A program made the position numbers and the translations under genes. From Thalassorhabdomicrobium marinisediminis (lineage in GTDB: Bacteria > Pseudomonadota > Alphaproteobacteria > Rhodobacterales > Rhodobacteraceae): a DNA stretch of 64,000 bases. The notes under the pieces are model-generated. The model ran no database searches and was not told the DNA's origin. It was given only the letters and a program-made list of their open reading frames with translations. The stretch lies in the NCBI RefSeq assembly GCF_003072065.1, contig NZ_QCYG01000005.1, positions 62,001 to 126,000 on the forward strand, read 5' to 3'. The stretch's first letter is position 1, and each line of letters starts with the position of its first letter. Below, piece after piece: positions 1-64,000 of the stretch.

Positions 1-228
1 TCGGTGCGGCCGGCGCTGGCCGGGTCCGCCGCAGGCCTGGGCGGGGCCTTCATGGTGGGCGGCGGCGCGGCGCTGTCGGTGATCGCCGGGTTCATCCTTG
101 GCCCCGACACCGGGGCGCGGCCGCTGGTGATCCTGATGGTCCTGACCACGCTGGCCTCGCTGGCCTGTGCGGTCTGGGTTCTTGTCCGCGCGCGACAGAT
201 GGCAGGGCGCGGCACGCTGGACAGCTGA
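1..228 (+). CDS. C-terminal end of an MFS (Bcr/CflA-like) drug efflux transporter, 5' end outside window
   Basis: The reading frame is open from the first base and stops at a TGA at 226-228, so only about the last 75 residues are present. They form two strongly hydrophobic helices (about residues 14-33 and 40-60) joined by a short polar loop, ending in a basic, cytoplasmic-looking tail. An AGSAAGLGGAF stretch just before the first helix is typical of the last two helices of Bcr/CflA drug:proton antiporters in the major facilitator superfamily. The substrate cannot be told from this fragment. It lies directly upstream of the scfR operator, so its stop codon almost touches that site. Another 12-helix MFS carrier is the main alternative. 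Confidence 0.6.
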   Translation, partial: SVRPALAGSAAGLGGAFMVGGGAALSVIAGFILGPDTGARPLVILMVLTTLASLACAVWVLVRARQMAGRGTLDS

Positions 229-229
229 C

Positions 230-258
230 TTTGCAAAGCCTATTCACATCTTTGCAAA
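230..258. promoter_or_regulatory. Paired TTTGCAAA palindromes, probable ScfR/PccR operator
   Basis: Two perfect TTTGCAAA palindromes lie at 230-237 and 251-258, with 21 bases between equivalent positions, about two helical turns. They end 16 bases before the scfR start codon. As I recall, the PccR/ScfR family recognises TTTGCAAA repeats, although the published spacing in Rhodobacter is shorter. Autoregulation of the downstream gene is the simplest inference. Confidence 0.65.
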
Positions 259-274
259 CGGGGGAGAGCGCCGC

Positions 275-1669
275 ATGGCCGCACAAAAACTCTATGCCGG
301 TGCCAAGCTGCGGGAGCTGCGCAGCCGCATCGGGCTGACGCAAAAAGCCTTTGCCGAACGGCTGGGCGTGTCGCTGCCCTATCTCAATCAAATGGAAAAC
401 AACAACCGTCCGGTGTCCACGACCGTGGTGCTGGCGCTGGCGCAAGAGTTCCGCTTCGACGTAACCGAGTTACAATCGGGGGACGAGGCGCGGCTGGTCA
501 GCGACATGCGCGAGGCGCTGGCCGACCCGATCTTCGGCGGCACGGCCCCGCCGCTGCCGGATCTGCGGCTCGCGGCCTCGAACGCACCGGCGCTGGCGCG
601 GGCCTTTCTCGATCTGCACCGCGCCTATCGCCAGACCCATGAACGGCTGTCGTCCCTTGATGAGGCGCTGGGGCGAGAGGACAGCCGCCTGCAGCCGTCG
701 CCCTGGGAAGAGGTGCGCGATTTCTTCCATTATTGCGACAACTACATCGACCCTATCGACCGCGCGGCCGAGCGGTTCGCCAGCAAGGCGGGCGGCGACA
801 TCGACGGTGCCGCGCGTGAGGCTTTGCGCGAAAGCGGCGTGCGTGTGGTGCTGGGCGACGGCGGCGCGATCCGGCACTACGACGCCGGTAGCCGCGTTCT
901 CACCCTGTCGCGCACCTCGGCCTCCGCCACCCAACGCTTCCAGTTGCTGTTGCAGGTGGCGCTGATCAAACAGGCCAAGCTTCTGGACGCGAGCCTCGAC
1001 CTCGCCCGGTTCCAGTCGCCCCAAGCCCGCAGCATCGCGCTGGTCGGTCTGGCGAATTACTTCGCGGGCGCGACGCTGATGCCCTACGGCGCGTTTCTCG
1101 AGGCCGCGCGAAGCACCCGCCACGACCTTGAGCAGTTGGCTGACCGTTTTGGGGCCTCGCTCGAACAGGTGGCGCATCGGCTGTCCACGCTACAACGGCC
1201 CGGCGCAAAGGGTGTGCCGTTTTTCTTCGTGCGCGTCGATCCGGCGGGGACCATCACCAAGCGCCATTCGGCCACAACGCTGCAATTCGCCCGCTTCGGC
1301 GGGGCCTGCCCGCTGTGGAACGTCCACCGCGCCTTCGAGACGCCCGGACGCTGGCTGCGCCAACTGGCCGAGACGCCCGATGGAGTGCGCTATTTCTGCC
1401 TGGCCCGCGACGTGAGTAAACCGGGCCGCGCATGGGGCATCCCGACGCGCCGCTATGCCATTGGTCTGGGGTGTGAGGTGAAACACGCCTCGTCCCTTGT
1501 CTATGCCGATCACATGATGACCGATCAGGCCGAAGCCTTTGTGCCGATTGGCATTTCCTGCCGAATCTGCGAACGCCGCGCCTGTCCGCACCGCTCGGTT
1601 CCGCCGCTGGAACGACAATTGCGGGTGGACCCCAACGAACGCGGCTTCCTGCCCTACCAAGTTGATTGA
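275..1669 (+). CDS. Short-chain fatty acyl-CoA regulator (ScfR family, XRE-type HTH)
   Basis: A 464-residue cytoplasmic regulator. An N-terminal XRE helix-turn-helix (about residues 10-64, with LTQKAFAERLGVSLPYLNQME) is followed by a long ligand-binding region and a C-terminal cysteine cluster (CRICERRAC, about residue 430) characteristic of the RamB/PccR/MccR group. Members sense acyl-CoA esters and control propionate, acetate or methylcitrate pathways. I chose ATG 275 over the longer frame opening at 167 because the protein then begins directly ahead of the HTH and the frame no longer overlaps the upstream transporter and the operator. No propionyl-CoA carboxylase or glyoxylate-shunt gene lies nearby, so which ScfR subtype this is stays open. 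The gene that follows starts 10 bases downstream and may be co-transcribed. Confidence 0.88.
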   Translation: MAAQKLYAGAKLRELRSRIGLTQKAFAERLGVSLPYLNQMENNNRPVSTTVVLALAQEFRFDVTELQSGDEARLVSDMREALADPIFGGTAPPLPDLRLAASNAPALARAFLDLHRAYRQTHERLSSLDEALGREDSRLQPSPWEEVRDFFHYCDNYIDPIDRAAERFASKAGGDIDGAAREALRESGVRVVLGDGGAIRHYDAGSRVLTLSRTSASATQRFQLLLQVALIKQAKLLDASLDLARFQSPQARSIALVGLANYFAGATLMPYGAFLEAARSTRHDLEQLADRFGASLEQVAHRLSTLQRPGAKGVPFFFVRVDPAGTITKRHSATTLQFARFGGACPLWNVHRAFETPGRWLRQLAETPDGVRYFCLARDVSKPGRAWGIPTRRYAIGLGCEVKHASSLVYADHMMTDQAEAFVPIGISCRICERRACPHRSVPPLERQLRVDPNERGFLPYQVD

Positions 1670-1679
1670 AGAGGACCCG

Positions 1680-2126
1680 ATGGAGATTACCGGAGAACAA
1701 CGCATTGCCGCCGACAGCGACACCGTCTGGCGGCACCTGATCGACCCCGACACGCTCAAGGCCTGCATTCCGGGCTGCGACAGGTTCACGGGAACGCTCG
1801 AAGACGGGTATGAGGCGGTGATCAAGCAAAAGGTCGGCCCTTTCCCGATCACGGTGACCGTCTCGCTTGACGTGGAGGTCGTGAGCCTGCCCGACCGCTA
1901 CCGGATCAGCGCCGCCGGTCAGGGCGGGTTTGCGGGGCACGGCTCGGGCGTGGCCGATGTGACCCTGATCGACGCCGGGGGAGAGACGGTGCTCCGCTAT
2001 ACGGTGGATGCGAAGCTGGGCGGGCGGCTGTCGAAACTGGGCCAGCCCATCGTCACGGCCTTTGCGGCGAAACTGGCCGACCGGTTCTTCGACCGCTTCG
2101 GCGCGGTCGTGGCGGCGACGGCGTAG
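1680..2126 (+). CDS. CoxG-like SRPBCC (START-fold) protein
   Basis: A 148-residue single-domain protein. It opens with MEITGEQ, followed by a WRHLIDPDTLKACIPGC segment that is the hallmark of the CoxG family (carbon monoxide dehydrogenase subunit G-like, SRPBCC fold). A GHGSGVADVTL strand and an amphipathic C-terminal helix complete the fold. CoxG helps anchor or mature molybdenum hydroxylases at the membrane, but many genomes carry solitary copies of unclear role, and no coxSML genes are visible here. ATG 1680 was chosen because the frame upstream lies inside scfR. The 10-base gap after scfR suggests a two-gene unit. Confidence 0.8.
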   Translation: MEITGEQRIAADSDTVWRHLIDPDTLKACIPGCDRFTGTLEDGYEAVIKQKVGPFPITVTVSLDVEVVSLPDRYRISAAGQGGFAGHGSGVADVTLIDAGGETVLRYTVDAKLGGRLSKLGQPIVTAFAAKLADRFFDRFGAVVAATA

Positions 2127-2180
2127 CGCCCTCGGACCGGCCCGCCCTCACGGGTGGCCCGCCTGCCCCGGCCCGCCGCC

Positions 2181-2846
2181 CTAGTTGCGCGCGGCGCGCC
2201 AGCCGGCGGCCCGCGCCTCGGCCTCGGTGCAGAACCAGCGCTCACCGCGCGAGACGTTGATCCGCGTGCGGCTGTAATGCTCGTTGTGGGGCATGTGGTA
2301 GATCCGCCCGTTGCCGGAGATATTGCCCTTGATCACGCAGTTCGCATTGGGCGAGACGACATCTTCCGACGCCTGCCGCTGTGCTGCGCGATACTCGGCC
2401 GGGGTCTGCATCTCGCTTGACCAAAGGCCCACGCCGCGCACCTGCGCCGCTTTCTCTGCCAGATCGTAATCCATCGAATAGCGGCGATAGGCCTCGGCGT
2501 AGCCCTCCGAGACGATCACCTCGTTGATGTCGCGCCCGCCGATGAAGCATTTGCCGACGATCCGGCCATAGCGGTCGGTGTCCATCGCCTCGCACGTGGC
2601 GGTCTGGCCGTCGTAGCGGTCGCGCAGCTCATCCCGCACGAAGGCGCCGCAGGGCCAGTCGCCCCGTTGCGGGTGCGAGCAGGTCTGGGACACTTCAGGC
2701 GCGTCGATCCCGTGCAGGCGGACACGCTGCCCGCCCACGTCCAACGTGTCGCCGTCGATCACCCGAACCGTGCCGCTGACATCGGCCGCAGCGTTGCTGG
2801 CGGCTGGCAAGACCAGCCACAATAAAATGTATAGAATTCTGAACAT
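2181..2846 (-). CDS. Secreted thermonuclease-family protein with C-terminal sunset-type domain
   Basis: 221 residues with an N-terminal signal peptide (hydrophobic residues 4-18, likely cleaved after an Ala-rich SNAAA site). A staphylococcal-nuclease-like domain spans about 23-145. It has the VIDGDTLDV strand, the HGIDAPE motif with the catalytic acid, and a DRYGRIVGKC arginine segment. The C-terminal 50 residues contain CVIKGN, then YHMPHNEHYSRT and a terminal Cys-Ala helix, resembling the small sunset/excalibur-like module often fused to secreted nucleases. Likely a periplasmic or extracellular nuclease used for nutrient scavenging. It converges on the CoxG-like gene and lies upstream of betA on the same strand as the bet cluster, but shows no link to choline metabolism. 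Confidence 0.85.
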   Translation of the reverse strand: MFRILYILLWLVLPAASNAAADVSGTVRVIDGDTLDVGGQRVRLHGIDAPEVSQTCSHPQRGDWPCGAFVRDELRDRYDGQTATCEAMDTDRYGRIVGKCFIGGRDINEVIVSEGYAEAYRRYSMDYDLAEKAAQVRGVGLWSSEMQTPAEYRAAQRQASEDVVSPNANCVIKGNISGNGRIYHMPHNEHYSRTRINVSRGERWFCTEAEARAAGWRAARN

Positions 2847-2911
2847 CCCACCACATAATGGGTTATCCCATTGGAATGCAAGCGGTTTTGTTAAGAATGG
2901 TTAACGCAGCC

Positions 2912-4555
2912 TTACCGTTGCGCGATCTGCCAGTTCGGATGAATCCAGGGCGCGTCATTGGCGCGAGGGAGCGGGGTTTTTCCCAGCACCAGATCGGCGA
3001 TCTTCTCGCCGGTCATGATCGACGGGGCGTTCAGGTTTCCGTTGGTGATCCGGGGGAAAATCGAACTGTCCGCCACCCTCAAACCCTCAACCCCGATCAC
3101 CCGCCCTTGCGGATCCACCACCGCGTCGGGATCGTCGGCACGGCCCATCTTGCAAGTCCCGCAGGGGTGATAGGCGCTCTCCACGTGGTCGCGGATCACG
3201 GCGTCCAGCTCGGCATCACTTTGCGCGGCCGCGCCGGGGATCAGCTCCTCCCCGCGATAGGGGTCGAAGGCCTCTTGCGCGAAAATCTCGCGCGTGAGGC
3301 GGATGCAGGTGCGGAACTCCGCCCAGTCGTCAGGGTGCGACATGTAGTTGAAGAAGATGCGGGGACGGGCCGCCGGATCGGCGGAGGTCAACGTCACCGC
3401 GCCGCGCGATTTCGAGCGCATCGGACCGACGTGGGCCTGAAAGCCTTCGCGGGCACCGACCCCGTCGTAGCGCACGGCGATGGGCAGGAAATGGAACTGG
3501 ATGTCGGGGTACTCGATCCCCGCCTTCGAGCGGATGAATCCCGCCGCCTCGAACTGGTTCGACGCGCCGATGCCGCTTTTGGTGAACAGCCACTGTGCGC
3601 CCACCGCGGCCTTGCCGATCAGCGACCAGTATTTGTAAAGACTGTGCCTCCCGTTCGCGGCCATTTGCACGTAAAGCTCAAGGTGGTCCTGAAGGTTCTG
3701 CCCCACGCCTTTGCGATCTGCAATCACGTCAATGCCGTGCTCGGCCAGATGTGCGGCAGGGCCAATCCCCGAGAGCATCAGGAGCTGGGGCGAGTTGATG
3801 GCCGAGGCGGCGACGATGACTTCGGCCTGCGCCATAAGCTCGCGCCCGTCGGTCAGGCGCACGCCGGTGGCGCGCCCTTCTTCGATCAAAACTTTGGCTG
3901 CCGTGCCCTGCACCACCTTGCAGCGCCCGGTGGCTTTCGCAGGCCGTAGATAGGCCGAAGCCGCCGACCAGCGGTTGCCCTGCCAGATCGTCGCATCGAA
4001 GGGGCCGAAGCCTTCCTGCTGCGCGCCGTTGTAATCCGGCGTCAACTGATAGCCCGCCTGCCCGCCGGCCGCGATGAAGGCCATGGTCAGCGGGTTGGTC
4101 CCCGGCCCGCGGGTGACATGCAGCGGCCCGCCCGTGCCGCGCCAATCCGGATCGCCGCCCCGCTCCCCGTGGTGCCAATCCTCCATGCGTTTGTAATAGG
4201 GCAGCACGTCGGCGAAGCTCCACCCGTCGGCGCCCTGCTCGGCCCAGTGATCGAAATCGCGGGCATGGCCGCGCACGTAGATCATGCCGTTGATGGACGA
4301 GGACCCGCCGATCACCTTACCGCGCGGACAGGCCAGCCTGCGCCCGCCCAGATGGGGCTCGGGCTCCGAGCGGTAGCCCCAATCGTAGCGCTTCATGTTC
4401 ATCGGATAGGACAGCGCGGCGGGCATGTTGATGAAGGGTCCCGCATCGCTGCCGCCCGCTTCGACCACGATGACCGATTTGCCCGCCTCGGCCAGACGAT
4501 AGGCCATAGCACAACCGGCACTGCCCGCGCCGACGACGATATAATCTGCCTGCAT
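2912..4555 (-). CDS. betA: Choline dehydrogenase
   Basis: 547-residue GMC-family flavoprotein that oxidises choline to betaine aldehyde at the inner face of the membrane, passing electrons to the respiratory chain. The N-terminus carries the FAD dinucleotide fold [15 protein letters not shown] (residues 6-20) and ends its second strand in VVEAGG. GMC signature 1 is the [13 protein letters not shown] region near residue 80, and signature 2 is [14 protein letters not shown]. The C-terminal active-site histidine lies in [10 protein letters not shown]. The start codon shares one base with the betB stop, so the two are translationally coupled. Length and gene neighbourhood match BetA of rhizobia and roseobacters. 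Confidence 0.95.
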
Positions 4556-6012
4556 CAGAACGGCGCCTCCACCGCGCCCATCGCCACATAGACGGACTTC
4601 ATCTGGCTGTAATGTTCGATCGCCGCCTTGGAATTTTCCCGCCCCACCCCCGAGAGCTTCGAGCCACCGAAGGGGGCCTCAACCGGGGCAAGGTTGTAGG
4701 TGTTGATGTAGCAGGTGCCCGCCTCGAACCCGGCAACCATCCGGTGCGCTCGGGTGAGGTCTTGCGTAAAGACCCCGGCGGCAAGGCCGAAATCGGTCGC
4801 ATTGGCGCGGGCCAGCACCTCATCCTCCTCATCGAAGTCGAGCACGCTGAGCACGGGGCCGAAAATCTCGTCCTGCGCGATGGTCATGCCGTCGGTGACG
4901 TCCGCGAAAACAGTGGGTTGCAGGAAGTATCCCCTGTCGCCCACGCGGTCTCCACCGGCCACGAGCCGCGCGCCTTCCTCAAGCCCCTTGGCGATGAAAC
5001 CCTGCACGATCTCCATCTGTCGCTGGCTCACCATGGGGCCAAAATTGACGCTTTCATCCTGCGGGTCGCCCATCTTTACGTCCTTCAGCCGCTCGGTCAG
5101 CCGGTCGAGAAACGCCTGCTTAATGCCCCGCTGCACGAAGACCCGCGTGCCGTTGGAGCAGACCTGACCGGAGCTGTAGAAGTTGCCCAGAATGGCCCCC
5201 GAAACCGCGTCCTCAAGATTGGCGTCGTCAAAGATCACCAGCGGGGATTTGCCGCCCAGCTCCATGGTGACGTGGCGGATGCCCTCAGCGGCGGCGGCAT
5301 AGACCTTGCGGCCCGTGGGCACCGATCCGGTGAGCGAGACCTTGTTCACGCGGGGGTCGGTGATCAGCGCCTGCCCGACCTCGCCCATGCCTTGCACGAC
5401 GTTGTAGATCCCCGCCGGCGCGCCCGCCTCATGCAGGATTTCCGCAACCTTGAGCGCGCAAAGCGGCGTCGTCTCGGAGGGTTTGAAGATCATCGCGTTG
5501 CCGCAGGCCAGCGCGGGCGCCCCCTTCCATGCGGCGATCTGGGTGGGGTAATTCCACGCACCGATGCCGACGCAGACGCCCAAAGGCTCGCGTCGGGTAT
5601 AGACGAAATCCTCGCCCAATTGGATATGCTCGCCGGTCAGGGCCCCCGCCAGCCCGCCGAAATACTCCAGCGCATCCGCGCCCGAGGTGGCATCGGCCAC
5701 CAGCGTTTCCTGCAGAGGTTTGCCGGTGTCGTGGGTTTCCAGCACCGACAGCGCATGGTTGCGCTCCCGCATGAGGTCGGCGGCCCGGCGCAGCACGCGG
5801 CCCCGCTCGGTTCCTGTCATGGCAGCCCAGTCCTTTTGCGCACGACGGGCCGAGGTCAGCGCCTGCTCGATAATCGCAGGGGTCGCGGCATGAACGGTCG
5901 CGATTTGTTTTTCGCTGTAGGGGCAGATCACCGGAATCGGCGTGCCGGCGGTATCTTCGACATAGGCGCCGTCGATAAAGTGCGATCCCGCAGGCTGGAT
6001 GTCGTAGGTCAT
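4555..6012 (-). CDS. betB: Betaine aldehyde dehydrogenase
   Basis: 485-residue NAD(P)-dependent aldehyde dehydrogenase converting betaine aldehyde to glycine betaine. The general-base glutamate is in [14 protein letters not shown] and the nucleophile cysteine in [14 protein letters not shown]. The cofactor-binding [14 protein letters not shown] segment is intact. I placed the start at ATG 6012 (protein begins [15 protein letters not shown], matching the family N-terminus) and not at the longer upstream frame, which runs through the end of betC. It starts one base after the betC stop region and shares one base with betA, so betC-betB-betA form a tight operon. Confidence 0.95.
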
Positions 6013-6013
6013 G

Positions 6014-7522
6014 TCATTCTCCGCGGGGAAAGCGTTGATTTTCCTCAAGTACGTTGAGGTCCATGTGATTGCGCATGTAGCGTTCGGACGCCTTTTGCAG
6101 GGGCTGGTAGTCCCAAGGGAAATAGTCGCCGTTGCGCAGTGCCTCATAGACGACCCAGCGGCGGGCCTGACTTTCGCGCACCTGCGCGTCAAAGGCCGCA
6201 AGGTCCCAGCGGGCTTCGGACTTAGCGCGCAGGCCAGCCAGAACGGCTTGATATTTTTCAACCTCGGCAAGGTTGTTCACCTCGTTGGGGTCGGCTTCCA
6301 TATCAAATAACTGATCTGGGTCGAGCAAGCAGCGCGTGTATTTCCAGCGCCCCTCTCGCAGGCAGACCAACGGGCTGTAGGAGCCTTCGGCAGCGTATTC
6401 CATGGCCACGGGGTCGTGGCGTTCGGTGCCGTTCGCCAGTGGGACAAGGCTCATCCCTTCGGTCCAGGGCATGACCTCCTCCATCGACACACCGGCGAGG
6501 TCGCAAAGCGTCGGGGTGACGTCGATGTTCGACACCGGCGTCTCGATCAGACCCGTGGGCATCCCGGGGGCGCTGACCATAAACGGCACCCGCGCCGAGC
6601 AGTCATAGAAGGACATCTTGAACCACAGGCCCCGGTCGCCCAGCATGTCCCCGTGATCTGCAACGAAGAAGATCACCGCCTCTTGCTGGGTATCCTCAAG
6701 CGTTTGCAGGACCTCGCCGATCTTGTCGTCGATGTAGGAGATATTGGCGAAATAGGCGCGGCGGGCACGGCGCACCTGTTCCTCGGTGATCTCGAAATCC
6801 TCGTGATCGTTGGCGTCAAGGATGCGCTGGGAATGGGGGTCTTGCGCGTCGTAGGGGATTGGCCCGACCTCGGGGAGCAAGTGGTCGCAATCCTCGTAAA
6901 GGTCCCAGTATTTCTTGCGGGCGACGTAAGGATCGTGCGGGTGGGTGAAGGACACGGTCAGACACCACGGCCGCGCGTCATGCCCCCGTGCGAGGTCGTA
7001 AATCTTGCGCGTCGCGTGGTAGCAAACCTCGTCGTCATATTCCATCTGGTTGGTGATCTCGGCCACGCCCGCGCCGGTCACGGACCCCATGTTGTGATAC
7101 CACCAGTCGATCCGTTCGCCGGGTTTGCGGTAGTCCGGCGTCCAGCCAAAATCGGGGGGATAGATGTCGGTGGTCAGGCGCTCTTCGAACCCGTGAAGCT
7201 GGTCGGGGCCGACGAAATGCATCTTTCCCGAGAGGCTGGTTTGATAGCCCGCACGCCGGAGATGATGCGCATAGGTCGGAATGGAAGACGCGAATTCCGC
7301 CGCATTGTCATAGACTTGCGTGCGACTGGGAAGCTGGCCCGACATGAACGACGCCCGCCCCGGTGCGCAGAGCGGCGAGGCGGTGTAGGCCGTCTTGAAG
7401 CGCGTCGAACGCGCGGCAAGCTTTTTCAGGTTGGGCGCATGCAGCCAATCGGCGGGACCGTCCGGGAACAGCGTGCCGTTCAACTGGTCGACCATCAGTA
7501 TCAGGATGTTCGGCTTGCTCAT
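6014..7522 (-). CDS. betC: Choline-sulfatase
   Basis: 502-residue type I sulfatase hydrolysing choline-O-sulfate to choline and sulfate. The formylglycine cysteine is C52 in [15 protein letters not shown] (C-x-P-x-R consensus), and a metal-binding aspartate sits in LMVDQLNG near the N-terminus. YTASPLCAP and the C-terminal [20 protein letters not shown] are characteristic of BetC as opposed to arylsulfatases. The product feeds BetA and BetB next door, giving osmoprotectant or carbon, nitrogen and sulfate. The ATG overlaps the betI stop by four bases. A formylglycine-generating enzyme is not in this window. Confidence 0.94.
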
Positions 7523-8094
7523 GGGGTGGCTCCGGTCACGTGGTCAAGGGTGCGCAGGGCGGTGGCCTTGGCGCTTTCGGGGTCGCTGTTGCGGGCCAGC
7601 GCGGCGCGCAGGTAAAGCCCGTCAATCAGCGCCGAGAGGGTTTCGGCATCCTGCCGGGGGGTCGTTGACAGCGGGCGCAGCGCATGGGTCAGGTTCGACA
7701 AAAGCCGCCCCTGATAGAGCCGCAACAACCGGTGCATGTCCGGCTGGGTCGTGGCTTGCGCGTAAAGCGTCATCCATGCGCCCACCGTGGCGGGGTCGAA
7801 GCACGAGGGCGCGAAACTCGCCGCGATCAGGGCCTCGGCGCGGGCGCGCGGGGTCCGGGCGTGGCGCAGTTTGTCACGCACCTCGGCCCCGAAATCGCGC
7901 AGGATCTGGCGCATCGCGGCGAGGAAAATCTGGTCCTTGCCGCCGAAATAATGATGCGCGAGCGCCGGCGACATGCCCGCGCGTTTGGCGATCTGGCTGA
8001 CCGTCACATCCAGCGAGCCCTGCGCCCCGATCACGTCGATCGTCGCCTGCACCAGCGCCGCGCGGCGGATCGGTTCCATTCCAAGTTTCGGCAT
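7519..8094 (-). CDS. betI: TetR-family repressor of the choline operon
   Basis: 191-residue TetR/AcrR repressor. The N-terminal helix-turn-helix is at about residues 29-56 (VSQIAKRAGMSPALAHHYFGGKDQIF), the signature seen in BetI proteins. The C-terminal domain contains SFAPSCFDPATVGAWMTLYAQA, the BetI ligand-binding region that responds to choline. First gene of betI-betC-betB-betA, with a four-base ATGA overlap to betC. A palindromic operator candidate lies about 40 bases upstream of the start, implying autoregulation. Confidence 0.92.
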   Translation of the reverse strand: MPKLGMEPIRRAALVQATIDVIGAQGSLDVTVSQIAKRAGMSPALAHHYFGGKDQIFLAAMRQILRDFGAEVRDKLRHARTPRARAEALIAASFAPSCFDPATVGAWMTLYAQATTQPDMHRLLRLYQGRLLSNLTHALRPLSTTPRQDAETLSALIDGLYLRAALARNSDPESAKATALRTLDHVTGATP

Positions 8095-8134
8095 CTCGCC
8101 CCCTTCGGTCCTTGCCGGTGGGATAGCCGGTTTT

Positions 8135-8153
8135 TTATTGACCCGTCAATCAA
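8135..8153. promoter_or_regulatory. Probable BetI operator
   Basis: A perfect inverted repeat ATTGAC-CC-GTCAAT (8137-8150), flanked by further partial symmetry, lies 40-60 bases upstream of betI, between betI and the end of soxG. Position, AT-rich flanks and the TTGA/TCAA half-sites agree with BetI operators known from other Proteobacteria. No cognate protein-DNA data are available here. Confidence 0.6.
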
Positions 8154-8202
8154 CAAAAAAACCCGACGAACGAAGGCCGATGGCACAAACCTAATTTTTC
8201 GT

Positions 8203-8751
8203 TTAGATAGAAGGCTCTATCCGGTCCGCAACGCCCTGAGCCGCGCGGGTCAGCTCTTGCACCAACGTCCGCGCCATGGAGCGCATCACCATCACTTCAT
8301 AGGCGTGGCGCCCCACGCGGGTGAGGCTCACGGGCATCTGCCCCAGCACGCTGCGCGCCGTGTGATCCTGCTGGAACACCTCGGGCCGCAGATCCAGCGG
8401 CGTCAGGCGCGCCAGGACCCGCGCGGCGTCAGCACCTTCGATCCGCACGATGGCCCAGGCGTCGGACTGGTCGATGCAGGCGGCGCCGGGCAGCGCAGGG
8501 CAGGCCGACCCGATCAACAGCGCCTGCCCTGCCCCGCTCCAGACGGCGCGGGCGCCCTGCCCCGTCGCGCGGTTCGGCGCGGGGAAGGTCAGGCCAAGGG
8601 CCGCGTCCAGCGCGTCAGAGACGGCCGCCTGCTGCCCCTTGAACGGCGCGATGAGCGTGATCTGCGCAGGCTCGACCTCGCTCAGATCGACTGCGCCGAT
8701 GGTTCTGGGCAACAGGCCCGCGCAGGGGGAGGTTTCGATCAATCTAGCCAC
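8203..8751 (-). CDS. soxG: Sarcosine oxidase gamma subunit
   Basis: 182-residue subunit of heterotetrameric sarcosine oxidase. The sequence is alanine-rich and weakly conserved, as usual for gamma. The DAWAIVRIEGADAARVLARLTPLDLRPEVF stretch (quoted here only as a landmark near the centre) and the C-terminal SLTRVGRHAYEVMVMRSM motif are gamma-subunit features and resemble the folate-binding fold of alpha. Its start overlaps the soxA 3' end by 8 bases, and it is the last gene of soxBDAG. About 110 bases separate it from betI on the same strand. Confidence 0.88.
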   Translation of the reverse strand: MARLIETSPCAGLLPRTIGAVDLSEVEPAQITLIAPFKGQQAAVSDALDAALGLTFPAPNRATGQGARAVWSGAGQALLIGSACPALPGAACIDQSDAWAIVRIEGADAARVLARLTPLDLRPEVFQQDHTARSVLGQMPVSLTRVGRHAYEVMVMRSMARTLVQELTRAAQGVADRIEPSI

Positions 8752-11671
8752 GGATGCGCTCTCCTTCCGGGTCGTAGAACACAGGGGCGCAGACCTCGCA
8801 CAGGGTGCGCAGGTCGCGCAGATGGTCCACCATCATCACCCGTTCGCCGTGCCGGTTGCGCCCGCCTTTCAGAAAGCCTAGGCCGAGGTCATGGCCAAAG
8901 GTCGGCGAAGGATAGGCCGAGGTGACATGGCCCTGCCCGTTCGGGCTCACAGGCTCTGCGCTGTCAGCAAACAGATGCGCCCCAGCGGTGATTTTTCCTG
9001 CGGGGTCAACAGGTTTCAGCCCGACGAGCTGCTCACGCTCGGGGTCGCGCAACCCCTCCCGCCGGGAGGCGGCCGCGCCGATGCAGTCCTTCTTGCGGCT
9101 CACCATCCGGTCGAACCCGAGGTCGAAGGCCGTGCTGCGCCCGTGCATTTCCGCATGGGTCAAAAAGCCCTTTTCGATGCGCAGGACGTTGAGCGCCTCC
9201 AACCCGTAAAGCCCCCCGCCCATGGCTTCGGCCTGCGCCCCCAGTTGCCCGAACAGCGACGCGCCGAACCGCGCGGGCACGGCAAGCTCATAGGCGTGTT
9301 CGCCAGAGAACGAGATCCGGAACAGACGCCCCGGAACGCCAGCGACCGTGACCGCGCCGCAGGACATGAAGGGCCAATGCGCGTCGGAAACCGGATCATC
9401 CAGCACCGAGTTCAACAGCTCGCGCGCTTTCGGCCCGGCCACGGCAAATTGCGCCCACTGGTCGGTCACGCTGGCAAAGCGCACGTCCAAATCGGGGCGC
9501 AGCGCCTGCGCCACCCAAGTTAGATGCCGCATCACCTGCCCCGCCGCCGTCGTGGTCGTCGTCATGAGGTAGTGATCCGGCCCCAACCGTGCGGTGGTGC
9601 CGTCGTCCATGACGTGCCCATCCTCGCGCAGCATCAGACCGTAGCGCACGCGCCCCTCGGGCAGGGTCGAGAAGGTGTTGCAATAGACGAAATCGAGGAA
9701 CGCTCCCGCATCGGGGCCCTGAATGTCGATCTTGCCCAGCGTGCTTACGTCGCAAACACCCACCGTGCTGCGCACCATGCGCACCTCACGGTTGCAGCTT
9801 TCAAGCCACGTCTCTTCGCCCGAGCGGGGGAAATAGCTGGGCCGGTGCCACAGCCCCACCTCGACCATCGGAGCGCCGCGGGCACGGCTGGCCGCGTCCG
9901 AGGTCATGAGCCTGTGCGGTGCGAAGCCCTGCCCCTGCCCGCCCGCGCCCATGGCGGCAATGGCTACGGGCACGTAGGGAGGGCGGAAGGTCGTGGTGCC
10001 GGTCTCGGGGATGCCGCGTCCGGTGGCGTCGGCCAGCACGGCCAAAGCGGCGACGTTGGAATTCTTGCCCTGATCGGGCGCCATGCCTTGAGTGGTGTAG
10101 CGCTTCATGTGCTCGACGCTGCGGAAATTCTCCTGCGCGGCCTGTGCGACGTCCTTCACCGTCACATCGTTCTGGAAATCGAGCCAGGCGCGACCCTTGC
10201 CCGGCACGTGCCAGAGCGGCGCGATGCGGTAGGGCGCGTCTTCGGCGGCGGGGGCCTCGGCCCGCGCGGGGCGTGTGCCGAGGGCGCGGGCTACGGCTTG
10301 GGCGGCGGCGATCCCCTCTTCCAGACAGGCCAGCGTCGAGAAGGTTCCGTTCGCAGCGCCGGCAACCGTCAGGCCCGGAACCGCCGCCTCGGAGGGCACG
10401 AAGCTCAGGATGTCGTCGTCCCACCGGGGGCGGCCATTCATGTGGCAAGTCAGATGCAGCGTGGGATTCCAGCCGCCCGAGAGGGCCAGACAATCGGTGC
10501 GCAGGTGTTCCTCGCCCCCCGGATGCGCGACGCGGATGCCCTGCAACCCGTGCCGCCCGGTGGTGCCAGTGACCGTGCCGCCCGCGATCACGCGGTAATC
10601 CCCCAGCGGCTGCGCGTCGGCGCGGCTGTCGATCACGGCGGCAACCTCAAGCCCCGCTTCGATGAAATCCAGCGCGGTGCGGTGGGCGTCATCATTGTTC
10701 GCAAATATGCTAAGTGTTTGCCCCGGGGCCACGCCCCAGCGGTTGAGATAGGCGCGCACGGCGCCGGCGGTCATGATGCCGGGGCGGTCGTTGTCGGGGA
10801 AGGCCACGGGCCGCTCAAGCGCGCCGGCGCACAGGATGGCCCGCTGCGCCACGATCCGCCAGAAACATTCGCGCGGGCCGGTCCGCTCGGCCACATGGTG
10901 CCCCACCCGTTCGAGCGCGGCATAGGTGCCCTGATCGTAAGCGCCCGTCACCGTGGTGCGCGGCATCAGGCGCACGTTTTCCATGGCCCGCAGTTCGTCC
11001 ACCCGTGCGGCGGTCCAGACTGCGCCGGGCTGGCCGTCCACCTCTTCGACCTCGGCCAGCAGACGCCCGCCCATGCGGCTGTCTTCTTCTGCAAGGATCA
11101 CGTCAAGCCCCGACCGCGCCGCCGTCAGCGCCGCCATGATCCCCGCCGGTCCCGCGCCGATCACCAGCACGTCGCAATGGGCGAAGGCTTTCTCGTAGCT
11201 GTCCGAATTGGCCTCCCCGGAAAGCGCGCCCAGCCCTGCGGCGCGGCGGATCACCGGCTCATAGAGCTTTTCCCAGAAGGATTTCGGCCACATGAAGGTC
11301 TTGTAGTAGAAGCCCGCGCCCAGAAAGGGCGCGAAGAGGTCGTTGATCGCCAGCGCGTCATGCCTCAACGTCGGCCATGCGTTCTGCGACCGCGCCGCGA
11401 GCCCGTCGTAAAGCTCTTGCGTGGTCGCACGGATGTTGGGGTCCTGCGTCGCGCCCTCGCCGAGTGTGACCAGCGCGTTGGGTTCCTCCGAACCGGCGGT
11501 CAGGATGCCGCGCGGGCGGTGGTATTTGAACGAGCGTCCCACGAGCCGCACATCGTTGGCCAGAAGGGCCGATGCGAGCGTGTCGCCCGCGCGGCCTTCG
11601 TAGGCCTGCCCGTCGAAGCGAAAGCGCAGGGGGGCGGCGTCGGCGTTCAACCCTTTTCCCGGAACCCTCAT
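8744..11671 (-). CDS. soxA: Sarcosine oxidase alpha subunit
   Basis: 975-residue large subunit. The N-terminal ~100 residues form the ferredoxin-like/Fer2_4-type region (LRFRFDGQAYEGRAGDTLASALL). The NAD-binding fold follows (VLVIGAGPAGIMAALTAARSG, about residues 172-192). The C-terminal ~370 residues are a GcvT-like tetrahydrofolate-binding domain starting around VGVCDVSTLGKIDIQGPDAG. The enzyme oxidises sarcosine to glycine with H2O2 and passes the one-carbon unit to tetrahydrofolate. Four-base overlap with soxD and eight with soxG show tight coupling. Length matches the family. Confidence 0.94.
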   Translation of the reverse strand: MRVPGKGLNADAAPLRFRFDGQAYEGRAGDTLASALLANDVRLVGRSFKYHRPRGILTAGSEEPNALVTLGEGATQDPNIRATTQELYDGLAARSQNAWPTLRHDALAINDLFAPFLGAGFYYKTFMWPKSFWEKLYEPVIRRAAGLGALSGEANSDSYEKAFAHCDVLVIGAGPAGIMAALTAARSGLDVILAEEDSRMGGRLLAEVEEVDGQPGAVWTAARVDELRAMENVRLMPRTTVTGAYDQGTYAALERVGHHVAERTGPRECFWRIVAQRAILCAGALERPVAFPDNDRPGIMTAGAVRAYLNRWGVAPGQTLSIFANNDDAHRTALDFIEAGLEVAAVIDSRADAQPLGDYRVIAGGTVTGTTGRHGLQGIRVAHPGGEEHLRTDCLALSGGWNPTLHLTCHMNGRPRWDDDILSFVPSEAAVPGLTVAGAANGTFSTLACLEEGIAAAQAVARALGTRPARAEAPAAEDAPYRIAPLWHVPGKGRAWLDFQNDVTVKDVAQAAQENFRSVEHMKRYTTQGMAPDQGKNSNVAALAVLADATGRGIPETGTTTFRPPYVPVAIAAMGAGGQGQGFAPHRLMTSDAASRARGAPMVEVGLWHRPSYFPRSGEETWLESCNREVRMVRSTVGVCDVSTLGKIDIQGPDAGAFLDFVYCNTFSTLPEGRVRYGLMLREDGHVMDDGTTARLGPDHYLMTTTTTAAGQVMRHLTWVAQALRPDLDVRFASVTDQWAQFAVAGPKARELLNSVLDDPVSDAHWPFMSCGAVTVAGVPGRLFRISFSGEHAYELAVPARFGASLFGQLGAQAEAMGGGLYGLEALNVLRIEKGFLTHAEMHGRSTAFDLGFDRMVSRKKDCIGAAASRREGLRDPEREQLVGLKPVDPAGKITAGAHLFADSAEPVSPNGQGHVTSAYPSPTFGHDLGLGFLKGGRNRHGERVMMVDHLRDLRTLCEVCAPVFYDPEGERIRG

Positions 11672-11931
11672 GCCGGGACCCCCTCGATGAGTTCCGCGCC
11701 CAGAACCTCATGGGTGAGCGTGTTGCGCGTGACCATGATCCAGGCGCCACAGCCTGCTTCGTGATACCACAGGTCGCGGGTCTCTCCTGCGGGGTTGTCG
11801 CGCAGGTGCAGATAAGCATCCCACGCATCGGCGTCCGCCTCCGGCGCGGGGCGGTTCAGCGTCACGGCAGCACCCTGATAGTAGAATTCGCGGCGGTCCC
11901 GATCTCCGCAAAGGGGGCATGGCAGTCGCAT
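11668..11931 (-). CDS. soxD: Sarcosine oxidase delta subunit
   Basis: 87-residue small zinc-binding subunit. Cysteines 5 and 8 (LPCPLCGDRDRREF) and a later HEAGCGAWI segment provide the zinc ligands conserved in SoxD. The WYHEAGCG...NTLTHEV layout is diagnostic. The gene sits between soxB and soxA in the standard soxBDAG order, with 8 bases after soxB and a four-base overlap into soxA. Confidence 0.93.
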   Translation of the reverse strand: MRLPCPLCGDRDRREFYYQGAAVTLNRPAPEADADAWDAYLHLRDNPAGETRDLWYHEAGCGAWIMVTRNTLTHEVLGAELIEGVPA

Positions 11932-11939
11932 GGGGCGTC

Positions 11940-13193
11940 CTAATGCAAATTGTGCTGAGAGCCGGTGCCCTCTTCATCCAGAAGTCCGCGCCCGGTGCGG
12001 AAGCGGTCCAGCCGGAAGCGGGCGGCGGGGGCGTGGGGCTGGCCGGTGGCGATCAGATGGGCCGTGGCAAAGCCCGAGGCCGGAACCGCCTTGAAGCCGC
12101 CGTAGCACCAGCCGCAATTGAGGAACAACCCGGCCGTGTCGGTGGTATCGATAATCGGCGATCCGTCGGGCGACATGTCCATGATCCCGCCCCATGAGCG
12201 CAGCACTCGCGCCTTGCCGATGGCAGGCATCAACGTCATCGCCGCCTCCATCACGTGTTCGGCCATGGGCAGGTTGCCCCGCCCCGCATAGGAGGCATAG
12301 AAATCCAGATCGCCGCCGAACACCAGACCGCCCTTGTCGGACTGGCTGATATAGAAGTGGCCCATGCCGAAGCTGACCACGGTGTCGAGGATCGGCTTGA
12401 GCCCCTCGCTCACAAACGCCTGCAGCACGTGGCTTTCGATGGGCAGGCGCATCCCCGCCATGGCCGCCACCTGACTGGAGCGCCCGGCGACCACGATGGC
12501 CACTTTCTTTGCCCGGATCGGCCCGCGCGTCGTTTGCACCCCGCGCACGGCCCCACCTTCGATGTCGATGCCCGTCACCTCGCAATTCTGGATCAGATCG
12601 ACGCCGCGCCGGTCCGCCGCGCGGGCATAGCCCCAAGCCACCGCATCATGGCGCGCGGTGCCGCCGCGCCGGTGCAGCAGCCCGCCATAGACCGGAAACC
12701 GCGGGTTGTCGAAATCGATGAGCGGCACCAGCGCCCGCACCCCTTCGCGGTCCAGCAGTTCCGCATCGTCGCCCTGACTGATCATCATGTTGCCGCGCCG
12801 CACGAAAGCGTCGCGCTGCCCGTCGGAGTGCACAAGGCTCAGCACCCCGCGCTGGGACATCATCGTGTTGTAGTTGAGGTCCTGCTCCATCCCTTCCCAG
12901 AGTTTCAGGGAGTGAGAGTAGAATTCGGAATTGCCCGGCAGCAGGTAGTTGGCCCGCACGATGGTCGTGTTCCGCCCCACATTGCCGCCGCCCAAATAGC
13001 CCTTTTCGAGCACCGCGACATTGGTGATCCCGTGTTCCTTGGCAAGATAATAGGCCGTGGAGAGCCCGTGCCCTCCGCCGCCGATGATGACCACGTCATA
13101 CTCTGATTGGGGCGCAGGATCGCGCCAGACCGGTGTCCAGCCTGTCCGCCGGCGCAGCCCCTCTCGTATCACCCTGAAGCCGGAATATCCCAT
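11940..13193 (-). CDS. soxB: Sarcosine oxidase beta subunit
   Basis: 417-residue flavoprotein subunit holding non-covalent FAD and covalent FMN and catalysing sarcosine oxidation. The FAD fold VVIIGGGGHGLSTAYYLA is at residues 34-51. GRNTTIVRANYLLP and a His-rich stretch at 174-182 (HRRGGTARH) lie where the flavinylated histidine is expected. WCYGGFKAVPASG near the C-terminus is typical of SoxB. First gene of the operon, with a GGGAG ribosome site seven bases before its ATG. Its product glycine is a substrate of the bhc cycle encoded at 26-31 kb. Confidence 0.94.
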   Translation of the reverse strand: MGYSGFRVIREGLRRRTGWTPVWRDPAPQSEYDVVIIGGGGHGLSTAYYLAKEHGITNVAVLEKGYLGGGNVGRNTTIVRANYLLPGNSEFYSHSLKLWEGMEQDLNYNTMMSQRGVLSLVHSDGQRDAFVRRGNMMISQGDDAELLDREGVRALVPLIDFDNPRFPVYGGLLHRRGGTARHDAVAWGYARAADRRGVDLIQNCEVTGIDIEGGAVRGVQTTRGPIRAKKVAIVVAGRSSQVAAMAGMRLPIESHVLQAFVSEGLKPILDTVVSFGMGHFYISQSDKGGLVFGGDLDFYASYAGRGNLPMAEHVMEAAMTLMPAIGKARVLRSWGGIMDMSPDGSPIIDTTDTAGLFLNCGWCYGGFKAVPASGFATAHLIATGQPHAPAARFRLDRFRTGRGLLDEEGTGSQHNLH

Positions 13194-13290
13194 GACGCGC
13201 TCCCTTTCCCTCGCGGAACCCTAGCGAAGCTGTGGCGCGCTGCAATGGCGCTTTGCATCATTTTCCCGCAAGGGGGTGCCGCCAAACGAA

Positions 13291-13320
13291 AACTGCCCGC
13301 GGCGGGATGCGCGGGCAGTT
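13291..13320 (-). terminator. Rho-independent terminator after glutamate dehydrogenase gene
   Basis: Ten-base perfect stem AACTGCCCGC (13291-13300) with GCGGGCAGTT (13311-13320) and a ten-base loop. On the minus strand the stem is followed by TTTTCGTTT. It lies about 30 bases beyond the gdh stop codon and separates gdh from soxB. Confidence 0.8.
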
Positions 13321-13352
13321 GTAATCGTGCAAAGCCCGAAGGGCGCGGCCCG

Positions 13353-14795
13353 TTACAGACCCTTGGCGCGGTAGCTGGTGGCCACGCGCCCGATCGACAC
13401 CAGATAGGCGGCGGTGCGCAGGTCGGTCACATCCTCGCGGCTGTGCCACACCTCGCGCATGGCCTGATAGGCGGTGCGCATCGTGTCATCGAGGCCCGAG
13501 CGCACAAGCTCAAGCTCGCCCGCGCCGCGTAGATACTTCTGTTTGAAGTTCGGCGTCATCGACCACTGGTCGCCCATGTGTTCGCTCAGACGCTCAAGCT
13601 CGCCCACGATCAGCTCGTGCCGGGCTTCTTCCTGACGGCGCTGCATCCGGCCGAACCGGATGTGGCTGAGGTTCTTTACCCACTCGAAGTAGGAGACCGT
13701 CACACCGCCTGCGTTGGCATACATGTCGGGGATCATCACCGTGCCCTTTTCGCGCAGGATTTCGTCCGCGCCTGCGGTGACCGGACCGTTGGCCGCTTCG
13801 ATGATCAGCGGCGCCTGGATGCGCGGGGCGTTGCCCTTGTTGATGACCCCTTCCATGGCGGCGGGGATCAGGATGTCGCAGTCATGCTCCAGAACCGAGG
13901 CGCCGTTCTCGACGTATTTGCCGTCGGGATAGCCCTTCACGCCGCCGGTCTTGCCGATCCATTCGCGCACGGCGGGCACATCAAGGCCGTTCTCGTCGAC
14001 CAGCGCGCCATCGTGTTCGATGATGCCGGTGATCTTGCAGCCGTCTTCCTCGCGCAGGAACTTCGCGGCGTGGAAACCCACGTTCCCCAGCCCCTGCACG
14101 ATGACGCGTTTGCCATCCAGCGTGCCGGACAGGCCGGCGATCTGCACGTCTTCGGGGTGACGGAAGAATTCTTTCAGCGCGTATTGCACGCCACGCCCCG
14201 TCGCCTCGACCCGGCCCTGAATACCGCCCGCGTGGGCCGGTTTGCCGGTGACACAGGCAGCGGCGTTGATGTCGGTGGTGTTCATGCGGCGATACTGGTC
14301 GGCGATCCAGGCCATCTCGCGCTCGCCGGTGCCCATGTCCGGGGCCGGCACGTTCTGGCTGGGATGGATCAGGTCGCGTTTGGCCAACTCATAGGCGAAC
14401 CGGCGGGTGATCCGCTCAAGTTCCTCCTCGTCCCATTCGCGCGGATCGATGCACAGACCGCCTTTGGAGCCGCCAAAGGGCGTCTCAACCAGCGCGCATT
14501 TGTAGGTCATCAGCGCGGCCAGGGCCTCAACCTCGTTCTGGTTGACGTTCATCGAGTAGCGGATGCCGCCCTTCACGGGTTCCATGTGCTCGGAATGCAC
14601 CGAGCGGTAGCCGGTAAAGGTCTCGATCTTGCCGCGCAGGCGCACCCCGAAACGCACGGTATAGGTGGCGTTGCAGACGCGGATCTTCTCTTCCAGTCCG
14701 GGCGACAGATCCATCAGGGCGACCGCGCGGTTGAACATGATGTCAACGCTTTCGCGGAACGACGGCTCTTGCAGGTGTGCGGGTGTTGTGCTCAT
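13353..14795 (-). CDS. gdhA: Glutamate dehydrogenase (Glu/Leu/Phe/Val dehydrogenase family)
   Basis: 480-residue hexameric-type dehydrogenase interconverting glutamate and 2-oxoglutarate plus ammonia. The catalytic lysine region is VKGGIRYSMNVN with ALMTYKCALVETPFGGSKGG. The substrate-binding APDMGTGEREMAWIADQYR loop and the nucleotide fold VIVQGLGNVGFHAAKFL are clear. ATG 14795 (protein MSTTPAHLQEPSF) is preferred to the upstream frame because family homology starts here and AAGGGCCC precedes it. A monocistronic unit ending in a strong hairpin. Its placement next to amine-catabolic genes fits a role in handling released ammonia, but that is inference. Coenzyme preference cannot be told by eye. 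Confidence 0.92.
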   Translation of the reverse strand: MSTTPAHLQEPSFRESVDIMFNRAVALMDLSPGLEEKIRVCNATYTVRFGVRLRGKIETFTGYRSVHSEHMEPVKGGIRYSMNVNQNEVEALAALMTYKCALVETPFGGSKGGLCIDPREWDEEELERITRRFAYELAKRDLIHPSQNVPAPDMGTGEREMAWIADQYRRMNTTDINAAACVTGKPAHAGGIQGRVEATGRGVQYALKEFFRHPEDVQIAGLSGTLDGKRVIVQGLGNVGFHAAKFLREEDGCKITGIIEHDGALVDENGLDVPAVREWIGKTGGVKGYPDGKYVENGASVLEHDCDILIPAAMEGVINKGNAPRIQAPLIIEAANGPVTAGADEILREKGTVMIPDMYANAGGVTVSYFEWVKNLSHIRFGRMQRRQEEARHELIVGELERLSEHMGDQWSMTPNFKQKYLRGAGELELVRSGLDDTMRTAYQAMREVWHSREDVTDLRTAAYLVSIGRVATSYRAKGL

Positions 14796-15164
14796 TTCGG
14801 GCCCTTTCAGATTGGCACTCAAAATCACGTATGACGCGACGTTTTCAGTCCGCCTCAACATGACATGTTGTGTGGGATTTGCCAGACCCCTTTCGCGCCC
14901 ATGTCGCAGGCGCCGCGCCGCCCTGCCCGCGCGCGTCCGGCGTGGCGGGGCGCGGCGACAGGCGAACAGGTCACCGGCGTGACGTTTCGCCACCCCGGCC
15001 AGTGCGCGGCGAAATCCGTGTTTGTTTCCCGATTAACCGCCCATTCACCCTTTGCGTCCCTTTGTTGCCCTAAAATCGCCACGCCGTGATGCTCTAAGGC
15101 ACCCGTTCAAATGGATGATCCTGCCTGTGCACACGTTGCATCGGGCAGCTCCGGGAAGGTTATT
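14796..15164. other. Divergent intergenic region between gdhA and tadG-like gene
   Basis: 369 bases with no convincing gene. Short open frames on both strands lack ribosome sites and have shadow-like composition. It must hold the promoters of both flanking, divergently oriented genes. A GGGAAGG ribosome site occurs at 15153-15159 just before the tadG-like start. I see no clear repeat or operator. Confidence 0.6.
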
Positions 15165-16937
15165 ATGACGCTTTTTTCATCTGGCCCGCAGACCTGCATC
15201 ACGGCCCTTTTCGCGCGCTTCGGCCGGTTCCGCCGGGACGACGACGGCGGCATGATCGTATTTTCGCTAATCCTGTTCATTCTGATTCTGACCTGCGGCG
15301 GCATGGCGGTGGACTACATGCGGTTCGAGACCACCCGCGCCCAATTGCAGGCCACGCTGGATCGCGCATCGCTGGCGGCGGCCGACCTCGACCAGACGCA
15401 GCCGCCGCGTGACGTTGTCATCGACTACTTCACCAAAGCGGGCATGATCGAATACCTGCAATACCCCATCGAGGTGGACGAGGGCATCAACTACCGGACA
15501 GTGGAGATCAACGCCAAGGTCGAGATGCCGCTGTTCTTCCTCGACCTGCCCCGCGTGTTCATGGCGCCCTTTTCCCCGGGCATGAGCTCTCTGACCGTCA
15601 CCGGCGCCTCCTCGGCCGAGGAGCGGGTGGCCGATGTAGAAGTCTCGCTGATCCTCGATGTCTCCGGATCGATGCGCGGCAGGCGTATCCAGAACCTGCG
15701 CCCCGCCGCGCGTGAATTCGTGACGACCGTTCTGGACAACAACACCAATGCGCCCAACGGGCTGATCACCATCTCGATGATCCCCTACTCGGCGGTGGTC
15801 AACGTCGGGACGGAAATCGCGCCGCTGATGAACATCACCCGTTCGAACTTCGCGTCAACCTGTCCGCTGTTCCCCGACTACAACATGTTCCGCACGATCG
15901 AGCTGGACCTCGCCCAGCCCTACGAACATGTCTCGCACTTCTCGCTTAATTCCTCTCCACCCAGCAACAACCCGTGGTGTTTCATAGGCAATGACAACGC
16001 GATTGTCGTGCATTCGTCCAACGAAACGGTTTTGCATGATGCGATCGATGCCCTAAGCCCCTACGGCAACACCGCAATCGATATGGGCGTGAAATGGGGC
16101 GCGGCGCTGCTTGACCCAAGCACCCAGCCCATCGTCACGGGCCTGATAGACAATCCGGCCAACGGCATTCCCAGCGCTGCAGCCGGACGCCCGCAGGCCC
16201 CGGCGGACGATGTCCTCAAGGTGATCGTGCTGATGACCGATGGCGCGAACACCGAGCAATATGATCTTAAACACCCTTATAAATATGGCCTGTCTTATAT
16301 CTGGGTGGACATGCCGGATGTGAATGATGAGCTGCGGCACATCGCTACCGGAGAATATTCGATCATGGTGGACGGTTGGGATACCCCGAACAACTTCGAT
16401 GACGATCGTTTCTATTGGAACCACAGTGAAAAGGTAAAAAAATACCCCCATGGTTTCAGCAATAGGAACGCCTATCGCAACGCTATGAGGGACGGCCCGA
16501 TTATTGCAGCCACTCCCGATCAAGGGCCGACATATGCCGAAAACGTCCGCCGAACCTCTTGGCAGGAACTGTTCTCTAATTGGCGGTATGGAGACGTCAA
16601 CTACAGGCTGCTGCGCCAGGCCCGAGAAGATGACAAGATCAGGGATTGGTCGAGTAACCCCGCTGAACCCAGTTACTACGGCCCGGACTATGCCGTAAAC
16701 GATTCGGTCGTGGTTAGAGATGACGCAGACGAACGTTTGCAGGAAATCTGTGCAGCGGCCCGGGCTGAAGGCATCATCATCTACACAGTCGCGTTTGAGG
16801 CTCCGTCACGCGGACAAAGGGAGCTGCAAGAATGCGCCACTTCGACGAACCATTACTTCGACGTGAAAGGCACCGACATCTCCGACGCCTTCTCCTCCAT
16901 CGCCTCGGACATCCGTGCGCTCAAACTGATCCATTAA
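15165..16937 (+). CDS. TadG-like pilus/envelope protein with von Willebrand A domain
   Basis: 590 residues. After a basic cytoplasmic N-terminus (about 1-30) comes one membrane helix (GMIVFSLILFILILTCGGMAV), typical of TadE/TadG pseudopilin-like proteins. A vWA domain follows with the MIDAS motif LILDVSGSM and a later VIVLMTDGAN strand. The last 100 residues return to a vWA-like IIIYTVAFEAPSRGQ element. Such proteins help assemble or anchor Flp/Tad pili. ATG 15165 is chosen for its GGGAAGG ribosome site. Codons from about 16240 to 16720 are visibly more AT-rich (TTA, ATA, AGG, AAA) than the rest, suggesting a replaced or inserted segment within the vWA region. Followed directly by two TadE-like genes. 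Confidence 0.85.
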   Translation: MTLFSSGPQTCITALFARFGRFRRDDDGGMIVFSLILFILILTCGGMAVDYMRFETTRAQLQATLDRASLAAADLDQTQPPRDVVIDYFTKAGMIEYLQYPIEVDEGINYRTVEINAKVEMPLFFLDLPRVFMAPFSPGMSSLTVTGASSAEERVADVEVSLILDVSGSMRGRRIQNLRPAAREFVTTVLDNNTNAPNGLITISMIPYSAVVNVGTEIAPLMNITRSNFASTCPLFPDYNMFRTIELDLAQPYEHVSHFSLNSSPPSNNPWCFIGNDNAIVVHSSNETVLHDAIDALSPYGNTAIDMGVKWGAALLDPSTQPIVTGLIDNPANGIPSAAAGRPQAPADDVLKVIVLMTDGANTEQYDLKHPYKYGLSYIWVDMPDVNDELRHIATGEYSIMVDGWDTPNNFDDDRFYWNHSEKVKKYPHGFSNRNAYRNAMRDGPIIAATPDQGPTYAENVRRTSWQELFSNWRYGDVNYRLLRQAREDDKIRDWSSNPAEPSYYGPDYAVNDSVVVRDDADERLQEICAAARAEGIIIYTVAFEAPSRGQRELQECATSTNHYFDVKGTDISDAFSSIASDIRALKLIH

Positions 16938-16946
16938 GGACACCCC

Positions 16947-17507
16947 ATGGCCTTTGCACATCACATGATCGGACGCTGGCTGCGACGGTTCCGCAGATCC
17001 GAAGACGGCGGCCCGACGCTTGAATTCGTCATCGTTTTCATGCCCTTCATGATGCTCGCCGTCTCGGCCTTCGAGCTGGGCCTGCTGATGACGCGGCACG
17101 TCATGCTCGAACGGGGTCTGGACATGGCCGTGCGCGAGGTGCGCCTGAACACCGGGCTTCCGGTCAATGAACACCAGTTCAAGGTGATGGTGTGCAATTC
17201 CGCCGGGATCCTGCCCAACTGCATGAACCAGCTGCGGCTGGAAATGATCGCCGTCGATCTGCGCGTCGCCGGCAGCGTGGGTCCTGCGACAGTGCGGCGC
17301 GAGGCCTCCTGCGTGGATTACAACGATCCGTTCCTGCCCGCGCGCACCTTCAACAACGGGATTCCCAACCAGATGATGGTCGTGCGCGCCTGCGCCCGGC
17401 TGGCCCCGATGCTGCCCGAAACCGCCCTTGGGTATTTCCTGTCGCGGATGGACAACGGCTTCTACCGTCTGGTGTCGTCCACCGCCTTCGTGATGGAGCC
17501 GATCTAG
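16947..17507 (+). CDS. TadE-family pilus assembly protein
   Basis: 186 residues. It has a short basic N-terminus (RWLRRFRRSEDGG) followed by TLEFVIVFMPFMMLAVSAFELG, the TadE-like prepilin signal with a conserved Glu in the hydrophobic stretch, then a periplasmic domain with two cysteine pairs (VCN...PNC, ASC...RAC). TadE/TadF pseudopilins are processed by TadV and support Flp pilus biogenesis. It sits 9 bases downstream of the tadG-like gene with an AAGGA ribosome site, and 1 base before the next gene. No tadV, flp or tadABC is in the window, so the partner machinery must be elsewhere. Confidence 0.85.
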   Translation: MAFAHHMIGRWLRRFRRSEDGGPTLEFVIVFMPFMMLAVSAFELGLLMTRHVMLERGLDMAVREVRLNTGLPVNEHQFKVMVCNSAGILPNCMNQLRLEMIAVDLRVAGSVGPATVRREASCVDYNDPFLPARTFNNGIPNQMMVVRACARLAPMLPETALGYFLSRMDNGFYRLVSSTAFVMEPI

Positions 17508-17508
17508 A

Positions 17509-18111
17509 ATGTTCAAACGTCTGTGCAACCGCCTGCGCCGGTTCCGGCGCGAAGACGAAGGCAGCATCCTCGCAGAGGCGGTCATCATGTTCCCGACCCT
17601 GTTCGCGGCGATGCTGGCCACCTTCGTGTTCTTCGATGCCTTCCGGAACCAGTCCGTCAACCTCAAGGCCAACTACACGATTGCCGATTCGATCAGCCGG
17701 CAGTCGAACTTCATCACCAATACCTATATGGTCAACATGTGGAACCTGCACCGGTTCCTGACCGATTCGAACCACCTGACAAGGCTGCGCGTCAGCATCA
17801 TCAAATACGATGCCGACACCGATGAACATTCGGTGGTCTGGTCCCGCGCCAAGGGCGGCGGGGACAATTACGACCATGTGCCCATCACCACCATCGGGCT
17901 GAACGCCTCCGAGATCCCGCTGATGCCCAACAACGAGGTGCTGATCGTGGTCCAGACCGAAGTGATCTATGAGCCGAACTTCTCCATCGGCTTCGGGGCC
18001 TTCGCCTTCGTCAACACCACCTACACGCGCCATCGCTGGTCGCCCAACAATGTCTGCTACCGCGACACCGAAACCAGCGGCACGATGTATTGCTCGGGCC
18101 ACAGCGCCTAA
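17509..18111 (+). CDS. Second TadE/TadF-like pseudopilin
   Basis: 200 residues with the same plan as its neighbour. A basic start (RLRRFRREDEGS) leads into ILAEAVIMFPTLFAAMLATFVFFDAF with the conserved Glu, followed by a helical NQSVNLKANYTIADSISRQ stretch and a C-terminal domain with two cysteines (NVCYRDT, MYCSG). Likely the TadF partner, forming a three-gene tadG-tadE-tadF-like unit. Its stop codon overlaps the end of the convergent gene 18108-18593 by four bases. Confidence 0.82.
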   Translation: MFKRLCNRLRRFRREDEGSILAEAVIMFPTLFAAMLATFVFFDAFRNQSVNLKANYTIADSISRQSNFITNTYMVNMWNLHRFLTDSNHLTRLRVSIIKYDADTDEHSVVWSRAKGGGDNYDHVPITTIGLNASEIPLMPNNEVLIVVQTEVIYEPNFSIGFGAFAFVNTTYTRHRWSPNNVCYRDTETSGTMYCSGHSA

Positions 18112-18593
18112 CTTGGCGGCCACTCGCGCGCGGCCAGCAGCGCCGTGATCCGGTCCGCCATGGCCTTGGCCGCCGCCGGAGGCGTGACCCCGCCGACACC
18201 CACCCGCGACGAGATGCGCCACCACAGGCCGGGCGCCCAGCGCGCACGCGCAGGCCGGTGCAGGCGCAAGACAAACCCGTTCGACGGCTTGAACGCAAAA
18301 GTGCCCTGCTCGACAGATTGCACATCTTCCAGGGCGGCCAGCGTGCGCCCGTCCGTGTCCACCAACGCGCTGTCGGTCAGGATCAGCCCCGCCGCCGTCG
18401 CGCGATAAAGCGCCACCGCCAGCGCAAGGCTCGCCCCGCCAAGGCCAACCAGAAGCACCCGCCATACCAGCGGCTGCGGCTGCGACACCGCGCCCAATAC
18501 TAACAACAGCCCCAGCCCCGCCACCGTCACACAGGCCAGCACCCGCCGCACGGGCGAGGCGCGCAGTCGCGCATGAATGGTTCCCTGCTCCAT
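18108..18593 (-). CDS. Conserved membrane protein of unknown function
   Basis: 161 residues if started at ATG 18593 (MEQGTIHARL). Two adjacent membrane helices (about residues 17-35 and 41-60, RVLACVTVAGLGLLLVLGA and VWRVLLVGLGGASLALAVAL) are followed by a soluble C-terminal domain with TAAGLILTDSALVDTDGRTLA. That order, a helix pair and then a beta-rich domain, resembles bacterial PH-like membrane proteins. The frame stays open upstream to 18743, but that extension lacks hydrophobic or conserved-looking content. Function unknown. It overlaps the TadF-like gene end to end. Confidence 0.65.
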   Translation of the reverse strand: MEQGTIHARLRASPVRRVLACVTVAGLGLLLVLGAVSQPQPLVWRVLLVGLGGASLALAVALYRATAAGLILTDSALVDTDGRTLAALEDVQSVEQGTFAFKPSNGFVLRLHRPARARWAPGLWWRISSRVGVGGVTPPAAAKAMADRITALLAAREWPPS

Positions 18594-18767
18594 CTCAATC
18601 CCCTCGTTTCGACACAGCGCACCTATGCCACCAAGGGCACCAAGGAAAGCGCCCTCACCGTCCGCCGCCCGGCCCGTCTCATCTTTGCTTGCAAAATATC
18701 CCCGCCGGAGGCGCACCTTGCCGCGCACGATCCCGCCTGCCATTCATATGCCCCCGCGCAGCCCGCA

Positions 18768-19358
18768 TCAGACCACCCCCACGGCCCCGCGCACCATCCG
18801 GACATACAGCGCCGTGATCTCGTCCAGCGGCAGGCGTCCGCCCTCGCGATACCAGGTGGTCAGACCGGTCAGCATGGCGATGATCGCCAGCGTCGTGATC
18901 TTGCAATCGGCGATCTCGAAAACGCCCGCCGCAACCCCGTCGCGCAGGATCGCCTCAAGCTCGCCTTCATAGCGGCTGCGCAGGCGGGCCACCTCGGCGA
19001 AATTCTCAGGCGAGAGGTTGCGCAGCTCCATGTAGGACACGAACACGGCATCGACGCGCTGCAGATGGAACCGGATGTGAAAGGTGGTGAACGCGTCCAG
19101 CCGGGCCAGCGGGTCCGATGGCTGCGCATAGGCCTGCCGCGCCTCGAACAGCGCTTCCATATGGCTGCGCATCAGATCGAACAGAAGGTGTTGCTTGTCC
19201 GGCGTATAGCGATAGAGCGCGCCCGCCTGCACGCCGACCTCCTGCGCGATCTGGCGCATGGAGACCGCCGCATAGCCATGGCGCGCGAACAGCCGCAGGG
19301 CCGCGTCGCGCACTTTCGGCGCGGTGGTTTCCGCGTGGGAGCCCTGTTTGCGGGCCAT
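18768..19358 (-). CDS. TetR/AcrR-family transcriptional regulator
   Basis: 196 residues. The helix-turn-helix lies at about residues 30-56 (VSMRQIAQEVGVQAGALYRYTPDKQHLLFDLM). The C-terminal ligand domain contains FHIRFHLQRVDAVFVSYMELRNLSPENF, which resembles regulators of acyl-CoA and branched-chain amino acid catabolism, but the specific ligand is not determinable. ATG 19358 is the start that places the HTH in the usual position; longer frames run into the divergent lipoprotein gene. A palindrome 48-61 bases upstream is a likely autoregulatory site. Confidence 0.85.
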   Translation of the reverse strand: MARKQGSHAETTAPKVRDAALRLFARHGYAAVSMRQIAQEVGVQAGALYRYTPDKQHLLFDLMRSHMEALFEARQAYAQPSDPLARLDAFTTFHIRFHLQRVDAVFVSYMELRNLSPENFAEVARLRSRYEGELEAILRDGVAAGVFEIADCKITTLAIIAMLTGLTTWYREGGRLPLDEITALYVRMVRGAVGVV

Positions 19359-19405
19359 TTGGGTCGCTCCTGTTGCTTGGCGTCCTGCTCGGGATGTCAA
19401 TAAAC

Positions 19406-19419
19406 TGAACGCTTGTTCA
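19406..19419. promoter_or_regulatory. Palindromic operator candidate for the adjacent TetR regulator
   Basis: Perfect inverted repeat TGAAC-GCTT-GTTCA about 50 bases upstream of the TetR gene, in the short divergent region shared with the lipoprotein gene. TetR operators usually have arms of this size. Short enough that chance is possible. Confidence 0.4.
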
Positions 19420-19525
19420 TTTGCAAAGCCAATTCCGGCAGTGCGGCAGACGTCAGCGCCGCAGCGCGTCTTGCCGCGCCGCCGCGCCGGCCCTATGGTC
19501 GCGCCACCCAGATGGACCCTGTCCC

Positions 19526-19804
19526 ATGCGCCTTGCGATTGCCCTTTGCCTGACCCTTGCCGCCTGCGCCGAGTTTCCCGCGCTCGAGGGCCGGGTGTCG
19601 CCCGCTGTCGCCAATGCTCCACCGCCGGAACTGGTGCCGCTTGGCCCGCTTCTGGCCCGCGCGGGCGCTGCTGAACGGGGGGCGGCGGCGGTTCCCACGG
19701 CCCTTGCCCCGCGCATCACGGCCCTGCGCGCCCGTGCCGACCGGCTGCGCGGTCCGGTGATCCCGCCGGTCACACGCGCAAGAATGCAGCGCGGCATCCG
19801 TTGA
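19526..19804 (+). CDS. Small predicted lipoprotein
   Basis: 92 residues with a lipoprotein signal: MRLAIALCLTLAAC has a lipobox LAAC with the acylated cysteine at position 14. The rest is Ala/Pro/Arg-rich (EFPALEGRVSP..., PLGPLLARAG, RITALRARADRLRGP), probably a short periplasmic helix. No family function is known to me. It lies 56 bases upstream of hom on the same strand and is divergent from the TetR gene. Confidence 0.68.
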   Translation: MRLAIALCLTLAACAEFPALEGRVSPAVANAPPPELVPLGPLLARAGAAERGAAAVPTALAPRITALRARADRLRGPVIPPVTRARMQRGIR

Positions 19805-19860
19805 TGTCCGGGCGGCGGCAGGCTAACAGGCTGCAACTTCTCGTATAAGGATCGCGCGTT

Positions 19861-21150
19861 ATGACATCTCCCCTTCGTCTTGGCATTGCCGGCCTTGGAA
19901 CCGTTGGCGTCGGTGTGGTGCGGATCATCCAGCAACAGGCTGACCTGCTGGAATTGCGCACCGGGCGCCGGATCGAGATTTCCGCCGTCTCCGCCCGCAC
20001 CCGCGACAAGGATCGCGGCGTGGACCTGTCGGATTACGCCTGGGAAGACGATCCAGTGGATCTGGCCCGCCGTGACGACATCGACCTGTTCGTGGAACTG
20101 ATGGGCGGCGACGCTGGGCCAGCCAAGGAGTCGACCGAAGCCGCACTTGCGGCGGGCAAGGACGTGGTGACCGCGAACAAGGCGATGCTTGCCCATCACG
20201 GTCAGGCGCTGGCCGAGACCGCCGAAGCCGCGGGCCGGGTGATCCGCTATGAAGCTGCCGTCGCGGGCGGCATTCCGGTGATGAAAGCGCTCACCGAAGG
20301 GCTTGCGGGGAACGAGATCAGCCGCGTCATGGGGGTGATGAACGGCACCTGCAACTACATCCTGACGCAGATGCAGGCCACCCGGCAGGGCTATGACGCG
20401 CTTTTTGCCGAGGCCGACAAGCTGGGCTACCTCGAAGCCGATCCCAATCTGGACGTGGGCGGCATCGACGCGGGCCACAAACTGTCGCTGCTGGCCTCGG
20501 TCGCCTTCGGGACGCAGGTGGATTTTGAGGCGGTGGCGCTGGAAGGCATCCAGTCGGTCACGCTTGAAGATATCGACGCCGCCGCCGACATGGGCTACCG
20601 GATCAAGCTTCTGGGCGTGGCGCAGATCACCGGACGCGGGTTGGAGCAGCGCATGTCGCCCTGCCTCGTGCCCGCGAATTCGCCCCTGGGCCAGCTTGAG
20701 GGCGGCACCAACATGGTCGTGATCGAAGGCGACAGCGTGGGCCAGATCGTCCTGCGCGGTGCGGGTGCGGGCGAAGGCCCGACAGCCAGCGCGGTCCTGT
20801 CCGACGTGATCGACATCGCCCGCGGGCTGCGGCTGCCGACCTTCGGCCAGCCCGCGACCACCCTGCGCCGGGCCCGTGCGGCCACGGCGGCGGTGCCCGC
20901 GCCCTATTACCTGCGGATGCAGCTTCTGGACAAGCCGGGCGCGCTGGCCAAGGTGGCGGCGGTTCTGGGCGATGCGGGCGTGTCGATCGACCGGATGCGC
21001 CAATACGGCCACGCAGACACCTCGGCGCCGGTGCTGATCGTCACCCACAAGGTCACCCGCACCGCGCTGGATGAGGCGCTGGAGGCGATGGAGACCACCT
21101 CGGTCGTCGAAGGCACGCCGGTTGCGATCCGCATCGAAGAGGTCGACTGA
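19861..21150 (+). CDS. hom: Homoserine dehydrogenase
   Basis: 429-residue monofunctional enzyme reducing aspartate semialdehyde to homoserine for Thr/Met synthesis. The NAD(P) fold GIAGLGTVGVGVVRII is at residues 8-23. The catalytic domain contains NGTCNYILTQM and the family signature around LGYLEADPNLDVGGIDAGHKL. A C-terminal ACT domain (about 348-425, YLRMQLLDKPGALAKVAAVL) implies threonine feedback control. The ribosome site is AAGGA, somewhat far from the ATG. Confidence 0.96.
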   Translation: MTSPLRLGIAGLGTVGVGVVRIIQQQADLLELRTGRRIEISAVSARTRDKDRGVDLSDYAWEDDPVDLARRDDIDLFVELMGGDAGPAKESTEAALAAGKDVVTANKAMLAHHGQALAETAEAAGRVIRYEAAVAGGIPVMKALTEGLAGNEISRVMGVMNGTCNYILTQMQATRQGYDALFAEADKLGYLEADPNLDVGGIDAGHKLSLLASVAFGTQVDFEAVALEGIQSVTLEDIDAAADMGYRIKLLGVAQITGRGLEQRMSPCLVPANSPLGQLEGGTNMVVIEGDSVGQIVLRGAGAGEGPTASAVLSDVIDIARGLRLPTFGQPATTLRRARAATAAVPAPYYLRMQLLDKPGALAKVAAVLGDAGVSIDRMRQYGHADTSAPVLIVTHKVTRTALDEALEAMETTSVVEGTPVAIRIEEVD

Positions 21151-21174
21151 GGCCGAGATGCCCGGACAGGACAA

Positions 21175-21195
21175 CGGGGGCGCAATTCGCCCCCG
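21175..21195 (+). terminator. Terminator-like hairpin after hom
   Basis: Eight-base perfect stem CGGGGGCG (21175-21182) with CGCCCCCG (21188-21195) and a five-base loop, 25 bases beyond the hom stop. No clear T-run follows, so termination may be partial or Rho-assisted. Confidence 0.5.
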
Positions 21196-21271
21196 CCCGT
21201 TAGCGCTTACGGTGTTGCACCTGCCCGACGGCAAGGGGTAAGCCCGTGGTGACTTACAAAGGACCAGACCG

Positions 21272-22231
21272 ATGCCCAGCCAAGACTTCAACGACCGCAT
21301 GCTTTCCTTGGGCCTTGCCCGCGTCTCCGAGGCCGCAGCCCTCGCCTCGGCCACGCTGATCGGGCGGGGCGACGAAAAGGCCGCGGATCAGGCCGCGGTG
21401 AACGCCATGCGTGAACAGTTGAACAAGCTCGACATCGCGGGCGTCGTGGTGATCGGCGAAGGCGAGCGGGACGAAGCACCGATGCTGTTCATCGGCGAGG
21501 AAGTGGGCTCGGGCAAGGGGCCGGGCGTCGATATCGCGCTGGACCCGCTGGAAGGCACGACGCTGACCGCCAAGGACATGCCCAACGCGCTGACCGTGAT
21601 CGCCATGGGCCCGCGCGGTTCCATGCTCCACGCGCCCGACGTCTATATGGACAAGCTGGCCATCGGCCCAGGGTTCCGCGATGGGGTGGTGACGCTGGAC
21701 ATGTCCCCCGCCGAGCGGGTGTCGGCGCTGGCGGCGGCCAAGGGCTGTTCGACGCAGGACATCACCGTCTGCGTGCTGGAACGTCCGCGCCATGAAGAGA
21801 CCATCGCGGAAATCCGCAGCACCGGCGCGGCGATCCGGCTGATCACCGACGGCGATGTGGCGGGTGTGATGCATTGCGCCGATGCCGAAACCACAGGAAT
21901 CGACATGTATATGGGCAGCGGCGGCGCGCCCGAAGGCGTGCTGGCGGCGGCGGCGTTGAAATGCATGGGCGGGCAGATGTACGGTCGGTTGCTGTTTCGC
22001 AACGACGCCGAGCGCGCCCGCGCCAGCAAGGCCGGGATTACCAATTTCGACCGGGTCTATACCCGCGACGACATGGTGACCTCGGATGTGATCTTTGCCG
22101 CGACCGGCGTCACCGATGGCTCGCTTCTGGCGGGCATCAAACGCGAACCGGGCTTCCTGACCGCCGAGACGATCCTGATGCGGTCAAAAACGGGGTCGGT
22201 GCGGCGCATGACCTATCGCAACCCGATCTGA
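21272..22231 (+). CDS. glpX: Class II fructose-1,6-bisphosphatase
   Basis: 319-residue gluconeogenic phosphatase. Metal-binding motifs are GEGERDEAPMLFIGEE (about residues 56-71) and DIALDPLEGTT, with the substrate loop YMGSGGAPEGVLAAAALKCMGG downstream. The length matches GlpX. An AAAGGA ribosome site precedes the ATG. hom, glpX and recJ in this order form a conserved housekeeping run in Rhodobacterales as I recall it. Confidence 0.95.
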   Translation: MPSQDFNDRMLSLGLARVSEAAALASATLIGRGDEKAADQAAVNAMREQLNKLDIAGVVVIGEGERDEAPMLFIGEEVGSGKGPGVDIALDPLEGTTLTAKDMPNALTVIAMGPRGSMLHAPDVYMDKLAIGPGFRDGVVTLDMSPAERVSALAAAKGCSTQDITVCVLERPRHEETIAEIRSTGAAIRLITDGDVAGVMHCADAETTGIDMYMGSGGAPEGVLAAAALKCMGGQMYGRLLFRNDAERARASKAGITNFDRVYTRDDMVTSDVIFAATGVTDGSLLAGIKREPGFLTAETILMRSKTGSVRRMTYRNPI

Positions 22232-22358
22232 CGCCCGATCTGACGATCGGCGCCTGCGGCGGGCGGGGGCGCACCTGCGGTGTGCCCTTTCAGGTATTTG
22301 TGAACCAGAGAAGCGAGGCGGGGCGCTTCCCCCGCCGCGGGAGAGAGGGCGGTGAGCG

Positions 22359-24119
22359 ATGACACAGACCTTGCGGCGGGCGTTCCTTAACGTCGACAGT
22401 TCGGCCACTGGCCGGCGGTGGGTTGGCCCGAGCGTTGAGGAAGATCGCCTGTCCGAAGCCATGGCGCAGGACACGGGGCTGCCCTTGCCGGTGTGCCGGA
22501 CGTTGGTGCGGCGCGGTGTTCCCTCGGGCGAGGCGGCGGCGTTCCTCGCCCCCACCCTGCGGGCGCTGCTGCCCGACCCCCGCAGCCTCAAGGACATGGC
22601 CCCGGCGGCGGAGCGCATCCTCGCCGCCGCCACGGGTCGCCAGCGGATCGCCATTTTCGCGGATTATGACGTGGACGGGGGCACCTCGGCCGCCTTGTTG
22701 TGCGACTGGCTGCGGTTCTTCAACCTGACGCCGACGCTCTACGTGCCCGACCGGATTGACGAGGGCTACGGCCCGAACGAGGTCGCCATGGCCGAGCTGG
22801 CACGGGGCCATGACCTGATCATCTGCGTCGATTGCGGCACCCTGTCCCACGGGCCGATCGCCGCGGCCAAGGGCGCGGATGTGGTCGTGCTCGATCACCA
22901 TCTGGGGGGCGAGACCCTGCCCCCCGCGCTGGCCGTGGTGAACCCCAACCGGCAGGACGAAACCGGCGATCTGGCGCATCTGTGTGCGGCGGGGGTGGTG
23001 TTCCTCTGTTTGGTCGAGGCCAATCGCCAGCTGCGCGAGGCTGGCGGCAAGACACCGGACCTCATGGGCCTGCTGGATCTTGTGGCGCTGGGCACGGTGG
23101 CCGATGTGGCGCCACTTGTGGGGGTGAACCGGGCCTTCGTGCGGCAGGGGCTGACGATCATGGCGCGGCGACAACGGGTGGGGCTTGTGGCCCTGTCCGA
23201 CGTCGCGCGGATGGATACGGCGCCGACCTCCTACCACCTTGGCTTTCTGCTGGGGCCACGGGTCAATGCCGGGGGCCGGATCGGCAAGGCGGATCTGGGC
23301 GCGCGGCTTCTGTCCTGCACCGACCCCCATGAGGCCAAGGCCATGGCGGACCGGCTGGACCAGCTCAACACCGACCGGCGCGAGATCGAAACCCAGGTGC
23401 GCGAGATGGCGCAGGCCCAGTGCGAGGCGCGCGGCACCGACGGGCCGCTGGTCTGGGCGGCGGGCGAAGGCTGGCATCCGGGCGTGGTGGGCATCGTCGC
23501 CTCACGTCTGAAAGAGGCCACCAACCGCCCCGCCATTGTGATCGGTCTGGACGGGGACGAGGGCAAGGGCTCAGGCCGCTCGGTCGCGGGCATCGACCTT
23601 GGCGCGGCGATCCAGCGGTGCGCCGCCGAAGGGCTGTTGCTCAAGGGTGGCGGGCACAAGATGGCGGCGGGGCTGACCGTTGCCCGCGACAAGCTCGAAC
23701 CCGCGATGGCGCGCCTGTCGGAATTGCTCGCCAAACAGGGCGCGGGCGACATCGGGCCGGCGGACCTCAAGGTCGATGGCCTGTTGATGCCCGGCGCGGC
23801 CACGGTCGAGCTGATTGAGCAGATCGAACAGGCCGGCCCCTTTGGCGCCGGCGCCCCTGCCCCACGATTCGTCTTTCCCGATTGCACGATCCACTACGCC
23901 AAGACCGTGGGCGCGAACCACCTCAAGGTGACGTTTGGCGACGGAATCAGCGCCCGCATCGATGCCATCGCCTTCGGCGCGCTGGACGGACCGCTCGGCC
24001 CCATGCTGCAAGGACACAACGGGGCGCGGTTTCACCTTGCCGGACGGCTGGAAATCAACACTTGGCAGGGCCGCCAGCGCCCGCAACTGCGGCTCGAGGA
24101 TGCGGCACCGGCGTCGTAG
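22359..24119 (+). CDS. recJ: Single-stranded-DNA-specific exonuclease RecJ
   Basis: 586-residue 5'-3' ssDNA exonuclease of recombination and mismatch repair. DHH phosphoesterase motifs are visible: motif I FADYDVDGGTSAALL, a VDCGTLSHG metal site, and VVLDHHLGGE (the DHH signature). The C-terminal DHHA1 motif is GGGHKMAAGLTV, followed by the OB-fold RecJ domain to the end. The 127 bases separating it from glpX contain no gene. Confidence 0.96.
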   Translation: MTQTLRRAFLNVDSSATGRRWVGPSVEEDRLSEAMAQDTGLPLPVCRTLVRRGVPSGEAAAFLAPTLRALLPDPRSLKDMAPAAERILAAATGRQRIAIFADYDVDGGTSAALLCDWLRFFNLTPTLYVPDRIDEGYGPNEVAMAELARGHDLIICVDCGTLSHGPIAAAKGADVVVLDHHLGGETLPPALAVVNPNRQDETGDLAHLCAAGVVFLCLVEANRQLREAGGKTPDLMGLLDLVALGTVADVAPLVGVNRAFVRQGLTIMARRQRVGLVALSDVARMDTAPTSYHLGFLLGPRVNAGGRIGKADLGARLLSCTDPHEAKAMADRLDQLNTDRREIETQVREMAQAQCEARGTDGPLVWAAGEGWHPGVVGIVASRLKEATNRPAIVIGLDGDEGKGSGRSVAGIDLGAAIQRCAAEGLLLKGGGHKMAAGLTVARDKLEPAMARLSELLAKQGAGDIGPADLKVDGLLMPGAATVELIEQIEQAGPFGAGAPAPRFVFPDCTIHYAKTVGANHLKVTFGDGISARIDAIAFGALDGPLGPMLQGHNGARFHLAGRLEINTWQGRQRPQLRLEDAAPAS

Positions 24120-24150
24120 AAAAAATCTTTGAAAATAGTGAAAAATCCCC

Positions 24151-24179
24151 TTGCGCCCGTCGGGGAGTTTTCCTAAACA
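24151..24179 (+). promoter_or_regulatory. Promoter of tRNA-Glu
   Basis: TTGCGC (24151-24156) and TAAACA (24174-24179) separated by 17 bases, placing transcription start a few bases before the tRNA. The first and second elements resemble -35 and -10 boxes of alphaproteobacterial stable RNA genes. The TCCCC/GGGGA mini-hairpin overlapping it could also serve recJ termination. Confidence 0.5.
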
Positions 24180-24194
24180 GCCCTCACCAAGAGC

Positions 24195-24269
24195 GGTCCC
24201 TTCGTCTATCGGTTAGGACGCCAGGTTTTCAACCTGGAAAGAGGGGTTCGATTCCCCTAGGGACTGCCA
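24195..24269 (+). tRNA. tRNA-Glu (anticodon TTC)
   Basis: Full cloverleaf with encoded CCA. The acceptor GGTCCCT pairs with AGGGACT (one G-T at the end). The anticodon stem CCAGG/CCTGG closes the loop TTTTCAA with anticodon TTC at 24228-24230. The T arm is GGGG-TTCGATT-CCCC within 24242-24257. Discriminator G, then CCA at 24267-24269. Reads GAA/GAG as glutamate. Confidence 0.97.
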
Positions 24270-24364
24270 CTTGGGATTTTCCGGACATTGCTGAACACGT
24301 GCCAATGCGGCCACCGCCACGCGGTTTGCTTTTGCGCACCCGTGGGGGTTAGACCGGCGTCGTG

Positions 24365-25027
24365 ATGATCCCTTTGCTTCTTGTCGTCTCGACGCTTTGC
24401 GCCCTGTGGTACGGGGCGGTTTTCGTGCATCGGCGCGACAGCCTGACGCGCAGTGTGGTCAAGACCGGCGCGGTGGGGGCGTTGACGGGGGTGAGCCTTT
24501 GGGCCGGTCTGCCTGTGTTGCTCAGCCTCGCGCTTTTTCTGGGGGCCTGGGGCGATGCGGCCCTGTCGCGGCGGGGTGGTCGGGCGTTTCTGCTGGGGCT
24601 TTCTGCCTTCCTGCTGGGCCATCTCGCCTATGTGCCGCTGTTGCTCGAAACCGGCGCGGGGGTCGCGGTGCTGTGGCAGGCCCCGTGGCGCGCGGGGCTG
24701 CTGGCGCTGATGTGCCTCTTGGCCGGGGCGCTCTTGCGCTGTGGCCTGACCGACCTTGGCCGGATGCGCGGGCCGGTCTGGCTTTACAGCGGAGTGATTC
24801 TGCTCATGGGGGGTGCCGCGCTGACGCTCCCCGTCATCTGGCCCGCGACGCTTGGCCTGATCGGGGCGCTGGCGTTCATCGCCTCGGACGCCCTCCTTGG
24901 TCTGGAGCTGTTCGGCCCGCCCCGTGGCCCGCGCGTGACGTGGTGGCGGGCGACGACGCTTTGGGCGCTGTATTGGGGCGGGCAGCTTTGCCTTCTGCTG
25001 TCGTTTCTGCTGCCGCCGCCTGCGTGA
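24365..25027 (+). CDS. YhhN-family membrane protein (lysoplasmalogenase-like)
   Basis: 220 residues and almost wholly hydrophobic, with about eight membrane helices. The YhhN family (TMEM86-like) shows an LGAWGDAALSR acidic motif after the second helix, FLLGHLAYVPLL, and a terminal FIASDALLGLELF segment with conserved Asp. Eukaryotic relatives cleave lysoplasmalogens; the bacterial role is uncertain. A GTG one codon earlier (24362) is an alternative start. It lies directly downstream of tRNA-Glu. Confidence 0.75.
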   Translation: MIPLLLVVSTLCALWYGAVFVHRRDSLTRSVVKTGAVGALTGVSLWAGLPVLLSLALFLGAWGDAALSRRGGRAFLLGLSAFLLGHLAYVPLLLETGAGVAVLWQAPWRAGLLALMCLLAGALLRCGLTDLGRMRGPVWLYSGVILLMGGAALTLPVIWPATLGLIGALAFIASDALLGLELFGPPRGPRVTWWRATTLWALYWGGQLCLLLSFLLPPPA

Positions 25028-25109
25028 CCGAGCATTATCAATCTTTTCAATTGAGTGTTTAGGCACCGCCACCCCTAGGCCCCGCCCACCGGTGGGCTAT
25101 GGTGGTCCC

Positions 25110-25928
25110 ATGAAAAAGCCAGTGTATTACGCCCCGCATGGCGGCCACCCGCCGCAAACGCAGCTTCTGACGGACCGCGCGATCTTCACCGACGCCTATG
25201 CCGTCATTCCAAAGGGCACGATGCGCGACATCGTGACGTCGAACCTGCCCTTCTGGGACAAGACCCGCGCGTGGATTTTGGCGCGGCCGCTGTCGGGCTT
25301 TGCCGAAACCTTCAGCCAATACATTGTCGAAGTCGCCCCCGGCGGCGGCACCGAGCAGCCCGACACCGACCCGGACGCGCAATCGGCGCTTTTCGTGGTC
25401 GAGGGCGGCGCGACGCTGACCATCGACGGAGAGACCCACGAGCTGACCGAAGGTTCTTTCGCCTATATCCCCGTGACCGCCGAATGGACCCTGCGCAACG
25501 ACACGTCGTCCGACTGCCGGTTCCACTGGATTCGCAAGGCTTATGAGTGGGTTGAGGGAATCGACGCCCCGCCCGCGCTGGTCACCAACGACGCCGACGT
25601 CACCCCGACCGAGATGCCCGACACCAACGGCGCTTGGGCCACGACGCGTTTCGTCGACCCGGCGGACATGCGCCACGACATGGCGATCACCATCGTGACC
25701 TTCCAGCCCGGCGGCGTGATCCCGTTTCTGGAAACCCACGTCATGGAGCACGGGCTTTATGTGCTGGAAGGCAAGGCGGTCTATAACCTCAACAACGACT
25801 GGGTCGAGGTTGAAGCCGGCGATTTCATGTGGCTGCGCGCCTTCTGCCCGCAGGCCTGTTATGCCGGTGGGCCGGGGCCATTCCGCTATCTGCTGTATAA
25901 AGACGTGAACCGGCACCCGGGCCTGTAA
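25110..25928 (+). CDS. (S)-ureidoglycine aminohydrolase (bicupin)
   Basis: 272 residues forming two cupin barrels. The N-terminal barrel has FVVEGGATLTIDGETHELTEGSFAYIP. The C-terminal, manganese-binding barrel has ETHVMEHGLYVLEGKAVYNLNNDWVEVEAGDF with the His/Glu ligands. These match AllE/UGHY enzymes, which deaminate ureidoglycine to ureidoglycolate with release of ammonia in allantoate breakdown. ATG 25110 (MKKPVYYAPHGG) fits the family start better than the upstream ATG. Its product is the substrate of the lyase AllA at 32926-33408, although the bhc operon lies between them. The enzyme that makes ureidoglycine (allantoate amidohydrolase) is not seen. Confidence 0.88.
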   Translation: MKKPVYYAPHGGHPPQTQLLTDRAIFTDAYAVIPKGTMRDIVTSNLPFWDKTRAWILARPLSGFAETFSQYIVEVAPGGGTEQPDTDPDAQSALFVVEGGATLTIDGETHELTEGSFAYIPVTAEWTLRNDTSSDCRFHWIRKAYEWVEGIDAPPALVTNDADVTPTEMPDTNGAWATTRFVDPADMRHDMAITIVTFQPGGVIPFLETHVMEHGLYVLEGKAVYNLNNDWVEVEAGDFMWLRAFCPQACYAGGPGPFRYLLYKDVNRHPGL

Positions 25929-25953
25929 GACCAGCCCCGATGCACGCAGCCCC

Positions 25954-26802
25954 TCAACCCTGAGCCGCGCCGCCCAGAGCGGCGGTGAGCGCGGCGGCCT
26001 CGTGCCGGACCTGCGCGCCGATCTCGTCGATACGATCGTCGGTGATCCGCGCCACAGGACCCGAGATCGACAGGCCGGCGATGGCCTCTCCGAAGACGTC
26101 GAACACGGGGGCGGCGATACAGCGCATGCCGATGTTTTTCTCTTCCCCGTCAAGGGCATAGCCGCGATCCCTTGTGACCTCGGCATCGGCGATCAGCGCC
26201 TCGGCCGTGGTCAGCGTGTGTTCGGTGAACCGCTCGACCCGCCGCGCCGACACCATACGTTTGATCTGTGCCGCGCTGCGCTGCGCCAGAAGCGCCTTGC
26301 CGATCCCCGAGGCATGCATGGGTGACAGGGTGCCGGGCGGAAAAAAGGCGCGGATCGCGTGGTCGGTTTCCGCCTGACTGAGGAACAGCACGTCATGCCC
26401 CTTGGCCACGCCAAGGTTCGCGGTCTCGCCCGTCGCCTCCATCAGGCGCCGCAGGAACGGGCGCGCGCGCTCAACCAGCGAGGTGCCGCGCAGAAACTTC
26501 GCACCGGTCAGGAAGGCCCCCGCCCCCACCGACCAGACCTGCCGCGTCTCATCGAAGGTGGCGAAGTCGTGGGATTGTAGGGTGGTCAGCACGCGGTAGA
26601 GCGTCGCCGGGGATTGGTCGAGGTCGGCCGCAAGCTCGGTCAGTGTCGCCTCTTCCAGATCACCCAGCCGTTGCAGGATCACAAGCGCCCGATCCAGCGC
26701 CTTGATCGTGTTCTGTTCGGTCTTGTCATGCCACGCCTTGGGCCGCCCCCGCGCCCGCGTCGCACCGCCCGCAGGGACGGTCGTTTTCTCGGCTCTTTGC
26801 AC
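25954..26802 (-). CDS. bhcR: IclR-family regulator of the beta-hydroxyaspartate cycle
   Basis: 282 residues from a GTG at 26802, which is preceded by a strong GGAGGG ribosome site. Longer frames exist but have none. The winged HTH lies at about residues 28-80 (ATLTELAADLDQSPATLYRVLTTLQSHDFA). The IclR ligand domain contains NLGVAKGHDVLFLSQ, SGIGKALLAQ and CIAAPVFDVFGEAIAGLSISGP. Divergent position next to bhcA is the arrangement known for BhcR, which binds the bhc promoter and responds to glyoxylate. The Arg/Pro-rich first 25 residues look disordered. Confidence 0.9.
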   Translation of the reverse strand: MQRAEKTTVPAGGATRARGRPKAWHDKTEQNTIKALDRALVILQRLGDLEEATLTELAADLDQSPATLYRVLTTLQSHDFATFDETRQVWSVGAGAFLTGAKFLRGTSLVERARPFLRRLMEATGETANLGVAKGHDVLFLSQAETDHAIRAFFPPGTLSPMHASGIGKALLAQRSAAQIKRMVSARRVERFTEHTLTTAEALIADAEVTRDRGYALDGEEKNIGMRCIAAPVFDVFGEAIAGLSISGPVARITDDRIDEIGAQVRHEAAALTAALGGAAQG

Positions 26803-26964
26803 GGAACCCTCCAGTTTCTGAAAATATTTTTTACGATATGAAAAACTTAACTCGTTGACAAGGTTGGCCTTTCCCACATTCCCGCCACCCCATGCAGGCA
26901 ATTCGAAAAAATTGATTGGGCTGATCGGGCGGCCTAGACCAAGGGTAACACGAAAGGACACCCC
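26803..26964. promoter_or_regulatory. bhcR-bhcA divergent control region
   Basis: 162 bases, notably AT-rich next to bhcR. It holds a perfect ten-base palindrome AAAATATTTT (26821-26830) and, on the plus strand, a consensus TTGACA (26855-26860) that could be the -35 box for bhcABCD, although the -10 is weak. This is where BhcR is expected to bind. GAAAGGA before bhcA is the ribosome site. Confidence 0.5.
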
Positions 26965-28131
26965 ATGAGCTTTCAGAACCCCGTTTTTATTCCCGGCCCG
27001 ACCAATATGCCCGAAGCGGTGCGGCAGGCGTGCTATATGCCAACGATCGACCACCGCTCTTCCCTGTTCGGTGAGATCCTGCACCCCGTGCTTGAGGGCG
27101 TGCAGCGGGTGCTGAAATCCGACAGCGCGCACATCTTCATCTTCCCCTCCACCGGCACCGGCGGCTGGGAAACGGCGCTGAGCAACTGTCTGAGCCCCGG
27201 TGACAAGGTGCTGGCGGCCCGCAACGGCATGTTCTCGCACCGCTGGATCGACATGTGCCAGCGCCACAAACTGGACGTGACCGTGGTTGAAACCCCTTGG
27301 GGCCACGGCCTGCCCGCCGACCGCTATGAGGAGATCCTCAAGGCCGACAAGGACCACGAGATCAAGGTCGTGCTCGCCACGCACAACGAGACCGCGACGG
27401 GCGTGAAGTCCGATATTGCCGCTGTGCGGCGTGCGCTCGACGCGGCGAACCACCCGGCGATGCTTTTCGTGGACGGCGTGTCATCCATCGGGTCGATGGA
27501 TTTCCGTTTTGACGAATGGGGCGTCGATGTCGCCGTTACCGGCTCGCAAAAAGGCTTCATGCTGCCCGCTGGGCTGGCCATCGTCGGCTTTTCTGACAAG
27601 GCGATGAAGGCGACCGAGACCGCCACCCTGCCGCGCACCTTCTTCGACGTGGCGGACATGCAAAAGGGTTATGACAACAACGCATTCCCCTACACCCCCC
27701 CCGTGGGGCTGATGAACGGGCTGCGCCTGTCGCTGAAATTGCTTGAGGACGAAGGGCTGGAAAACGTCTTCGCCCGCCACACGCGCATCGCCACCGGCGT
27801 GCGCCACGCGGTCAAGGCCTGGGGGCTGGAGCTGTGCGCCGCCTCGCCCGAGGTTTATTCCGACACGGTTTCGGCGATCAAGACGCCCGAGGGGTTCAAC
27901 GCCACCGATATCGTCACCCGCGCGGCGGACACCTATGGCATGGCCTTCGGCGTGGGGCTAGGCGAGGTCGCGGGCAAGGTCTTCCGGATCGGGCATCTCG
28001 GCTCGCTCACCGACGCGATGATGCTCTCGGGGCTGGGTGTGGCCGAGATGGTCATGGTAGACTTGGGGCTCGACATCAAACTCGGCTCCGGTGTCGCCGC
28101 CGCTCAGGAATTTTACCGGCGCGGCGTCTGA
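26965..28131 (+). CDS. bhcA: L-aspartate:glyoxylate aminotransferase
   Basis: 388-residue class V PLP aminotransferase. The PLP lysine is in VAVTGSQKGFMLPAGLAIVGFS, and substrate/cofactor contacts lie in FPSTGTGGWETAL and LFVDGVSSIG. It resembles serine-glyoxylate aminotransferases, but the bhc context identifies it as BhcA, which makes glycine from glyoxylate using aspartate and so regenerates the cycle's acceptor. First gene of bhcABCD, with a GAAAGGA ribosome site and divergent bhcR. Confidence 0.93.
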   Translation: MSFQNPVFIPGPTNMPEAVRQACYMPTIDHRSSLFGEILHPVLEGVQRVLKSDSAHIFIFPSTGTGGWETALSNCLSPGDKVLAARNGMFSHRWIDMCQRHKLDVTVVETPWGHGLPADRYEEILKADKDHEIKVVLATHNETATGVKSDIAAVRRALDAANHPAMLFVDGVSSIGSMDFRFDEWGVDVAVTGSQKGFMLPAGLAIVGFSDKAMKATETATLPRTFFDVADMQKGYDNNAFPYTPPVGLMNGLRLSLKLLEDEGLENVFARHTRIATGVRHAVKAWGLELCAASPEVYSDTVSAIKTPEGFNATDIVTRAADTYGMAFGVGLGEVAGKVFRIGHLGSLTDAMMLSGLGVAEMVMVDLGLDIKLGSGVAAAQEFYRRGV

Positions 28132-28158
28132 CCGCCCGCCGCTTCAAGGAAAGACGCC

Positions 28159-29109
28159 ATGTATATTCCGACCTATCAGGACATGCTCGACGCCCACGAC
28201 CGGATCAAGCAGCACATCCGCGTCACCCCGGTGCGGGTGTCCGACTACCTCAATGAGCTGACCGGCGCGCAGCTGTTCTTCAAATGCGAGAACTTTCAGG
28301 AACCGGGCGCCTTCAAGGTGCGTGGCGCCTCAAACGCGGTGTTCGGGCTGGACCATGAGCAGGCCAAGAAAGGCGTCGCAACCCATTCCTCGGGCAACCA
28401 TGCGTCGTGTTTGAGCTACGCTGCCATGCTGCGCGGCATCCCCTGCAACGTCGTCATGCCCCGCACCGCGCCGCAGGCCAAAAAGGACACCGTGCGGCGC
28501 TACGGCGGCAAGATCACCGAGTGCGAGCCTTCGACCACCTCGCGCGAGGAGACCTTCGCCAGGGTGCAGGCGGAAACCGGCGGCGATTTCGTCCATCCCT
28601 ACAACGATCCGCGGGTGATCGCAGGGCAAGGCACCTGCGCGCGGGAGTTCATGGAGCAGACCGACGGGCTGGACATCGTCGTGGCCCCCATCGGCGGCGG
28701 CGGCATGATTTCGGGCACCTGCCTGACGCTGGCGACGCAGGCCCCCGAGACGCAGATCATCGCCGCGGAGCCTGCGCAGGCCGACGACGCCATGCGCAGC
28801 TTCAAGGCCGGTCACATCATCGCCGACGACGCGCCAAAGACCATCGCCGACGGCTTGTTGGTGCCGCTGAAGGACCTGACGTGGCACTTCGTGTCGAACC
28901 ATGTGACCGACATCCTCACCGCGTCGGAGGAAGAGATCGTCGACGCGATGAAGCTTACCTGGAAGCACCTGCGCATCGTGATGGAACCCAGCAGCGCCGT
29001 GCCGCTGGCTATCATCCTCAAGAACAAGGACCGGTTCGCGGGCAAGCGGGTCGGCATCATCATCACCGGCGGGAATGTCGATCTCGACAGACTGCCATGG
29101 CTTACGTGA
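28159..29109 (+). CDS. bhcB: Beta-hydroxyaspartate dehydratase
   Basis: 316-residue fold-type II PLP enzyme of the threonine/serine dehydratase group. The Schiff-base lysine is in EPGAFKVRGASNAV, the carboxylate-binding loop is SSGNHASCLSYAA, and the phosphate loop is PIGGGGMISG. In the cycle it dehydrates erythro-beta-hydroxyaspartate to iminosuccinate for BhcD. There are 27 bases after bhcA with AAGGAAAG as ribosome site. By sequence alone a serine/threonine racemase-dehydratase would be possible; neighbours decide the call. Confidence 0.92.
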   Translation: MYIPTYQDMLDAHDRIKQHIRVTPVRVSDYLNELTGAQLFFKCENFQEPGAFKVRGASNAVFGLDHEQAKKGVATHSSGNHASCLSYAAMLRGIPCNVVMPRTAPQAKKDTVRRYGGKITECEPSTTSREETFARVQAETGGDFVHPYNDPRVIAGQGTCAREFMEQTDGLDIVVAPIGGGGMISGTCLTLATQAPETQIIAAEPAQADDAMRSFKAGHIIADDAPKTIADGLLVPLKDLTWHFVSNHVTDILTASEEEIVDAMKLTWKHLRIVMEPSSAVPLAIILKNKDRFAGKRVGIIITGGNVDLDRLPWLT

Positions 29110-29121
29110 AGGACAAAGATC

Positions 29122-30288
29122 ATGAACAAACATGCGAATCTTGACACCTATGAAGTCGGCTTCGACATCCCCGCCAAACCCGGCATGGACGAAGCGGACA
29201 TCCAGACCCCCTGTCTGATCCTCGACCTCGACGCGCTTGAGCGGAACGTCAAGAAAATGGGCGACTACGCCAAGGCGCACAACATGCGTCACCGCGCCCA
29301 CGGCAAGATGCACAAATCCGTCGACGTGCTGAAGCTGCAGATGGAACTGGGCGGCGCCGTTGGCGTCTGCTGCCAGAAAGTCTCCGAAGCCGAGGTCTTC
29401 GCCCGCGCCGGCATCAAGGAAATCCTTGTGTCCAATCAGGTGCGCGACCCCGCAAAGATCGACCGTCTGGCCAATATGCCCAAGGTCTCGGGCGGCGAGG
29501 TGATCGTCTGCGTCGATGACGTGGACAACGTGGCGGACCTCTCAGCGGCGGCAAAAAAGCACGGCACCGAGCTGGGCGTCTTCGTGGAAATCGACTGCGG
29601 CGCGGGCCGTTGCGGCGTGACCACGACCGAAGCGGTCGTCGAGATCGGCAAGGCCGTGCGCGACGCCGAGAACCTCACCTTCCGCGGCATTCAGGCCTAT
29701 CAGGGCGCGATGCAGCACATGGACAGCTTCTCGGACCGCAAAGCCAAGCTTGACGCGGCCATCGCCCAGGTCGAAGACGCCATCGCAGGCTTGAAAGCCG
29801 AAGGCATCAGTTGCGATCTGGTTTCGGGCGGCGGCACGGGGTCCTATTATTTCGAAAGCAATTCGGGCGTTTACAACGAATTGCAGTGCGGCTCTTACGC
29901 CTTCATGGACGCGGACTATGGCCGTATCCTGGATGAGGATGGCAACCGCATTGACGCGGGCGAGTGGGAGAATGCCTTCTTCATCCTCACCAGCGTCATG
30001 AGCCACGCAAAGCCCGACAAGGCCATCGTGGACGCGGGCCTCAAGGCGCAATCCCTCGACAGCGGGCTGCCGCTGATCTACGGCCGCGACGATGTGGAAT
30101 ATGTCAAATGCTCCGATGAGCACGGCGTGGTCTCGGACCCGAAGGGGGTGCTGAAGATCAACGAAAAGCTCAAGCTGGTGCCCGGCCACTGCGACCCGAC
30201 CGCGAACATCCACGATTGGTATGTGGGCGTGCGGGGTGGCAAGGTTGAGGTGGTCTGGCCCGTCAGCGCCCGCGGCAAGGCTTACTAA
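29122..30288 (+). CDS. bhcC: Beta-hydroxyaspartate aldolase
   Basis: 388-residue fold-type III PLP enzyme related to D-threonine aldolase/DSD1. The N-terminal alanine-racemase-like barrel carries the PLP lysine region RHRAHGKMHKSVDVL. The C-terminal beta domain holds the metal-site motif VPGHCDPTANIHDW and ends GGKVEVVWPVSARGKAY. It condenses glycine and glyoxylate to beta-hydroxyaspartate, the carbon-fixing step of the cycle. It lies 12 bases after bhcB. Confidence 0.93.
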   Translation: MNKHANLDTYEVGFDIPAKPGMDEADIQTPCLILDLDALERNVKKMGDYAKAHNMRHRAHGKMHKSVDVLKLQMELGGAVGVCCQKVSEAEVFARAGIKEILVSNQVRDPAKIDRLANMPKVSGGEVIVCVDDVDNVADLSAAAKKHGTELGVFVEIDCGAGRCGVTTTEAVVEIGKAVRDAENLTFRGIQAYQGAMQHMDSFSDRKAKLDAAIAQVEDAIAGLKAEGISCDLVSGGGTGSYYFESNSGVYNELQCGSYAFMDADYGRILDEDGNRIDAGEWENAFFILTSVMSHAKPDKAIVDAGLKAQSLDSGLPLIYGRDDVEYVKCSDEHGVVSDPKGVLKINEKLKLVPGHCDPTANIHDWYVGVRGGKVEVVWPVSARGKAY

Positions 30289-30329
30289 GGCCCGCCTGCT
30301 GGCACAGGTTCTCTTGATCCAACCAACAG

Positions 30330-30353
30330 GGGGGCGAGCGCAGGTTCGCCCCC
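30330..30353 (+). terminator. Intercistronic hairpin between bhcC and bhcD
   Basis: Eight-base perfect stem GGGGGCGA (30330-30337) with TCGCCCCC (30346-30353), followed by TTTCTC. It sits within the 88-base gap ahead of bhcD, whereas the other bhc gaps are 12-27 bases. It looks like an attenuator or an RNA-stability element that lowers bhcD expression relative to bhcABC, rather than an operon end. Confidence 0.5.
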
Positions 30354-30376
30354 TTTCTCATTGAAAAGGAAACAGA

Positions 30377-31342
30377 ATGTATATCGTTCCCGAAGCCGCG
30401 ATTGCGGATATCCTCACCCGTGACGACGCCTTCGCCGCCGTCGAACAGGTCTTCGCCGCCATGTCAGCCGGCGACGCCTACAACTTCCCCGTCATCCGCG
30501 AAGCCATCGGCCATGAGAATGCGCTTTACGGCTTCAAGGGCGGCTTTGACGGCAAGGGCATGGCGCTGGGGCTCAAGGCGGGCGGCTATTGGCCCCACAA
30601 CCTCGAAAAGCGCGGGCTGATCAATCACCAGTCCACCGTCTTCCTGTTCGATCCGGACACCGGCAAGGTCGCGGCGATGGTGGGCGGCAACCTGTTGACC
30701 GCTTTGCGCACCGCCGCCGCGTCCAGCGTCTCGATCAAGCATCTGGCGCGCAAGGATGCCCGCGTCATGGGTATGATCGGGGCGGGCCATCAGGCCAAGT
30801 TCCAGCTCCGTGCCGCCCTTGAGACGCACAGCTTCGACAAGGTAATCGGCTGGAACTATCACCCCGAGATGCTGCCCAGTCTGGCCGAAGTCGCCGCTGA
30901 ATTCGACCTGCCCTTCGAGCGGGTCGAGCTTGACGGCATGACAGAGGCGGACGTGGTGATCTCCATGACCTCCTCCTTCGATCCGATCTTCGGCACGGCG
31001 CATATCAGCCCCGGCACCCACGTGGCCTGAATGGGCACCGACACCGTGGGCAAGCAGGAATGCGACGCCGATCTGATCGTTGCGGCCACGGTCTTCACAG
31101 ATGAGGTCGCGCAGTCGATCACGCTGGGCGAAGCACAGCACGCGGTGAAGGCAAGACGGAAGGCGAAAGAGGACATTTACGAGATCGGCGCGGTGATCAA
31201 CGGCACCCACAAGGGGCGCACCTCGGATGATGAGATCACCCTGTTCGACGGCACCGGCGTGGGCCTGCAGGACCTTGCCGTTGCGGCCAGCATCGTTGAG
31301 GTCGCCAAGGCCACGGGGATCGGGCAAGAGGTCGATTTCTAA
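30377..31342 (+). pseudogene. bhcD: Iminosuccinate reductase gene interrupted by in-frame TGA
   Basis: A 321-codon frame for an ornithine cyclodeaminase/mu-crystallin-family NAD(P)H reductase that turns iminosuccinate into aspartate, closing the cycle. The N-terminal part has the substrate-binding KGGFDGKGMALGLKAGGYWP region and the nucleotide fold VMGMIGAGHQAKFQLRAALE. Codon 218 (31028-31030) is TGA in GTHVA-stop-MGTDT, where family members, as I recall them, read GTHxACMGTDTxGKQE. The frame then continues with ATG and a fully conserved-looking C-terminus (GKQECDADLIVAATVFTDEVAQS and on). So it is a single nonsense change, a sequence error, a two-piece protein restarted at the adjacent ATG, or recoding. 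The ribosome site AAAAGGAAAC is intact. Confidence 0.85.
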
Positions 31343-31370
31343 CCCTCCCCCCCGTTCGCGCAAACGCAAG

Positions 31371-31400
31371 CCCCCGCAGATCGCTCTGCGGGGGCCTTTT
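31371..31400 (+). terminator. Rho-independent terminator of the bhc operon
   Basis: Ten-base perfect stem CCCCCGCAGA (31371-31380) with TCTGCGGGGG (31385-31394) and a TCGC loop, then CCTTTTGTTT. It lies 28 bases after bhcD and 18 bases before the end of the convergent permease gene, so it may work for both. Confidence 0.88.
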
Positions 31401-31418
31401 GTTTGGTCCGGATCAGGA

Positions 31419-32867
31419 TCAGACGTTGGCGGCGCTTGCCTCGGCCTTGCCCTTCAACCCGGTGCCGTGGCCCGACAGCCCGCCCGAGACGTCCTCGGTC
31501 GCCTCGCTGGCCAGCTCTTCCGGCAGGATCAGGTTGAGGACGATCGCGAGGAAGGCTGCGGGCAGCAGACCGCTGGTCATCAGGATGCGCGCTGTGTCGG
31601 GCAGACCTGCGACGGCGGCCGGCTCAAGCTGCAAGCCCAGCCCGATCGACAGCGAGATCGCGAAGATCACCATGTTGCGGCGGTTCCAGATCACGTCGGA
31701 GAGCATCGAGATACCCGCCGCGACGACCATGCCGAACATCACGATCACGCCACCGCCCAGCACTTCGATCGGAACCGTGCGGATCACGCCGCCCACCTTG
31801 GGGATCAGACCGCAGATGATTAGGAAGATCGCGCCGAAGGTCACGACGTGGCGGCTCATCACCCCTGTCATGGCGATCAGGCCGACGTTCTGGCTGAACG
31901 AGGTGTTGGGGAAGCCGCCGAAGATACCGGCCAGCGCGGTGCCGAAACCGTCGGCATAGGTGGCGCCGGTGATTTCGTCGTTGGTCGCCTCGCGACCCGC
32001 GCCACCTTTGGTGATCCCCGAGACATCGCCCACCGTTTCAATGGCCGAGATAAAGGCCATCAGGCAGAAGCCGATGATTGCCGCGGCCGAGAACTCGAAC
32101 CCGTATTTGAAGGGCTGCGGCAAAGCAAAGGCTGCGGAATTCTGCCACGACCCGGTGACGGCGGACCATTCCAGAATGCCCACGCCCAGCGAATAGAAGT
32201 AGCCCACGATGATGCCAAGCAGCACCGCCGAGACCGACAACATGCCCTTGGTGAAGAACTTCAGCCCCAGCGTGACAACGATCACAACAAGCGCCGCGGA
32301 CCAGTTCAGAAGCGAGCCGTATTCAGGCGTGCCTATCGCCGGAACGCCACCGGCGGCGTATTGGATGCCGACCTTGACCAGCGCAAGACCGATCATCGTC
32401 ACCACCAGCCCGGTTACCAGCGGCGGAAGCGCAAAGCGAATCTTGCCGATGAATAGGCCAAGGAACGCGTGGAACAGGCCGCCGATGATCACCCCGCCGA
32501 ACAAGGCGGCCAGTCCGTCGACCCCTTTGCCGGCCACCAGCGGGATCATGATCGGGATGAAGGCGAACGAAGTGCCCTGCACGATGGGCAACGCCGCGCC
32601 CACAGGGCCCAGCGTGATCGTCTGCAGCAGCGTCGCGACACCGGCAAACAGCATCGACATCTGGATCAGATAGAGCAGTTCCGGAAAATCGGGGCTGTTT
32701 GAGCCGAAGCCGAAGCCCGCCGCCCCGGCCACGATGATCGCCGGGGTCACGTTGGATACGAACATCGCCAGCACGTGCTGGATGCCCAGCGGCACCGCCT
32801 TGTGAAGTGCTGGCGTATAGTTGGGGTCGCGGAGCTGCTCCGGCGTCCCGAGTGAATGATCAGTCAT
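31419..32867 (-). CDS. Xanthine/uric acid permease (NCS2 family)
   Basis: 482-residue nucleobase:cation symporter-2 transporter with about 14 membrane helices. NCS2 signatures are visible: QHVLAMFVSNVTPAIIVAG near the N-terminus, the FIPIMIPL region of helix 3, the AFISAIETVGDVSGI motif of helix 8, and FPNTSFSQNVGLIAMTGVMSRHV after helix 9. The QNVG signature together with neighbouring urate-degradation genes favours uric acid or xanthine over uracil. ATG 32867 is chosen over a TTG one codon earlier. It is likely the last gene of the minus-strand unit that starts with puuE-uraD and allA. Confidence 0.88.
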   Translation of the reverse strand: MTDHSLGTPEQLRDPNYTPALHKAVPLGIQHVLAMFVSNVTPAIIVAGAAGFGFGSNSPDFPELLYLIQMSMLFAGVATLLQTITLGPVGAALPIVQGTSFAFIPIMIPLVAGKGVDGLAALFGGVIIGGLFHAFLGLFIGKIRFALPPLVTGLVVTMIGLALVKVGIQYAAGGVPAIGTPEYGSLLNWSAALVVIVVTLGLKFFTKGMLSVSAVLLGIIVGYFYSLGVGILEWSAVTGSWQNSAAFALPQPFKYGFEFSAAAIIGFCLMAFISAIETVGDVSGITKGGAGREATNDEITGATYADGFGTALAGIFGGFPNTSFSQNVGLIAMTGVMSRHVVTFGAIFLIICGLIPKVGGVIRTVPIEVLGGGVIVMFGMVVAAGISMLSDVIWNRRNMVIFAISLSIGLGLQLEPAAVAGLPDTARILMTSGLLPAAFLAIVLNLILPEELASEATEDVSGGLSGHGTGLKGKAEASAANV

Positions 32868-32925
32868 CAATGTCTTCCCTTTGCGTTGCTTTTTGATGTG
32901 TTACCCGTCTTTTCGCGGGCTTGGA

Positions 32926-33408
32926 TTACGATACGACGACGTAAGGATCGTCGAACCAGTGCTCTTCCAGATTGGCCCCCTCGCCTATCCGGTCGATCAC
33001 GGCGAACTGCCCCGGTGCATGCAGCGGAGTCAGGACGCCATGCCATATGTTGCGATGCAAATTGATCGCCTGTCCAGATTTAGTTATGAACGCGCGCAGA
33101 TTTGCAGGCGTGCCGTCCGCATCCTCGGCCACGATCACCAGAAAGGGATGTTCGCTCATCGGGATGAACGCCTGGCTGCCGTCCGGATGCCGCTCGACCA
33201 TGTCGACCGTATAGGGCAGCGCGCGCGGCTTGGCCTTGAACAGGCTGATGCCCGCGCGCCCGGCGTTGAAGTCCAGTGTGGCCCGATCATGAAACCGCCC
33301 GCACATGCCCTGATTGATCAGCTTGTCGGGATCGCCGGAACAGTCCAGCAGATCCCCGAACGGTGCGAAAGCCTCGGGCGTGAGCGGGGCGAGTTTCAGT
33401 TGAGTCAT
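32926..33408 (-). CDS. allA: Ureidoglycolate lyase
   Basis: 160-residue cupin-fold enzyme splitting ureidoglycolate into glyoxylate and urea, the last step of allantoin breakdown. The family start LAPLTPEAFAPFGDLLD, the central PYTVDMVERHPDGSQAFIPM and the INLHRNIWHGVLTPL metal-site histidines are present. The four-base overlap with the upstream puuE-uraD fusion shows coupling. The glyoxylate it makes is a direct substrate of BhcA and BhcC, encoded 3-6 kb away. Confidence 0.93.
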   Translation of the reverse strand: MTQLKLAPLTPEAFAPFGDLLDCSGDPDKLINQGMCGRFHDRATLDFNAGRAGISLFKAKPRALPYTVDMVERHPDGSQAFIPMSEHPFLVIVAEDADGTPANLRAFITKSGQAINLHRNIWHGVLTPLHAPGQFAVIDRIGEGANLEEHWFDDPYVVVS

Positions 33409-34811
33409 GCAAAATGGTCCTTCAGGCGAAGTTCGGCAATCCGTTCCACCTGACGGCAGGCGGTGTCGAACTCGGTTTCCGTGTCATGGTCGATCCGGGT
33501 GCGGAAGGCCTCCATGATGCCGGGCTTGCTGTGGTCCCGCACGGCGATGATGAAGGGAAATCCGTGCTTTTCAACGTATTGCGCGTTGAGGCTCTGGAAG
33601 GTTTCGCGCTCTTCGTCGGTCAGTTGGTCCAGACCTGCGCCCGCTTGCTCCGACGTGCTTTCGGCGGTCAGGCGTCCAGCGGCGGCGAGTTTTCCGGCCA
33701 GATCGGGGTGCGCGGTCAACACGCCAAGGCGTTCGTCGTGGCTGGCGCTGCGGAACATGCGGGAAAGCGCGGAATGAATGCCCGTGGCGGTGTCATGGGT
33801 CGGCCCCAGCCCCAGATCGTAGGCCCGCTCGGCGATCCAGGGGGAATGCTCGAAGATGCTGCCGAAGGTCTCGACGAAGGTCGCCTTGTCCATCTGCGAG
33901 GGGCGGTTCCAGCGCACCGGCGGATGCTCCGCCGCCCAGTGATCGGCAATCTCTTCGCGGGTGGCGAACCAAACGCCTTCATGGCTGTTGGCATAGTCGA
34001 TGAACTGTTGCAGCGCCTGCGCGCGACCCGGACGGCCCACCAGACGGCAATGCAGACCGATGGACATCATCCGCCCGCCCTCGGCGTAGAGCACATCGAA
34101 GGTCGCCTTGAGGTAGTCGAGGAACTGCGCGGGCGCGTTGAACCCCTGCGGCGTGGCGAAGCGCATGTCGTTGCAGTCCAGCGTATAGGGCACGATCAAC
34201 TGGTCGCGCTCGCCCACTTCAATCCAATAGGGCACATCGTCCGCATAGGCGTCCGCGATATATTTGAACGCGCCGGTTTCGGCGGCCAGCTCGATCGTGT
34301 TCTCGGACGAGCGGCCGGTGTACCAGCCCTTCGGCGCTTGGCCGGTGACTTCGGTGTGCAGGCGGATGGCCTCGGCGATCTGCTCGCGCTCCATCTGGGG
34401 CGTCATGTCCTTGTGCTCGATCCACTTCAACCCGTGCGAGGCAACCTCCCACCCCGCGTCGAGCATCGCCTTGACCTGCTCGGGCGCGCGCGCCAGCGCG
34501 GTGGCCACGCCGTAAACCGTCACCGGCAGGTCTTTCAGCATCCGGTGCAGGCGCCAGAACCCGGCGCGGGCGCCGTATTCGTAGATCGATTCCATGTTCG
34601 CGTGCCGCTGCCCGGGCCATGGGGCCGCGCCCACGATCTCCGACAGGAACGCCTCAGAGGCGAGGTCACCGTGCAGAATGTTGTTCTCGCCCCCCTCTTC
34701 GTAGTTCAGGACGATCTGCACGGCGATGCGCGCCCCGCCGGGCCAGTTCGCCTCGGGCGGGGTGGCGCCGTAGCCGGTCATGTCGCGTGGATATTTGGCA
34801 GTTTCAGTCAT
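33405..34811 (-). CDS. puuE: Fused allantoinase (PuuE) and OHCU decarboxylase (UraD)
   Basis: 468-residue two-domain protein. Residues 1-~305 are a polysaccharide-deacetylase-type allantoinase (IAVQIVLNYEEGGENN, the RAGFWRLHRML segment, GWEVASHGLKWIEH with metal-site His, GLHCRLVGRPGR). Residues ~315-468 are a UraD domain (FVETFGSIFEHSPWIAERAY, LTAHPDLAGKL, EKHGFPFIIAVRDHSK), which decarboxylates the urate-pathway intermediate OHCU to S-allantoin. The fusion therefore catalyses two steps in series: OHCU to allantoin, then to allantoate. Divergent from uraH, whose product is the UraD substrate. PuuE-UraD fusions are known in Rhodobacterales. Confidence 0.93.
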   Translation of the reverse strand: MTETAKYPRDMTGYGATPPEANWPGGARIAVQIVLNYEEGGENNILHGDLASEAFLSEIVGAAPWPGQRHANMESIYEYGARAGFWRLHRMLKDLPVTVYGVATALARAPEQVKAMLDAGWEVASHGLKWIEHKDMTPQMEREQIAEAIRLHTEVTGQAPKGWYTGRSSENTIELAAETGAFKYIADAYADDVPYWIEVGERDQLIVPYTLDCNDMRFATPQGFNAPAQFLDYLKATFDVLYAEGGRMMSIGLHCRLVGRPGRAQALQQFIDYANSHEGVWFATREEIADHWAAEHPPVRWNRPSQMDKATFVETFGSIFEHSPWIAERAYDLGLGPTHDTATGIHSALSRMFRSASHDERLGVLTAHPDLAGKLAAAGRLTAESTSEQAGAGLDQLTDEERETFQSLNAQYVEKHGFPFIIAVRDHSKPGIMEAFRTRIDHDTETEFDTACRQVERIAELRLKDHFA

Positions 34812-34953
34812 ATCGGTCCCATTTTCGTTGTAGGCACGATAGACGAAAAACCGCGCCCGGATTTACAGGTATTTCTTGAAAGAGTGTAAAACTACCCGCG
34901 TTTGCGTTGTGATTGGTTTCGCCGCAGATAAGATGACCAAAAGGAGAATGTCT

Positions 34954-35307
34954 ATGTCCGGATATCTGACCACCCATGTTCTTGACACCGCACGCGGCGT
35001 GCCCGCCCAAGGGATCAAGATTGAGCTGTATCGCCTTGATGGTGAGCGCACCCTGATCGCCGAGACCGAAACCAATGACGACGGGCGCACCGACAGCCCG
35101 ATCCTGCCGCAGGACGGGTTCGAAACAGGCCGGTATGAGCTTGTCTTTTTCTGCGGTGAATACCTCGAATCCCACGGTCTGGCCGCCGGAGACTTGAAGT
35201 TTCTTGACGAAATCCCGATCCGCTTCGCCATGGACGACGGGGCCGCCCATTACCACGTGCCGCTGTTGCTCTCACCCTATGGCTACAGCACCTATCGCGG
35301 CAGCTGA
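34954..35307 (+). CDS. uraH: 5-hydroxyisourate hydrolase
   Basis: 117-residue transthyretin-like enzyme hydrolysing 5-hydroxyisourate to OHCU. The start [18 protein letters not shown] holds the first family motif with the catalytic His. The RTDSPIL segment supplies the Arg, and the C-terminal YGYSTYRGS is the diagnostic signature. ATG 34954 is chosen because AGGAG lies seven bases upstream; an ATG at 34948 and a longer frame from 34876 are less likely. The 3' end overlaps the convergent LysR gene by 16 bases. Confidence 0.95.
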
Positions 35308-36224
35308 ACGCTGTCCTGCGCGGCCTTCACGGCCGCGCCGATTCGGCTGGTCATGAAATCCATGAACAGCCGGGTTTTGGGATCCTGCCGGCGACGGTGG
35401 GTGTAAAGACAGGCCATCTGCACCGGCACCGGCGGGGTCTGTTCGGCCACCGGCACAAGCCGTCCGGCGTTGAGGTGGTCGGCCACCTCAAACACAGGCT
35501 TGAGGATGATCCCCTCACCGCTCAACGCCCAATCGGTGAGCACGTCGCCATCGTCGCATTCATAGCGCCCGCCGACGCGGAACTTCTGCGGGCCGTCAGC
35601 GGTCTGCAAACGCCACTGGAACTCCGGCGCGCCGGGATAGCGCAGGTTCAGACACTGGTGATCCTCGGCGATCAGCGCGGCCCCGTCCTTGGGGTTGCCG
35701 CGCTTCGCGATATAGTCCGGCGCGGCCACCAACACCCGTTCGCAATTGGCAATCTGCTTGATCCGCAGGTTGCTGTCCGCAGGTTCGCCCAGAAAAAAAG
35801 CGATATCCAACCCCTCGGTCGTCAGATCCACGTTCCGGTCCGTGAGCCGCAAGCGAATGTCGATCAACGGATATTCGCCGGCAAACTCGGGCACGCGCGG
35901 CGCGATCAGCCGCCGCCCGACACCCAGCGGCGCGGCCACGTAAAGCGACCCCTTGGGATTGTCCGTGATCCCCGCCACATGGCCTTCGGCCGCGTCCACA
36001 GCCTCAAGCACCGCCACGGCCCCGGTATAGAAGGCGCGCCCTTGCTCGGTCGCGGTCAGGCTGCGGGTGGTGCGCTGGAACAGCCGCACGTTGAGGTGTT
36101 CCTCAAGCGAGGAGATCCGCGACGACGTCACCGCAGGCGAAATCCGAAGATCCCGCCCCGCCGCGGACATGCTGCCAAGTTCATAGACGCGCACGAATGT
36201 TCTGATATTTTCCAGATAGGACAT
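35292..36224 (-). CDS. LysR-family regulator, probably of urate catabolism
   Basis: 310 residues. The N-terminal winged HTH spans residues 1-60 ([41 protein letters not shown]). The effector domain follows, with [26 protein letters not shown] 36224 gives the standard LysR length; the longer frame reaches into the puuD leader. It is divergent from puuD and nested between uraH and puuD, so control of these genes by urate or a breakdown product is the natural inference. The closest family resemblance by eye is the CrgA/AaeR group. Confidence 0.85.
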
Positions 36225-36245
36225 TGTTTGGCAATTCTTGATAGA

Positions 36246-36259
36246 GCGTAGCTTTACGC
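36246..36259. promoter_or_regulatory. Inverted repeat in LysR-puuD intergenic region
   Basis: Perfect repeat GCGTA-GCTT-TACGC, 22 bases upstream of the LysR start and 72 bases before puuD. Its position suits a LysR activation site, but the arms are short. Confidence 0.35.
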
Positions 36260-36330
36260 CGGAATAGCAAAGGAAAGCCGCGATGGATAGAGTGGCCGAA
36301 AACCAGAACGCACTCTGAGGGAGAGACCCC

Positions 36331-37566
36331 ATGTTCGACGCCGTAATTCTCTGGGACTGGATCGCGTTTTCCGTCCGCTGGCTGCACGTGATCACGGCGA
36401 TGGCCTGGATCGGGGCCTCGTTCTATTTCATCGCGCTGGACCTAATGCTCAAGCCCAACCCCGCCTTGCCCAAAGGTGCCAGCGGCGAGGAATGGGAGGT
36501 GCACGGGGGCGGATTCTATCACACAATCAAATACATGGTCGCGCCCGAGAACATGCCCGAGCATCTGACATGGCACAAATGGCAGTCCTACAGCACCTGG
36601 CTGTCGGGCGCCGCACTGCTGATGATCATCTACTGGGTCGGCGGTGAAATTTACCTGATCGACACGGCCAAGGCGGATCTGGCGCTGTGGCAGGGCATCC
36701 TGATCTCGGCCGGATCGCTGACCATCGGGTGGCTGGCCTATGACGCCATGTGCAAATCCAAGCTGGCCGAGACGCCGACGCTGCTGATGTTGCTGCTGTT
36801 CATCATCCTTGTGATCATGTCCTGGGGCTACAACCAGATCTTTACGGGCCGCGCGGCACTGCTGCATCTGGGGGCCTTCACCGCGACGATCATGACCGCG
36901 AACGTCTTCTTCCAGATCATGCCCAACCAACGCATCGTGGTCGAAGACCTCAAGGCCGGGCGCACGCCGGATGCGAAATACGGCAAGATCGCCAAGGTGC
37001 GCTCGACCCACAACAACTATCTGACCTTGCCGGTCGTGTTCCTGATGCTGTCGAACCACTACCCGCTGGCCTTCGCGACGGAATACTCGTGGATCATCGC
37101 CTCGCTCATCTTCCTGACGGGCGTCACCATCCGGCACTATTTCAACACCATGCACCGCACGGGCTCCGGTCCGCACTGGACATGGGCCGTGACCGTTCTG
37201 CTGATGATCGTGATCGCATGGCTCTCGACTGCGAACATGTGGGACAGCTATGAGGATGCGGAAGCCCGCGCCCTCACCCCCTATGAGCAGACCTTCGCGC
37301 AAGCTGAGGGCTTCGACGCGGCGCACAACGTGGTTCTGGGGCGCTGCTCCATGTGCCACTCGCGCGAGCCGTCTTATTCCGACAGCCTGCTCTGGGCGCC
37401 GCGGGGCGTGCTGCTGGACACCCCTGCCGACGTCGCCCGCAACGCCCGCGCGATCTATGTGCAATCGGGCGTGAGCCACGCCATGCCGCCAGCCAACCTC
37501 ACCGCGATGACCGACGAAGACCGCGCCACCATCGTGCGCTGGTATCGCAACGCGGGCACCTACTAG
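36331..37566 (+). CDS. puuD: Membrane urate oxidase/hydroxylase with cytochrome c domain
   Basis: 411 residues. The first ~310 form a membrane domain of eight or nine helices with conserved histidines (VRWLHVITAMAWIGASFYF, HTIKYMVAPENMPEHLTWHKWQSY, STHNNYLTLPVVFLMLSNHYP). The C-terminal ~90 residues are a class I cytochrome c domain with the haem motif CSMCH and a distal methionine in SHAMPPANLTAM. PuuD oxidises urate to 5-hydroxyisourate and passes electrons to the respiratory chain instead of making H2O2. It supplies UraH and the UraD domain next door. GGGAGAG is the ribosome site. Confidence 0.94.
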   Translation: MFDAVILWDWIAFSVRWLHVITAMAWIGASFYFIALDLMLKPNPALPKGASGEEWEVHGGGFYHTIKYMVAPENMPEHLTWHKWQSYSTWLSGAALLMIIYWVGGEIYLIDTAKADLALWQGILISAGSLTIGWLAYDAMCKSKLAETPTLLMLLLFIILVIMSWGYNQIFTGRAALLHLGAFTATIMTANVFFQIMPNQRIVVEDLKAGRTPDAKYGKIAKVRSTHNNYLTLPVVFLMLSNHYPLAFATEYSWIIASLIFLTGVTIRHYFNTMHRTGSGPHWTWAVTVLLMIVIAWLSTANMWDSYEDAEARALTPYEQTFAQAEGFDAAHNVVLGRCSMCHSREPSYSDSLLWAPRGVLLDTPADVARNARAIYVQSGVSHAMPPANLTAMTDEDRATIVRWYRNAGTY

Positions 37567-37624
37567 CATCCTATCGCCCATCGGCCGCCGTGCCCCGCCC
37601 CGCCCCCGTGCAAATTTCTTTCTT

Positions 37625-37673
37625 GCGAATAATTCTCATTTGCATTGACATCCGGTGATCGGCCCCCATAACT
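37625..37673 (+). promoter_or_regulatory. Fur/Mur-type box and promoter of the sit operon
   Basis: A 19-base imperfect palindrome GCGAATAATTCTCATTTGC (37625-37643, six of nine arm pairs match) lies 61 bases before sitA. Directly after it are TTGACA (37645-37650) and ATAACT (37668-37673), 17 bases apart, a plausible -35/-10. Fur-family Mur proteins repress sitABCD in alphaproteobacteria when manganese is ample, which this arrangement fits. Confidence 0.65.
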
Positions 37674-37703
37674 CTTCCGGGACAGCACCGGAGGTTTTTA
37701 ACT

Positions 37704-38612
37704 ATGTCGATCCGCAGCCCCCTTCTTGCAGCCCTCGCCGGGGTGGCATCCGCCACCCTTCTGCCTGCAACACTGCTTGCCGCCGACGACGCCAATGATT
37801 TCAAGGTGGTGACGACCTTCACCGTAATCGCCGACATGGCCCGCAACGTGGCCGGTGACGCGGCGACCGTGGAATCGATCACCCGTGCGGGCGCGGAAAT
37901 CCACGGCTACCAGCCCACCCCGCGCGACCTTGTGCGCGCTTCCGGGGCCGACCTGATCCTGTGGAACGGCCTCAACCTCGAGCTCTGGTTCGAGCAGTTC
38001 ATCGACAACCTCGGCGTGATCCCTTCGGCCACGATCTCGGACGGCATCGACCCCATTTCGATCCGCGAAGGCAGCTATGAGGGGCTGGCCAACCCCCACG
38101 CCTGGATGAGCCTGGATAATGCGCTGATCTACATCGACAATATCACCGCTGCTCTGTCTGAACATGATCCCGAAAACGCCGCGACCTATGCGGCCAACGC
38201 GGAACGCTACAAGGAAGAACTGACCGCCACCATTGCCCCCCTGCGCGACCAGATCGCCGAGGTGCCCGAGGACAAGCGCTGGCTGGTGACCTGCGAAGGC
38301 GCGTTCAGCTACCTCGCGCGGGATTTCGACCTGAAAGAGGCTTACCTCTGGCCGATGAACGCGGACCAAACCGGCACGCCACAACAGGTGCGCAACGTCA
38401 TCGACACGGTGAAGACAAACGACATTCCGGCGGTGTTCTGCGAAAGCACCGTCAACACCGACCCCGCGCAACAGGTCGCCCGTGAAACCGGCGCGGCCTA
38501 TGGCGGTGTGCTCTATGTGGACAGTCTCTCGCTCGCGGATGGGCCGGTGCCGACCTATCTGGACCTGCTGCGGGTCACGACCGAAACCATCGTTGAAGGG
38601 CTGACCCGATGA
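37704..38612 (+). CDS. sitA: Metal ABC transporter, periplasmic binding protein (SitA-like)
   Basis: 302 residues with a signal peptide (about 1-26, LLAALAGVASATLLPATLLAA). Cluster A-I solute-binding fold with the metal ligands expected in family A-1: His near AEIHGYQPTPRDL, His in LANPHAWMSLDNA, Glu/His-region TCEGAFSYLARDF, and Asp in LYVDSLS. The lack of a long His-rich loop favours manganese/iron over zinc. Four-base overlap with sitB. A Fur/Mur box precedes it. Confidence 0.9.
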   Translation: MSIRSPLLAALAGVASATLLPATLLAADDANDFKVVTTFTVIADMARNVAGDAATVESITRAGAEIHGYQPTPRDLVRASGADLILWNGLNLELWFEQFIDNLGVIPSATISDGIDPISIREGSYEGLANPHAWMSLDNALIYIDNITAALSEHDPENAATYAANAERYKEELTATIAPLRDQIAEVPEDKRWLVTCEGAFSYLARDFDLKEAYLWPMNADQTGTPQQVRNVIDTVKTNDIPAVFCESTVNTDPAQQVARETGAAYGGVLYVDSLSLADGPVPTYLDLLRVTTETIVEGLTR

Positions 38613-39523
38613 ACCCTCCACCACTGGCAGACCTGCCCCCACCCGCCCCGCACCAGACCGACAAGAATCAGGCTGGACTTTATGCGGACGGGCTGACGGT
38701 GACCTACCGCAACGGCGTGACCGCGCTGCGCGACGCGAGCTTTGCCATCCCCCGCGGCACCATCGCGGCGCTGGTGGGCGTCAACGGCGCGGGGAAATCC
38801 ACCCTGTTCAAGGCGATCATGGGCTTTCTGCCCGCCGCGCGGGGCGAGATCGGCGTGCTGGGCCAGACCGTGAAACAGGCCATCAAGGCGGGCATCGTGG
38901 CCTATGTGCCGCAGGCGGAAGAGGTGGACTGGTCCTTTCCGGTGCTGGTCGAGGACGTGGTGATGATGGGCCGCTACGGACACATGGGTCTGCTGCGGCG
39001 GCCCGCAGCGGCCGATCATGAGGCCGTGACCAACGCGCTGGCCCGTGTCGGCATGTCCGACTTCCGCGACCGCCAGATTGGCGAGCTGTCGGGCGGGCAG
39101 CGCAAACGGGTCTTCCTGGCCCGCGCGCTGGCGCAGAACGGTCAGGTGATCCTGCTGGACGAGCCCTTCACCGGCGTCGACGTGCAGACGGAAGAGGCCA
39201 TCATAAACCTGCTCAAAGAGCTGCGCGACGAAGGCCGCGTGATGCTGGTGAGCACGCACAACCTCGGCTCTGTGCCGGAATTCTGCGACCAGACCGTGTT
39301 GGTCAAGGGCACGGTGCTGAACTTCGGCCCCACCGAGGAGGTGTTCACCAAGGACAACCTCGAAGCGGCCTTCGGCGGCGTGCTGCGCCACTTCGTGCTG
39401 GGCGGCGCGGACCTGCACGACGACGACGACGAACGCAAGGTGACGATCCTGACTGACGACGAACGCCCCTTCGTGATCTACGACGACCAGACCCGGACGA
39501 CCGGCCCGAAAGGGGACACATGA
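38609..39523 (+). CDS. sitB: Metal ABC transporter ATPase (SitB-like)
   Basis: 304 residues. Walker A GVNGAGKST, signature LSGGQRKRVFLARAL, Walker B VILLDEPFTGVD and the switch histidine in STHNLG are complete. The C-terminal ~50 residues (rich in DDDDE and HDD) form an acidic tail that might sense or buffer metal, an inference only. Four-base overlaps at both ends (sitA, sitC) indicate translational coupling. Confidence 0.92.
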   Translation: MNPPPLADLPPPAPHQTDKNQAGLYADGLTVTYRNGVTALRDASFAIPRGTIAALVGVNGAGKSTLFKAIMGFLPAARGEIGVLGQTVKQAIKAGIVAYVPQAEEVDWSFPVLVEDVVMMGRYGHMGLLRRPAAADHEAVTNALARVGMSDFRDRQIGELSGGQRKRVFLARALAQNGQVILLDEPFTGVDVQTEEAIINLLKELRDEGRVMLVSTHNLGSVPEFCDQTVLVKGTVLNFGPTEEVFTKDNLEAAFGGVLRHFVLGGADLHDDDDERKVTILTDDERPFVIYDDQTRTTGPKGDT

Positions 39524-40368
39524 TCTGGCTGGAACCCTTCACCTATGGCTTCATGGTCAACGCCATGTTCGTCTCGGCGCTGGTGGGCGCGGTCTGCGCC
39601 TTTTTGTCGTGCTACCTGATGCTCAAGGGCTGGTCGCTGATCGGGGATGCGCTGTCGCATTCCATCGTGCCGGGGGTTGCGGGGGCCTACATGCTGGGCC
39701 TGCCCTTCGCGCTGGGGGCCTTCCTCTCGGGCGGGTTGGCGGCGGGGGCCATGCTGTTCCTCAACCAGCGCACGGGGCTGAAAGAGGATGCGATCATCGG
39801 CCTCATCTTCACCAGCTTTTTCGGGCTCGGCCTGTTCATGGTCAGCGTCTCGCCGGTCGCGGTGGACGTGCAGACGATCATTCTGGGCAACATCCTTGCG
39901 ATCACCCCCGCCGATACGCTGCAACTGGCGATCATCGGGGTCGTCAGCCTTCTTATCCTGCTGGCGAAGTGGAAAGACCTTATGGTTGCCTTCTTTGACG
40001 AAAACCACGCGCGGTCCATCGGCCTGCGGCCCGAGCGGTTGCGGTTCTTGTTCTTCGTTCTGCTCTCGGCCGCCTGTGTCGCTGCCTTGCAGACCGTGGG
40101 CGCCTTTCTGGTGATCGCCATGGTCATCACGCCGGGGGCTACGGCCTACCTTCTGACCGACCGGTTCCCGAAACTGCTGGTGATCGCGGTGACCATCGGC
40201 GCGCTGTCGAGCTTCATCGGCGCCTATGTGTCCTACTTCCTCGACGGGGCGACCGGCGGCATCATCATCTGCTTGCAGACGGTGGTTTTCGCGGCGGCTT
40301 TCGTCTTTGCCCCCAAACACGGGCTGATCGCCAGCCGGCGACGCGCAGCGGAGGCTTTACGTGGCTGA
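39520..40368 (+). CDS. sitC: Metal ABC transporter permease (SitC-like)
   Basis: 282 residues, ABC-3 family, about eight helices. Family features include FMVNAMFVSALVGAVCAFLSCYLMLKGWSLIGDALSHSIVPGVAGAYM at the start, the VQTIILGNILAITP loop, and TVGAFLVIAMVITPGATAYLLTDRF near the C-terminus. It pairs with the homologous sitD gene to form a heterodimeric channel. Confidence 0.92.
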   Translation: MIWLEPFTYGFMVNAMFVSALVGAVCAFLSCYLMLKGWSLIGDALSHSIVPGVAGAYMLGLPFALGAFLSGGLAAGAMLFLNQRTGLKEDAIIGLIFTSFFGLGLFMVSVSPVAVDVQTIILGNILAITPADTLQLAIIGVVSLLILLAKWKDLMVAFFDENHARSIGLRPERLRFLFFVLLSAACVAALQTVGAFLVIAMVITPGATAYLLTDRFPKLLVIAVTIGALSSFIGAYVSYFLDGATGGIIICLQTVVFAAAFVFAPKHGLIASRRRAAEALRG

Positions 40369-41197
40369 TCTTCTCCTCCCCTTCCAGTTTCCCTTCATGC
40401 ACGGCGCCTTCTACATCGCGCTGCTCATCGGCCCGCCGACGGCCCTGCTGTCGTGCTTTTTGGTCCTCAAGGGCTGGTCGCTGATGGGCGACGCGGTCTC
40501 TCATGCGGTGCTGCCGGGGATCGTGCTGGCCTATATCGCGGGCTTCCCGCTGATCATCGGCGCGTTTCTGGCTGGCATGTTCTGTTCGCTGTTGACCGGG
40601 TACCTCGACGCGAACTCACGGGTCCGGCAGGACACGGTGATGGGCGTGGTCTTCTCGGGCATGTTCGGGCTGGGGTTGGTGCTTTACACCAAGATCGAGA
40701 CCAACGTGCACCTTGATCACATCCTCTTTGGCAACATGCTGGGCGTGCAGACGGCGGACCTCTGGACCTCGGGCGTGATCGGCGTTGCCGTGACGCTGGC
40801 GCTGCTCGTGGGCTGGAAGGACCTGCTCCTCAACGCTTTCGATCCGGCGCAGGCCCGCGCCATCGGCCTGCCCGTGCGGCTGTTGCACTACGGGCTGCTC
40901 ACCATCCTGTCGCTGACCATCGTGGCCACGCTGAAAGCCGTCGGGCTGATCCTCGCCATCGGTTTGCTGATCGCGCCGGGGGCCATCGCCTTTCTCATCA
41001 CGCGCGAGTTTCGGCACATGCTGCTGGCGGCGGTCCTCGTCTCGACCGCGTCGCTGACCTTTGGCGTCTACCTGAGCTTCTGGCTCGGCTCGGACCCCGG
41101 CCCTACGGTCATTCTGGTGATGACCGCGCTTTTCGTGCTGGCCTTCGTCTATCGCCTGATCCGCACCGCCCGGACCGAGGCCGGCAGCGGTGCGTAA
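40361..41197 (+). CDS. sitD: Metal ABC transporter permease (SitD-like)
   Basis: 278 residues, ABC-3 family and clearly paralogous to the preceding permease (same LKGWSLMGDAVSHAVLPGIVLAY, HILFGNMLGVQTAD, and KAVGLILAIGLLIAPGAIAFLITREF blocks). It starts with GTG, eight bases inside sitC. Last gene of sitABCD, followed by a hairpin. Confidence 0.92.
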   Translation: MADLLLPFQFPFMHGAFYIALLIGPPTALLSCFLVLKGWSLMGDAVSHAVLPGIVLAYIAGFPLIIGAFLAGMFCSLLTGYLDANSRVRQDTVMGVVFSGMFGLGLVLYTKIETNVHLDHILFGNMLGVQTADLWTSGVIGVAVTLALLVGWKDLLLNAFDPAQARAIGLPVRLLHYGLLTILSLTIVATLKAVGLILAIGLLIAPGAIAFLITREFRHMLLAAVLVSTASLTFGVYLSFWLGSDPGPTVILVMTALFVLAFVYRLIRTARTEAGSGA

Positions 41198-41207
41198 AGG
41201 GAGCTGC

Positions 41208-41225
41208 GCGCCGCCCCTGCGGCGC
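41208..41225. terminator. Hairpin between convergent sitD and dppF
   Basis: Seven-base perfect stem GCGCCGC (41208-41214) with GCGGCGC (41219-41225) and a CCCT loop, filling most of the 28 bases between two convergent stops. Likely a bidirectional terminator, although T-runs are short. Confidence 0.55.
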
Positions 41226-42203
41226 TTAGGCTGCGGGTGAAGCGGGGCCGTTCTCAGGGAAGAAACAGGCAGACTTCTGCACGTCGCCGGCCAGTTCCGG
41301 CACCTGCGCGCGGCATTTGTCCTGCACCTTCCAGCAGCGCGGCGCGAAGGGGCAGCCGTCGGGAATGTTCAACGGCGACGGAAGCTCTCCGCTCAGCTTG
41401 ATCCGGTCGCGGCGGGCCTGCGGCTCGGCGCTGGGGGTCGCGGACAAAAGTGCGCGGGTATAGGGGTGCTGCGGCGCCGAGAAGACCGCTTCTTTGGGGC
41501 CCTTCTCGACCGCGCGGCCCAGATACATCACGATCACGTCGTCGGCCACGTGGCGCACCACGCTCAGGTCGTGGCTGATGAACAGATAGGCAAGCTGCAA
41601 CCGCTCCTGCAGCTCGGTCAGAAGGTTCAGGATCGCCGACTGGATCGACAAGTCCAGCGCGGACACAGGCTCATCGAGGACCAGCACCTTGGGGTCCAGC
41701 ATCAGCGCCCGCGCGATGGCGATGCGCTGGCGCTGCCCGCCCGAGAACATATGCGGATAGCGGTCGAAATGTTCGGGCCGCAGACCGACGAGGTCAAGCA
41801 TCTCACGCGCGCGGCGCTCACGCTCCTTGCGGGGCATGTCGGGGCGGTTGATGGTCAAAGGCTCCATCAGGATCGCGCCGATCCGCTGGCGCGGGTTGAG
41901 CGATCCGTAAGGGTCCTGAAACACGATCTGCACCGATTTGCGCAGGTCGGCCCAATCCTCGGGGCGCACCGGCTTGCCGTCCAGCGTCAGCGTGCCGTCC
42001 GTCGGCTCTTCGATCATCGCGACCATGCGCGCCAGCGTCGATTTCCCGCAGCCGCTTTCGCCCACGACGGCGAGCGTCTTGCCCGCGCTGAGCGAGAAAT
42101 CCAGCCCCGCCACCGCCCGCAGCGTGCGGGGCTTGCGCAGCAAGCCGCCGCTGACCTCATAGTGACGTTTCAGCCCTTCGGCATGGATCACGGCCTCGGT
42201 CAT
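41226..42203 (-). CDS. dppF: Dipeptide/oligopeptide ABC transporter ATPase (DppF-like)
   Basis: 325 residues. Walker [10 protein letters not shown], signature [15 protein letters not shown], Walker [13 protein letters not shown], then the C-terminal oligo_HPY extension with the cysteine-rich PFAPRCW...KC...C motif typical of Dpp/Opp ATPases. ATG 42203 is chosen; it overlaps dppD by four bases. Last gene of the dppABCDF set. The substrate could be peptides, opines or other oligomers; the binding protein does not settle it. Confidence 0.92.
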
Positions 42204-43177
42204 GAGACGTTCCTTTCGTCGGTGTTCAGCGGATAGTGACAGCGCACGAAGCCCAGCTCGGGGCCCGCCGGGATCGGTGGCACGGCGCGGCAATGGTCGT
42301 TGGCGTATTTGCACCGGGGCGAGAACAGGCACCCGCGGGGGCGGTCGAACTGTCCCGGCACCACGCCGGGAATCGTCGGCAGAAGCTTGTCCGTCGCGCG
42401 TTCGGGCAAAGCGTCCAGAAGGGCGGCGGTATAGGGGTGGTGCGGCGAATTGAACAGATCGTCAACGGGCTGCTCTTCGATCTTCTGGCCCGCGTATTGC
42501 ACGCTCACCCGTTCGGCGGTTTCCGCGACCACGCCCATGTCGTGGGTGATCAGCACCAGACCCATGCCGGTCTCGTTGCGCAGGTCCGCCAAAAGGTCGA
42601 GGATCTGCGCCTGAATGGTCACATCAAGCGCGGTCGTCGGCTCATCCGCGATCAGCAGTTTCGGCTGGCACGAGATCGCCATGGCGATCATCACACGCTG
42701 GTTCATGCCCCCCGACATCTGGTGCGGAAAGGCAGACAGACGCCGCTCCGGATCGGGGATGCCGACCTGCTCGAACAGTTCCACGGCGCGCCGATGACGT
42801 GCCTTGCGGTCCAGTCCGAGGTGGATGCGCAGGGCTTCCTTGATCTGCCATCCCACCGTGAAACAGGGGTTCAGGGCGGACATCGGCTCTTGAAAGATCA
42901 TCGCCAGATCGTTGCCGACAATCTTGCGCCGCGCTGATTTCGAGATGTTGAGAAGATCGACCCCGTCGAAGGTCATCTCATCGGCGGTGACGGTCGCGGT
43001 CCAGGGCAGAAGCCCCATGAGCGCGAGCATCGACACGGACTTGCCCGAGCCGCTTTCGCCCACGATGGACAGGATTTCGCCGGCGTTGACGTCCTGATCG
43101 ACGCCGTCCACCGCCTTGAACGCGCCCGAGGCGGTGGCGAAGGACACGCTGAGGTTCCGGATACGAAGAAGGGACAT
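42200..43177 (-). CDS. dppD: Dipeptide/oligopeptide ABC transporter ATPase (DppD-like)
   Basis: 325 residues. Walker [10 protein letters not shown], signature [15 protein letters not shown], Walker [17 protein letters not shown], and the C-terminal [14 protein letters not shown] cluster of the oligo_HPY domain, which can hold an iron-sulfur cluster in relatives. It forms a heterodimer with DppF. The ATG overlaps nothing upstream; four bases separate it from the dppC stop. Confidence 0.92.
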
Positions 43178-43181
43178 GGGC

Positions 43182-44084
43182 TCAGCTCCTCTTCAGTTTG
43201 GGGTCAAGGGCGTCGCGCAGACCGTCGCCCATCAGGTTGATCGCCAGCACGGTCACAAGGATCGCAAGGCCGGGGAAGGTCACCACCCACCAGGCGCGCA
43301 GGATGAACTCGCGCGCTTCGGCCAGCATGGTGCCCCATTCCGGCGTGGGCGGCTGCGCGCCCATGCCCAGGAAGCCCAGCGCCGCCGCGTCGAGGATGGC
43401 GGTCGAGAAGGACAGCGCCGCCTGCACGATGATCGGTGCAAGGCAGTTGGGCAGCACGGTGATGAACATCAGCCGCGGCAGGCCCGCACCCGCAACCCGG
43501 GCCGAGGTGACATAATCTTTTCGCAGCTCGGACATGACGCTGGCCCGCGTCAGGCGCACGTAGTGGGGTTGCAGCACGATGGCGATGGCGATCATCGCGT
43601 TGGTCAGCGACGGCCCAAGCACAGCAACCAGCACCAACGCCAGCAGCAGCGACGGGAAGGCCAGGATCACGTCCATGATCCGCATGATGAGCGTGTCCAC
43701 CCATTTCGGCGCGAAGCCCGCAAGCAGGCCGATCAGGATGCCGCCTGTCGCTGCGATGGAGACCACGACGACCCCCACGAAAAACGAGAACCGCGCCCCC
43801 ACGATGAGACGCGACAGCATGTCCCGCCCCAAAGGATCGGTGCCCAGCGGATAGGTCCAGCTGCCGCCGTCCTGCCATGCGGGTGGCTGCAGAATGGCGC
43901 CGCGGAATTGCGCGGTGGCGTCATGGGGCGCGATCCAGGGGCCGAACAGTGCCAGAAAGGCGAAGGCCGCGAAAATCCATAGCCCGATCACCGCACCGCG
44001 GTTTTCGCGAAAATAGAACCAGAACTCGCGCAGCGCACTGGGGCGGGCGACGTCCGTCTCGGCGGGTGTAGCAATATCGGTCAT
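43182..44084 (-). CDS. dppC: Peptide ABC transporter permease (DppC-like)
   Basis: 300 residues with six helices. The OppC-type N-terminal segment ([38 protein letters not shown]) is followed by the [22 protein letters not shown] loop. The binding-protein-dependent EAA-like motif is [28 protein letters not shown]. It shares one base with dppB. Confidence 0.92.
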
Positions 44085-45091
44085 CAGCGTTTCCTGATTT
44101 TCGGGTTGATCACGCCGTAAAGCATATCGACGGTAAGGTTCACGATCATCACGGCCACGGCGATCAGCAGCAGGCCGCCCTGCACCACCGGATAATCCCG
44201 GCGGAAAATGCTATCGACCATCCACTTGCCGATGCCCGGCCAGCTGAAGATCGTCTCGGTCAGGATGGCCCCGGCCAGCAGCGTGCCCACGGACAGGCCG
44301 ATCACCGTGATCACCGGGATCAGCGCATTGCGCAAAGCGTGGATGCCGTTGATCCGTTTCGAGGCCAGACCCTTGGCGCGGGCGGTGCGGATGTAATCCT
44401 CGCCCAGCACCTCAAGCATGGCCGACCGGGTCTGCCGCGCGATCACCGCAAGCGGGATGGTGCCCAGCACGATGGTCGGCAGGATCAGGTGCCGCACGGC
44501 CGAGGCAAAGGCCCCCGACTGCCCCGAGACCAGACTGTCATACAGCATGAAGCCCGTGGGGTTCGGGAAGTAATAAAGAAGGTCGATCCGACCCGAGACC
44601 GGCGTCCATTGCAGGTTGCCCGAGAACACGATGATCAACAGCAGCGCCCACCAGAAGATCGGCATGGAATAGCCCACCAGCGCGGTGGACATCAACGCGC
44701 GGTCAAAGAACTTGCCCCGGTTCACGGCGGCGATCACCCCGGCAGGCAAGCCAATGAGGATGGCGAAGACCATGGCGCACAGCGACAGCTCAAGCGTGGC
44801 GGGGAACAGGGCGAAGAATTCGTCCCAGACCGGGCGCTTGGTGACGAAGGAGTTGCCAAGATCCCCCTGCAACACGCCGGTCAGGTAATCCCAGAACTGG
44901 ACGTAGATCGGCCGGTCAAAGCCGAATTGGGCCTCAAGCTCGGCGTAGCGTTCCGCGGTCATCCCGCGCTCTCCGGCCATCACGACGATGGGATCCCCCG
45001 GCAGCACGCGGATAAAAGCGAATGAAATCAGGGTCACACCAATGAAAGTGGGCACGAACGTGAGAAGGCGGCTTAGAACATAGTTCAGCAT
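44084..45091 (-). CDS. dppB: Peptide ABC transporter permease (DppB-like)
   Basis: 335 residues with six helices. The start is LSRLLTFVPTFIGVTLISFAFIRVLPGDP, as in OppB/DppB, and the EAA loop is IRTARAKGLASKRINGIHALRNALIPVITV. A gap of 260 bases with a hairpin separates it from dppA on the same strand. Confidence 0.92.
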   Translation of the reverse strand: MLNYVLSRLLTFVPTFIGVTLISFAFIRVLPGDPIVVMAGERGMTAERYAELEAQFGFDRPIYVQFWDYLTGVLQGDLGNSFVTKRPVWDEFFALFPATLELSLCAMVFAILIGLPAGVIAAVNRGKFFDRALMSTALVGYSMPIFWWALLLIIVFSGNLQWTPVSGRIDLLYYFPNPTGFMLYDSLVSGQSGAFASAVRHLILPTIVLGTIPLAVIARQTRSAMLEVLGEDYIRTARAKGLASKRINGIHALRNALIPVITVIGLSVGTLLAGAILTETIFSWPGIGKWMVDSIFRRDYPVVQGGLLLIAVAVMIVNLTVDMLYGVINPKIRKR

Positions 45092-45299
45092 TTCAACACC
45101 GACGGGTCCTTTTGAAGTGGGCAGGGATATGCAAGTTCATCGCTAACAAGCACAATATCCTCGATGCAAACACCGAAGGCGGCTCTGGTACAACCCTGCG
45201 GGCCTTGTGTAAACAGGCGCGCCGCGACGTTTTTTGCGCGTTTTTCGCGCCTGCCCCGGCGCGGATCGTGTCGCCGATGCGCCCGGTGGGGAAGAACGA

Positions 45300-45327
45300 A
45301 AGGGTGCCCCGAGACCGGGACACCCTT
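45300..45327 (-). terminator. Stem-loop between dppA and dppB
   Basis: AAGGGTG-C-CCCG / CGGG-A-CACCCTT (45300-45311 with 45316-45327): eleven pairs with one C-A mismatch around a four-base loop. On the minus strand it is followed by TTCGTTCTT. It lies 23 bases beyond dppA. It probably attenuates read-through so that the binding protein is made in excess over the membrane parts. Confidence 0.65.
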
Positions 45328-45350
45328 ATGATTTTGCGCGAAACCTTCGC

Positions 45351-46943
45351 TTACTCGGACAGGCCGACCTGGTTGAAGATGTGGCCGCCCAGCGGGTGGA
45401 CGATGTAGCCTTCAACTTCAGGGCGCATGGTCATGTAAACGACCGAGTGCGCGATGGTGGCCCATGGAGCTTCTTGCTTGAAGACTTCCTGTGCCTGCTC
45501 GTACAGCGGCGCGCGCTCTTCCTGCGTTGGCAGAACCTTCGCATCCTGGATCAGGGCGTCGAACTCTTCGTTGCACCACTGCGCGCGGTTGGAGCCGCCC
45601 ACACCGTCGCAGCCCAGAAGCACGGCCAGGAAGTTGTCCGGATCACCGTTGTCCCCGGTCCAGCCCAGCAGCACCGCGCCGTCACGGTCTTCTTCCTTCG
45701 ACCGCTCGAGATACTCGCCCCACTCGTAGGACACAATCTCAACGTCAACGCCGATCTGCGAGAAGTCTTCCTGCATCAGTTCGGCCATGCGGCGGGCGTT
45801 GGGGTTGTAGGGACGCTGAACCGGCATCGCCCAGATCTTCAGCTGCAGGTCTTCCACGCCTTCTTCGGCAAGGATTTCCTTGGCGCGCTCGGGGTTGTAC
45901 TCATCATCCTCGATTGCGTCGTTGTAGGACCACATGGTCGGTGGAATCGGGTTCTTGGCGATTTCGCCGGAGCCTTGGAACACCACGTCGATGATCGCCT
46001 GCTTGTCGATGGCCATGTTCAGCGCACGGCGCACGGCAGGATTGTCATATGGTGCCACCTGCGTGTTGTAGGCCAGATAGCCCACGTTGAGGCCTTCCTG
46101 CTCCATCACGACGATGTCTTCGGCGTCTTTCATCGCCTGAACGTCGGCGGGGTTCGGATAGGCCATGACGTGACACTCACCGGCCTGAACCTTCTGATAG
46201 CGAACCGAAGCGTCAGGCGTGATCGCAAAGATCAGGCTTTCGACCTTGGCCGGATCACCCCAGTAGTCGTCGTTGCGCAGATAGCGGATCACGGCGTCTT
46301 TCTGGTAGGCCTGGAACTGGAACGGACCGGTGCCGATGGGCGCCTGGTTGACCATTTCCGGCGTGCCGGCTTCCATCATGGCGTCGGCATATTCCTTGGA
46401 CACGATCGACGCGAAATCCATCGCCATGTTGGCAATGAAAGGCGCTTCGGGGCGGGTCAGGTGGAACACGACGGTGTAGTCATCGACTTTCTCGATGCTT
46501 TCCACCAGCTCGGGCATGGACATGGACGAGAAATACTCGAACGTGCCGCCGGAGACGTCGTTGTAGGGGTTCTCTTCGTTGCCCTGACGGTCGAACGTGA
46601 AGATCACGTCGTCGGCGTTGAAGTCACGCGTCGGGGTGAACTGGTCGTTGCTGTGGAACTTCACGCCCTGACGCAGCTTGAAGGTCACGGTCATGCCGTC
46701 TTCGGAGACTTCCCAGCTTTCGGCCAGACCGGGCTGCACTTCGGTGGTGCCGGTCTTGAACTCGGTCAGGCGGTTGTAGATCGGGTGGCTGGAGGCGTCG
46801 AAGGTGGTGCCGGCCGTGTAGAGCGCGGGATCGAATCCCTCGGGCGAGCCTTCGGAGCAATAGACCAGCGACTGTGCAGAGGCCGCCGAAGCGCCCAACG
46901 CGCCCATCAGCAGGCCAACAGCAAGTTTGTTTTTGAATATCAT
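45351..46943 (-). CDS. dppA: Peptide ABC transporter substrate-binding protein (DppA-like)
   Basis: 530 residues with a signal peptide (about 1-23, LAVGLLMGALGASAASAQS). The SBP family 5 fold has LVYCSEGSPEGFDPALYTAG at the start, the conserved LAESWEVSEDGMTVTFKLRQGVKFHSND block, and the tail ending GHIFNQVGLSE. This is the DppA subgroup pattern (dipeptide, haem or glutathione binders). The ribosome site GGGAG is eight bases upstream. First gene of dppABCDF. Confidence 0.92.
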   Translation of the reverse strand: MIFKNKLAVGLLMGALGASAASAQSLVYCSEGSPEGFDPALYTAGTTFDASSHPIYNRLTEFKTGTTEVQPGLAESWEVSEDGMTVTFKLRQGVKFHSNDQFTPTRDFNADDVIFTFDRQGNEENPYNDVSGGTFEYFSSMSMPELVESIEKVDDYTVVFHLTRPEAPFIANMAMDFASIVSKEYADAMMEAGTPEMVNQAPIGTGPFQFQAYQKDAVIRYLRNDDYWGDPAKVESLIFAITPDASVRYQKVQAGECHVMAYPNPADVQAMKDAEDIVVMEQEGLNVGYLAYNTQVAPYDNPAVRRALNMAIDKQAIIDVVFQGSGEIAKNPIPPTMWSYNDAIEDDEYNPERAKEILAEEGVEDLQLKIWAMPVQRPYNPNARRMAELMQEDFSQIGVDVEIVSYEWGEYLERSKEEDRDGAVLLGWTGDNGDPDNFLAVLLGCDGVGGSNRAQWCNEEFDALIQDAKVLPTQEERAPLYEQAQEVFKQEAPWATIAHSVVYMTMRPEVEGYIVHPLGGHIFNQVGLSE

Positions 46944-47142
46944 TCTGATATCTCCCTTTATTTGTTTTTATTGAGACGCGGGCTCTCAGATCTTGTGTCT
47001 GGTGCCACCCCGCATGGGCGCAGCCGTCGACACAGGCCTGCCCCGCAAAGGGGGTCCCCCATCTCACTGCCGGGATATCAGCATGAATGTCCCGGGAAGC
47101 CAATGGCAAACCCGAAAAACCGGGCCAGGTTGGTGGCACGCG

Positions 47143-48108
47143 TCAGACCGGGGCGGCGTCGGGGTCCAGATCAAGATAGCCTTCAAGATCGGCGCGCAAG
47201 GCGGGGTCGAGCGCCTCGGCATGCATCACCCGGCTGTAGAAAAGGGTGAAATAGACCACCTTGATCGCCGCCACCGTCCGCGAAAGCACGCTGTGCAAAA
47301 TAAGCCCCAGAAAGGCGAAGACGAGAACCGGAAGCCAGTTGAACTCGGTCTGCGGTCCGATGGGGCCAATAGTGGGGATGTCCGGCGACAGATCACGCAA
47401 GGGGCCGGCCGACAACGCCGCGGGCATGGCATCGCCAAAGAGCAGCCCGCAAGCCACCGCCGCCAGCCCGCCGAACAGATAGAGCGGCCCCATCACCGTG
47501 GCCACGACCCCGCCCATGATGTCGATACCGAAGACCCCCACCAGCGTCTCTGGCACGTGCGCCCTCAACCGCTTGAGCCGAACCACCCCGTCGCCAAGGC
47601 TCAGCCGGTCCACGGCGATGGCGGGCAACAGAAAATGGTTCACAAGGTCCCAGACCTCTCCGATCCCGCCCAGAAGCAGGCCCATAAGCCCGCCTTCCTT
47701 GTTGCGGCGACTGGCCACCCAGCCCGCCGCCATATCCAGCAGCGCCAGCTTGCGCACCTGGCCCCCCAAGCCGGTCAAGGTGCGGGCGGCGTCCTTACCC
47801 GTCGGCCTCTCTCCGGTGGCGGTGTCGAACGCCAGACGGCTCAGGGTCAGCTCCGCGCGGTTGTAGAAAAAGAACTTGTAAACGAACATCACCAGCGCCC
47901 CGAACAGGCACCACAGGCCCCCGCCCCCGCCCGAAGCGATCAGCAGCACGCCCGCGAAAAGCAAACAGACCATCACCGTGGCGTAAATCCACATCGCCAC
48001 CAGCGGTGACAACAGCGCGCGGTTGCGCCCCACGAGCGCGAAGGTATGGCGCACCAGAAAGCCCAATTGCGAAAGCCGCGCTTTGCGGTCCGGTTTCTCG
48101 AAATCCAT
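47143..48108 (-). CDS. Integral membrane protein of unknown function
   Basis: 321 residues from ATG 48108. About six hydrophobic segments are visible (for example LLSPLVAMWIYATVMVCLLFAGVLLIA, GLWCLFGALVMFVYKFFFY, IMGGVVATVMGPLYLFGGLAAVACGLLFG, WLPVLVFAFLGLILHSVLS). The RTLTGLGGQVRKLALLDMAAGWVASR and AVDRLSLGDGVVRLKRL segments look like cytoplasmic helices. It is similar in plan to uncharacterised membrane proteins described as DUF6159-like; I do not assign a role. 111 bases separate it from the secreted SH3-like gene upstream on the same strand. Confidence 0.7.
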   Translation of the reverse strand: MDFEKPDRKARLSQLGFLVRHTFALVGRNRALLSPLVAMWIYATVMVCLLFAGVLLIASGGGGGLWCLFGALVMFVYKFFFYNRAELTLSRLAFDTATGERPTGKDAARTLTGLGGQVRKLALLDMAAGWVASRRNKEGGLMGLLLGGIGEVWDLVNHFLLPAIAVDRLSLGDGVVRLKRLRAHVPETLVGVFGIDIMGGVVATVMGPLYLFGGLAAVACGLLFGDAMPAALSAGPLRDLSPDIPTIGPIGPQTEFNWLPVLVFAFLGLILHSVLSRTVAAIKVVYFTLFYSRVMHAEALDPALRADLEGYLDLDPDAAPV

Positions 48109-48219
48109 TCTCTGTCCTGTCTTAATTCTATGGGGAGGCGAGCGGGCTGCGCCGTCGCTCAGCGGTCCGAGTGACACGCCATCCCCGTTTGGTTGCGCGG
48201 CCAAAGCGGCTGCGCCCCG

Positions 48220-49017
48220 TCACTCCGGAAAGCTCCAATCGCTGTGATCGACGCGGAAGATGCGCACCGGCGCGCCGGGCTGGTTCGGGTCCGCCCGCAG
48301 GGAAAACACCGCGCGTTGCATCTGTCCGAAGTTAACGAAATCCACGTTCACCGTGATCATGCCGCGCATCATGGGCCGGTCCGCGTCCGGAGCGATCCGC
48401 ACGATACGGCCCTGAAAATCCTGCGCGTCATAAAGCACGTCTGCGCCGTGCCCCGCCAACGCGGGCTCCATCCCCGAGAAGAAATAGCGCGGGGCCGCCG
48501 TCGCACCAAAGGGGTTCTCCGCGGCGCTGCGCTGGGCCTCGAAGGCGGTGTAGAGGTCGGCTACAAGTCGCGCGGCCCCGTCGATCATCGCATCGCCAAT
48601 CCCCTCGACCGCCACCTGCGCGCCCGTGTCGGGGGCGGTTGATGCAAGGTCCACGTCCTCCATCAGGAACCGCTGCGCGACCCAGCCGGCCTTGGCGAAA
48701 TCCGCCGTCTGCATCAGGCACCAGCGTTGCGGCAGGTCCGCCCGCTGCGCTTCGCTCAGCCGGTGGTAGATCGACGGGATCAGCAGCGGCACGCAGGTTA
48801 CCTGTTGCAGGCCCCGGGCGTCGGGCGGCAGGCTGTCGATGACAAGGTATTGCGTCCCCGGCCCCATCCGCATGTTCAGCACATCGTCCGCCGCGACCCC
48901 GGTCACCCGCCAGGCGTCCGGGCCATGCCCGTCGATCTCCGCCAAAGCCCCCGTGGCCAGTGTGGTCGCCACAACGGTCGCCGCCGACATTAACATTCCG
49001 AACAGATATTTTCGCAT
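48220..49017 (-). CDS. Secreted protein with N-terminal SH3b-like domain
   Basis: 265 residues from ATG 49017. It has a signal peptide (about 1-26, FGMLMSAATVVATTLATGALA). An SH3-type domain at about 34-70 shows the VLNMRMGPGTQYLVIDSLPP pattern typical of bacterial SH3b modules that bind cell-wall peptides. Two cysteines (VTCVPLL, RWCLMQ) and a WVAQRFL element follow, closing the domain. The last ~100 residues form a separate domain (RYFFSGMEPALAGHG, IVRIAPDADRPMMRG, ITVNVDFVNFG) that I do not recognise. Likely periplasmic. Confidence 0.75.
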   Translation of the reverse strand: MRKYLFGMLMSAATVVATTLATGALAEIDGHGPDAWRVTGVAADDVLNMRMGPGTQYLVIDSLPPDARGLQQVTCVPLLIPSIYHRLSEAQRADLPQRWCLMQTADFAKAGWVAQRFLMEDVDLASTAPDTGAQVAVEGIGDAMIDGAARLVADLYTAFEAQRSAAENPFGATAAPRYFFSGMEPALAGHGADVLYDAQDFQGRIVRIAPDADRPMMRGMITVNVDFVNFGQMQRAVFSLRADPNQPGAPVRIFRVDHSDWSFPE

Positions 49018-49084
49018 CTTCCCCCCTTTCGCAAACCTCCGCCCCGGCCTGCCTTTCTCCATTTTCCAAACATGCTACGCGATC

Positions 49085-49262
49085 ATGGCCAATGATTTCC
49101 ACTCTAATTGGCACCAAATAACAGATACACGTCGCCCGGGAAATTAAACTAACATCTGGCACCGCCCAGATTTAATGCAAACCGGAACCAACATCCTGAA
49201 AGCGCTCGGTGTCGCGCCCAGAACGATCAACGCAATTCTTACGCAAGAAGCCACCCACATAA
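49085..49262 (+). pseudogene. Decayed 3' end of a tyrosine integrase
   Basis: An ungapped copy of the integrase 3' segment at 50010-50187 (offset exactly 925). Over 49141-49260, 95 of 120 bases match by my count. In the shared frame it reads ANDFHSNWHQIT, then a TAA at 49145-49147 (CAA in the other copy), then TNIWHRPDLMQTGTNILKALGVAPRTI. The catalytic His and Arg of the HxxR motif have become Pro and Met. No intact gene. It is a relic of a second, related integrase. Confidence 0.85.
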
Positions 49263-49300
49263 TTGTTCTTTGCGAACCAACTGCACGTCTAGCACAGAGG

Positions 49301-49496
49301 GCAAAGCAGCAGCCGAAGTTCGGGCTGCGGCCAGCTTGACGTCTGGATATGTCCCGATCACGACAGACTGGATCTTCCCATCGAGCCCACGGAAGCGAAA
49401 CGCGAAGGTTTTTCGGCCAGACGGGAAAGCACGAACGAGCAGCCCAGTCTCTTTGACGTCAGTCACCTCGGTTCTCTTCTCAACTTTGAGGGAACG
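49301..49496 (-). pseudogene. Inverted integrase arm-type DNA-binding domain fragment
   Basis: On the minus strand the translation runs KRTEVTDVKETGLLVRAFPSG, RKTFAFRFRGLDGKIQSV and VIGTYPDVKLAAARTSA. This is the N-terminal arm-binding domain (DUF4102 type) of P4-like tyrosine integrases, which should precede the core in the same strand. Here it faces away from the truncated integrase that begins just downstream, so the 5' part of an integrase gene seems to have been inverted. No arm-less continuation follows it. Confidence 0.7.
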
Positions 49497-49535
49497 ACTG
49501 CAAACGGCCAGGTATCAAAGGCCAGATCTTATCTG

Positions 49536-50330
49536 ATGCCAGTATTTGACTGGTGCGCTCATCGAAACAAATTCAGCAGAGTCGGCAGTGGACGCCCTCA
49601 GAAACTTGATGTTGTTGATTTGCACAGGACACACGACCCCGCGTCAGACGACCCTGAAATCGTTGGATTCCGAGATCGTGCGCTTGATCACCGCGAGCTC
49701 AGCAGAGTGTTGCCGCTTCTGACATGGCCGGCGCCCCCTCAAATGAGAATGAACCAAGGTATAGAGGGTGACATCCGTCCGCTGGCCCTAAGATTCTTGC
49801 TTCTGACATGTGCTCGCTTGGATGAGCTGGTCGTCATGAAGTGGAATGACTTCAAGGAGGATACTTTGCACTGGCACAAGCCGGCGGTGAAAACCGTCAG
49901 AGGAAAACCGCGACAGCAGTACCTCCCATTGTCCGGTGCAGCTGTTGCACTTCTCACGTCTCTGCCCAACTACGGGACTTGGCGAAAGAGCGATCTCGTT
50001 TTTCCCAATAGTGCCGGTCATTTCCTGGGTAACTGGCACCGGATAACGAAGGCGGTTCACCGGGAAAGTCAAACTGACAACTGGCACCGCCATGATTTAA
50101 GACGAACCGGAGCCAGCATCATGAAAGCGCTCGGGGTCGCGCCCAGGACAGTCGACGAAATTCTCGCGCATAGAGCCACCCATAGAGATGAGGGAACGTC
50201 GGCTGCACTCGAGAATTACTTCGCATCCACACATTTGCTCGAACACGTGGTTGATCCGCAAAGGGCCGCGTTCGATAAGCTGGCGGAAGCCTTGGATTAT
50301 ATCGAGAGGAGTGGTTCTCAATTCGCGTAA
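49536..50330 (+). pseudogene. N-terminally truncated tyrosine integrase
   Basis: 264 residues from ATG 49536. Recognisable frame extends upstream to about 49505 (ANGQVSKARSYL), which is the middle of a core-binding domain. The catalytic domain looks whole: Arg in LLTCARLDELVVMKW, HDLRRTGASIMKALGV (HxxR), LAHRATH, and the tyrosine in ENYFAS. The arm domain and first half of the core domain are missing, so it is probably inactive or at least altered. It differs in composition from the housekeeping genes and marks the left edge of the accessory region. Confidence 0.82.
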
Positions 50331-50418
50331 CCTTTGGTCTTGCGCCCAGAAAGGACGCCGCTGGTCGTCTTGGTCAGATCGCCCTCCAGTAGGATTTCTA
50401 TCGTGCGAGTGCGACCGA

Positions 50419-51375
50419 TCAACCTCTGACGTCGTCTTGGTCCTGCGCTCGCGAGAAGGTCACGCTGCGTTTTTCGGACTCGTCTACCGCCAGCTGAAAG
50501 ACCTCGGGCCGCGCATAGTGACCGACCACGTCGAAATCATAGCGCGCACGGGGGATGGCGCTGCGGTCGCACTCGGCCACCAGAAGCCCTTCGGACCCGC
50601 GCAAGGGGCCGGCCAGAACCTCGCCCAAGGGTCCAAGGATCACGCTCCCGCCCGAAATCAGGTCGTCCCCCTCCGGCCAATTCGCTACGGTCTGCCCCGA
50701 GACTTCGGGGGCGGGCTGGAACTGGCATGCGCTGACGACAAAACAGCGCCCTTCCAACGCGATATGCTGCATGGTGGATTGCCAGGCCTCGCGGGCATCG
50801 ACGGTGGGCGCGCACCAGATCTCGGCCCCCTTCGCATAGAGCGCCGTGCGCAACAGCGGCATGTAGTTTTCCCAGCAGATGGCAGCCACGGCCGTCCCGG
50901 CGCGTGTTTCGACCGCAGGCAAGGTTGAGCCATCCCCCTGCCCCCAGATCAACCGCTCAGTGCCGGTGGGCATCAGCTTGCGGTGAATGTTGGTCAAACC
51001 GGCGTCCGGATCGATAAAGACGGCGGTGCAATAGAGCGTGCTTGCCGCGCGTTCGATGATCCCCGCCACGATCGAGGCCCCGGTGCGGTTCGCGAGGTCG
51101 CACAAGGCGGCGACCTCCGCACCGTCAAGATCGATTGCTGCGTCATAATATCGCTGGAATTCCTCGCGTCCTTCAGGTCTGCGAAAACCAAGCTGGGTGC
51201 CGAAGTCGCTGCCTTTGGGATACCCACCCAAGACCGCCTCGGGCAGGACCAGAACGTCCGGCCGGGCCGCCGTGATCTCGGCCTCATAGGACAGGATCGT
51301 GTCCAGCGTGGCCGGCGCCCCGTCGGGCGAGGCCCCGATCTGCAGAGCGGCAAGACGGAATGTCGGGTGCGTCAT
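50419..51375 (-). CDS. Nitrilase-family carbon-nitrogen hydrolase
   Basis: 318 residues from ATG 51375. The catalytic triad is complete: E46 in [14 protein letters not shown]133 in [13 protein letters not shown] and C167 in [12 protein letters not shown]. The CWENYMP motif and [16 protein letters not shown] region place it with true nitrilases (nitrile to acid plus ammonia), rather than with amidases or NAD synthetase domains. Last gene of a six-gene unit with an ABC importer and an amidohydrolase, 14 bases after the M20 gene. Substrate unknown. Confidence 0.88.
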
Positions 51376-51389
51376 GGGAAGACCTTCTA

Positions 51390-52562
51390 TCAGTGTGTCA
51401 GGAACCGTTCCGCCAATCGTGCCCACAAAGCCGCGCCTGTGGTCAAGCTGTCGTCGTCGAAATCATAGGCGGGATTGTGCAACGGAGCGGACTGTTCGCC
51501 ATTTCCCAACCGGATGAAACAGCCGGGTTTGTGCTCGAGGAAATGCGCGAAATCCTCGCTCCCCGGGATCAACGGGCATTCCGGCACGGTGCCCACGCCG
51601 GTCAACTCTTCCGCGATCCCCGTGGCGAATGCGGTTTCTTCGGGCGCGTTGGTAACGACCGGATGGCCGCTGTCATATTCGATTTCGGCCTTCGCACCCC
51701 AGGACGCGGCCTGCGCTTCGACGATGCTGTAGATGCGCGCCTTGATCAGAGCACGGGCTTCGGGGGTGAAGGTACGTACGCTGAGTTCCAACGTCGCTTT
51801 GTCGGCGATCACGTTCGTCGCGGTGCCACCGTGGAAGGTGCCCACCGTGACAACTGCGGTGTCGGTGGAATCCATGCTGCGCGACACGATCGTCTGCAGC
51901 GCCATGACAAGGGCCGACCCGACAACGATGGGATCAATGCACAGGTGTGGCCGCGCGGCATGTCCGCCTTTGCCGTGAAGCGTGATCCGGACCGTGTCCG
52001 CGGCGGCCATCAAAGGGCCGGACCGCATGAGGATCTGCCCCGCCGGCGCACCGGGGTGATTGTGCAGCCCGAAGATCGCATCGCAGGGAAACCGCTCGAA
52101 CAGACCGTCGTTGATCATTGCCACCGCCCCGCTGTCGCGGCCCACCTCTTCCGCTGGCTGGAAGATCAGGTTCAACGTGCCTGAAAAGTTCCGCGTCCGG
52201 GCCAGATACTCAGCCGCCCCCAACAACATCGTCGTATGGCCGTCGTGGCCACAGGCGTGCATGACCCCCGGAACCGTGCTGGCGTGTGCGTGGTCGCTGG
52301 CCTCATGGATGGGCAGCGCATCCATATCCGCGCGGATCGCGACCGAGCGGTTGCCATTGCCCACACGCAACTGCCCGACCACGCCGTGGCCGCCCACATT
52401 GCGCGTCACCTCATAGCCCCAGCTTTCCAGCTTCTGGGCTACCAAGGCCGAAGTCTTCACCTCTTGATGGGACAATTCGGGGTGCGCATGCAGGTGGTGG
52501 CGCAGGTCGACAAGATCAGCCTTCGCCTGTTTGAAGTCTTCAATCGTGGCAAATTTGGTCAT
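51390..52562 (-). CDS. M20 family amidohydrolase (hippurate hydrolase/IAA-amino acid hydrolase-like)
   Basis: 390 residues. Metal-site motifs are [26 protein letters not shown] and [11 protein letters not shown], and the dimerisation domain is present in the middle ([19 protein letters not shown]). [20 protein letters not shown] near the end supplies the last ligand. Members cut N-acyl amino acids, hippurate or indoleacetyl-amino acid conjugates. 54 bases lie between it and the transporter ATPase gene upstream, so it is likely co-transcribed with an amino-acid-type importer and a nitrilase. Confidence 0.9.
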
Positions 52563-52616
52563 AGGACATCAGACCGCAGGCCGCGATCCGCCTTTCATGT
52601 CAATTCAGCAAAAGGG

Positions 52617-53396
52617 TTACAGGACGCGGTGCAAAAACTCGCGGGTGCGTTCCCGCTGGGGGTTCACCAGAATTTCCTCGGGCTTGCCCTGTTCCACGAT
52701 ATGGCCGCCGTCCATGAAGATGACACGGTCGGCCGCTTCCTTGGCAAAACCGATCTCGTGGGTCACCACGATCATCGTCAAACCCTGCTTTGCCAGATCC
52801 TTCATCGTGGCCAGAACTTCGCCCACCAATTCGGGGTCGAGCGCCGAGGTCGGCTCATCGAACAGCAGGATCTTCGGCTTCACCGCAAGCGCACGGGCAA
52901 TCGCCACCCGCTGTTGCTGCCCGCCGGACAGCTGGCGCGGATAGGCGTTCAGCTTGTCCGCCAAGCCGACCTTCTCGATCAGACCGGTCGCGAGCTCGAC
53001 AGCCTCGCGGCGTTTGACCCCGTGAACGCCCACCGGTGCCTCGATGACATTCTGAAGGACCGTCATATGCGGGAACAAGTTAAAGCTCTGGAACACCATG
53101 CCCATTTTGCTGCGCTGGCGCGCAATGGCGGCGGACCCCAGCGCCACAAGGCGATCCCCCTGCAGCTTGTAGCCGATCTGTTCTCCATCCACTTCGATGA
53201 AGCCTTTGTTGATCTCTTCCAGACGGTTGATGCAACGCAGCAGCGTCGACTTGCCCGACCCGGACGGCCCCAGAATGGCGACCACCTCGCTCGGGGCGAT
53301 GTCCATGTCGATCCCCTTGAGCACTTCATTGCTGCCAAAGGCCTTGTGGACGTTGCGCGCCCGCAGGATCGGGGCCTGTGCGGTGGTTGCGGTCAT
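52617..53396 (-). CDS. Polar amino acid-type ABC transporter ATPase
   Basis: 259 residues. Walker [19 protein letters not shown], signature [16 protein letters not shown], Walker [21 protein letters not shown] and the H-loop [15 protein letters not shown] are textbook GlnQ/HisP features. It overlaps the permease gene by four bases. Confidence 0.93.
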
Positions 53397-54346
53397 AGCG
53401 GGGCCTCTTCCTGGGTGGTTACGGTTTCGGGATTGTCGAACACCACGCGCTGCTGGTCACCGCGGGCATAGTAGCGTTCGATCCGGGACTGGATTGCGCT
53501 GAGGACGGAGACGATCAGAAGGTACCAGATCACGGCCACCATCAGCAGCGGGATCACCTCGAAGTTGCGGTTGTAGATCGACTGCACGGAATACAGCAGG
53601 TCCGCCATCGCGATCACCGACACCAATGAGGTCGCCTTGATCATGCTGATGAACTGGTTGCCCGAAGGCGGCACGATGCTGCGCATGGCCTGCGGGATCA
53701 CGACCCGCCACAGGGCCCGCATCGGTTTCATGCCGAAGGCTTCGGCGGTTTCCTTCTGTCCGCGTTCGACGGACAACAGCCCGCCGCGGATGATCTCGGC
53801 CATATAGGCGGCCTCGTTCAGCGCCAGCCCGATGATCGCGGCTGTGATCGGCGTGATCAGATCGTTGGCATTCCAGGCCGCAAGGCTCGGCCCGAACGGG
53901 ATCGAGAGAGAGATTTCCGGGAACAGGAACGACAGGTTATACCACAGGATCAACTGCACCAGCAGCGGCGTGCCGCGGAAGAACCAGACGAACAGCCCCG
54001 AGATGGATTTGGCCAGCGGATCGTTGGACATCCGCGCGATGGCCAGTGGAAGCCCAAGCATGACGCCCAGCACCATGCTGACGACCGCCAGCCAGATCGT
54101 GACCCAAAGGCCTTCCAGAACCGTCCGGTTGAAGAAGAATTCCGCGACCACCGGCCAGCCGAAATTCTCGTTGGTGCCGACTGCGCGGGCAAAATCCGCA
54201 GCAAACAAGAGCACCACGACCCACAAGAGCACCTTGCCCTTGGGGATAGGTCGATGTGCCCTCGCGACGTCGCGCAGGTCGTCGGACTGACGATCCGGCA
54301 AGGCCTCAGGACGCGATTTCGATTGGGGAGAGGACACATCGACCAT
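53393..54346 (-). CDS. Polar amino acid-type ABC transporter permease
   Basis: 317 residues. A 35-residue charged N-terminal extension is followed by five or six helices of the HisM/GlnP type. The EAA motif is [32 protein letters not shown] (a landmark at about residue 205). Only one permease is encoded, so it presumably works as a homodimer. Two bases lie between it and the binding-protein gene stop. Confidence 0.9.
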
Positions 54347-54348
54347 GA

Positions 54349-55215
54349 TCAGAGTGCCTCGCCGAGGTTGATGCCGGGCGCGTCGATCATGTTGTTCTCA
54401 AGACCCCATTTGGTCATGATTTCTTCATAGGTGCCGTTGTCCATCAGGATCTGGAACGCATCGCGCAGAACCGGACCCAGCGGGCTGTCCTTGGGAACCA
54501 CGGCGCCCTGCACAAGGCTCGGGAAGCCATTGGACTGGCCGACGGCGGACAGCTCAAGCGCCCCTTCGGACTGCTGGACGAAATACGTCAGCGGAGCCTG
54601 CGAGGAGAAGAACGCATCCGCCCGGTCAGAGCGCACCGACAGGATCGAACTTGGCTGGTCCGTATAGGACTGAACCTCGATCGCCGGCTGGCCCTCGGCT
54701 TCGCACTTTTCGGATTGCGCAAGGATCACCCGCTCGGCCGAGCCGCCCGACATCACCGCGATCCGCTTGCCGCAGGTCGTGTCGAGGCTGACAATGCCTT
54801 CGGGGTTTCCGGCCTGAACGGCGAAGACGACGTATTCCTGCACCCAGTCAACGAAATCATTCGCATCCCGGCGTTTCGGGAAGTCCCCGACGGGGCCCAT
54901 TGCGAACTGGTAGCGGTTTGCGCCGATCCCGGTCAGCAAGGCCGGCAGGCCGGCAACCGTCGCGTGAGTGATCTCAACCCTGAGGATCTGGGCGATTTCT
55001 TGTGCCAGATCGGCAGTGGCGCCGGTGTGCTCACGCCCTTCGACGAATTCATAAGGAGGGAACGAGCCGTTGGTCACGGCAATCATTGACCCGGCGTCGC
55101 GAATCTCTTCGGGCAGACGGGCGTTCAGATCTTCGTTGTAGTCCTGTTCGGCCAGCGCCACGGCCGGTGCGACAAGCGCCGCAAGCGCGAGGCTCAGAAT
55201 TGGTTTGGTCATCAT
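54349..55215 (-). CDS. Amino acid-type ABC transporter substrate-binding protein
   Basis: 288 residues from ATG 55215, which has AGGGAG six bases upstream. Signal peptide about 1-22 (ILSLALAALVAPAVALAE). SBP family 3 features are SMIAVTNGSFPPYEFVEGREHTGATADLAQEIA and GKRIAVMSGGSAERVILAQ, with DAFFSSQAPLTYFVQ later. It binds an amino acid-like ligand, perhaps an N-acyl amino acid or nitrile-bearing amino acid, given the neighbours. Confidence 0.9.
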   Translation of the reverse strand: MMTKPILSLALAALVAPAVALAEQDYNEDLNARLPEEIRDAGSMIAVTNGSFPPYEFVEGREHTGATADLAQEIAQILRVEITHATVAGLPALLTGIGANRYQFAMGPVGDFPKRRDANDFVDWVQEYVVFAVQAGNPEGIVSLDTTCGKRIAVMSGGSAERVILAQSEKCEAEGQPAIEVQSYTDQPSSILSVRSDRADAFFSSQAPLTYFVQQSEGALELSAVGQSNGFPSLVQGAVVPKDSPLGPVLRDAFQILMDNGTYEEIMTKWGLENNMIDAPGINLGEAL

Positions 55216-55240
55216 GGTTTTCTCCCTTGAGGTTAAAGTA

Positions 55241-56212
55241 TCAGGCAATTTTCCGCGCCTCTTCCGCCGCGCCGAAGACATCTTCGACGCTCAGCAGTCT
55301 TGGCAAAATGGCCTGGTCGTGCATCTGACCGATAAAGTCAGACGTCATCTTGCGGTTGGCCTCGACCCCGCTTGCGTCCCATGACGCGGGCAAGGATCGG
55401 GCGGTGTACAGCATCTCGTCAAGCATGAACGGAGTGGTCTCCGCATAGCGGCGCCGCTTTTCCGTCCACATGGCCCGCGACCGGTCGATCAGATCGCTCA
55501 GCTCCTGCGGTACCCATGGCTCCGCCTCGACAAGGCTACGATCCACCGTCAACAGGTGAATTCCCGGAACATAACCAACATCGTGGAAATAAGCGACCTG
55601 GGCGCTGCGGCAATCGGGCAAAAGCTGCCGAAACTCCGAATCCGGCGCGAAGAACCCGGTGGGCATGAAGGGCGTGAAGACCGCGTCCAACCAGCCCCGC
55701 GCCAGACTGTCCATCATTGGCTCTTCATCGGGCATCGCCTCGATCCGGCCCGGCTGGTGGAATGTGCCAAGCCGATCCTGGATCGGGTGGTCCGCGGTCA
55801 GACGTCCAGCATACCATGCCACATCGTCCGTCATGACCCCCGCGTGCCGCAGAATGGCCCGCGTCCAGGTGTTCCCCGAATCCTGCCAGCCCGTCACCCC
55901 GATGCGCTTTCCGGCAAGGGCTTCGATCGTCGTCAGCGGGCTGTCCTTGCGGGTGATGATGCAGGCATGACGAAACCCGCGCATCAGAAAGTTCGGCACT
56001 GCGACCGTCTCGCTTTCGCCCTGCGCCAGACCGGTCAGGTGCCGGCTGAAGGACGCCTCACCCGCGTTATAAGGCGAAGCGCCACCGATCTCGACGGGCA
56101 TCGTCGAGACCCGGTCCACCTCAACCGACAGGGTCGATGAGCTTACATCCCCCAGAATCATCGGGGTGAGGTAGTCCCAGTCCCTCACAGCAAGACGGAT
56201 TTTCAATGTCAT
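55241..56212 (-). CDS. NMT1/4,5-dihydroxyphthalate decarboxylase-like protein without signal peptide
   Basis: 323 residues from ATG 56212. The periplasmic-binding-protein type II fold is recognisable from LKIRLAVRDWDYLTPMILGDV, the GEASFSRHLTGLAQGESETVAVPNFLMRGFRH block, and LAGKRIGVTGWQDSGNTWTRA. It resembles 4,5-dihydroxyphthalate decarboxylase-type enzymes, and it has no export signal, so it may be a cytoplasmic enzyme or sensor, not a transporter part. First gene of the operon, 25 bases before the true binding-protein gene, facing the MocR regulator. Function is inferred only from fold. Confidence 0.72.
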   Translation of the reverse strand: MTLKIRLAVRDWDYLTPMILGDVSSSTLSVEVDRVSTMPVEIGGASPYNAGEASFSRHLTGLAQGESETVAVPNFLMRGFRHACIITRKDSPLTTIEALAGKRIGVTGWQDSGNTWTRAILRHAGVMTDDVAWYAGRLTADHPIQDRLGTFHQPGRIEAMPDEEPMMDSLARGWLDAVFTPFMPTGFFAPDSEFRQLLPDCRSAQVAYFHDVGYVPGIHLLTVDRSLVEAEPWVPQELSDLIDRSRAMWTEKRRRYAETTPFMLDEMLYTARSLPASWDASGVEANRKMTSDFIGQMHDQAILPRLLSVEDVFGAAEEARKIA

Positions 56213-56270
56213 GCCCAACTCCCCTATGCATCGGCTGCCAAATTGATAGGAGGCTTGCCAGCGCGATGAC

Positions 56271-56296
56271 AAATGTTATTAGGTTACTGAACATTT
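56271..56296. promoter_or_regulatory. Operator candidate for the MocR regulator
   Basis: Perfect inverted repeat AAATGTT-N12-AACATTT in the 115 bases between the MocR gene and the divergent operon. It is the only AT-rich symmetric element there and is centred about 45 bases before the MocR start, the place where MocR/GntR proteins bind to control both directions. Confidence 0.6.
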
Positions 56297-56327
56297 AAAT
56301 TAATGGCGCAAACATTCTGGGTGACAG

Positions 56328-57677
56328 ATGACAACGATCGACGCGGAAGACCTTGCAGCCCACCTGACGGATCGCACCACGCAAGGCCTCGCACGCGATA
56401 CCGCGCGTCTTGTGCGGACCGGCGTTCTTCCGGTCGGCGCCCGCCTGCCCTCGCTGCGGGACCTTGCTTTTGTTATGGGGATCAGCCCCAGCACCCTGTC
56501 GGAAGCCTGGAAAGAGCTGCGCCGCCTGCGGGTGCTGACGGGCCGGGGCCGGAACGGCACCTATGTCAGCGCCTCCAACCTGTCCCCCCGCCCCCTGCGT
56601 GTGTCCGCGCAGGGGCATTTCTCGCCCAGTGCCCGCAACCTGACGCTGGCAGTGCCGGACCTGTCCCTCCTGCCGCCACTGGACGAAGCTTTGGTGCATG
56701 GCGCGCGCTCCGAACAGCTCAACAGCTACGAACGGGTGCGGATCCTCCCCGAACTGGAACGCGTTTTGCGCCCGCAATGGCCGTTCCAATCCGCCGCGAT
56801 GTTGGCGACGAACGGCGGCTACAACGCCGTCTATCTGACGCTCCACGCGCTTGTGCACCCCGGATCCGCCGTCGCGCTTGAGATGCCGACTTCGATGCGT
56901 CTGCTCGACATCCTCGAAGACCTCGGAGCACGTATCTTGCCCGTCGAAAGCGACCTTTCCGGCCCCAAGCCCGAGGCGCTGCAAGCCGCACTTGCGCAAA
57001 AGCCGGTCGCCTTCATCTACCAGCCCGTCATCAGCTCGGTGACGGGCCAATATCTGCCCGCGCAACGGTTGTCGGAACTGGGTCGCGTTCTGGAGAGAAG
57101 CGAGACGTTGATCATCGAAGACGATGGCGTGGGCGACATTGCAATGGCACCGTCGCACTCCTTGGGCGACCGCTTGCCCGACCGCGTCATTCACATCCGG
57201 TCCTTCTCGAAGTCCTTCGGGCCGGATTTGCGGATGGCGGTGCTCTCGGCCTCCGAAGACCTCGTTGACCGGGTGCAGTCTTTCCGCGCGTTCAGCGCCG
57301 GCTGGACCAGTCGCATCCTGCAATCCGCCGTCGCTTGGCTTCTGTCCGATGATACAACACGCGCGGGCGTCCAATCCGCTGGAGAAACCTATCGCGAGCG
57401 CCGCAACGCCCTCGCCCGCGCCCTGCGCGATCGCGGCATCGACGTGCCCGACGGCGCTGGTCTCAGCCTGTATCTTCCGGTGCACTCCGAGACGTTTGCC
57501 CTGATCACCCTTGCCGCGCACGGGATCTCCGCCCTCCCCGGTGAAAGCTTTTCTTTGGGCCCCACCGGGCACGTGCGCCTTGGCACAGGGCGGCTCGATC
57601 TCGCCGAAATCGGCGAATTGGCCGACATCGCAAGCCTTGCCGCAGCCGAGCCTTTCGAGATTGGAACCGCGCACTGA
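56328..57677 (+). CDS. MocR-type regulator (GntR HTH fused to PLP aminotransferase domain)
   Basis: 449 residues. A GntR winged HTH (about 15-80, RLPSLRDLAFVMGISPSTLSEAWKELRRLRVL) is joined by a linker to a fold-type I PLP domain. That domain has the Schiff-base lysine in SFSKSFGPDLRMAVLS and cofactor contacts in LIIEDDGVGD. MocR proteins sense amines or amino-acid-like effectors through PLP. It is divergent from the six-gene transporter/nitrilase operon with a perfect inverted repeat in between, so it most likely controls it. Confidence 0.92.
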   Translation: MTTIDAEDLAAHLTDRTTQGLARDTARLVRTGVLPVGARLPSLRDLAFVMGISPSTLSEAWKELRRLRVLTGRGRNGTYVSASNLSPRPLRVSAQGHFSPSARNLTLAVPDLSLLPPLDEALVHGARSEQLNSYERVRILPELERVLRPQWPFQSAAMLATNGGYNAVYLTLHALVHPGSAVALEMPTSMRLLDILEDLGARILPVESDLSGPKPEALQAALAQKPVAFIYQPVISSVTGQYLPAQRLSELGRVLERSETLIIEDDGVGDIAMAPSHSLGDRLPDRVIHIRSFSKSFGPDLRMAVLSASEDLVDRVQSFRAFSAGWTSRILQSAVAWLLSDDTTRAGVQSAGETYRERRNALARALRDRGIDVPDGAGLSLYLPVHSETFALITLAAHGISALPGESFSLGPTGHVRLGTGRLDLAEIGELADIASLAAAEPFEIGTAH

Positions 57678-57866
57678 AGCGGTGCAGCGCTCACCGGCAG
57701 CCCCAGCTATGCCCCGCTCACCAAACCGAAGCCGAGTTCTTTGTCCGACACGTGAACGGATATAACAACTTCCACTTGTCAAGAGCACAGGTTCTGGGCA
57801 ATTGTCTACGCATGACAACACCGCGCCCCCACTTCCGAATACCTGCCTGATTCTCAGCAGTTTCGG
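57678..57866. other. Non-coding gap after the MocR gene
   Basis: 189 bases with no gene or repeat that I can support. Together with the tRNA-like element and the following 215 bases (57959-58173), it makes a ~500-base stretch without protein genes. Short minus-strand frames here are probably chance. Confidence 0.55.
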
Positions 57867-57958
57867 GAGTGCGCAGGTGCGGCAATGGGATTTATAAACC
57901 CGTTTGAGCGGTAGATGACCGTCATAGTGAGAGTTCGAGTCTCTCCACTCCTACCATC
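57867..57958 (+). other. tRNA-like element (intact T arm and acceptor, abnormal centre)
   Basis: The 3' part is a textbook tRNA end: T stem GAGAG/CTCTC around TTCGAGT (57931-57947), then CACTCCT, A, and CCA at 57956-57958. GGGAGTG at 57867-57873 pairs with all seven bases of that acceptor strand (one G-T). But between them no normal D arm is found, and the only hairpin (around GGGATTTATAAACCC) has an oversized loop, so no anticodon can be assigned. It may be a degenerate class II tRNA or a tRNA 3' end left by integration of an island. Confidence 0.45.
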
Positions 57959-58173
57959 CCCAGAGTACATCCAAGACGGGTCGTATGGCAGCTCGCCTGG
58001 ATCGGCAATCCGGTGTTTTATCCACGACTTATCTTGCGGTTCAAAAGCATCAGATAAGCTCGCAAAAGCTTTGTCCTGAAAGCCGGTTGCGCCTACCATA
58101 GCTTTTTCCAAGTGCGCAGCGCAATTTGGTATCCGAGATCCCCCGAGATCCTGGACTCCCGGTGGATCCCGAA

Positions 58174-58791
58174 CTATTCATCCTTTTCCACTCCGGAGGC
58201 TTGATCTGTCTCCACCAGTACCTGGATGTCTGCCAATTCGAGCGCATTGCTACCGGAAATTCCTGGAGCGCCGTATAGCCGGCAAACGTCTTCTGGGTCT
58301 GCTGGAGCTTCCAAACGATACCATCGCGTTGCTGTGCGGGCCCAATTGCCGCCGGGATCGATACCACAGAGACGCGATGTGTTGATGAACTTTCCCTTCA
58401 AGGACGGATGCCCGGATTGTTGTCCTATCAAGATTGCGCCACCAAACGCAGGATCTTTGACCCCAATCCAATGCGACAGGGACGGTGCCATTTCGAGGTC
58501 ACTTGACGAGGGACCAACTCGACCAAGCGCCAGAGATCGGACAGTCATGCGCCTCATCAATTCTGATTGCAGTCGTCGCTTGCAAGATAGCCAAACCTCG
58601 ATCGGCACACACCAGACAGCATCAACTTTGACATACTTTACTGGGCGACCAGAGCTTTCCAAGGATGCGAGGATGTCATCCGGTAGCGTGTCTGCCACCA
58701 CAAAAAGTTTGCCGCGCGCGCCCGATACAACCTCAGGGTTCGCCTGTCGGAGACCATTCAAGAGTTCGAGATCAGATGCGTTGGGGTCCAC
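58174..58791 (-). CDS. Hypothetical protein, coupled to metallophosphoesterase
   Basis: 205 residues if it starts at GTG 58791, which lies two bases after the phosphoesterase stop and has GGGAGAG upstream; an ATG at 58815 is an alternative that overlaps. No family recognised. Features are LELLNGLRQANPEVV, a hydrophobic LFVVADTLPDDIL strand, VDAVWCVPIEVWLSCKRRLQSEL, and a GNWARTATRWYRL segment. It looks soluble. More AT-rich than the core genes. Position suggests that it works with the phosphoesterase. Confidence 0.6.
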   Translation of the reverse strand: MDPNASDLELLNGLRQANPEVVSGARGKLFVVADTLPDDILASLESSGRPVKYVKVDAVWCVPIEVWLSCKRRLQSELMRRMTVRSLALGRVGPSSSDLEMAPSLSHWIGVKDPAFGGAILIGQQSGHPSLKGKFINTSRLCGIDPGGNWARTATRWYRLEAPADPEDVCRLYGAPGISGSNALELADIQVLVETDQASGVEKDE

Positions 58792-58792
58792 G

Positions 58793-59671
58793 TCAACTCT
58801 CCCACAGGCAGGCATCGAACAAGTCACCCGCTTCCTGGCGCCCGACTTCATCTGGGTAGCCGACGCTCACATTGCGGATATCGGTTCCACCGACAGTGGC
58901 ACGCAACCTCCTATGGGAATGGCCGAAGAACCAAGCATTTGGGTTAAAGCGCTCGATCATATCACTCATATCTGAATGGAAAGCTGGCGTGAGACTGTCG
59001 AGCGGGCCCGCAACAGCCTCGTGGGGACCATGGTGGGTGACGATAACTGTCCGCCCGCCCTCATCGAAGCGGTGCGGATCGTTCAGACTTTCCGTCAACC
59101 ACGCTCTATGATCTTGGTGAAGGGCAAGAATATCAGTTGGGTCAATAAGCCGGGCAACTGAGCCCCACCCGAGTTCAACCTCCTCGGAGCACGGCGCGAA
59201 ACTGCTTTTCCAGATTTTCTCGTAGTCATTCATGACCCTCTGGGCGACACGCATCGCCTCGCCCGCATCCCCCAACAGATCGAAATCAGTCCAAAGCGTA
59301 CAACACAAGAAACGTGTGTCACCGTGATACAACTGGGACTTCTGGATGAAATGCGCTCCTGCCGAACGTGCTTGCGCTTCAAGAAGCGGGTCATCCGTCA
59401 ACGCGCCATTGTAGTAATCGTGGTTCCCGGGGAGGAGGTAAATTTTCCCGGGAGCTACATATCGCGTCAGCAGCGCCAAGGCCCTGCCCCACCTCCTGGG
59501 CGGACCGTTTGTCAGATCGCCAGCAATAATCACGGCATCAAGCGAACCGTCAATAATCGAGTCGAGACCATGTGCGCCAACGGGATCCCGGCCTGCACGA
59601 GCGTAGCTGTCGCAGTGGAGGTCGGACAAGATAGCGACCCTACCCGTCACATGGGGAATAATATCTTTCAC
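58793..59671 (-). CDS. Calcineurin-like metallophosphoesterase
   Basis: 292 residues from GTG 59671. All metal-site motifs are present: LSDLHCD, IAGDLTNGP, LLPGNHDYYNG, VTHHGPH and FFGHSHRR. Cytoplasmic, no signal. Substrate unknown: members cut phosphodiesters, nucleotides or RNA/DNA ends, and standalone copies occur in accessory islands. It lies upstream of, and is coupled to, an unknown gene. The weak ribosome site makes the start uncertain; a second GTG eight codons in is possible. Confidence 0.85.
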   Translation of the reverse strand: MKDIIPHVTGRVAILSDLHCDSYARAGRDPVGAHGLDSIIDGSLDAVIIAGDLTNGPPRRWGRALALLTRYVAPGKIYLLPGNHDYYNGALTDDPLLEAQARSAGAHFIQKSQLYHGDTRFLCCTLWTDFDLLGDAGEAMRVAQRVMNDYEKIWKSSFAPCSEEVELGWGSVARLIDPTDILALHQDHRAWLTESLNDPHRFDEGGRTVIVTHHGPHEAVAGPLDSLTPAFHSDMSDMIERFNPNAWFFGHSHRRLRATVGGTDIRNVSVGYPDEVGRQEAGDLFDACLWES

Positions 59672-59899
59672 GGTAACGTTTGTTCAATTTTGATACGCAA
59701 CTTCACACTGGCAACCGCCAAGTCATCAAGTCAATAAATAAATTTAAAACAAATGATTACGGCAAATTTTTCGCAAAGGGCCTGAATTTGTTTTAGCAAA
59801 CCGGGTATGAGTGATTTGGCAATAAGCGGGTTATTTTCGCAAATGATACTGCGGGGCAGAAAGTGATGACCGCCATCAAGAGCATCCTCATTAAGCATC

Positions 59900-60319
59900 T
59901 CAGTTGCCTTGGAGCAAAGCGTCCACATGGTCGCGGATCTGGACAATCATGGGCAGCCCACCCGCAAGAGCCGCATCGACCGGGCGAAGCCCACCAAACA
60001 ATGGCCCGTCGTTCGGTTTGGTGAGCCAGTCTCGTGCCATGGGCTTGGAGAAAAACAATTCAAGCGACTGGTAGATGCCAAGGATACCGCTGAGCCGCAG
60101 AAGCTGATCCTGGCTGAGGGGACCTGCAGAGTCAGGTCCTCTCGCTTCTGCCCAGGCTTCTTCTGACATGGCCACCAACTCGGCAGCTTCTTTATCGCTC
60201 AAGGACCAAGCGTCGACGATCTGGATATAGGCTTTGAGACCGGTCGCACTGTTCTAGTCGCGTTTTCTGAACTCGAAATCACTCAGCAAGTTGGCCTCCT
60301 TGCCACTGATGATAGACAT
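59900..60319 (-). pseudogene. MbcA/ParS/Xre-type antitoxin with in-frame TAG
   Basis: From ATG 60319 the frame reads MSIISGKEANLLSDFEFRKRD, then TAG (60254-60256), then continues GLKAYIQIVDAWSLSDKEAAEL and the toxin-binding domain. That domain has ILGIYQSLELFF, WLTKPNDGPLFGG, RPVDAALAGGLPM and VRDHVD-like ends, the DUF2384 signature of antitoxins partnered with RES-domain toxins. A shorter product could start at TTG 60202. No RES toxin (GGRWNP-type) is found on either side, so this is an orphan and probably a relic. Confidence 0.7.
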
Positions 60320-60483
60320 TTTTGCGCTCAAGGGAAGTTCAAGCTACCAAGGGCTTGACGCAAAGGAAAATCGTGTGCCGCTGGGTATCGCTTGCACGTT
60401 CCGCCGCCTGCAGACGAGCTTACGAGTCCACCCAACGTCTTGGAGCGGCAGCGTCAGGTCAGTTTTGCCAAAGACAAATCAAA

Positions 60484-61398
60484 TCAGGTCGGTCCTACGC
60501 GCGCGGCGGATAGCTCACGTATCAATATGTCCAAGAACACTCGCGAAGAGGTCGCGGGCGTCCAATCCTTCGGCACCAAGACAGAAATAACAGCGGGTCG
60601 GATTATTCCAGACACAAGCGGAACCCAGGATAGCCGCCCTTCGTCGATCTCACGCTCGACACCCAAATATGTCAACATCGCTACCCCAATTCCCGATGCG
60701 ACCATGGCCTTCAGCATCCCGGGACGTTCCGCGCGAACTGCTATCTGCTCGTCCCGAATTGCATCCGACATAATTCCCGATAGTCCAGAATTTTGCAGCC
60801 AAGCATCCCCCGGAATAATCATCGGGTAAAACGAACAATCGGCCAAGCTAACTTCTTTCTTGGCTGCCAGAGGATGGTTTGGAGAGCAGATTATTCCGAG
60901 AGGCGACGTGATTTCATGCACAAAAGAGGCCCGAAGCCGATCTTGCACATCGAACGCGATAACGACCTCGGCTTCCTTTGAAGTGAGCTCTGAAGTAAGG
61001 AAAAAATTGTCACCGGATATCAAGGTGAAATCCACCTTAGGATACTGCTCGCGAAATTCGCTCATGGCTTGAGGCAGAATGGTTTCGGTGATGGACTCGG
61101 CAGCGGCGATCCTGATCGTACCGCGAACGCCACCACGCAAGGCTGCAATTTCCTCTTCCAGGACTCGGTCCTGATCCTGCCAGCGCCGGATATACTCAAG
61201 GACAAGGCTCCCTTCCGGGGTGGGCTTGATCCCTCGCGGTAGTCGCAGAAACAAGGGCGCACCGAACTCCTCTTCAAGCAACAAAAGCTGTCGATTGACC
61301 GCCGACGAAGCGATGTTGAGGTTCTCGGACGCCCGCCGGATCGAACCATCACGAACGGCTTGGGCGAAGTAGCGATATGCAATGCGCAAATGAGCCAT
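60484..61398 (-). CDS. LysR-family transcriptional regulator
   Basis: 304 residues from ATG 61398 (GTG 61413 is an alternative). The HTH at 5-63 includes YRYFAQAVRDGSIRRASENLNIASSAVNRQLLLLEEEF. The effector domain has GTIRIAAAESITETILPQAM and SGIGVAMLTYLGVEREI. It is divergent from the ABC transporter that begins at 61536 and probably regulates it. Codon usage is more AT-rich than the chromosomal core. Confidence 0.88.
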   Translation of the reverse strand: MAHLRIAYRYFAQAVRDGSIRRASENLNIASSAVNRQLLLLEEEFGAPLFLRLPRGIKPTPEGSLVLEYIRRWQDQDRVLEEEIAALRGGVRGTIRIAAAESITETILPQAMSEFREQYPKVDFTLISGDNFFLTSELTSKEAEVVIAFDVQDRLRASFVHEITSPLGIICSPNHPLAAKKEVSLADCSFYPMIIPGDAWLQNSGLSGIMSDAIRDEQIAVRAERPGMLKAMVASGIGVAMLTYLGVEREIDEGRLSWVPLVSGIIRPAVISVLVPKDWTPATSSRVFLDILIRELSAARVGPT

Positions 61399-61535
61399 CC
61401 ACCCAAAGTGCACTAAAAATTAGATCACACAACCCTAAAATTGGTTCTGGTGGAGTGCCGGGAGCGGTGAAACAGTTGAGCTCGAAACGGGTGACACATG
61501 ATCATCGAAGATAGAGGATCCGAGACATTTACGTG

Positions 61536-62336
61536 ATGCATGATGATATAGAAAAGCACGCAAGAAAGGCCGCAACGCTTGCGATTGACGTCCGGAACGT
61601 CTCGATGCGCTTCGGGGCCGGGAAGACTGCGGTGCACGCGCTGGACGAGATTGATCTCAATGTGCGACCCGGAGAGTTCGTCTCTATCGTGGGCCGAAGC
61701 GGCTGCGGAAAATCGACGTTGCTTCGCTGTATCACGAACCTTTTGCCTCCCACTTCTGGTGATATCTCGGTGATGGGAATGTCCCCCGGCGAATATCAGA
61801 AAGACAAGAGGTTTGGCTTTGTCTTCCAGGATGCAGCACTCTTGCCGTGGAAGACGGCTGCCGAGAATATACAACTGGCAATGCAGCTTTCTCGGCACGC
61901 GCCTCAGGCCAAACGACAACAGCGCGTCCGTGATTTGCTGGATCTCGTCCGCCTCTCGAACTTCGGAAATAAATACCCCGCACAGCTCTCCGGCGGCATG
62001 CGGCAGCGCGTTTCGATCGCGCGCGCGCTCAGCTATGAACCCGAGATTCTTATGATGGATGAACCATTCGGCGCCCTCGACGAATTCACCCGTCGAGAGA
62101 TGCATGACGAACTCATCCGTATTCATGCAGAGCGTCCCCATACCGTGCTTTTCGTTACGCATTCCCTGAGCGAAGCGCTCTATCTTTCCGATCGGATCGT
62201 TGTGCTCGCGGCTCGACCGGGTCGTGTGAAATCCATCATCTCCGTTGAGAACCCGCGCCCAAAGGGAGGGATTGCTCACGCTGATACAGGCTATTTACGT
62301 CAGCTGGCTGAATTGGAGGAATTATTGCATGAATAA
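61536..62336 (+). CDS. ABC transporter ATPase, taurine/sulfonate/nitrate-type
   Basis: 266 residues. Walker A GRSGCGKST, signature LSGGMRQRVSIARALS, Walker B ILMMDEPFGALDEFTRREMHDEL and the H-loop FVTHSLSEALYLSDR match the TauB/SsuB/ThiZ group. GTG 61533 one codon earlier is a possible start. The gene ends eight bases inside the permease gene. Confidence 0.9.
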   Translation: MHDDIEKHARKAATLAIDVRNVSMRFGAGKTAVHALDEIDLNVRPGEFVSIVGRSGCGKSTLLRCITNLLPPTSGDISVMGMSPGEYQKDKRFGFVFQDAALLPWKTAAENIQLAMQLSRHAPQAKRQQRVRDLLDLVRLSNFGNKYPAQLSGGMRQRVSIARALSYEPEILMMDEPFGALDEFTRREMHDELIRIHAERPHTVLFVTHSLSEALYLSDRIVVLAARPGRVKSIISVENPRPKGGIAHADTGYLRQLAELEELLHE

Positions 62337-63111
62337 CACCCATTCCCTCGCCGGACGACTGCGGCAGACTTGGCCCGCCTTGGCACTCTTTGGGGCGGTC
62401 ATGCTTTTGTGGGAGTTTAGCGTAGACTGGTTCGACGTCCCTTCATTCTTGCTGCCACCGCCGTCCGTTATCTTTCTCGAGATGGCGGAGAACTGGCAAA
62501 TGCTACTGAAGAACCTCTGGGCTACTATGTTGGCTGCTATCCTGGGTTTCGCCCTGGGAACCGCTGTGGCGATCGCGTTGGCAATTCTGTTCCTATACTC
62601 GCGCACTGCTGAGCGCGCTCTGTTTCCCTGGGCAATCACCATCAAGACCATCCCCGTCCTGGCGATTGCGCCCCTTCTCACCATTTGGCTTGGCTACGGA
62701 ATCGCTCCCAAGGTGGCGATCGCCGCATTGATCTGCTTCTTCCCGACGCTTGTGAACGCGGTAAAAGGCTTTCGTACGATCGACTCCCAGACTGTCGAGT
62801 TCTTTCGAATTGCGGGCGCCTCGAAAGCACAACTCTTTCGCCATGCGCGTTTGTATGCCGCCCTGCCCTATATATTCGCAGCCGCCAAAATCAGCGCATC
62901 GATGTCCGTGATCGGAGCGATCGTTGCCGAGTTCACCGGGGCCAATTCCGGCATCGGCACGCTTATCGTTACAGCAGGTTATCAAATGGATGCGACCATG
63001 TTGTTCGCGGCAATCGTTGCTTCGTCCATTGCCACCATCGCACTGTTTTATGTCGTCGTATTGATCGAGCGGTTTTCTCTCTATTGGCCAGAGGCGCGCA
63101 TAGACGCCTGA
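62329..63111 (+). CDS. ABC transporter permease, taurine/sulfonate/nitrate-type
   Basis: 260 residues from ATG 62329, overlapping the ATPase by eight bases. Six or seven helices, with a TauC/SsuC pattern: PSFLLPPPSVIFLEMAENW at the start, IKTIPVLAIAPLLTIWLGYGIAPK in the middle and the EAA loop FRIAGASKAQLFRHARLYAALPYIFAA. The exact substrate is not evident. Confidence 0.9.
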   Translation: MNNTHSLAGRLRQTWPALALFGAVMLLWEFSVDWFDVPSFLLPPPSVIFLEMAENWQMLLKNLWATMLAAILGFALGTAVAIALAILFLYSRTAERALFPWAITIKTIPVLAIAPLLTIWLGYGIAPKVAIAALICFFPTLVNAVKGFRTIDSQTVEFFRIAGASKAQLFRHARLYAALPYIFAAAKISASMSVIGAIVAEFTGANSGIGTLIVTAGYQMDATMLFAAIVASSIATIALFYVVVLIERFSLYWPEARIDA

Positions 63112-63145
63112 CGCCGAAAAATCCATCCAACAAGGAGTTAACGAT

Positions 63146-64000
63146 ATGAAGAATGTCACGACCATTGCCGCATCCGTGCTTGCCGTACTTGCCACATCAG
63201 GTGCCGCGCAGGACGATGAGCTTGAATCCGTATCACTGCGGCTGCCCTGGATCTTGAACGTTCAAGCTGCGGGTTACGTCATGGCCCTCGATCAGGGGTA
63301 TTACGAAGACGCTGGGCTCGATGTGGAAATTTTGCCCGGCGGGCCGAATTTGAACTCGACAGCCCTCGTTGCAACCGGATCCAACACATTTGGAACCCAT
63401 GACATCAGCGGACTGCTTCTCGGTGCCGCGCAGGGTATGGACATCGTCATGGTCGGTGCGTGTTTCCAAGACCATCCCGGCGGAGTAATAACCTTGGCCT
63501 CCAAGGGTATTGAAACGCCAAATGATCTGGTCGGCCAGCGTCTGGCCTACAACGAGGGGGGACCTTGGGTGCTTGTGCAGGCGATGCTGGCCCGCGAAGG
63601 GGTTTCCCTCGACGATATCGAACTTGTGGTGTCCCCCTCGACGGAATTGCTTATCAACCGCAACGTTGACGCCAAAACAGGGTTTACCGTCAATGAACCG
63701 ATCGCGGTCGAGCTTGCCGGCATTGAAACCAATGTAATCCTGCCATCGAACTTTGGCGTTAACACGAATGCTGAAGTAATCTTTACGACACGCGACTTCA
63801 TGGAGCAAAATCCGGACACTGTTCAGGGTTTCGTCGACGCCACCGTGCGCGGCTATGCCTATGCCTATGAGCATCCTGATGAGACAGTTGAAGCTGTCCT
63901 GAAGATGAACGACCAACTTGAGCCGGAACAGCAAGCCGAGCAACTCCGGCGGCAGGAAAGCTATGTGTTCAACGAGTTCACCCGTGAGAACGGCCCCTGC
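63146..64000 (+). CDS. ABC transporter substrate-binding protein (NMT1/TauA-like), runs off the window
   Basis: The frame opens at ATG 63146 behind an AAGGAG ribosome site and is still open at the window end (285 codons seen). Signal peptide about 1-22 (TIAASVLAVLATSGAAQ). The NMT1/THI5-like fold is shown by LRLPWILNVQAAGYVMALDQGYYEDAGLDVEILPGG, the TFGTHDISGLLLGAAQGMDIVMVGACFQDHPGGV block, and DLVGQRLAYNEGG. This group binds pyrimidine precursors, sulfonates, nitrate-like or aromatic ligands. Third gene of the transporter beginning at 61536. Confidence 0.88.
   Translation, partial: MKNVTTIAASVLAVLATSGAAQDDELESVSLRLPWILNVQAAGYVMALDQGYYEDAGLDVEILPGGPNLNSTALVATGSNTFGTHDISGLLLGAAQGMDIVMVGACFQDHPGGVITLASKGIETPNDLVGQRLAYNEGGPWVLVQAMLAREGVSLDDIELVVSPSTELLINRNVDAKTGFTVNEPIAVELAGIETNVILPSNFGVNTNAEVIFTTRDFMEQNPDTVQGFVDATVRGYAYAYEHPDETVEAVLKMNDQLEPEQQAEQLRRQESYVFNEFTRENGPC

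Follow-up and report, generated by a model that had tools for sequence, protein, structure and literature searches.

The window analysed here, a stretch of 64,000 nucleotides from Thalassorhabdomicrobium marinisediminis, carries the beta-hydroxyaspartate operon bhcABCD, in which bhcD is interrupted by one in-frame TGA. The features that bear on this interruption are as follows.

25954-26784, minus strand: probable bhcR, an IclR-type regulator, limits approximate, part of a longer open frame
26965-28131, plus strand: bhcA, aspartate-glyoxylate aminotransferase, intact (NF045640, 733.7 bits, cut-off 650)
28159-29109, plus strand: bhcB, beta-hydroxyaspartate dehydratase, intact (NF045641, 579.4 bits, cut-off 550)
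29122-30288, plus strand: bhcC, beta-hydroxyaspartate aldolase, intact (NF045642, 747.7 bits, cut-off 690)
30328-30355, plus strand: 12-pair hairpin between bhcC and bhcD, found by folding, terminator-like on the minus strand only
30377-31030, plus strand: 5' part of bhcD, residues 1-217 and the TGA (NF045643 positions 1-217, 388.6 bits)
31028-31030, plus strand: in-frame TGA at residue 218, a Cys column (translation and alignment of relatives)
31031-31342, plus strand: 3' part of bhcD, residues 219-321, first codon the conserved Met (NF045643 positions 219-321, 154.4 bits)
31049-31069, plus strand: weak stem that had been proposed as a SECIS, ordinary coding sequence (folding against shuffles)

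The regulator was named from its position and a look at its family, and we take it to be bhcR; the stretch is matched in 70 of 80 bhc loci, the best 80 of 422. The operon sits among urate-degradation genes at 25092-35307, with a ureidoglycine aminohydrolase on one flank and, on the other, an NCS2 nucleobase permease (just below the xanthine-permease cut-off), a ureidoglycolate lyase, an allantoinase-OHCU decarboxylase fusion and a hydroxyisourate hydrolase. In the fusion, allantoinase PuuE and OHCU decarboxylase share one frame of 468 residues at 33405-34811 on the minus strand. Ureidoglycolate lyase releases glyoxylate, which is the substrate of the beta-hydroxyaspartate cycle. Among the same 80 loci, 70 of which have full 5 kb flanks, a ureidoglycolate lyase is found at 38 and a ureidoglycine aminohydrolase at 35. 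Our literature search returned no paper combining hydroxyaspartate, ureidoglycolate and glyoxylate; two papers came up that combine the hydroxyaspartate cycle with allantoin and purine, and in one of them, PMC11323563, purines and allantoin are named as glyoxylate sources.

Translation of 30377-31342 (plus strand) gives 217 residues, the TGA at 31028-31030, 103 further residues and then a TAA; the TGA is the sole in-frame stop and there is no frameshift. Read through, the frame matches NCBIfam NF045643 from end to end with 566 bits against a cut-off of 500, a score that neither piece reaches alone, and it adjoins bhcA, bhcB and bhcC in the operon, so that family match and position both identify it as bhcD even as its coding sequence is broken once. 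The statement of the first-pass annotation that the iminosuccinate reductase frame is intact on either side of a single TGA is borne out by the translation and by the matches of both pieces to NF045643. Of the solved structures, PDB 6rqa (BhcD, iminosuccinate reductase) is the nearest in sequence. With BhcD as represented by 6rqa and NF045643 the window gene shares the end-to-end alignment of its read-through frame and the place after bhcA, bhcB and bhcC; it differs by the one interrupting TGA. A codon-usage scan of the six frames of the window picked out 13 in-frame stops that have at least 50 coding-like codons on either side, among them the TGA of bhcD and the ends of bhcA and bhcB; the remaining 10, judged by eye, appear to be gene boundaries or antisense shadow frames.

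The gap between bhcC and bhcD was compared across 73 distinct gaps of at least 40 bases, the window's included (5 shorter ones were left out and 16 of 96 loci were unusable). When compared with dinucleotide shuffles, 60 of the 73 have a z below -2, the median being -3.23, and a hairpin of at least 8 pairs occurs in 39, of which 11 have a T-rich tail. The gap in the window folds with a z of -1.70, 12 of 200 shuffles being as stable, and the gap sequences differ between relatives. The gap hairpin may tune the output of bhcD relative to bhcABC.

The residue at the TGA had been expected to be Cys, and the alignment of homologues agrees with that expectation. In 95 other loci, a set that excludes the window's own, includes the 80 and contains some genomes twice, the column of residue 218 holds Cys 93 times, Ala twice and never a stop; for the best 80 of 422 relatives the counts are Cys 78, Ala 2 and stop 0. 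The residue of 6rqa at this column is Ala. Since 6rqa and two relatives have Ala, Cys at 218 is replaceable, and comparison of these sequences indicates that it is usual, not essential; a redox role for the residue is unlikely for the same reason. The codon right after the column is ATG in all of the best 80 of 422 relatives, every one of them uninterrupted. The first-pass annotation had pointed to the ATG that follows the TGA as a place where a second subunit could be started. The ATG is indeed there, but as a re-initiation feature it loses its force, because by alignment it is the codon of the conserved Met219 and no peculiarity of the strain.

The bhcD genes of other species are uninterrupted at this column, both in the 95 other loci and in the 12 other genomes of the genus that have a close copy, and in these 12 no stop was found in bhcD at all. 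A close bhcD is present in 13 of the 19 genomes of the genus, our strain included, and the other 6 have only distant family relatives; because a close copy is missing from 6 of 19 genomes, bhcD is dispensable in the genus, a count to be read with the fact that 3 of these 6 are less than 90% complete. In a search of 13 genomes of the genus for bhcC, two (G005 and G009) had no match and a third (G007) at best one of 49% identity, and these three lack a close bhcC as well as a close bhcD. One distant relative, 27% identical, at G033:C3:217942-218703, has one TGA within the match.

Apart from the stop we found no sign of decay. In the window BhcD, none of the columns that are invariant elsewhere carries a private change, as is the case for 60 of the 80 sequences compared, a set from which duplicates, short matches and reverse-oriented loci were left out; the stop column itself is not among the invariant ones, two relatives having Ala there. 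Before the stop, pN/pS is 0.139 for the window against relatives and 0.092 among relatives, and after it 0.227 and 0.179 (means against 10 relatives more than 80% identical), which makes the excess greater on the 5' side of the stop than on the 3' side. Neither pN/pS nor private changes indicate extra decay 3' of the stop. The corresponding values are 0.207 and 0.167 for bhcA, 0.198 and 0.150 for bhcC, and 0.150 and 0.150 for bhcB, the relative sets being larger (48 for bhcA, 27 for bhcB and 63 for bhcC), so that comparison between genes is rough. The earlier view that bhcA, bhcB and bhcC have not decayed is upheld in that all pass their models, with the qualification that divergence in bhcA and bhcC is slightly faster than it is between relatives. 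Because bhcD shows no further decay, the lesion is either recent or an error.

We consider it probable that bhcD carries a recent nonsense mutation that inactivates iminosuccinate reductase. A single such mutation would end translation after residue 217, within a predicted domain that we take to be NAD-binding. A structure model of the read-through BhcD (mean pLDDT 79.3, pTM 0.77, built with 19 sequences; five models ranging from 59.8 to 79.3) has a strand, 215-218, that ends with residue 218 and is followed by strands 237-241, 267-269 and 287-291 and a long helix, 295-313. The truncated protein would be missing the final third of BhcD, and with it this long C-terminal helix. The enzyme would then presumably be dead, the cycle would no longer regenerate its own aspartate, and iminosuccinate would be left to decay or to reduction by a different enzyme, for example an aspartate dehydrogenase encoded elsewhere. 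The stop is ordinary in kind. Like recent single-stop bacterial pseudogenes, which we take to be the kind to which bhcD is best likened, the gene has one stop, a frame otherwise intact and a patchy distribution in its genus, and we see no notable difference from them. Among the papers listed by a literature search, no title or abstract opening reports a stop in bhcD.

The alternative to be taken most seriously, though we hold it to be a good deal less likely than a nonsense mutation, is a sequencing or assembly error, in which case the true bhcD would be intact and normal BhcD would be made. The otherwise undecayed bhcD fits an error equally well, and the intact bhcA, bhcB and bhcC and the lack of any interruption in the 95 other loci are likewise what an error would leave. 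Against it stands the quality of the assembly (3,432,712 bases, 35 contigs, completeness 100, contamination 0.19); in good assemblies, an error of one substituted base is less common than a pseudogene with one stop.

If the stop is real, the cycle might still run without an intact bhcD, through readthrough by a route other than selenocysteine at a useful rate or through takeover by aspartate dehydrogenase; we think this improbable. A second copy of bhcD as a backup was considered and rejected, the sole other match in the genome being a relative of 29% identity. Aspartate dehydrogenase can reduce iminosuccinate to aspartate, and the genome has such a gene at C2:2871-3650 (367 bits, cut-off 177), beside what, from a look at their sequences, we take to be genes for a LysR-type regulator, an aldehyde dehydrogenase and a dihydrodipicolinate-synthase-like gene. 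Going by its sequence, this enzyme could in principle supply the reaction of BhcD. Aspartate dehydrogenase is found in 8 of the 19 genomes of the genus, ours included, the other seven copies being 33-64% identical. Six of these seven genomes (G002, G003, G004, G008, G014 and G017) have it together with an uninterrupted bhcD, and carrying it therefore does not point to replacement; the seventh, G005, has it and no close bhcD. The idea that aspartate dehydrogenase was gained as a replacement for bhcD was dropped, there being no link with bhcD loss across the genus. If readthrough or takeover did operate, the fourth step of the cycle could be supplied from outside the normal bhcD.

Functional readthrough of the UGA by a near-cognate or suppressor tRNA, giving some full-length BhcD, is in our judgement very unlikely. 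UGA is a leaky stop, and the sequence 3' of the stop still looks constrained, but a recent event accounts for that constraint equally well, and the lack of any stop in the best 80 of 422 relatives means that there is no conserved signal. The anticodon TCA is also missing from the 38 tRNA places found in the genome (30, 4 and 4 as read). This list, which makes a suppressor tRNA unlikely, is incomplete, having no Tyr tRNA and no Ile tRNA of anticodon GAT. Searching with a crude TCA-anticodon pattern returned 130 hits, 55 of them forward and 75 reverse (14 and 16 for a reversed-pattern control). ARAGORN, run on 30 of the 130, recognised no tRNA at the pattern itself; its one find was an adjacent tRNA-Ser that had been counted previously. 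A suppressor tRNA was set aside on the basis of these 38 places, incomplete as to Tyr and Ile-GAT.

A split gene, in which re-initiation at the ATG after the stop would yield pieces of 217 and 103 residues that join as an active enzyme, is likewise very unlikely. An ATG and a 103-codon frame do follow directly after the TGA, but the presence of the same ATG in all of the best 80 of 422 relatives, uninterrupted as they are, means that it is not an adaptation, and re-initiation as a special feature was discarded for the generality of this codon. By eye there is no Shine-Dalgarno-like sequence upstream of 31031, and in the structure model the cut comes where strand 215-218 ends, ahead of further strands of the protein; judged from the model, two separately made pieces are unlikely to join within one fold.

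The first-pass annotation had also raised selenocysteine recoding, with the stem at 31049-31069 as its SECIS. Two observations favour selenocysteine, the TGA at a Cys column, which bhcD has in common with bacterial UGA-selenocysteine genes such as fdhA, and a selD at C32:63097-63981 that is over its cut-off (282.2 bits against 125). The setting differs from that of fdhA-type genes in that selA, selB and tRNA-Sec were not found in our genome, and bhcD has no SECIS above chance. A selA search gave no match; of the 14 genomes used as controls, 4 were positive in the same search, E. coli included. For selB there were 10 matches, none above the cut-off of 242.25 bits (best 185.9), which 2 of the 14 controls exceeded; the best two align with positions 1-265 of the 581 in the profile and belong to frames of 410-415 residues, a length that would fit EF-Tu. 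For tRNA-Sec (selC) there were 8 matches, the best with 44.7 bits where the cut-off is 47, and ARAGORN assigns every one of them to an ordinary Ser, Leu, Gly, Glu or Cys tRNA. In stability the stem does not surpass shuffled sequence: the folding energy of 31028-31090 is -17.8 kcal/mol where shuffles average -18.66 (z +0.30), 119 of 200 shuffles equal or exceed it in stability, and no SECIS stem after the UGA rises above chance. Ala at the column in 2 of the best 80 of 422 relatives and in 6rqa also speaks against selenocysteine. Among the sel genes whose joint absence had been put forward as decisive, selA, selB and selC were thus not found, which argues against recoding, and selD is present, so that absence does not hold for the whole set. 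The selD, too, has another explanation, because a match to tRNA 2-selenouridine synthase (C32:64154-65068, 350.6 bits, cut-off 219.75) lies about 170 bases away on the opposite strand. In the available part of a 2006 genome survey (PMC1794560), selD with ybbB constitutes a selenouridine trait distinct from Sec decoding, the two are usually in one operon, in contrast to the opposite strands of our pair, and fdhA is the only selenoprotein of the Sec-decoding Alphaproteobacteria covered. As selA, selB and tRNA-Sec were not found in the assembly of 35 contigs, we dismiss recoding, including stem-directed insertion of selenocysteine at this UGA, with near certainty. A false lead is thereby removed: a TGA stands at a Cys column and selD is in the genome, yet the product of bhcD is no selenoprotein.

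A recent nonsense mutation in bhcD thus stands as our preferred reading, and it would fall in a genome in which we found no match to isocitrate lyase of the glyoxylate cycle. In Paracoccus denitrificans, deletion strains for bhcABCD and for bhcR do not grow on glycolate or glyoxylate, according to the available part of PMC11323563; the literature searched, that part included, yielded nothing on a loss of bhcD by itself. If the stop is real, the strain would offer a natural loss of bhcD with intact bhcA, bhcB and bhcC, and possibly a test of whether the regeneration of aspartate can be bypassed.
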